A DNA stretch of 25,363 nt, taken from positions 1 through 25,363 of the IMG/VR virus record IMGVR_UViG_3300009159_000287, one strand, 5' to 3'. Position 1 is the first letter of the stretch, and every line of letters starts with the position of its first letter. Shown here one piece after another: positions 1 through 25,363 of this stretch. The notes under the pieces are model-generated. The model worked only from the letters and a program-made list of their open reading frames with translations, searched no databases and was not told the origin of the DNA. This DNA is from a virus. The translations under genes and the position numbers were made by a program.

Positions 1-159
1 TACCTGACGGATAGTATTGATGGTTTCTTTAGCATCATCTGCCTCAGAAGCCATTAAAAATAATTTTTGTTCCTTCACAAGAAACGGACGATATCTGATA
101 GTTTTACCAGATGATATCAGTTTTACCGTATATGTTGGAATGTCTAACTTTGGTAGCAT
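1..159 (-). CDS. 26: Baseplate hub protein gp26-like (N-terminal 53 residues only)
   Basis: This is the start of a minus-strand gene that runs off the left edge of the window. The start codon is the complement of 157-159, preceded by a GCGAGGTT ribosome-binding sequence. The protein begins MLPKLDIPTYTVKL and continues through a segment around residues 19-35 containing RPFLVKEQK and LFLMASE. This matches my memory of the conserved N-terminus of T4 gp26 and the T4 base-plate protein family, where a short beta strand is followed by a PFxVKExK motif. In T4, gp26 is needed to assemble the baseplate hub. It lies 19 bases downstream of the gp54-like gene and is probably co-transcribed with it. Only about a quarter of the usual ~208 residues is visible, so the rest cannot be judged. 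Confidence 0.75.
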   Translation of the reverse strand, partial: MLPKLDIPTYTVKLISSGKTIRYRPFLVKEQKLFLMASEADDAKETINTIRQV

Positions 160-178
160 AATAACCTCGCTTTAATAA

Positions 179-943
179 TTAAAAAATTCTACTAGTAATC
201 GCCCTACCTAATGGCAATGCTGACACAGCAGCACTACCAAATAACGCAGTTGCAGCCGCAGCCAGGTCATAAGACCCCTCGTAAATGGTGCGGTATTTTT
301 GATAAGCAAATTGGACTGATAGACGATGAAACCCATCTTCTGACCAACTTAACTGTTGTGGTGCAATTCCAATTGGAAAAGCATCTATCAATTCGACAGC
401 ATGAATCTGTTTAATAAACTCATCATACTGTATAATTTTAATGTTTGTCATGTACCGTGATTGAGCACCTTTTGGAAATCTCATGTTATTTGTATCGCCT
501 GGATGAATTGATTCCATCCAACGGTCAAATAACTTTCTTTCATAGAACTCATTGGTACATAAAAATGTAAGTGCTGTATCAGCGTATTGTGTTTGATATG
601 GTACCTTAAATATGGGACCGTAAATCTTAACATCAGCTGTCTGTAATGTTTTACCAGGCAATTCAGCGTTTTCACATTGTAATGCTAAATATCTGGACAA
701 AGAAGAATTGGATGTCTTTGAATATTCGTCTTGTGTTCCTTGACGACCAAACGCCGAACCAATGGCATCACTCACATCGGTGAATACAGAGTTAGGGAAA
801 TTCAAAATCTTATTAATGATTGAATTGCCAACAAAACTATTGATGTATGGTGGAATAGGAAGAATAACCTCAAAGCGAGAAGGCTTTGCAAGTCCGTCCT
901 TTGCTCTTATATTCGATAAAAATAAATTTGGTGAAAATGACAT
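179..943 (-). CDS. Tail-tube-type baseplate protein, gp54-like
   Basis: This 254-residue protein probably forms the ring on which the tail tube starts to polymerise. The central part carries the order seen in T4 gp54 and related tube-fold proteins. There is a strand pair around residues 93-120 (ELPGK, then KIYGPIFKVPYQTQY), then LTFLCTNEFYERKLFDRWMES with a ligand-free helix, then a closing strand with LSVQFAYQKYRT near residue 215. T4 gp54 has equivalent segments ending in FDVTFAYR. The length is shorter than T4 gp54 (about 320). The C-terminus (220-254) is Ala-rich and hydrophobic. Its start codon directly abuts the stop of the upstream gene (TAAATG), which suggests translational coupling. 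Assignment to gp54 rather than another tube-fold baseplate protein is inference. The tube-like fold and structural role are more certain than the name. Confidence 0.62.
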   Translation of the reverse strand: MSFSPNLFLSNIRAKDGLAKPSRFEVILPIPPYINSFVGNSIINKILNFPNSVFTDVSDAIGSAFGRQGTQDEYSKTSNSSLSRYLALQCENAELPGKTLQTADVKIYGPIFKVPYQTQYADTALTFLCTNEFYERKLFDRWMESIHPGDTNNMRFPKGAQSRYMTNIKIIQYDEFIKQIHAVELIDAFPIGIAPQQLSWSEDGFHRLSVQFAYQKYRTIYEGSYDLAAAATALFGSAAVSALPLGRAITSRIF

Positions 944-1522
944 TTAGAATTTTTTCCTAGAATCTGTCCATACTTTGTTTTTCGTTGCGCCGTCAAAATA
1001 CTCATATGGGATTAAGGCGGCAATATCCCACTCATCGGCAGTAATCTCTAAGAATCTGCTTTTGACTTGTTTGTAAAGGTACTTCTTAATACAAGGAAGA
1101 CCTTCGTAAATTGTGCTGGCATTTTTAAGAACATTATAAGTTAATCGAAGCTTTGTCGTTTCGTCATACTTATGGTTATTCAAAAAATGACTCAGTTTGT
1201 CTAAAAGAATGACACGTTGCTTTGGACTGATATAATGTAAATTCAGTCCTAAAAAACCGTCTTGGTATCGTTCAATTGGTATAACCAATGGGAACCTGTC
1301 GTAATATGGCAACATATCTTTCGTTTTTGCGTCATAGAAGTAAAAATACATCCGACCCAATATGGACTTATCTTTTAATTTCTCACGGTCTTTCATCAAT
1401 GCCGTGCGGTTAGGACTCAAGTCTTTAACCTTTGCTTTTAGCCAATCTCTTGCTTCACTAGTTCTGGATTCATGGCCAGATTTCTCTAGTTCTTCCTTGA
1501 TTCGCTGGATTAAGTAAGCCAT
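944..1522 (-). CDS. Conserved T4-like phage protein, probable structural or assembly role
   Basis: This 192-residue protein has a basic, charged N-terminal helix (about residues 1-50, rich in Lys, Arg and Glu). A conserved-looking core follows around 57-110: MYFYFYDAKTKDMLPYYDRFP, then LVIPIER, then GFLGLNLHYISP. The remainder is mainly helical. I recognise this core as typical of an unnamed family found beside baseplate and head-completion genes in T4-like cyanophages and their relatives, usually annotated only as a structural protein. No catalytic motif, signal peptide or membrane segment is visible. It sits between gp4 and the gp54-like gene, and a perfect T4-type late promoter lies 7 bases upstream of its start. 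gp51, the T4 hub assembly factor, is a possible counterpart by position, but I see no sequence reason to claim it. Confidence 0.6.
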   Translation of the reverse strand: MAYLIQRIKEELEKSGHESRTSEARDWLKAKVKDLSPNRTALMKDREKLKDKSILGRMYFYFYDAKTKDMLPYYDRFPLVIPIERYQDGFLGLNLHYISPKQRVILLDKLSHFLNNHKYDETTKLRLTYNVLKNASTIYEGLPCIKKYLYKQVKSRFLEITADEWDIAALIPYEYFDGATKNKVWTDSRKKF

Positions 1523-1528
1523 ATCGTC

Positions 1529-1536
1529 TATTTATA
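1529..1536 (-). promoter_or_regulatory. T4-type late promoter box (TATAAATA)
   Basis: Read on the minus strand this is an exact TATAAATA, the consensus recognised by the T4 late sigma factor gp55. It lies 6 bases before the start codon at 1522, so transcription would begin within or just at the start codon. Either it gives an essentially leaderless message for the 192-residue gene, or the gene uses a later start. Alternatively it serves the downstream gp54-like and gp26 genes. It falls in the only sizeable gap of the minus-strand block. Confidence 0.55.
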
Positions 1537-1539
1537 CTA

Positions 1540-1570
1540 AAAAAATAAGGCTTAAGATTACCTTGATTTT
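1540..1570 (-). terminator. Weak hairpin plus T-run after gp4 (possible terminator)
   Basis: Downstream of gp4 on the minus strand, an AAGG arm and a CCTT arm flank a loop of about 10 bases. They are followed by ATTTTTTT. The stem is only four base pairs, so any termination would be weak. The T-run merges into the late promoter of the next gene. I give it low confidence. Confidence 0.2.
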
Positions 1571-1609
1571 GATGGCGGAACCTTATAAGTATCGGTGTCC
1601 GGTTTTAAG

Positions 1610-2041
1610 TTAGATACCTAATTCCTTCTCTGTTACCAATAGGAACTTCCAACCATGTTCCTGACAGAAGATATCAGCAGCTCTCCACTTTTCTTGATTG
1701 ACCGCAAAGGTTGCCATTTCTTGAATCATCCGTCTAGTCTTTTTCTTTTGCGTGGGCATCTTGGTTTGAGCTAATGGTTTGACTTCAATAATGTAGGTCA
1801 TCACTTTTCCATCCTTCAATTTCATCTTTGCAATAAAGTCTGGAAAGTATTTGTGTTTCTTATTATCTACTGGAGATATGTAAGGGATAGGTAATTCTTC
1901 AGACCCCCACCATATTACACTTGGATGTTCATCCAACCATTTCATTACACGCACTTCCCACGTTGACCGATAGACGATATTTGTAGCATCGCCTTTATAT
2001 TTTTGTGGGTTTTTTGGTTTAAACCATCCTCGATATGACAT
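1610..2041 (-). CDS. 4: Head completion protein gp4, PD-(D/E)XK nuclease fold
   Basis: This 143-residue protein matches T4 gp4 (about 150 residues) along its length. The shared landmarks are an N-terminal KNPQKYKGDATNIVYRS segment, SVIWWGSEE, then PYISPVDNKKHKY, and a C-terminal LLVTEKELG. It has the signature of a TnsA-like or PD-(D/E)XK endonuclease: Glu29 in YRSTWE, Asp68 in FPDF and Glu86-Val-Lys88 in IIEVKP. In T4, gp4 acts after DNA packaging to complete the head so that a tail can join. The nuclease motifs suggest that it trims or processes DNA at the portal, though that activity is inferred. It is the first gene of the minus-strand block, divergent from gp48. No strong ribosome-binding site is visible upstream of the start. 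All the active-site residues appear intact. Confidence 0.9.
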   Translation of the reverse strand: MSYRGWFKPKNPQKYKGDATNIVYRSTWEVRVMKWLDEHPSVIWWGSEELPIPYISPVDNKKHKYFPDFIAKMKLKDGKVMTYIIEVKPLAQTKMPTQKKKTRRMIQEMATFAVNQEKWRAADIFCQEHGWKFLLVTEKELGI

Positions 2042-2046
2042 AAATA
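2039..2046 (+). promoter_or_regulatory. T4-like late promoter box (CATAAATA) upstream of gp48
   Basis: CATAAATA differs from the T4 late consensus TATAAATA only at the first, weakest position. It lies 31 bases before the gp48 start. That would give a leader of roughly 25 bases, a suitable distance. It overlaps the first codon of the divergent gp4 gene. It is the natural start for the long plus-strand baseplate operon. Confidence 0.5.
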
Positions 2047-2077
2047 GTATCTAGTTAACCCTTTCCGTGGAAAATAT

Positions 2078-3343
2078 ATGTCACTTTTCGGTTTCTCCGA
2101 TATTTCTTTTGATAAAAATGTGGTATCAAAAGTTGGCCCTCTTGGCAAGCTTGTTGGTAGTGAGTTTGAAAAAAACACATATCGCTATCCTTTAGATATT
2201 GGTAATGCAGATAAAGGCCATTACCTAATGATTTATATTCGCCAACAGGATAGAAGTTCATTTAAAACTACTCCTTTTGCTGCCGGTAATGCTGGTTTTG
2301 CAGCAGCTGCTAACAATTTGCAGAACAAAGCAAAAGCAGAAATTCAAAGTGGTTTGCAAGCTGCACAAAATAAATTAAACACTGCCATTGGCGGTGACCT
2401 TCTTAGTAAAGTAAATACTAGCAATCTTGGTGGTACAATTTCAGGATTTCTTGGTGATGCATACAATGGTGTTGTTGGTGGTATAAACAATCTTTTTGGT
2501 CAAACAGGTGTTACATTTGGTGGAAGTTCTGCTCTAACAAAATCAGTTATTGATACCTCAATCAAAAACATTACAAATCAAAGCTTTTTAAAAATTACAA
2601 GTTTGACAACAGACGCTATTGCTCTGTATATGCCAGACTCTTTATCCTATACTTATTCACAATCCTATGACCAAATGGAATTAGGTAATGAATTAGGTGG
2701 TAAAGTATTAGCGGCTGGTAGTTCCGCAAAAGAAGCTTTTCAATCTGGCAAAGGTGCATTACAATCTTTAGGAAAAGCAGGTGCAAGCGCTGGTAAAAGT
2801 GCGTATTATGAGGGTGCAGATGTGGTGCGAGCTGGTGTTGGTGGTTTAGTTGGAGAAAATACTGCAAGATTAGGATTTACCGCTGTTACTGGTGCAGTTA
2901 GAAATCCAATGCTTGAAATGATTTATAAGTCACCAAATTTTAGAACATTTACATTTGATTTTGTATTTTATCCAAGAGATGAAAAAGAAGCTCTTGAAGT
3001 TCAGCGAATAGTAGAGCGTTTGCGTTTTCACCAAGCGCCAGAATTAGTAAAAGGTGCTTCTGGATTTTTAATTCCTCCATCTGAATTTGATATTAAGTTC
3101 TACTATGGTGGCACACAAAACCCCAACATTCCTCCAATTTCAACTTGTGTTTTGGAAACAATTAATGTTGACTATGCACCAAACGGATTCTCGGCATATG
3201 AAGTGCCTAATGAGTCGCAGCCGTCTTTAGGTCGCACAGGTATGCCAGTAGCCATGAAAGTTAGTTTGTCATTTAAAGAAACCACTTACCTTACAAAATC
3301 TGATTTTAGATGGAAAGAAGGCAACTCACAGGCTAAGAATTAA
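2078..3343 (+). CDS. 48: Baseplate tail-tube cap protein gp48
   Basis: This 421-residue protein probably caps the baseplate hub and, with the gp54-like protein, starts the tail tube. The two ends resemble tube-fold proteins of the gp48/gp54 type. The N-terminal part holds YRYPLDIGNADKGHYLMIYI (about 36-55). The C-terminal part (about 285-405) holds NPMLEMIYKSPNFRTFTFDF, then FYPRDEKEALEVQRIVERLR, then a final PVAMKVSLSFKET strand. Between them, residues 65-280 are Ala, Gly and Ser rich with amphipathic helices, longer than in T4 gp48 (about 364 residues in total). The gene opens the plus-strand block and is followed one base later by gp53. The start is supported by the divergent promoter and by the MSLFGFSDISF opening. 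gp48 is preferred over gp54 because a second, shorter tube-fold gene is present at 179-943. Confidence 0.75.
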   Translation: MSLFGFSDISFDKNVVSKVGPLGKLVGSEFEKNTYRYPLDIGNADKGHYLMIYIRQQDRSSFKTTPFAAGNAGFAAAANNLQNKAKAEIQSGLQAAQNKLNTAIGGDLLSKVNTSNLGGTISGFLGDAYNGVVGGINNLFGQTGVTFGGSSALTKSVIDTSIKNITNQSFLKITSLTTDAIALYMPDSLSYTYSQSYDQMELGNELGGKVLAAGSSAKEAFQSGKGALQSLGKAGASAGKSAYYEGADVVRAGVGGLVGENTARLGFTAVTGAVRNPMLEMIYKSPNFRTFTFDFVFYPRDEKEALEVQRIVERLRFHQAPELVKGASGFLIPPSEFDIKFYYGGTQNPNIPPISTCVLETINVDYAPNGFSAYEVPNESQPSLGRTGMPVAMKVSLSFKETTYLTKSDFRWKEGNSQAKN

Positions 3344-3344
3344 T

Positions 3345-3992
3345 ATGGCAAAATACTTTAATTATTTTCCTAAAACATTTTATAGTGCCAACAATAACAA
3401 TACTGGTTTAGATAGTGTTACCAATATTACTGCTCGGTTTGGTTTTGAAAACTCGTTAAAACAGAATTCATCGGCATTTTACAAATATAACATTCAAGAA
3501 TCTGATACTCCAGAAATTATTGCTCGTAAATTTTACGATAATTCTGAAAGACATTGGATTGTGTTACTGTTCAATGATATTCTTGATGCACAATATGATT
3601 GGCCATTAAATGAAAAAACATTGGTAAATTATGTTGACGCCAAATACACGGCAAATGGTTCAGCAAATACTAAAGTTCAAACTGGATTAGCTTGGGCAAT
3701 GGATACAAATAATGTTCATGCCTACTATAAAATTGTTACAAGAACATCTTTTGATGGTACACAAACTATTGAAAAATTAAAAGTTGATTCCAACACATAT
3801 GCTAATGTAACTCAAAGCACAAACACATTTAACTTAAATGATGGCACAACTATTACACAAGTTGTTACAAAAGAAAAAGAATCATATTACCAATATGAAG
3901 TTGATTTAAATGATACTAAGCGAGAAATTAAATTGCTTAAACCTGAATTTGTTTCTTCAGTAGAAAAAGAATTTAAAAAAGTGATTAAATAA
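3345..3992 (+). CDS. 53: Baseplate wedge protein gp53
   Basis: This 215-residue protein is a wedge component that links the wedges around the hub. The N-terminal half is diagnostic. YFNYFPKTFY opens the protein, then a segment with ITARFGFENSLKQNSSAFYKY, then IQESDTPEIIARKFYDNSERHWIVLLFNDILDAQYDWPL at about 46-85. The latter is the LysM-like motif known in gp53, where DTPExIAxKxYxxxxxHWIVLL is conserved. The C-terminal half is less conserved, with a Thr/Asn-rich stretch followed by a basic tail. T4 gp53 is about 196 residues. The gene begins one base after the gp48 stop and overlaps the next gene by one base (TAATG), so translation is probably coupled. Confidence 0.88.
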   Translation: MAKYFNYFPKTFYSANNNNTGLDSVTNITARFGFENSLKQNSSAFYKYNIQESDTPEIIARKFYDNSERHWIVLLFNDILDAQYDWPLNEKTLVNYVDAKYTANGSANTKVQTGLAWAMDTNNVHAYYKIVTRTSFDGTQTIEKLKVDSNTYANVTQSTNTFNLNDGTTITQVVTKEKESYYQYEVDLNDTKREIKLLKPEFVSSVEKEFKKVIK

Positions 3993-5323
3993 TGGAATTT
4001 TCTTTACAGAAATCAACACAGTTTACGATAAATGAACTGGTTATTGTAACTAAATCTGGTGGTATTGATATCACATCAATTTTTGATGAATTGAATATCC
4101 ATGATTCAATCCTTATGCCAGTTATGAGTGGTAGTGTTTTAGTTACTGATGCCGTTGGTTTGTCAAGTAAATTATCTTTTGATGGTTCTGAAGCCTTACT
4201 AATTGACATATCAAAGGATGAAAATTCTGATATTGGTAAATTTAAGAAGGCTTTTAGAATTTATAAGCAATCCAACAGAAAAGAAAATGGTGGTTCTGAA
4301 ACTTACATTCTTCATTTTGTTGCCGATGAGTTTATGTATTCTGACCAACAAAAAATTAATCAATCTTTTACTGGCACCTATTCCGATATTGTTAAAAAGA
4401 TTTTAGAAAATTATTTAAAAGTACCACAAAATAATGCTGGTGGTGTTTACGAATTAACTTCAGGTATCCGTAATATCACTATACCAAATTTAAGACCACT
4501 TGAAGCAATTGAATGGTGTGCAAAAAGAGCTGTTGATAGTAAACAATCTCCTAATTTTATGTTCTTTCAAAATATGATTGGATATAATTTTGCTTCACTA
4601 TCTACTTTATTGACACAAGATGAAGTGCTTGATATTAAATATCAAATTAAAAATTTAAGTGATTCTGGTGCAATAAATGAAATTAGTAGTGCTCGTGGTT
4701 ATGAAGTTATAACTCAGTCTGACAATATTAAAAAAACAAGAGAAGGTGTTAATGCTGGTCAATTTGTTGGTTTTGATCCAATGACCAGAACAGTTGCCAA
4801 AAAGAACATTAAATTTAGTGACCACTATAACAGTATGGATCACGGTAATGAAACACCAAATATAACTAACATTAAAAACCGTGATGGTTTAAGTAATCAA
4901 GAAGCTTTTGATTCTAAGAAAACGGTTAGTATTTTTAGTGCAGCTAAACAGTTAAGTTCATACATCAAACAAAACGACCCATATTCATTACAGAAACAAG
5001 AGAATTATGAAAATTATTTGTTTCAAAGAAAAGCTATTCTTGCTAATTTAATGGAAAAAAGAATTAAGTTTGCAATGCCTGGTAACTTTCAATTGACGTC
5101 TGGTTTAAATGTTAATGTTATGTTACCTAATATGGCACAAAAAGAAATGGGTGATGATAATACCGATGATAGTTTAAGTGGTAAATATATTATTATTGCT
5201 TCTCGACAAATTATTGGTTTAGAAAAACATGAAACAATTATTGAAGTTGCTACTACATCAACAGAAAAAGAATTTGTTGAAACGAGTGATTCTGCTCAAA
5301 ACGCTGACATTTTAGATTATTGA
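3992..5323 (+). CDS. Baseplate hub protein, gp27-like
   Basis: This 443-residue protein probably forms the trimeric ring of the hub that holds the gp5 spike. It starts MEFSLQKSTQFTINELVIVT. The N-terminal region has SIFDELNIHDSILMPVMSGSVLVTDA (about 27-55). The middle holds PNLRPLEAIEWCAKRAVD, then NFMFFQNMIGYNFASL, around residues 165-205. That part resembles the region in gp27 and other hub proteins where a helix is followed by a field-type beta segment. The C-terminus has IIIASRQIIGLEKHETIIEVATT, a typical hub-domain ending. The length is close to T4 gp27 (391). It lies directly in front of gp5, which fits because gp5 and gp27 form a complex. I assign it on position plus these motifs. Sequence identity to T4 gp27 itself would be low. 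Confidence 0.68.
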   Translation: MEFSLQKSTQFTINELVIVTKSGGIDITSIFDELNIHDSILMPVMSGSVLVTDAVGLSSKLSFDGSEALLIDISKDENSDIGKFKKAFRIYKQSNRKENGGSETYILHFVADEFMYSDQQKINQSFTGTYSDIVKKILENYLKVPQNNAGGVYELTSGIRNITIPNLRPLEAIEWCAKRAVDSKQSPNFMFFQNMIGYNFASLSTLLTQDEVLDIKYQIKNLSDSGAINEISSARGYEVITQSDNIKKTREGVNAGQFVGFDPMTRTVAKKNIKFSDHYNSMDHGNETPNITNIKNRDGLSNQEAFDSKKTVSIFSAAKQLSSYIKQNDPYSLQKQENYENYLFQRKAILANLMEKRIKFAMPGNFQLTSGLNVNVMLPNMAQKEMGDDNTDDSLSGKYIIIASRQIIGLEKHETIIEVATTSTEKEFVETSDSAQNADILDY

Positions 5324-5324
5324 T

Positions 5325-6386
5325 ATGGCCGAAAACGATAAAGATTTTGCTGGTAAAAACGGATTCACATGGTGGGTCGGTGTTGTAGAAGATAGACAAG
5401 ACCCACTAAAGATGGGTCGTGTGCGTGTGCGAGCTGTTGGTTGGAATGCTGATAACAAAATGCAATTACCAACAGACCAGTTGCCATGGGCTATGCCTAT
5501 GTTACCTGTAAATAATACAAACCCGTATGCACCAAAAGAAGGTGATATGGTTATTGGATTCTTTACAGACGGAGAAGCGGCACAAGAGCCAGTTATTATG
5601 GGTGTATTTCCTGGTATTGCATTGAAGGCTGCAAACGCACAAGAAGCATTTGCAGACCCAAGAACAGGTGACCAATTAACCTCTGCGCCAGTTAAACCAA
5701 ATGAAAGTGCAACAGGTTATCCAAGAAGAATAGATGAACCAAGCACATCACGCTTGGCAAGAAATGAAAAGATAGATGATTCAATTGTTTCCTTAAAGAA
5801 GGCAAAGAAGGCAGACAAGGTAGAACCAGACCCCTATTATGCGGCAAAATACCCATATAATAATGTCCATGAATCAGAAAGTGGGCACGCTTTGGAGTTC
5901 GATGACACGAAGGATGCAGAGAGAGTTCATCTGTATCATCGCTCGGGCTCTTACATCGAATGGGGACCTGCTGGAGACAGAGCGGAACGCATTGAAAAAG
6001 ATAAGTTCACAGTAGTAATCGGAAACGATTCAATATATGTGAAGGGTGATGTTGCCATCTATGTTAATGGTAATGTTACCGCAGATATTAAAGGTGATGT
6101 TAAGGCAATTATTGGTGGTGGCGTGAATATGAATGTTACTGGTGATGTAAATGCTACAACACCAAACTTAAATTTAACTGGTGATTTGAATGTTACGGGT
6201 CAAACCACAGTAAGTAAAAATATTTTAGTTGGCCAAGGAATCACAACAGGAACTGGTGGCGGCGGTGGTAATATGACAGTCAACGGTTCCGCTTCGTTTA
6301 CAGGTGATGTAGTTGCTCAAGGCACAAGTTTACATACACATACTCATTCGGATCCACAAGGTGGAAACACCGGCCCTCCAGTTTAG
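5325..6386 (+). CDS. 5: Baseplate spike protein gp5 without lysozyme domain
   Basis: This 353-residue protein is the central spike. Residues 10-100 are the OB fold of gp5: FTWWVGVVEDRQDP, then MGRVRVRAVGW, then PYAPKEGDMVIGFFTDGEAA and PVIMGVFPG. A linker of about 80 residues follows. Residues from about 180 to 300 have ESGHALEFDD, HLYHRSG, then a run of short valine/glycine repeats such as YVKGDVAIYVNGNV typical of the triple-stranded beta-helix. The last 17 residues carry His337, His339 and His341 followed by DPQGGNTGPPV. T4 gp5 (575 residues) has a lysozyme domain between the OB fold and the helix. It is absent here, as in several marine T4-like phages. The HTHTH tip resembles the metal-binding apex of the phage P2 and phi92 spikes. 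Metal binding is inferred. The gene follows the gp27-like gene by one base. Confidence 0.9.
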   Translation: MAENDKDFAGKNGFTWWVGVVEDRQDPLKMGRVRVRAVGWNADNKMQLPTDQLPWAMPMLPVNNTNPYAPKEGDMVIGFFTDGEAAQEPVIMGVFPGIALKAANAQEAFADPRTGDQLTSAPVKPNESATGYPRRIDEPSTSRLARNEKIDDSIVSLKKAKKADKVEPDPYYAAKYPYNNVHESESGHALEFDDTKDAERVHLYHRSGSYIEWGPAGDRAERIEKDKFTVVIGNDSIYVKGDVAIYVNGNVTADIKGDVKAIIGGGVNMNVTGDVNATTPNLNLTGDLNVTGQTTVSKNILVGQGITTGTGGGGGNMTVNGSASFTGDVVAQGTSLHTHTHSDPQGGNTGPPV

Positions 6387-6401
6387 GCGAATAAATAAGA
6401 T

Positions 6402-6806
6402 ATGGCAACAATAGACATAGAAAGTGCAAGGTCGTTTAAAGATTTGGATTTAGCGTTTACGATTCATCCAATTCGTAAAGACATTAACACTCACAAAAAC
6501 GAATACGCAGTAATTAATTCAGTTAAGAATTTAATTCTAACTAATCATTATGAGCGTCCATTTCAACCAGAAATTGGTAGTAATATTCGCCGTCTTTTGT
6601 TTGAACAAGTAGATTCTGTTACAGCTGCACAGATTGAGAGAGATATAGTTGAAACTATTAGCAATTTTGAACCACGAGTTAAAGTGTCAAAAGTAATAGC
6701 CTCAGCAGCACCAGACGATAATGGATATAAAATACTATTGGAGTTTTTTATCATTAATAACCCAAATCCAATTTCAATCAATTTCTTTTTAGAGCGGATT
6801 AGATAA
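6402..6806 (+). CDS. 25: Baseplate wedge and sheath initiator gp25
   Basis: This 134-residue protein matches the gp25/GPW family in length (T4 gp25 is 132) and features. It has the segment NEYAVINSVKNLILTNHYER, then FQPEIGSNIRRLLFEQ around residues 55-70, and the family signature Glu90-Pro91-Arg92 in NFEPRVKV. In T4 and in contractile injection systems, gp25 (TssE in type VI secretion) sits at the baseplate and nucleates the sheath. The gene starts 15 bases after gp5 and ends four bases before gp6. An AATAAATA sequence at 6390-6397 is very close to its start (see rejected items). Confidence 0.92.
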   Translation: MATIDIESARSFKDLDLAFTIHPIRKDINTHKNEYAVINSVKNLILTNHYERPFQPEIGSNIRRLLFEQVDSVTAAQIERDIVETISNFEPRVKVSKVIASAAPDDNGYKILLEFFIINNPNPISINFFLERIR

Positions 6807-6810
6807 TAAA

Positions 6811-8874
6811 ATGGCAGACCGTTTAAGAGTTACCGAACTTGATTTTGATACAATCAAGTCGAATTTAAAGACCTTTTTAAATCAACAAACAGAGTTTACA
6901 GACTATGACTTTGAAGGGTCTGGCCTTTCTGTTTTGTTGGATATCTTGGCATACAACACCCACTATAATGCTTATTACCTTAACATGGTTGCAAATGAGT
7001 CATTTTTAGATACCGCTTTGTTGCGTGATTCTGCCGTTTCACACGCAAAGACTTTGGGTTACACACCATATTCAACTACTGCACCAACTGCAACTATTGA
7101 TTTTCAAGTTGCATCTGGTTCAACAACACCAGCAACATTAACTATTCCATCAGGATTTGCTTTCTTATCAAATCAAATTGATAATAAATCCTACAATTTT
7201 GTTGTTTTGGATGACACAACAGTTACCAAATCAAATACAAGTTATTATTTCGATAACCTTGAAATTCGTGAAGGTCAATTAATTACTTATAGCTTTGGAT
7301 ATAATGCAGCTTCAAATCCAAAACAAATTTTTACATTACCTGATGAAGGTATTGATACTAACACAATTAAAGTTGTAGTAACACCACAATCTGCCAATAC
7401 TGCAACTTCCACTTATAGCAAAGTTACTGATGTTTTGGATGTTTCTAATACATCTGAAGTTTATTTCTTACAAGAAAGTCGCAACGGAAAATATGAAATT
7501 TATTTTGGTAACGATGATGTAGGTAAATCTTTGCCTGATGGTGCAACCGTATCTGTAAGATATTTGGTTACCAATGGTACTGCGGCCAATAAAGCAAATA
7601 ATTTTATTGCAACTGCTACACTAACAGATTCTTTAAGTGTTTCTCAAACAAATTTTACAATTACTCCAATCATTTCTGCTTCTGGTGGTTCAGACCGTGA
7701 ATCTGTTGATAATATTAAATTCTCAGCACAAGCACAATATGCCACACAGAATCGTTTGGTTACAGTAAAAGATTATGAATCATATATTAAAAATCATTAC
7801 CCAAGTGTCGATTCAATTTCTGTTTGGGGTGGAGAAGATGAGATTCCTAAAGTTTATGGTAAAGTATATGTAGCTTTAAAACCAAAAGCAAATTATTATA
7901 TTTCTGAAACAGAGAAAGCTAGAATTGTATCGGAAATTATTAATCCAAAATCTATTATTTCGGTACAAACTGAAATTCGTGATGCCGAATATTTGTATTT
8001 GTTGTTGGAAAATGATGTCCAATATGACCCAAGAAAAACAACATCTACTGAAACTGCATTAAAACAATCTATTAAACAAGCAATATTAAATTATAATACC
8101 ACTTATTTAAATAAATTTGGAACAATATATGTTGCTTCTGATGTTGAGGCTGACATTAATCAAGTAAATCCTAATGCTGTTGTTGGTGTAAGAACAACAA
8201 CAAGAGTTCAAAAAAGATTTCAACCACAATTAGATAAATCAGTAAGTTATGAAATTAAATTTAATGTTCCTTTGCATCGTGGTACAATTACCAATAAATT
8301 AACATCAACACAATTTGCAGTATATGATTTAACAGGAACATTAAGAACGGCGTTGTTTGAAGAAACACCACAATCTTATACAGGCGTTTCGGAAATTCAA
8401 ATTACAAATCCTGGTTCAAGCTACACAACAACTCCAACAGTAACAATTAATGGTGATGGAACTGGTGCAACTGCTGAAGCTGTAATTGTTAATGGAAGAA
8501 TTCAAACAATTAATATCACAAATCGTGGTACAGATTATACTCGTGCTACTGTTTCAATTACAGGCGGTAGTGGTTACGGCGCAGAAGCTGTAGCTGTTAT
8601 TGATGGTAGAACAGGCACACTTAGAACAATTTACTACGATACATTAGCACAAAGACAGATTATTAATTCAAATGCTGGAACAATTGACTACAATAATGGT
8701 ATTGTTACTATTAATAATATTCGTTTTATAAGAATTGATTCGAATGATGAATTAATTCGCCTATCAATTGAGATTGAAAAAGGTTATCTTCAATCGACAA
8801 GAGATACAATTCTTACTATTGATGTGGATGATCCAACTGCCATATCAACAACATTAGAAAAAATTAGCAAATAA
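6811..8874 (+). CDS. 6: Baseplate wedge protein gp6
   Basis: This 687-residue protein forms the inner wedge ring, by analogy with T4 gp6 (660 residues) and baseplate protein J. The N-terminus carries the recognised motif: LRVTELDFDTIKSNLKTFL, then FTDYDFEGSGLSVLLDILAYNTHYNAYYLNMVANESFLDTA (about 5-70). The segment around 170-310 contains SRNGKYEIYFGNDDVGKSLPDG and SGGSDRESVDNIKFSA, typical of gp6/J-like proteins. Residues of about 525-605 hold an inserted double copy of a short beta module (NPGSSYTTTPTVTINGDG, then a second copy with GTDYTRATVSITGGSG). That stretch is not part of the T4 gp6 core and also occurs in the next genes. The gene overlaps the next by one base (TAATG). Confidence 0.92.
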   Translation: MADRLRVTELDFDTIKSNLKTFLNQQTEFTDYDFEGSGLSVLLDILAYNTHYNAYYLNMVANESFLDTALLRDSAVSHAKTLGYTPYSTTAPTATIDFQVASGSTTPATLTIPSGFAFLSNQIDNKSYNFVVLDDTTVTKSNTSYYFDNLEIREGQLITYSFGYNAASNPKQIFTLPDEGIDTNTIKVVVTPQSANTATSTYSKVTDVLDVSNTSEVYFLQESRNGKYEIYFGNDDVGKSLPDGATVSVRYLVTNGTAANKANNFIATATLTDSLSVSQTNFTITPIISASGGSDRESVDNIKFSAQAQYATQNRLVTVKDYESYIKNHYPSVDSISVWGGEDEIPKVYGKVYVALKPKANYYISETEKARIVSEIINPKSIISVQTEIRDAEYLYLLLENDVQYDPRKTTSTETALKQSIKQAILNYNTTYLNKFGTIYVASDVEADINQVNPNAVVGVRTTTRVQKRFQPQLDKSVSYEIKFNVPLHRGTITNKLTSTQFAVYDLTGTLRTALFEETPQSYTGVSEIQITNPGSSYTTTPTVTINGDGTGATAEAVIVNGRIQTINITNRGTDYTRATVSITGGSGYGAEAVAVIDGRTGTLRTIYYDTLAQRQIINSNAGTIDYNNGIVTINNIRFIRIDSNDELIRLSIEIEKGYLQSTRDTILTIDVDDPTAISTTLEKISK
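8398..8617 (+). repeat. Two tandem beta modules (GxGY-type) inside gp6
   Basis: Two adjacent copies of a roughly 36-residue unit with the pattern I-x-N-x-G-x-x-Y, then strand, then V-x-I-x-G-x-G-x-G-A-x-A-x-A. They lie near residues 526-602 of gp6. The copies are diverged in DNA but clear in protein. Confidence 0.6.
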
Positions 8875-11372
8875 TGTCCAATCAAAAGACCTCCTTACTG
8901 ATTAATCGTCAGGTACCGGAGTTTGTTCGGGAAGAATATCCTAATTTTATTGCTTTTTTGGAAGCATATTATGAATTTTTGGAAACAAAACAAACCGGCA
9001 AAAATAATGATTTAACATCGCAAGCTAAAGATTTGCGGTATGTTTCTGATGTTGATTCATCTATTGTTCAATTTGAAGATAACTTTTTTAATACTTACGC
9101 TTCTTTAGTTCCAAAAACAGTTGCTGTTGATAAAGCTTTATTAATTAAAAATTTATTGCCTTTGTATCTTGCTAAAGGTAATGAAAAATCATTTAAACTT
9201 CTATTCAGACTTCTTTTCAATGAAGATGTGGAAGTTATTCAACCCAAATCAAGTGTTCTTAAAGCTTCAGATGGTAAGTGGTTAATTGAAAAAGCCTTTC
9301 GTATTTCACAAGATGTTTACAGCACCTATACAGGCAACGGTACAACAACTATATTCAAACTAGCACAAGTTGTTGATTCTACTGAAATTGTTGTTTATGT
9401 GGATGATGTTATTCAGACAACTAATTTTAGAATTCGTAAAGAAAGCCGCAAACTTGTATTCAATACTGCACCAAGTAGTAATGCTAAAATAAGAATTCTT
9501 TATAATAATTTTAATTATGAACTATTAAACAATAGAAAAGTTGTTGGTACAACATCTAATGCATATGCTATTGTTGAAAGAACTGGCCAAAAAACGGTTA
9601 ATGGTGTTGGTTCATTTGAATTATATGTAAATACAAAAACTTTGGTTGGTCAATTTGCCGATGGTGAAGTTGGAACATTAACTATTATTGATCCTGATGA
9701 TTCCACATTAATTTATATTGAAGTTTTAGGATTATCAATTTTAAGAACTATTAATGTTATTGATGGTGGCGCAAGTTATAATGTTGGTGACCCCGTAGTT
9801 ATTACTGGTGGTAATGCTGTTAAACAAGCTGAAGCATTGGTTTCAGAAGTATTCTCTGGTTACATTAATCAAATTCGTGTTCTTGCTGGTGGTTCAGGTT
9901 TTAAAATTGGTTCAAATGTAAACTTGGTTGGTACAACTGCAAATGCTTCATTAGTTTTGGCAATTGACGGAGTTGATACTTCAGGTGCCAATGCAGCTAA
10001 TAGTTTTATTGTTAATACAGACAAAATTGGTGACTATACCACAAAAACAATTAGTGATGCAAACTATGGATTTCCAAGTGCTGTTACGGAAAATGTTGCA
10101 ACAAGATTAATTGACGCTTTTACATTTGCACCATTAACTGGTATTGGTCCAATTACCAATGTGGCAATTCTTTTTGCTAACGCAATTTTCTCTACTGTTC
10201 CAACTTTAGATGCTGATTCAGCACCTTACACGGCAAGTGGAGAAGTTGAGCACGTTTATTCAACAGGCTCTTTAGGTAGATTAACAATCAATAGTGGCGG
10301 AACAAACTATGCCATTGGTGACGAACTTGTATTTACATTAACTCAACCAATGTCGTTTGGTTTTGGTGCAGCTGCTGCTGTAACTAATGTATCTACAAGT
10401 GGTGCAATTACTAAAGTTCAATTACAACCACCAAGACTTACTGGCACAGTTAATGTTACTTCAACATTAAACACTCTTACTGGAACAGGCACATTATTTC
10501 AAAGAGAATTGGAGATTGGTGACCAGATTATGGTTAACAACCAAATCAGTTGGGTTAATGCTATTAGTTCTAATACTTCATTGACAACCAATGTAAATTT
10601 TGGTTATACTGAAACAAATAGAAAACTTGGTAAATTTGAATTGTTGCCAATTGGTGGTATCAATTATGCTTTTGATAAACTTCCTTCTGTAACAGTATCT
10701 TCTACATCTGGTGCAAATGCTAATATTGCAGTCCAAGGAATACTTGGTGATGGTGAAAATCTATTTGCAACGGCAGACAAAAATCCTGGTGAAATTTTAA
10801 AGATTCGTATTGTTGATGCTGGTCAAGGATATGAATATCCACCAGAAATTGATTTGACTGGAAGTGGTAATAGAGCTGCAAGAGCCAATGCTTCAGTTGA
10901 ACCTAGTTATGTTGAATTTCCTGGTCGTTGGACAACATCCGATTCTATTCTTTCTGCTTCAGAAAGGGTTATTCAAGGTCGTAATTTCTATATTGATTAT
11001 GCCTATGTTCTTTCTTCTAAAGTTGAATTTGGTAAATTTAAAGATGTCTTTAAAAACCTTATTCATCCAGCAGGTTTTGTGGAATATGCGGAGTTTAAAA
11101 TTGATGAGGTTGTGGCCGCAAACAATCTTTCCAGAAGTAGCATAACTATAAGCAATAGTGTTGCTGGTACTGTAAACACAAACGGCAGTATGTATGTGAT
11201 GGGAACAGGCACATTGTTTAATGTGGTTACTGGAATCATTACTGTTGGTTCACAGATTGCGGTTAACTCTGAAATTAGAACGGTTAATGCCATTTACAGT
11301 AATACCCTATTGACAGTTTCCACACCATTTACATATACATCAAATGTTCAAGATTTAATAATAGTGGCATAA
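8874..11372 (+). CDS. Large baseplate or wedge structural protein in the gp7 position
   Basis: This 832-residue protein is conserved at its N-terminus: LLINRQVPEFVREEYPNFIAFLEAYYEFLE (about 8-37), then KLLPLYLAKGNEKSFKLLFRLLF-like sequence near 100-120. I know this opening from T4-like cyanophages and pelagiphages, directly after gp6, annotated only as structural. T4 has gp7 (1032 residues) at this place, but I see no direct sequence match. The rest is a mosaic of small beta modules. About 150-212 is an NGTTTIFKL-type domain shared with a fibre gene at 20231. About 285-365, 466-510 and 590-680 hold GxGY-type modules like those in gp6. About 523-575 and 760-832 are two copies of a GTGTLF module. 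The C-terminal half near 680-760 holds a Tyr- and Phe-rich part (SKVEFGKFKDVFKNLIHPAG). It probably attaches to gp6 and gp8 and reaches outward. Confidence 0.65.
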   Translation: MSNQKTSLLINRQVPEFVREEYPNFIAFLEAYYEFLETKQTGKNNDLTSQAKDLRYVSDVDSSIVQFEDNFFNTYASLVPKTVAVDKALLIKNLLPLYLAKGNEKSFKLLFRLLFNEDVEVIQPKSSVLKASDGKWLIEKAFRISQDVYSTYTGNGTTTIFKLAQVVDSTEIVVYVDDVIQTTNFRIRKESRKLVFNTAPSSNAKIRILYNNFNYELLNNRKVVGTTSNAYAIVERTGQKTVNGVGSFELYVNTKTLVGQFADGEVGTLTIIDPDDSTLIYIEVLGLSILRTINVIDGGASYNVGDPVVITGGNAVKQAEALVSEVFSGYINQIRVLAGGSGFKIGSNVNLVGTTANASLVLAIDGVDTSGANAANSFIVNTDKIGDYTTKTISDANYGFPSAVTENVATRLIDAFTFAPLTGIGPITNVAILFANAIFSTVPTLDADSAPYTASGEVEHVYSTGSLGRLTINSGGTNYAIGDELVFTLTQPMSFGFGAAAAVTNVSTSGAITKVQLQPPRLTGTVNVTSTLNTLTGTGTLFQRELEIGDQIMVNNQISWVNAISSNTSLTTNVNFGYTETNRKLGKFELLPIGGINYAFDKLPSVTVSSTSGANANIAVQGILGDGENLFATADKNPGEILKIRIVDAGQGYEYPPEIDLTGSGNRAARANASVEPSYVEFPGRWTTSDSILSASERVIQGRNFYIDYAYVLSSKVEFGKFKDVFKNLIHPAGFVEYAEFKIDEVVAANNLSRSSITISNSVAGTVNTNGSMYVMGTGTLFNVVTGIITVGSQIAVNSEIRTVNAIYSNTLLTVSTPFTYTSNVQDLIIVA
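10477..11365 (+). repeat. Two copies of the GTGTLF beta module in the gp7-position protein
   Basis: The copies are at about 10477-10605 and 11201-11350. Both read GTGTLF, then a short segment, then G-[DS]-Q-I-x-V-N, then VNAI-x-SNT-x-LT, then F-x-YT. The DNA still shares the 14-base string GGAACAGGCACATT. This suggests an internal duplication whose copies have drifted. Confidence 0.6.
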
Positions 11373-11375
11373 ATA
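11368..11375 (+). promoter_or_regulatory. T4-like late promoter box (CATAAATA) upstream of gp8
   Basis: CATAAATA overlaps the stop codon of the preceding gene and lies 10 bases before the gp8 start. The predicted transcription start would leave only a few bases of leader, so its use as the gp8 promoter is uncertain. It may be a weak late promoter or chance. Confidence 0.35.
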
Positions 11376-11385
11376 AAGAATTAAT

Positions 11386-12936
11386 ATGGCAACTTTTTAT
11401 ACCTCAAAGAAACTCTCGTTCAATAACGCAGAACAATTCAAAGAATCGTTCTCAGAACCAGCTGCAACAGTTGGTTATGTTTTTATTGGAAACCATGTTC
11501 CTTATGCAAACGAATCGTCACCAAACTCCATCGTTGATTCTACATCCGATGAAAAGACAGTTTGGGACAATATGTTTGCAGCCAAAAAAGTTACTGGTAA
11601 CGATGTGGAATTGGTTGTTCCTAGGGTCAATTGGACAGGATCCACAAAATACAAACAATATGATGATTTAATTACAATAGATGATTTGACAACCGGCAAT
11701 ACAACATTGAATGTTAAACCAATGTATGTTATTACCACAGACCGAAATGTCTATAAGTGTTTGTCAAACAACGCTTCCGCTAATTCTACTGTTATGCCAA
11801 CTGGTGATTACACCACCGCAAACGGTACAATTAAAACTGCTGACGGTTACATTTGGAAGTATATGTATAATGTCAAACCTTCTAATAAGTTTTTGACAAC
11901 CGATTGGATGCCAGCACCAATTTCCACATCAAAATTAGATTACAATGTGAGTTCTGCTGATGTTGTAAATGGTGAATTAACCACTATTATTGTTACAAAT
12001 GGTGGAACTGGATATGCGGAACCTTCTATTTTATCTACTGCATTTGGTCCAGGCGTAACATCAATTAATTTGGCCAACACAACAAATGTGGCTGCAAATA
12101 TGTATGTTAGTGGAACAGGTATTGCAACATCCACTTTAGTTACCGCAGTTAATGCTATTAGCTCTACAATTACAATTTCTACTGCCACAACCGCAAACGG
12201 TGGCGGAACAGTAGCAAACAATTTAACATTTACAACAAGAGTTTATGTTAGTGGTGATGGTTCTGGTACAGAAGCTTCTGCAACAATTGCCAGTCGTGCC
12301 ATTTCAAAGATTACAGTAGATGTGACAGGATCAGGATATACATATGCAAATGCTATTGTATATGGTTCTGGAACGGGAGCAAATGTTCGTGTTGCTTTAC
12401 CTCCACAATACGGCCATGCATACAATCCCGCTAAAGAATTGAATGGCGGAAATGTAATGGTTGCTGATAAGATTGGATTGGTAGATTCAACAGAAGGTGG
12501 ACTTATTTCCACTAGCACAGCATTTAGACAATATGGCCTTCTACGGGACCCATATAAATATGGTGAAACATCACCAGTAACAAGTTCTAATGCAAATACT
12601 GTTATCTCACAAACAACCAATTTGACATTGGTCGCAGGTACTGATTTTACATTGAACGAATTTGTCTACCAAGGTAGTTCTGCAAACAATGCCTATTTTT
12701 ATGGTTTTGTTAATGCACAATCTTCAAACCAAGTTAGATTGACTAAAGTTAGAGGTCAAGCTGCGGTTGGTGGTATTTTGATTGGTGCCAGTTCTGGTGT
12801 AAACAGAACAATTGTTAAACAAAATTTACCAGAGTTCCAACCATATAGTGGCGATATCATGTATGCTGAAAATATACAAAAAGTTGAAAGAGCAGAAGGA
12901 CAAGCTGAAAATGTTAAGTTTGTTATTAGATTCTAA
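11386..12936 (+). CDS. 8: Baseplate wedge protein gp8, enlarged
   Basis: This 516-residue protein matches T4 gp8 (334 residues) at both ends. The N-terminal half has VGYVFIGNHVPYANESSPNS, then TVWDNMFAAKKV, VVPRVNW (compare VIPRRDW in T4), VYKCLSN and TADGYIWKYMYNVKPSNKF, followed by WMPAPIS. The C-terminal part has FRQYGLLRDPYKYG (T4: FRQISIITNPLE) and ends YSGDIMYAENIQKVERAEGQAENVKFVIRF (T4: SGEMIYMENR, then ILFTF). Between them, about residues 195-340 form an insertion with GxGY-type beta modules and a SGTGIATSTLV segment like the GTGTLF module. In T4, gp8 forms a dimer linking gp7, gp10 and gp6 in the wedge. The insert probably projects from the surface. The gene is followed 12 bases later by the DUF4815 gene. 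Confidence 0.85.
   Translation: MATFYTSKKLSFNNAEQFKESFSEPAATVGYVFIGNHVPYANESSPNSIVDSTSDEKTVWDNMFAAKKVTGNDVELVVPRVNWTGSTKYKQYDDLITIDDLTTGNTTLNVKPMYVITTDRNVYKCLSNNASANSTVMPTGDYTTANGTIKTADGYIWKYMYNVKPSNKFLTTDWMPAPISTSKLDYNVSSADVVNGELTTIIVTNGGTGYAEPSILSTAFGPGVTSINLANTTNVAANMYVSGTGIATSTLVTAVNAISSTITISTATTANGGGTVANNLTFTTRVYVSGDGSGTEASATIASRAISKITVDVTGSGYTYANAIVYGSGTGANVRVALPPQYGHAYNPAKELNGGNVMVADKIGLVDSTEGGLISTSTAFRQYGLLRDPYKYGETSPVTSSNANTVISQTTNLTLVAGTDFTLNEFVYQGSSANNAYFYGFVNAQSSNQVRLTKVRGQAAVGGILIGASSGVNRTIVKQNLPEFQPYSGDIMYAENIQKVERAEGQAENVKFVIRF
11965..12405 (+). repeat. Beta-module insertion within gp8
   Basis: Residues of about 195-340 have no counterpart in T4 gp8. They contain IIVTNGGTGYAEPSIL and ITVDVTGSGYTYANAIVYG, both GxGY modules, around a SGTGI-VNAISSTITIS module. 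The flanking sequences match T4 gp8, so this is best read as an insertion. Confidence 0.6.
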
Positions 12937-12940
12937 GGAA
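12935..12940 (+). promoter_or_regulatory. Ribosome-binding site of the DUF4815 gene (AAGGAA)
   Basis: AAGGAA lies eight bases before the ATG at 12949, just after the gp8 stop. It is stronger than the sites of most neighbours and supports the MSLNTNFNV start. Confidence 0.6.
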
Positions 12941-12948
12941 AATATTTA

Positions 12949-15900
12949 ATGTCGTTAAATACTAATTTTAATGTCAACCCATACTATGACGACTTCGATG
13001 AAGCTAAAAAGTTTCTTCGTCTATTGTTTAAGCCAGGTTATGCTGTTCAAGCTCGTGAGTTAACACAATTACAAACTCTTTTACAGAGCCAAATTAGTCG
13101 TTTTGGTAATAATGTTTTCAAAAATGGTTCTCTTGTAACTGGTGGTCAAACTTTTCTTCAAAATGCTACATACTTAAAATTAGATACCGATTATTCTGGT
13201 TTAGCTGTTTCTGTAACAAATTTTAATGGTAAAACAATTACTGATTCCACAGGAACAAAGCGTGGTGAAGTTGTTGTTGTTTATGATGCTGATTCTGGTA
13301 CAGGTGATCCAAAAACACTATTAGTCAAACAGATTTATGGTACTGCTTTTGCTTCTGGAGATAAAATTTCCACAGTTGAAACTGCGCCTGCATATGCTAA
13401 TGTTTCAACATCTGGTGTTGGAACAGGCCAAACATTTTCTGTAAATGATGGTGTATTCTATTACGATGGTTTCTTCATTAAGAACGATGCACAAACTATT
13501 GCCACATCAAAATATAATAACGCAACAGCTAATGCAAGAATTGGTTTTGAAGTTACTGAAGCTGTTGTAGAATATACACAAGACACTTCGTTGTTGGATC
13601 CTGCTCAAGATGCTTCAAACTTTCAAGCACCTGGTTCCGACCGCTACAAAATTTCATTAGTATTATCAACTCGTGCTTTAGATTCTACCGATGATACACA
13701 ATTTATTGAACTTGCTCGTGTTGAACAAGGCGCATTAACCTATTCTGTAAAATACCCATTGTATGCGGTATTAGAAGATACTCTTGCTCGTAGAACTTAC
13801 GATGAATCTGGTAACTACACAGTAAGACCATTTAAACTTTCATTAGACACAAGTGCTGCTAATACCGCAAAAGCCAATGTTGTATTGTCGCCAGGTAAAG
13901 CATATGTCTATGGTTACGAACACGAAACAATTGGACCAACAACAATTACATTTAATAAACCAAGAACAACAGATAATGTTTCTAATAAACGCATTTCTTC
14001 TGACTATGGTTATTATGTTTATTCAAATACACACTTTGGTACATTTCCAATTAATAGTTTAGCTACTATTGATTTGCATTGTGTATCAAATGGTTCAATT
14101 AATGTTTCATCTACAAACACAATTACTAATACAAAGATTGGTACTGCTCGTGTAAAAAGTATTGAATTTGAAGCAGCTTCAAACACATCAAACTCTGCTA
14201 CATATGAATATCGCACTTATTTGTTTGATGTTAATGTTTCTTCATTAACAGGTAATGTATTAACATCTAATACCACAACAATTACAATTGGCAATACTGG
14301 TGCTGGACAATATTATTCTACACAGAACAATGCATATACTGGTGCTAAACTTCGTATCATTGCTGGTCCTGGTGCTGGTGAAACTCCAAAATATATTACA
14401 AATTATAATGGCGCTACTGGTGTTATCACATTATCTCAACAATTTATTGCTACAACAAATACAACATCAACTTGGTCTATTGACTTTGAAGTTAATGATA
14501 TTAAATCATTAGCTGTTACAAGCGGAACAACTCGTGTTGCAGCTGCTGATATTGATGGTGCTTCTAAAGACCCAGCAACAACTTACGATGACACATTTAT
14601 TTCAGATACTAAGTTAGAGCCACTATTATTGCCACTTGGTCAAAATTATGTTGCTAGTGGAACTATTGGTAATTTGTCTTTCTCATATAAGAGAATGTAT
14701 GAAGCACAAGCTTTTTCATCTTCAATATCACCTACACTTTCAGTAGGTACTGGTGAAGCCATTTCTGCTGCTGTAAGCACTTCAAGTAAAAACGAAAAAT
14801 ATACAGTTGTTGTAACAGCTTCTGGTACTTCGCCATATACTGTTGGTCAAATTATTCCTTCTAATCTATTTACAGTAGATACAGGCACTCGTAAAATTAC
14901 TGTTACTTCTGGTAACAATATGACTGCTAATATTGTTGCAACGATTGATTCTTCAAATCCATCAGCAAAAACAAAAACTTTTGCAACTGCAAATGCAACC
15001 GTTCAAACAAGTGGCGGCACAGCGTTGTTTGCTAATAACGGCGTAATTCTTTATGCTTCACAAGGCCAAACTCACATTATGGCCAATACTGTTGTTAAAA
15101 CACCTGCAACTGCACAATCATTATTTGTGTCTGATGTTGTAGCCGTTTCTTCAGTATTAGATTTTAATGGCAATCAAATTACAGTTGCTAATGCTGCTAT
15201 TGCAACAGATATTACTTCACGCTATACATTAGATAATGGTCAAAGAGATTCTTATTATGACCATGCTTCTATTAGTTTGAAAGCTGGTGTAGCAACTCCT
15301 GTTGGACCCCTAGTCGTTAAATATAACCGATTCAGTTCGTCTGGTGCTGGTTTCTTTGATGTTGATTCTTATAGTGGGTATGATTATGGTTCTATTCCTA
15401 CATATTCATCTGTTGGTGCAGGCAACAATTACCAACTTTCGGATTGCCTTGATTTTAGGCCTGTCCGAGCAACGCCAACAAGCACAACAACAGCAAACAC
15501 CGTCACATTCGATGTTGATTCAACCACGACTGGTCCTAAGATTCCTGAGAATGGTTCCGACATCATTCTAAACTATCAATACTACTTACCAAGAATTGAC
15601 AAGGTAGTATTAAACAAAGACAGAACATTTGAGGTAGTTCAAGGCATTCCTTCCCTAACTCCTGTTGAACCAAAAGACAAAGATGGGGCAATGACTTTGT
15701 ATACCTTGCGTGAACCTGCGTATGTTGCCAATACATCTTTAATTAGAGTTGAATACAAAGACAATCGCCGTTATACAATGCGTGATATTGGTGCAATCGA
15801 CAAGCGTGTTGAAAACTTAGAATATTATACATCATTGTCATTGCTAGAACAATCTGCTGTTAACAAACAAGATTTAACAATACTTGATAGCACAAATTTA

Positions 15901-18891
15901 CCACGATTTAAGAATGGTATTTTGGTTGATGCATTTGATGGCCACTCTGTAGCTGATGTGGCAAAAAATGATTACTTATCGTCTATTGACCCTAAGAACA
16001 AAGAACTGCGTCCATCATTTAACATATCTTCACATTTATTAACATTTGATTCCGCCACTTCAAGCAACTTTATGAAGAACGGTCCTTTGGTTACTGCTAA
16101 TGCTGCACACTCAGCATTTATTGACCAAAACAAAGCTTCCAAATCAATCAATGTTAATCCATTCAATGTGATTAACTTCTTAGGTAAAATTCAATTAGAC
16201 CCAGCGTCTGATATTTGGATTGACACTAATAAACAACCAGATGTTCTTGTTAATCTGCAAGGTGACAAAGATGCTTGGAATATAATTACTGCCAACGCTT
16301 ACTCATATGAGTGGGGTGATTGGTCAACATATTGGACTGGAACAACAACTGACAGTCCTGCATATCGTGGTTGGTTAGGTGCAACAGGCCGATATGAAGT
16401 GGTTTACGGTACAGAAACAACAACAACATCATCATCACAAACAAGAACTGGTGTTAAAACAACTGTTGTTCCAACCACAATTACTCAATCTTTGGGTGAC
16501 CGTGTTGTTGATGTGTCTATTATTCCTTACATGAGAAATCGTAATGTGTTATTTACTGGTTCTGATTTTAAACCAGATACCACATTATATTCTTTCTTTG
16601 ATAATGTTAATATTGACAAGTATGTTGCTCGTGCTAACAAATTTAAAATTGCCACAAATAATCTTGGTTTCAGAACTGAGATTGGCAATCCAGAAACAGT
16701 TTCAGTAGTTAATACTGCAACTAGCACAACTAATGCTACTGCATATGTTGTTCGCACATCTAATACTGAAGCATTTATTATTAGTGTTAACCCATCTTCT
16801 GCACTTAACGGTTCTACAATGAACTTGGTTGGTTCTTCAACAGGAACAACTGTTCGTGTTGTTGGCTATGACCACTACTCTGGTAATGCAGCCTCTGCTA
16901 CTGGAAATACTATTGTATTGAATGTTGATGCGTTTGGTGCTAATAATACTACTGATTATGTTGGTTCACCAATCTATATTGTTAGTGGAACTGGTGCTGG
17001 CCAACAAGGCACAATTACTACTTACACAGCTGCTACACGAAATGTAGCAATCTCTGGTGCATGGACAACTATACCATCTACTGATTCTATCTACTCAATT
17101 GGTAATCTAAAAACTACCATGGCAGGCGATGTTGCTGGTGTGTTTAATATTCCTTCTGCAACATTCCGTGTTGGTGAAAAGAACTTTAGAATGGTTGACA
17201 ATTCAACCGGCGATTTAGGTTCTTCATCTACAAACGGTGACGCTACATTCTTTGCACAAGGCATTTTACAGTCAACAGAGAATACTATTATCTCTACAAC
17301 TGTACCAACAATTCAAAGAGCTTCTGTAACCGACAATCGTGTTGTTTCTTCTACAACAAGTCGCCAAGTTGTGATTGGTTATTGGGATCCACTTGCACAA
17401 ACATTCTTAATATCACCAGTAAATTACCCACAAGGTATTTTCCTGTCTAAGGCTCGTTTTGCATTTAAATCGAAAGATACAACAGTACCAGTTACATTAC
17501 AGGTTCGTCCTGCAACAAATGGTTACCCATCATCTTCTATAATCTATCCTTACTCAACAGTTACTTTGACACCAGATAAAGTTAATACAACTACATCTCC
17601 AAACTTAGATACTGCTAGTAAATATACAGAGTTTGAGTTTGATGCACCAATCTACTTGCAGCCAGGTGAACATTCATTTGTATTGTTGGCTAACTCTAAC
17701 AAGTATGAGGTGTATGTTGCTGAAATTGGTAAACTTGACACAGTAAGTGGTCGTCAAATTTCTGAACAACCATATGGCGGTTCATTGTTCTTATCACAAA
17801 ACGGTTCTACATGGACTGCTGACCAAAATTCAGACCTCATGTTTAGATTGTTCCGTTATGTGTTTAGTACCGATCCTGTTCAAGCAACATTTAAGATTAA
17901 TTATCCAAGTTCAAATACAGTCTATGACTTAACACACTTGATTACCTCAGATGTTACTGTTGCTAATACTTCTTTATCTTACCAGTTTAATTCTGAAAAA
18001 TCAACTGGTGGTATGACTGGATATAAAAACATTACTCCATTAACCGACTTCCAAATGAATGATGGTTTTGGCCGCCGTGTATTAAACCCAGCAACAGGTA
18101 ATACAACATTAATTGTTAAGGCTACATTACAAACATCCAATCCTGATATTTCTCCATTTTTAGACACATCACGATATGGTGTAATTGCCGTTGAAAACAT
18201 TATCAATGATTTGCCATTGAGTAATTCTGGTATTACATTAACAAGTGGTGGAACAGGTTACTCAACTAACGCCAACGCCGTTGTAACTATTACAGGTGGC
18301 GGAGGTTCAGGTGCAACTGCGGCTGCCGTTGTTACTGCTAATGTGGTAACATCTATTTACTTGACAAATCCTGGTTCTGGTTATGAAACATCTCCAACAT
18401 TTACATTGGTTGATGCTAACACAACTCCGGGTACTGGTGCAACAATTACCTATAACGGTGAAGATAAGAAATCTGGTGGTAACTCTTATGTTCGTTACCT
18501 AACTCGTAAAGTGGTTCTTGCTGACGGATTTGATTCTGGTGACTTGCGTGTTTATTTGACCGCATACAAACCTGCAGCTGCAAACATTCGTGTATATTAC
18601 AAGTTACTGTCTGCTGCTGATACTGCAACATTTGATGATAAAACTTGGCAATTGATGACTCAGTTAAGTAATGCAAACTTTGCTTCTGCTGGTCCTGATG
18701 ATTACAGAGAAATTGCATATGCGCCAGGTGTTGGTGGTTCTGCCAATAATTCTGTAAACTATACGACTAGTTCAACTGCATATAATTCATTTAGAACATT
18801 TGCTATTAAGATTGTATTGACTGGAACTGATACTACTGATGTTCCTAAGGTTCGTGATTTCCGTGCAATTGCTTTACCAGCCGGTGCATAA
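12949..18891 (+). CDS. DUF4815-type giant structural protein, 1980 residues
   Basis: This is the largest protein of the window and probably forms a peripheral baseplate or fibre-attachment part. The N-terminus is diagnostic for DUF4815: FNVNPYYDDFDEAKKFLRLLFKPGYAVQARELTQLQTLLQSQISRFGNNVFKNGS (about 6-60). The family is known from T4-like marine phages, with no settled function. Later segments include a GxGAGETPKYITNYN module near 451-515, an Ig-like Ser/Thr/Val-rich stretch near 595-665, and a second copy of the first module (GTGAGQQGTITTYT) near 1318-1385. Further on are GYWDPLAQTFLIS near 1480, two GxGY modules near 1760-1840, and a C-terminal FRTFAIKIVLTGT with VPKVRDFRAIALP (about 1947-1976). 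No membrane segment or enzyme motif is visible. It may replace the T4 gp9-gp10-gp11-gp12 region, none of which I could find here, but that is inference. Confidence 0.75.
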   Translation: MSLNTNFNVNPYYDDFDEAKKFLRLLFKPGYAVQARELTQLQTLLQSQISRFGNNVFKNGSLVTGGQTFLQNATYLKLDTDYSGLAVSVTNFNGKTITDSTGTKRGEVVVVYDADSGTGDPKTLLVKQIYGTAFASGDKISTVETAPAYANVSTSGVGTGQTFSVNDGVFYYDGFFIKNDAQTIATSKYNNATANARIGFEVTEAVVEYTQDTSLLDPAQDASNFQAPGSDRYKISLVLSTRALDSTDDTQFIELARVEQGALTYSVKYPLYAVLEDTLARRTYDESGNYTVRPFKLSLDTSAANTAKANVVLSPGKAYVYGYEHETIGPTTITFNKPRTTDNVSNKRISSDYGYYVYSNTHFGTFPINSLATIDLHCVSNGSINVSSTNTITNTKIGTARVKSIEFEAASNTSNSATYEYRTYLFDVNVSSLTGNVLTSNTTTITIGNTGAGQYYSTQNNAYTGAKLRIIAGPGAGETPKYITNYNGATGVITLSQQFIATTNTTSTWSIDFEVNDIKSLAVTSGTTRVAAADIDGASKDPATTYDDTFISDTKLEPLLLPLGQNYVASGTIGNLSFSYKRMYEAQAFSSSISPTLSVGTGEAISAAVSTSSKNEKYTVVVTASGTSPYTVGQIIPSNLFTVDTGTRKITVTSGNNMTANIVATIDSSNPSAKTKTFATANATVQTSGGTALFANNGVILYASQGQTHIMANTVVKTPATAQSLFVSDVVAVSSVLDFNGNQITVANAAIATDITSRYTLDNGQRDSYYDHASISLKAGVATPVGPLVVKYNRFSSSGAGFFDVDSYSGYDYGSIPTYSSVGAGNNYQLSDCLDFRPVRATPTSTTTANTVTFDVDSTTTGPKIPENGSDIILNYQYYLPRIDKVVLNKDRTFEVVQGIPSLTPVEPKDKDGAMTLYTLREPAYVANTSLIRVEYKDNRRYTMRDIGAIDKRVENLEYYTSLSLLEQSAVNKQDLTILDSTNLPRFKNGILVDAFDGHSVADVAKNDYLSSIDPKNKELRPSFNISSHLLTFDSATSSNFMKNGPLVTANAAHSAFIDQNKASKSINVNPFNVINFLGKIQLDPASDIWIDTNKQPDVLVNLQGDKDAWNIITANAYSYEWGDWSTYWTGTTTDSPAYRGWLGATGRYEVVYGTETTTTSSSQTRTGVKTTVVPTTITQSLGDRVVDVSIIPYMRNRNVLFTGSDFKPDTTLYSFFDNVNIDKYVARANKFKIATNNLGFRTEIGNPETVSVVNTATSTTNATAYVVRTSNTEAFIISVNPSSALNGSTMNLVGSSTGTTVRVVGYDHYSGNAASATGNTIVLNVDAFGANNTTDYVGSPIYIVSGTGAGQQGTITTYTAATRNVAISGAWTTIPSTDSIYSIGNLKTTMAGDVAGVFNIPSATFRVGEKNFRMVDNSTGDLGSSSTNGDATFFAQGILQSTENTIISTTVPTIQRASVTDNRVVSSTTSRQVVIGYWDPLAQTFLISPVNYPQGIFLSKARFAFKSKDTTVPVTLQVRPATNGYPSSSIIYPYSTVTLTPDKVNTTTSPNLDTASKYTEFEFDAPIYLQPGEHSFVLLANSNKYEVYVAEIGKLDTVSGRQISEQPYGGSLFLSQNGSTWTADQNSDLMFRLFRYVFSTDPVQATFKINYPSSNTVYDLTHLITSDVTVANTSLSYQFNSEKSTGGMTGYKNITPLTDFQMNDGFGRRVLNPATGNTTLIVKATLQTSNPDISPFLDTSRYGVIAVENIINDLPLSNSGITLTSGGTGYSTNANAVVTITGGGGSGATAAAVVTANVVTSIYLTNPGSGYETSPTFTLVDANTTPGTGATITYNGEDKKSGGNSYVRYLTRKVVLADGFDSGDLRVYLTAYKPAAANIRVYYKLLSAADTATFDDKTWQLMTQLSNANFASAGPDDYREIAYAPGVGGSANNSVNYTTSSTAYNSFRTFAIKIVLTGTDTTDVPKVRDFRAIALPAGA

Positions 18892-18892
18892 T

Positions 18893-19123
18893 ATGTTTGC
18901 TAAAGTAAAAGACCACGACAATCTAGTAAGAGATATGCACTCCAAAGCTGTTCTAAATACAGATAGAGCTGGTTTGCAAGACTATATGCAAAAGAGAGAG
19001 ATGGCAAAAAAAGAAATCTCTGAAAAACTTGAAACAAAACAACGCTTAGCCAAAATAGAAGAAGAAATGTCTGAAATCAAAGCACTATTGCAAGATATAG
19101 CTAACATTAGGAAATACGGATAA
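18893..19123 (+). CDS. Small coiled-coil structural protein (76 residues)
   Basis: The start chosen is the ATG at 18893, one base after the stop of the giant gene. An upstream in-frame ATG at 18839 lies inside that gene and is less likely. The protein begins MFAKVKDHDNLVRDMHSKAVLNTD. The motif LVRDxxSKAxxNTD is familiar from small conserved genes next to structural genes in T4-like cyanophages and relatives. Residues of about 33-70 are a charged, heptad-like helix (KKEISEKLETKQRLAKIEEE, then MSEIKALLQDI) that should form a coiled coil. It overlaps the next gene by one to three bases (TAATG). The function is unknown. The position suggests a role in joining the large protein to a fibre. Confidence 0.75.
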   Translation: MFAKVKDHDNLVRDMHSKAVLNTDRAGLQDYMQKREMAKKEISEKLETKQRLAKIEEEMSEIKALLQDIANIRKYG

Positions 19124-19866
19124 TGGCGATTAATCAATTAACAACCGCCAATACCTTTCAACATTGGTTAGCGGCAACTCAAAATTTAATTGCAACCGCC
19201 AATACCCTTACTGATGGTAATGGCGCTTCGTTTGTTGCTAACACAAAACTAGACATTTCTGGTTCACAGGCTCAATTAAATGTTCGCACATCAGCCAGTA
19301 TCAATACTCTGTATGCAAACAATACAATCCTTGGTGGTTTTACTAATGTAACCACTCTGAATGTTTCAACTACTGGTTATATTGGTGGTGACTTAACTGT
19401 TGCTGGTAATGTAACAGTATCAGGAAACATTATTTTAGATTCAATTGGTTTTGATGATATCATCGCCAACGGTTCTATAACGGCTGCAAACAATCTTTCG
19501 ATTGGTGGTTTCACAATCATTACTGGTAATACAACCCTCAGTAATGTAACTGCAACATATGGTAATTTCTCAACCGCCAATATCACAATTTTAACAGGCT
19601 CTGCCAATACTGCACTATATAGCAATATTACAACGGCACAGGCCTTTGCAACTTCTGCTGGTTCATACGCTAACTCAGCATTTGTTCATGCTAATGCGGC
19701 CTTCTTACAGGCCAACACTCCAAGTTATACTGCTAACTCCGCAGCCTCGTATGGTAATAGTGCGTTTGCGGTGGCAAATAGTTCTTCAAGTTATGCGAAT
19801 AGCGCATTTTCCACAGCTAATACAGCCATTGATAACGCTGTTGCTTTGTCAATTGCACTTGGATAA
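19123..19866 (+). CDS. Ala/Asn-repeat tail-fibre-like protein
   Basis: This 247-residue protein opens with NQLTTANTFQHWLAATQNLIATANTLTDG, then beta-rich Gly/Thr/Val sequence (LTVAGNVTVSGNIILDSIG near 90-110; FTIITGNTTLSNVTATYGNF near 125-145). Residues of about 165-240 repeat units such as YANSAFVHANAAFLQAN, YGNSAFAVANSSSSYANSAF and STANTA. Such Asn/Ala/Ser repeats with the motif A-N-S-A-F are common in tail fibres of marine T4-like phages and are thought to form a rod. The gene starts on the stop of the coiled-coil gene. A clear end and a tandem promoter-like pair follow. I cannot say what it binds. Confidence 0.65.
   Translation: MAINQLTTANTFQHWLAATQNLIATANTLTDGNGASFVANTKLDISGSQAQLNVRTSASINTLYANNTILGGFTNVTTLNVSTTGYIGGDLTVAGNVTVSGNIILDSIGFDDIIANGSITAANNLSIGGFTIITGNTTLSNVTATYGNFSTANITILTGSANTALYSNITTAQAFATSAGSYANSAFVHANAAFLQANTPSYTANSAASYGNSAFAVANSSSSYANSAFSTANTAIDNAVALSIALG
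19655..19850 (+). repeat. Degenerate A-N-S-A-F repeats in the fibre protein
   Basis: At least four short units of about 10-14 residues carrying (Y/G)xNSAF or NxAFxxAN. The units are imperfect, and at DNA level they share only short GCxAAYWSYGCATTT-like patterns. Confidence 0.5.
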
Positions 19867-19877
19867 ATAGATAAATA
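19862..19877 (+). promoter_or_regulatory. Tandem late-promoter-like boxes (two GATAAATA)
   Basis: Two directly adjacent GATAAATA octamers, each one base off TATAAATA, lie across and just after the stop of the preceding gene, 24-31 bases before the next start. The spacing to the ATG at 19901 is suitable. A ribosome-binding AAGGA is at 19885-19889. Confidence 0.5.
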
Positions 19878-19900
19878 GAATATCAAGGATATAACACAAC

Positions 19901-20227
19901 ATGGCAAATACCTTTAAATCAACGGCTAATGTGAACATTGAAGTTACTTCAAATACTGTTTACACTTGTCCGTCTGCTACACAAACAACTCTGATTGGAA
20001 TGACTTTATCTAATAAGTCCAACGGCACGGTAACCGCAAATGTGTTCTTGCGCCGTTCGTCTGTTGACTATTCAATCATTTCTAATGCACCAATTCTGAC
20101 TGGTTCTTCTTTAGTTCCAATTGGTGGCGACCAAAAAGTTGTGTTGCAGGCAGCTGATTCAATTAAAATCACAACTAGTGCAAACAACGCAGTTGACACC
20201 ATCGTTTCATTACTAGAGATTGCATAA
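19901..20227 (+). CDS. Small beta-rich virion protein, paralogue of the 20906 gene
   Basis: This 108-residue protein has a simple beta pattern: NTVYTCPSATQTTLIGMTLSN near 18-38, then VFLRRSSVDYSIISNAPILTGSSL, then PIGGDQKVVLQAADSIKITT near 70-90 and a hydrophobic end IVSLLEIA. It resembles the gene at 20906 in order (N-terminal VYxxPxAT-type strand, middle strand around a PxxS motif, a late loop with AAD and a strand). Such small proteins are often found among fibre genes of marine T4-like phages. There is a usable AAGGA ribosome-binding site 11 bases before the ATG. Its exact role, fibre tip or decoration, is unknown. Confidence 0.6.
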   Translation: MANTFKSTANVNIEVTSNTVYTCPSATQTTLIGMTLSNKSNGTVTANVFLRRSSVDYSIISNAPILTGSSLVPIGGDQKVVLQAADSIKITTSANNAVDTIVSLLEIA

Positions 20228-20230
20228 TAA

Positions 20231-20902
20231 ATGGGATACTTAGGAAACTCATCGTTACCTTTTGACCCAACACGGTCATCTGGCAAACCACTAGATGCTG
20301 AGCGCTTTAGTGGTAATGGAAGCACAACTGCTTTCACACTATCAAGACCTGTTAATGATGTAACAGATATTGATTTATTTGTAGAGAATGTTCGTCAAGA
20401 ACCAACAGTCGCATATACTGTTGTTGGTACGGCACTCACATTTACTGAAGCTCCTCCTTCAGGTACAAATAATGTCTATTTGGTATATCGTAACTATGGC
20501 ACAGCACAAGTTCAGTTACCTGATGGTTCTGTTTCTTACGCTAAGTTATCTACAAACATTAAGCAATTCACACAAGATACTTTTACCGCAAACGGTACAG
20601 GTCAAACATTTACATTACAAGAAACACCTGCATCAGCAAACTCCATTATGGTAACAGTTGACGGTGTTTATCAAATTTCACCAGCGCATTATAGTGTTAC
20701 TGGTACAACAATTACATTTACTTCTGCACCTCCTGCATCTTCTAATGTTTCAGTTAGACATTTAGGCTTCAGAACATCAACGACAGTTACGGCATTGGCC
20801 GCAGGTTCAGTAGGAACAGTTGAATTGGCAGACGGCGGTGTAACAGATAATAAATTGGCAGTTTCACCCCTAACAAATATTTTAATGTTATCAGGAATTT
20901 AA
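20231..20902 (+). CDS. Tail-fibre protein with a duplicated NGTG-type beta domain
   Basis: This 223-residue protein has two copies of one domain. Copy one is about residues 26-88 (FSGNGSTTAFTLSRPV, then DLFVENVRQEP, then LTFTEAPPSGTNNVYLVYR). Copy two is about 118-178 (FTANGTGQTFTLQETP, then MVTVDGVYQISP, then ITFTSAPPASSNVSVRHLG). Between and after them are DGSVSYAKLSTN (98-109) and DGGVTDNKLAVS near residue 200, the D-G-x-V/I-x-x-x-K-L motif common in phage fibres. The same domain also appears once in the gp7-position protein. The gene starts 3 bases after its neighbour's stop. Confidence 0.7.
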   Translation: MGYLGNSSLPFDPTRSSGKPLDAERFSGNGSTTAFTLSRPVNDVTDIDLFVENVRQEPTVAYTVVGTALTFTEAPPSGTNNVYLVYRNYGTAQVQLPDGSVSYAKLSTNIKQFTQDTFTANGTGQTFTLQETPASANSIMVTVDGVYQISPAHYSVTGTTITFTSAPPASSNVSVRHLGFRTSTTVTALAAGSVGTVELADGGVTDNKLAVSPLTNILMLSGI

Positions 20903-20905
20903 TCA

Positions 20906-21244
20906 ATGGCACAATCATTTAAACGACTTGGCGCAATTAACCCATCTGCAAATACGCAGACTAATGTGTATGTTGTGCCTGCAGCAACTTCAGCAGTAAT
21001 CTCAACAATTACTATTTGTAATCAAACAGCTTCTAATGCCTCTTATAGTTTGGCATTAATGAATTCTTCGGAATTTAATGCAGCAGCTCCAACTGCAACA
21101 TACATCATTCGTGGTGGTGTTGTTCCTGCAGCTGATACAATTGCTATTACTTTAGGTCTTACCGCAAATGCTGGTATGGTTTTAGCAGCTAACACAAGTT
21201 CTTCTTCAATTTCTATTGGTGCATTTGGTACTGAGGTAGTATAA
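20906..21244 (+). CDS. Small beta-rich virion protein, paralogue of the 19901 gene
   Basis: This 112-residue protein has the order NTQTNVYVVPAATSAVISTITICNQTA near 17-43, then ATYIIRGGVVPAADTIAITLG near 70-95, then a late AGMVLAANTSSSSISIGAFG. I recall this pattern, with P-A-A-T, I-C-N-Q-T and V-P-A-A-D-T, from small structural genes in T4-like cyanophages. It shares the layout with the 19901 gene but not its DNA. It overlaps the glycine-rich gene by one base (TAATG). The function is unknown. Confidence 0.6.
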   Translation: MAQSFKRLGAINPSANTQTNVYVVPAATSAVISTITICNQTASNASYSLALMNSSEFNAAAPTATYIIRGGVVPAADTIAITLGLTANAGMVLAANTSSSSISIGAFGTEVV

Positions 21245-22113
21245 TGAGTGTCCGCAGATTAGGCCGTCCTGTTGGTTATGACTATCCTGTGGGATTATCA
21301 GGTAGAGGAGTAACTTCAGTTGATTATCTCGTGGTTGCTGGTGGTGGCGCAGGTGGTTCTTCTGCTGGTGCTGGATATTACGGAGGCGGCGGTGGTGCTG
21401 GAGGTTTTGCAACAGGCAGTAGTTTTTCTGTTACAGACAACACATCATATGCTGTAACAGTAGGCGCTGGCGGAACATATCTATTAAATGCTAGAGGTTT
21501 AAACGGATCAAATTCAACTTTCTCATCTGTAACTGCGATTGGCGGTGGCGGAGGTGGCGGCGGTGGAGATACTAATCCAGGACAATTTTCTGGCGCTTCA
21601 GGTGGATCAGGAGGCGGTGGAAATAGTGGTGCTGGGCCAGGTGGTTCAGGAACTCCAGGTCAAGGAAATAATGGCGGCACAGGTGCAGGTACACAAGGTG
21701 TAACAGTTCAAGCAGGTGGTGGCGGTGGCGGCGCAGGCGGGGCTGGCGGTAGTGCTCCAAATCCTAATGGCCAAACTGGCGGTGCAGGTGGTATTGGTTC
21801 AACATCTTCATATTCAGGCACATCAACATATTATGCTGGCGGTGCTGGCGGCAATGCAAACGTGACAGGTGGTGCTGGAACTCCAAGCACAGGTGGTGGC
21901 GGTGCAGGTGGTGCATCTGGCGGAAATGCTGGAACAGTAAATACAGGTGGCGGCGGCGCCGGTGCAAACACTGGTGGTTCAGGTATTGTAATAATTCGTT
22001 ATTCGGGAACACAAGGTGCAACTGGCGGAACAGTAACATCATCTGGTGGTTACACTATTCACACATTTACTGGTGATGGTGCATTTATCACCGGTCAATA
22101 TACTATTAATTAA
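21244..22113 (+). CDS. Glycine-rich adhesin, copy 1
   Basis: This 289-residue protein starts with RPVGYDYPVGLSGRGVTSVD. It then has the glycine-rich domain opening VDYLVVAGGGAGGSS, a strand with YAVTVGAGGTY, and long runs such as GGGGGGGGDTN and GGGGGAGGAGG. It ends IVIIRYSGTQGATGGTVTSS followed by YTIHTFTGDGAF (about 245-280). This is the glycine-rich domain found in many marine phage tail fibres. The repeated Gly-Gly-Gly with small residues suggests polyglycine type II helices, as in the tip of phage S16 gp38, though that comparison is inference. No signal or membrane segment is visible. It is followed by a paralogue, so it probably arose by tandem duplication. The reverse strand shows Pro-rich open frames that are only shadows. 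Confidence 0.75.
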   Translation: MSVRRLGRPVGYDYPVGLSGRGVTSVDYLVVAGGGAGGSSAGAGYYGGGGGAGGFATGSSFSVTDNTSYAVTVGAGGTYLLNARGLNGSNSTFSSVTAIGGGGGGGGGDTNPGQFSGASGGSGGGGNSGAGPGGSGTPGQGNNGGTGAGTQGVTVQAGGGGGGAGGAGGSAPNPNGQTGGAGGIGSTSSYSGTSTYYAGGAGGNANVTGGAGTPSTGGGGAGGASGGNAGTVNTGGGGAGANTGGSGIVIIRYSGTQGATGGTVTSSGGYTIHTFTGDGAFITGQYTIN

Positions 22114-22126
22114 GGTTATTTGAGCA

Positions 22127-23035
22127 ATGGGTGATACAACTAAACAATTTTCACAAACAAATTTCAGACCAACTGGATATTCATATCCTGTAGGATTAAG
22201 TGCATCTTTACCATTTGTAACAAAAATAGATTATCTTGTAGTAGCTGGAGGCGGTGGCGGAGGTAGTTACTCTGGCGGAGGCGGTGGCGCTGGAGGTTTT
22301 GCAACAGGACTATCATATCCAATTGTTGCTGGTACATCATATAGCGTAAGTGTTGGTGGTGGCGGTGCAGGCACATTAGGTGGATCTCCTGCAGGTAGTG
22401 GTGCTAGTGGAAGTAATTCACAATTTGCAACAATTCCAGCATCCCTTGGCGGTGGTGGCGGTGGTGCAAACAATATTGTTGGTTCTAACGGTGGTTCTGG
22501 CGGTGGTGCAGGTGGTTCAACTGTTTCTGCAAAATCTGGAGGAACAGGAACCGCTGGCCAAGGAAATAGTGGCGGCGCTAACTATAATTCATCGCCATAC
22601 AATGGCGGTGGAGGTGGCGGTGCAGGTTATGTTGGTGCTACTGGTGCATCTCCAAATGGCGGCGCAGGTTTAGCATCATCATTATCTGGATCACCATCAA
22701 CATATGGTGGAGGCGGAGGCGGAGGAACACGCTCTGGTGGCACAGCTGGTACTGGCGGCACTGGCGGCGGTGGTAATGGAACTGCTAGCACAAATGCTGG
22801 ATCACCAGCAGGTAACGGACAAGCTGGCACATCCAACACAGGCGGTGGCGGTGGAGGCAGTGATGACGGCTTAACATCTTATGGTGGTAATGGTGGATCA
22901 GGTGTTGTAATTATTCGTTATTCTGGTACACAGAGAGCAGTTGGTGGTACTGTTACAAGTTCTGGCGGCAACACCATTCATACATTTACGGGTGATGGAA
23001 CATTTACTGCAAATGTAACTTACTCCATCAACTAA
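22127..23035 (+). CDS. Glycine-rich adhesin, copy 2
   Basis: This 302-residue protein is a paralogue of the previous gene. It shares RPTGYSYPVGLSASL, VTKIDYLVVAGGGGGGS, the YSVSVGGGG strand, glycine-rich runs and the ending VVIIRYSGTQRAVGGTVTSSGGNTIHTFTGDGTF. The two ends are well conserved in protein, but synonymous positions have diverged, which fits an old duplication. The central glycine-rich runs differ more in order and length. The start at 22127 follows TGAGCA with little ribosome-binding signal. It probably forms another tip on a fibre or an alternative tip. The 13-base gap to the preceding gene shows no promoter. Confidence 0.75.
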   Translation: MGDTTKQFSQTNFRPTGYSYPVGLSASLPFVTKIDYLVVAGGGGGGSYSGGGGGAGGFATGLSYPIVAGTSYSVSVGGGGAGTLGGSPAGSGASGSNSQFATIPASLGGGGGGANNIVGSNGGSGGGAGGSTVSAKSGGTGTAGQGNSGGANYNSSPYNGGGGGGAGYVGATGASPNGGAGLASSLSGSPSTYGGGGGGGTRSGGTAGTGGTGGGGNGTASTNAGSPAGNGQAGTSNTGGGGGGSDDGLTSYGGNGGSGVVIIRYSGTQRAVGGTVTSSGGNTIHTFTGDGTFTANVTYSIN

Positions 23036-23043
23036 CATAAATA
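23036..23043 (+). promoter_or_regulatory. T4-like late promoter box (CATAAATA) before the C1q-fibre cluster
   Basis: CATAAATA lies just after the stop of the glycine-rich gene, 26 bases before the start at 23070. The spacing allows a short leader. It would drive the small fibre-tip cluster that fills the rest of the window. Confidence 0.5.
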
Positions 23044-23069
23044 AAAGAATTAATAAGAGAAAAATATAG

Positions 23070-23348
23070 ATGCCAATTCAACAGATTACATCCGGAATCA
23101 TATCAGATAATGCAGTTGTTGCTGCTGATATTGCTGATGGTTCAATTACCTCTGCTAAGTTAGCTGCAGGTGCTGGTGGTCAATTTATTGATACACAAAC
23201 AGTTCATGTGATGTATTATAACGCACAGAATGTTACAGCAAACTTAACTGTATCAGCAAATCAAAATGCGTTTACTGCGGGACCACTCACTATTGATGCC
23301 CCATACTCAGTAACATTGAATGCTGGTTCTACTTGGGTAATTCTATAA
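23070..23348 (+). CDS. Small fibre protein with SITSAKL motif (92 residues)
   Basis: The protein starts PIQQITSGIISDNAVVAADIAD and then has DGSITSAKLAAG (about 23-34), the D-G-x-I-x-x-x-K-L motif of phage fibres. The rest is short beta: NVTANLTVSANQNAFTAGPLTI, then PYSVTLNAGSTWVIL. It probably acts as a fibre shaft or connector. The next gene starts on its stop codon (TAATG at 23346-23350), so they are probably translated together. The function is inferred from the motif and position only. Confidence 0.65.
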   Translation: MPIQQITSGIISDNAVVAADIADGSITSAKLAAGAGGQFIDTQTVHVMYYNAQNVTANLTVSANQNAFTAGPLTIDAPYSVTLNAGSTWVIL

Positions 23349-23878
23349 TGGCAAATTTAAAATTAAAAAATCCTGCTGGCGGTTCGTTAAACTTAGTAAG
23401 TGCTGATGGTGCTTCAGATTTAACAGTTACATTTCCAGCAACAACTGGTACTGCAATGGTTAGTGGCAATATGCCAGCGTTTAGTGCTTATCCTACCGCA
23501 GGAGTATCTTGTGCATCAGGCACTGATACAAAAGTTCTTTTTCAAACAGAGGACTTTGACACAAACAATAATTTTGCTTCTAGCCGCTTTACCCCAACTG
23601 TAGCTGGTTACTATCTTGTTATTGGAATGGCACGGTTTGGTCCAATTACAGCAACCCTTACTATTGGTTCAATATTTGTAAATGGTAGCGTTTATTCTAG
23701 GGGAAGTGGAGCTTCTTGCTCATCATCTTATACGTATAACCAATGTTCAGCTATTGTTTATCTAAACGGCTCAACTGACTATGTTGAATTTTATGCTTAT
23801 CAAAACTCTGGCTCAGCACAAACTACCGACTACTACACAGCTTATAAATTTACTGGTTCATTGTTGAGGGCAGCATAA
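23348..23878 (+). CDS. C1q-like receptor-binding fibre protein
   Basis: I chose the ATG at 23348, which overlaps the preceding stop, rather than the in-frame ATG at 23333. The protein is 176 residues. Residues 1-45 form a fibre-type stem (MANLKLKNPAGGSLNLVS, then TFPATTGTAMVSG). Then comes a C1q-like head: PAFSAYPTAGVSCASG near 46-60, KVLFQTEDFDTNNNFASSRFTPTVAGYYLVIG near 65-95, IFVNGS, YLNGSTDYVEFYAY near 145-158, and a final FTGSLLRA. This order, ending with Gly-Tyr-Tyr, N-G-S and a closing strand, is characteristic of C1q/TNF-type heads in phage fibres. A second, incomplete C1q-type head starts at 24896. It probably binds the host surface. Confidence 0.75.
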   Translation: MANLKLKNPAGGSLNLVSADGASDLTVTFPATTGTAMVSGNMPAFSAYPTAGVSCASGTDTKVLFQTEDFDTNNNFASSRFTPTVAGYYLVIGMARFGPITATLTIGSIFVNGSVYSRGSGASCSSSYTYNQCSAIVYLNGSTDYVEFYAYQNSGSAQTTDYYTAYKFTGSLLRAA

Positions 23879-24057
23879 TGTTAATGGAAAAAATTAAATC
23901 CCTATACCCATCATTAGTTGATGATGATTTTTCACCTTTTCGTGGAACAATTCATTTGCAAAACGATTCAGATGGCAAAGGTGATTATATCGCCAAGTGG
24001 GAACACCCTACTTTAACTAGACCAACACAAGCTCAACTCGATGAGGTAACAGAATAA
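23878..24057 (+). CDS. Short fibre-chaperone-like protein (59 residues)
   Basis: This reading frame is too short for common length cut-offs. It starts MLMEKIKSLYPSLVDDDFSP and ends YIAKWEHPTLTRPTQAQLDE followed by VTE. An in-frame ATG at 23884 is an alternative start. Both flanks overlap: its ATG sits on the stop of the C1q gene (TAATG) and its stop carries the next ATG (TAATG), which supports translation. The C-terminal W-x2-P-x5-T-x2-Q-x-D pattern is the same as in the protein at 24590 and is typical of small tail-fibre assembly chaperones. Compared with that 100-residue protein, this one lacks the C-terminal half. It may be a half-length chaperone or a shortened remnant. Confidence 0.6.
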   Translation: MLMEKIKSLYPSLVDDDFSPFRGTIHLQNDSDGKGDYIAKWEHPTLTRPTQAQLDEVTE

Positions 24058-24593
24058 TGCCTTTAGTTCTCAATAGTTCATCAATCACAGGATTAGCTTC
24101 TTCTGGTGGTTTTTCATCCAGACAAACTGGTGAAGTGCTGCAAGTTGTGAGTGCAAATACAAGAACATACTCTACAACATCGACCACAGGCTCTTGGATA
24201 GATAGTGGAATTTCAGCGTCTATTACACCAACAAGTTCATCTAGTAGGATTTTAGTTATAGCTGCTCCTAGTGTGTTAATAGATAGAGTTTCAAGTTTCG
24301 ACAATCTTGCGTTTTTAATTGTAGATAGAAGCGGAACAAAACTAGCTGCAAGTTTTACCAATTTAAGAGCTTACGATAGAGGTGGATCAGGAAATCAGCT
24401 TCAAACTAAACCATCTGTTTCATTTGTAGATAGTCCTTCAACAACAAGTAGTATAACATATAAAATTTATTCTTGGTTGCCTTCATCTGGAGCAATTACT
24501 GTTTCTTTTAATTCAACAGAAGGAGCGAGTCCATCAGTTGATGGACTTACAGAGTGTGCCAGCACATTAACTTTAATGGAGATTGCAGGATGA
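24057..24593 (+). CDS. Fibre-tip protein of the VLQVVxANTxxxxSTTS type (178 residues)
   Basis: The N-terminus has SITGLASSGGFSSRQTGEVLQVVSANTRTYSTTSTT (about 8-45), then GISASITPTSSSSRILVIAAPSVL near 51-74. I recognise the pattern GxVLQVVxA, then S-I-T-P-T-S-S-S-S-x-I-L-V, from tail-fibre-type proteins of many marine phages. The rest is beta (KLAASFTNLRAYDRGG, SVSFVDSPSTTSSITYKIYSWLP, then SFNSTEG). The start lies on the stop of the 59-residue gene, and the next gene begins with ATGA on this stop. The coupling with chaperone-like genes suggests a fibre tip with its own assembly helper. The binding partner is unknown. Confidence 0.65.
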   Translation: MPLVLNSSSITGLASSGGFSSRQTGEVLQVVSANTRTYSTTSTTGSWIDSGISASITPTSSSSRILVIAAPSVLIDRVSSFDNLAFLIVDRSGTKLAASFTNLRAYDRGGSGNQLQTKPSVSFVDSPSTTSSITYKIYSWLPSSGAITVSFNSTEGASPSVDGLTECASTLTLMEIAG

Positions 24594-24892
24594 TTATTAC
24601 TAAAATAAAAGCAATCTTATCTCTTGTTCCAAATGCTCAAGTCAATATTTATGGTAATGATGTTCAATGGGTTAATCCTGTTATTGCTCCAGTAACTAAC
24701 GAACAGATTGACAATGAACTTCTTCGTCTTACAGCAGAATACGAAGCCAAGCAATATCAAAGAAATCGTGCTTTAGAATACCCATCATACACAGATTACC
24801 TTGACGGTGTAGTGAAAGGTGACCAAGAACAAATTGATGCCTATATTGCAGCCTGCCAGGCCGTTAAGACTAAATATCCAAAACCAGAGTAA
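24590..24892 (+). CDS. Tail-fibre assembly chaperone-like protein (100 residues)
   Basis: I start it at the ATG at 24590, which overlaps the stop of the previous gene (ATGA). An upstream in-frame ATG at 24554 would overlap it by more and is less likely. The N-terminal half has DVQWVNPVIAPVTNEQID (about 24-41), which aligns with the 59-residue protein. The C-terminal half has LLRLTAEYEAKQYQRNRALE followed by YPSYTDYLDGVVKGD, then a helix ending VKTKYPKP. The string RxxEYPSxxDYLDGxVKGD is known from small chaperone-like genes next to fibre genes in marine phages. The role is probably to help assemble the neighbouring fibre tips. Confidence 0.7.
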   Translation: MIITKIKAILSLVPNAQVNIYGNDVQWVNPVIAPVTNEQIDNELLRLTAEYEAKQYQRNRALEYPSYTDYLDGVVKGDQEQIDAYIAACQAVKTKYPKPE

Positions 24893-24895
24893 ACT

Positions 24896-25363
24896 ATGAG
24901 CGTCTTAAAATTAAATCAAATACAAACAGCTAGTGGCGTCATTATGGCTAACCTTAATTCCAGCGGAGCAAATGCTGGAATTCAATTAGCATCCAACTTA
25001 GCGCCAGCGTTTAGTGCTTACATGACAACAAATCAAACACTAGCTTATAACTCGGCTGCAAAACTTTCTTTTAATGCAAAAGAATTTGATACTGCTAGTT
25101 GTTTTAATACAACCAATTATCGCTTTACACCAACTATAGCTGGCTATTATCAAATTAACAGTTCTATGATGTGGACTGGAACAGCAGCTCGTAATTATTA
25201 TGTTGGTTTTTATATATACAAAAACGGCTCAAATATTAGAGCCACGCTTCAATCTTTTGCTCTTGGTACAGGCACCGACAGCGTAATAGTTGTGACAGGT
25301 CTTATATATATGAACGGCTCAACTGATTATTTGGAGAGTTATGGTTATCAAGTTGATTACACA
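24896..25363 (+). CDS. Second C1q-like fibre head (partial, runs off the window)
   Basis: This gene starts at ATG 24896, three bases after the chaperone stop, and has no stop before the window edge; 156 codons are visible. It begins MSVLKLNQIQTASGVIMANL, then NAGIQLASNLAPAFSAYMTT. The head continues with LSFNAKEFDTASCF, then YRFTPTIAGYYQIN, FYIYKNGS and GLIYMNGSTDYLESYGYQVD. This is the same C1q-like order as at 23348. The two genes share the DNA string GCCAGCGTTTAGTGCTTA (18 bases), and both have AACGGCTCAACTGA before TAT. They are paralogues. The end of the domain and the stop lie outside the window. Confidence 0.75.
   Translation, partial: MSVLKLNQIQTASGVIMANLNSSGANAGIQLASNLAPAFSAYMTTNQTLAYNSAAKLSFNAKEFDTASCFNTTNYRFTPTIAGYYQINSSMMWTGTAARNYYVGFYIYKNGSNIRATLQSFALGTGTDSVIVVTGLIYMNGSTDYLESYGYQVDYT

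Follow-up and report, generated by a model that had tools for sequence, protein, structure and literature searches.

The question raised by this locus is why, at the end of the fibre region of a T4-like aquatic phage, genes for fibre tips alternate with very small genes, and which of these parts belong together. The window (the whole stretch of DNA analysed, 25,363 bases) is a fragment of a virus record. Upstream of the fibre array lie baseplate genes of T4-like type; the one at 6811-8874 is similar to the baseplate wedge proteins of Pelagibacter phage HTVC008M (41.6%) and Methylophilales phage Melnitz (39.6%). The array sits at the end of the fibre region and comprises a C1q head, a 59-aa XkdW-family protein (X), a VLQVV head (T), a 100-aa helper (H) and a second C1q head, all on the + strand (Table 1). 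The order, overlaps and positions given in an earlier note, made from the sequence alone, were confirmed for all five ORFs. The stop codon of the preceding 92-aa fibre-type gene overlaps the C1q-1 ATG (TAATG), the C1q-1/X junction is of the same form, and the T gene and H overlap by ATGA.

Table 1. Features of the fibre-head array, with positions in the window
Feature	Position	Strand	Basis or remark
Short fibre-type protein before the array, 92 aa	23070..23348	+	phrog_5342, E=5e-8; C-terminus like phage tail-fibre C-termini
C1q-1 gene, entire	23348-23878	+	ORF
C1q-1 N-terminal anchor, ~42 residues	23348..23472	+	anchor kind common to several head classes in relatives
C1q-1 C1q-like head	23473..23878	+	opens at PAFSAY motif with first 18-mer copy (23473-23490)
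Helper X, 59 aa, XkdW family	23878..24057	+	PF09636; PDB 2HG7; C1q-to-X pairing
T gene, entire (VLQVV tip)	24057-24593	+	ORF; TAATG overlap with X
T gene N-terminal anchor, ~24 residues	24057..24128	+	ORF and cross-locus anchor comparison
T gene VLQVV-type head	24129..24593	+	C-terminal TLMEIAG; same family as PDB 9EFK orf22 C-terminal head
Helper H, 100 aa	24590..24892	+	phrog_9114; partner of T heads and some other heads
C1q-2 gene, cut by contig end	24896-25363	+	ORF; 3 nt downstream of H
C1q-2 anchor	24896..25002	+	within the tract 99.95% identical to the sister contig; the two diverge at 24987
C1q-2 C1q-like head, cut off by contig end	25003..25363	+	second 18-mer copy (25003-25020); 91% DNA identity to L169 head

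The array does not stop where the window does. A sister contig, IMGVR_UViG_3300027782_000181 (L002/L082), matches the window at 99.95% identity over 11.1 kb (13878 to 24987) and extends about 7.7 kb beyond the split. Its downstream order is C1q head, XkdW-like 54-mer, 395-aa head, 60-aa helper, 414-aa head and 57-aa helper, after which come more fibre genes and a small protein of 85 aa. The extension adds a third head class, which has a 57-60-aa helper of its own. The largest arrays contain nine units (L091). The alternation therefore goes on past 25363, the extension that the earlier note had proposed to check, and the arrangement named there as speaking against a cassette (unrelated genes downstream, single copies in relatives) is not what the sister contig holds. 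The longest inverted repeat in the L082 array was 41 nt at 71% and none was near-perfect; an invertible fibre cassette of the Mu G segment type was rejected on this basis. Upstream of the array, the window encodes two adjacent glycine-rich fibre proteins (Gly_rich_2; 21244-22113 and 22127-23035) with near-identical ends (GGTVTSSGG.TIHTFTGDG.F). From their sequences they appear to have arisen by tandem duplication, with divergence of the middle parts; L082 has a third copy, which starts at 18022.

Three head classes were defined. Assignment to C1q is weak for single genes and firm for the family profile, which matches solved C1q domains: E-values were 4e-14 for adiponectin and about 1e-9 for C1q-like proteins (1.5e-9 for C1q-like 2). 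PF00386 was matched at E<=0.1 by 19 of the 32 C1q members (best 1e-8). The T alignment matches the C-terminal 170 residues of the 658-residue orf22 in PDB 9EFK (5e-26), a protein that occupies 18 chains of that entry; no literature on PDB 9EFK or the orf22 tail fibre was found. The third class, NRI, comprises the NRIINGAM...SAEL heads, to which the 395-aa head belongs. Shared C-terminal strands of the heads carry F.G.LvR.A, TLMEIA and SAEL. No relatedness between C1q and T heads was detected. A scan of viral contigs with the T head alone recovered only the sister contig, because T-head patterns are too variable.

The two C1q genes of the window share the run gccagcgtttagtgctta (23473-23490 and 25003-25020), which codes for the conserved PAFSAY motif opening the C1q head. 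The earlier note had drawn attention to this identity. The match is real, and its value as a sign of duplication was not upheld: runs of at least 18 bases are shared by 22.6% of C1q gene pairs from different loci and by 22/77 from the same locus (p = 0.14). Since genes of different loci share such runs about equally often, a recent C1q duplication was rejected, and the 18-base identity is a marker of the anchor/head junction.

The helpers of families X, H and K are short proteins of 57-100 aa; the label chaperone-like that the earlier note gave to the 59-mer and the 100-mer was a guess. X is a member of the XkdW family by both profile and solved fold. Window X scores 25.5 bits against PF09636 (cut-off 24.6), which 44 of 46 X relatives also match, and it matches PDB 2HG7 in sequence (E=2e-4) and in fold (probability 1.00, TM 0.59). 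XkdW was the only match in the fold search with X. The PHROG annotation 'tail fiber assembly protein' was matched by 13/57 X members (best 2e-4). Window H matched no Pfam family. Three of 48 H relatives match the XkdW profile (best 1e-16; window H itself does not), and Phage_tail_APC (PF16778) is matched by one of the 48 only (E=8e-4). H residues 5-45 align with X in profile comparison (E=4e-5, probability 71%), and on this ground the N-terminal part of H is probably related to X. The predicted model of H (pLDDT 95) consists of a helix and a beta-hairpin followed by four helices, that is, a variable N-terminal part of XkdW-like character and a conserved helical C-terminal part. Against the PDB, this model gave no match with E<=1, TfaMu included; in a viral structure library its top matches were uncharacterised phage proteins. 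No relatedness of K to X or H was detected.

Caudo_TAP was absent among the Pfam families listed for the X, H and K alignments (for H, the first 25 of 28 families). By sequence X, H and K are thus not Tfa proteins, and X and H are not TfaMu-like by fold. Their placement directly behind the fibre gene and their inheritance with the tip are Tfa-like. In each of the three families variability is greater in the N-terminal part than over the last 30 residues (mean identities.43/.65 for X,.34/.44 for H and.16/.35 for K). Stop/start overlaps with the preceding gene predominate (-1 in 50/91 X, -4 in 64/128 H). Besides X, H and K there is a small family M (85 aa, 18 members), whose genes lie behind assorted 187-453-aa fibre genes, for example at 16878-17135 in L082.

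Pairing was surveyed in 323 loci with head-only profiles (C1q, T and NRI, N-terminal segment removed) against profiles for X, H, K and M. The next helper was X behind C1q in 177 cases, H behind T in 125 and K behind NRI in 134, with no other helper found. Head class matched helper family in 446/446 unique units. Within the 122 loci holding at least two helper classes, 327/327 matched, against 145±11 on within-locus shuffling, and off-diagonal cases were zero at 95, 70 or 50% dereplication. Selection bias does not enter the 136/136 of the NRI/K pair, which never served as a search query. The same head-helper pairs are present in named phages, among them the cultured MEP401, HTVC010P, HTVC100P and P-SSP7.

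The earlier claim that each tip has its own helper holds at the level of helper family per head type. It does not hold for every head: about 19%, or roughly one in five, have no recognisable helper directly behind them, and tandem heads occur (TT..h, CC..x). Behind a head without a helper comes another head, an unrelated gene or nothing recognisable; where a small unrecognised gene follows a T or NRI head, its product mostly shows a weak likeness to H or K. T heads stand in tandem runs in L033, L036 and L166 (P-SSP7), with H behind one of them where seen, which suggests that one helper may serve several T heads in such runs. Read in the reverse direction, the gene before X codes for a C1q head with two exceptions, a weak C1q match and a head of another kind, and the gene before K nearly always codes for an NRI head. 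X and K are more specific than H, which is also found behind about 41 heads that belong to none of the three classes. A less common head type, with DAGSINI(M/L)YE at its end (L180 1126-1653; L270 5021-5698), has X behind one copy and H behind the other; nowhere else was there a sign that a single head type takes helpers of two families. A natural head-helper fusion was sought and a single candidate was found (L194), in which the end of the ORF overlaps both profiles; it was judged unconvincing.

Among members of one class, variation in the helper does not track variation in the head. Mantel and partial Mantel tests gave r near 0 for X and K; for H the covariation was weak, and the head gave no higher value than the anchor did. 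Allele-level co-evolution between head and helper was rejected accordingly. Helpers are matched to the head class and not to the allele.

Anchors, heads and helpers recombine at definite places. N-terminal segments were alike (>=60% over >=22 residues) in 563 gene pairs whose heads belong to different classes; without exception the helpers differed in accord with the heads. At the DNA level, 228 pairs shared an anchor at >=85% identity and parted close to where the head begins (median offset +6 nt; interquartile range -21 to +21); 18 of these carry heads of different classes. Window and L082 themselves have a common C1q-2 anchor and different heads. The converse was seen in 10 pairs, all C1q, in which similar heads sit on different anchors. 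Four of these have a helper in both members, and in them the similar stretch opens at the anchor/head junction and ends no more than 5 nt from the helper stop. Near-identical heads were found once with and once without X in two cases (L182/L226 and L210/L206); the contigs without X are short fragments. The backbones of L042 and L082 are 97.6% identical and their array order is equal, yet none of the five heads is the same: four genes diverge from the anchor onwards and an NRI gene in its last third. Helper ends and next anchors of the two are mostly 90-100% identical. The natural exchange unit is shown by these comparisons to be head plus helper, bounded by the anchor and the helper tail. Tips are indeed swapped, as the earlier note had supposed, between the window and L082, L169 and L042; what moves is the head domain with its helper, and the anchor stays behind. 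Putative homing endonucleases were seen in two head arrays, a GIY-YIG-like gene recognised by eye (L169, 2838-3482) and an HNH-like ORF (L143, 12184-12765) that runs into the end of a K helper. Such endonucleases could mobilise neighbouring heads.

The split from the sister contig lies less than 380 bases from the contig end, in a hypervariable region of the kind where assemblers break, as would be expected of an assembly chimera; the small ORFs might likewise be over-called. A local artefact of either sort is hardly credible. The window C1q-2 head goes on at 91% DNA identity in the independent contig L169. The match starts exactly at 25003, where the 18-mer begins; in L169 the anchor is unrelated and X comes next. 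The helper sequences are conserved, turn up in hundreds of loci as well as in cultured phages, and have a relative of solved structure.

Linkage could also arise with no functional tie between helper and head, from DNA contact and recombination at flanking conserved sequence. The variable blocks of L042 and L082 are flanked by conserved ones (helper C-terminal end plus next anchor), and allele-level covariation is missing, both as this explanation predicts. Physical adjacency alone would account for part of the head-helper linkage. The anchor/head and helper/next-gene junctions are equally tight, however, and are freely broken (Cramer's V 0.33 for helper/next gene, against 1.0 for head/helper), whereas the head/helper junction alone is never broken across classes in 446 units. 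We regard adjacency as the sole cause as very improbable.

The reading preferred here, to which we give a probability of about 75%, is that the locus is the start of a short-fibre gene array in a T4-like phage of aquatic bacteria, made up of exchangeable receptor-binding heads with class-specific, Tfa-like assembly chaperones. Each array gene would consist of an exchangeable N-terminal anchor and a head that presumably binds the receptor, and behind most heads would lie a very small helper gene, coupled to the head in translation and belonging to the family that the head class dictates. The helper would bind its own class of head during folding, probably through its variable N-terminal part, and may promote trimer formation by analogy with Tfa proteins and Pam3 gp25. 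A head lacking its helper would be poorly assembled; crossovers at the anchor/head junction and immediately past the helper gene would then move both, and head and helper would travel together for that reason. Phages could in this way trade binding heads and keep the anchor that fits their own tail. An assembly role for X, H and K is suggested because they are placed like Pam3 gp25 and V22 gp27 and have the more variable N-terminal parts. Since covariation within classes is lacking, recognition should use conserved features such as the C-terminal strands, and not the receptor-binding surface.

The same genetics would be expected if the helpers were virion proteins, small caps or accessory adhesins kept on the head tip that aid or shield receptor binding. 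Tfa of Mu and gp38 of S16 stay on the tip, caps have been proposed for Alteromonas phages (PMC10579305), and the variable N-terminal parts of the helpers resemble adhesive surfaces in this respect. Set against this are the helper's failure to vary with the head within a class and the absence from the mature fibre of Pam3 gp25 and V22 gp27, which occupy the same genomic position. Retention on the virion is considered unlikely.

Fibre-chaperone pairs and their transfer are already known, and the assembly-chaperone reading places the present array among them. Tfa of Mu, P2 and lambda, and T4 gp38, are like the helpers described here in lying directly downstream of the fibre gene, in travelling with the tip, and in having a variable N-terminal and a conserved C-terminal part. 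The helpers differ from them in size and family, and in that several helper families occur per genome, one per head class, in arrays with no invertible segment seen (L082). A parallel in domain type is gp24/gp25 of the freshwater myocyanophage Pam3, a TNF-like head (C1q superfamily) with a downstream chaperone (PMC9608196). The variable N-terminal domain of gp25 binds the head and its conserved C-terminal helical domain trimerises; the protein is absent from the virion, and the same distribution of variability is reported for Tfa (PMC9608196). This division into a variable N-terminal and a conserved, in H helical, C-terminal part recurs in the helpers, although X has no separate C-terminal helical domain. 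Pam3 has a single fibre and a single 162-aa chaperone where arrays are found here, and no sequence or fold match was detectable.

Alteromonas phages V22 (gp26/gp27) and A5 (gp8/gp9) also have a downstream chaperone, of the DUF4376 family, in a module common to unrelated phages (PMC7289586, PMC10579305). V22 gp27 is required for a working fibre and then leaves it (PMC7289586). There the entire recognition module moves, the chaperones are 195-240 aa and of another family, and no array of classes is present (PMC7289586, PMC10579305). PBSX XkdW (PF09636, PDB 2HG7) shares family and fold with X and has no assigned function in the literature covered. In metaviromic islands of marine phages, C1q heads and XkdW are both reported among the hypervariable genes, with XkdW given as of unknown function (PMC3909814); the pairing, the head classes and the exchange unit are not described in the part of that paper drawn on here. 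Their co-occurrence in the islands would be explained if head and helper form one moving unit. No description of the multi-class array, the class code or the head-plus-helper unit was found in the open-licence literature, an absence that counts as weak evidence.

A broader extrapolation is doubtful. It would have a plug-in code operating across aquatic phage lineages, in which helper families define head classes that any anchor accepts, several heads are built together per virion, the helpers stay as tip caps, and a new receptor is gained through one imported pair.

On the preferred reading of class-specific assembly chaperones, XkdW, a protein with a solved structure and no assigned role, gains a testable function, as do two other families of small proteins, which annotations commonly label hypothetical. 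Natural module boundaries are located, head plus helper being the unit that evolution moves between phages, and the receptor-binding parts of uncultured aquatic phages become simpler to predict.
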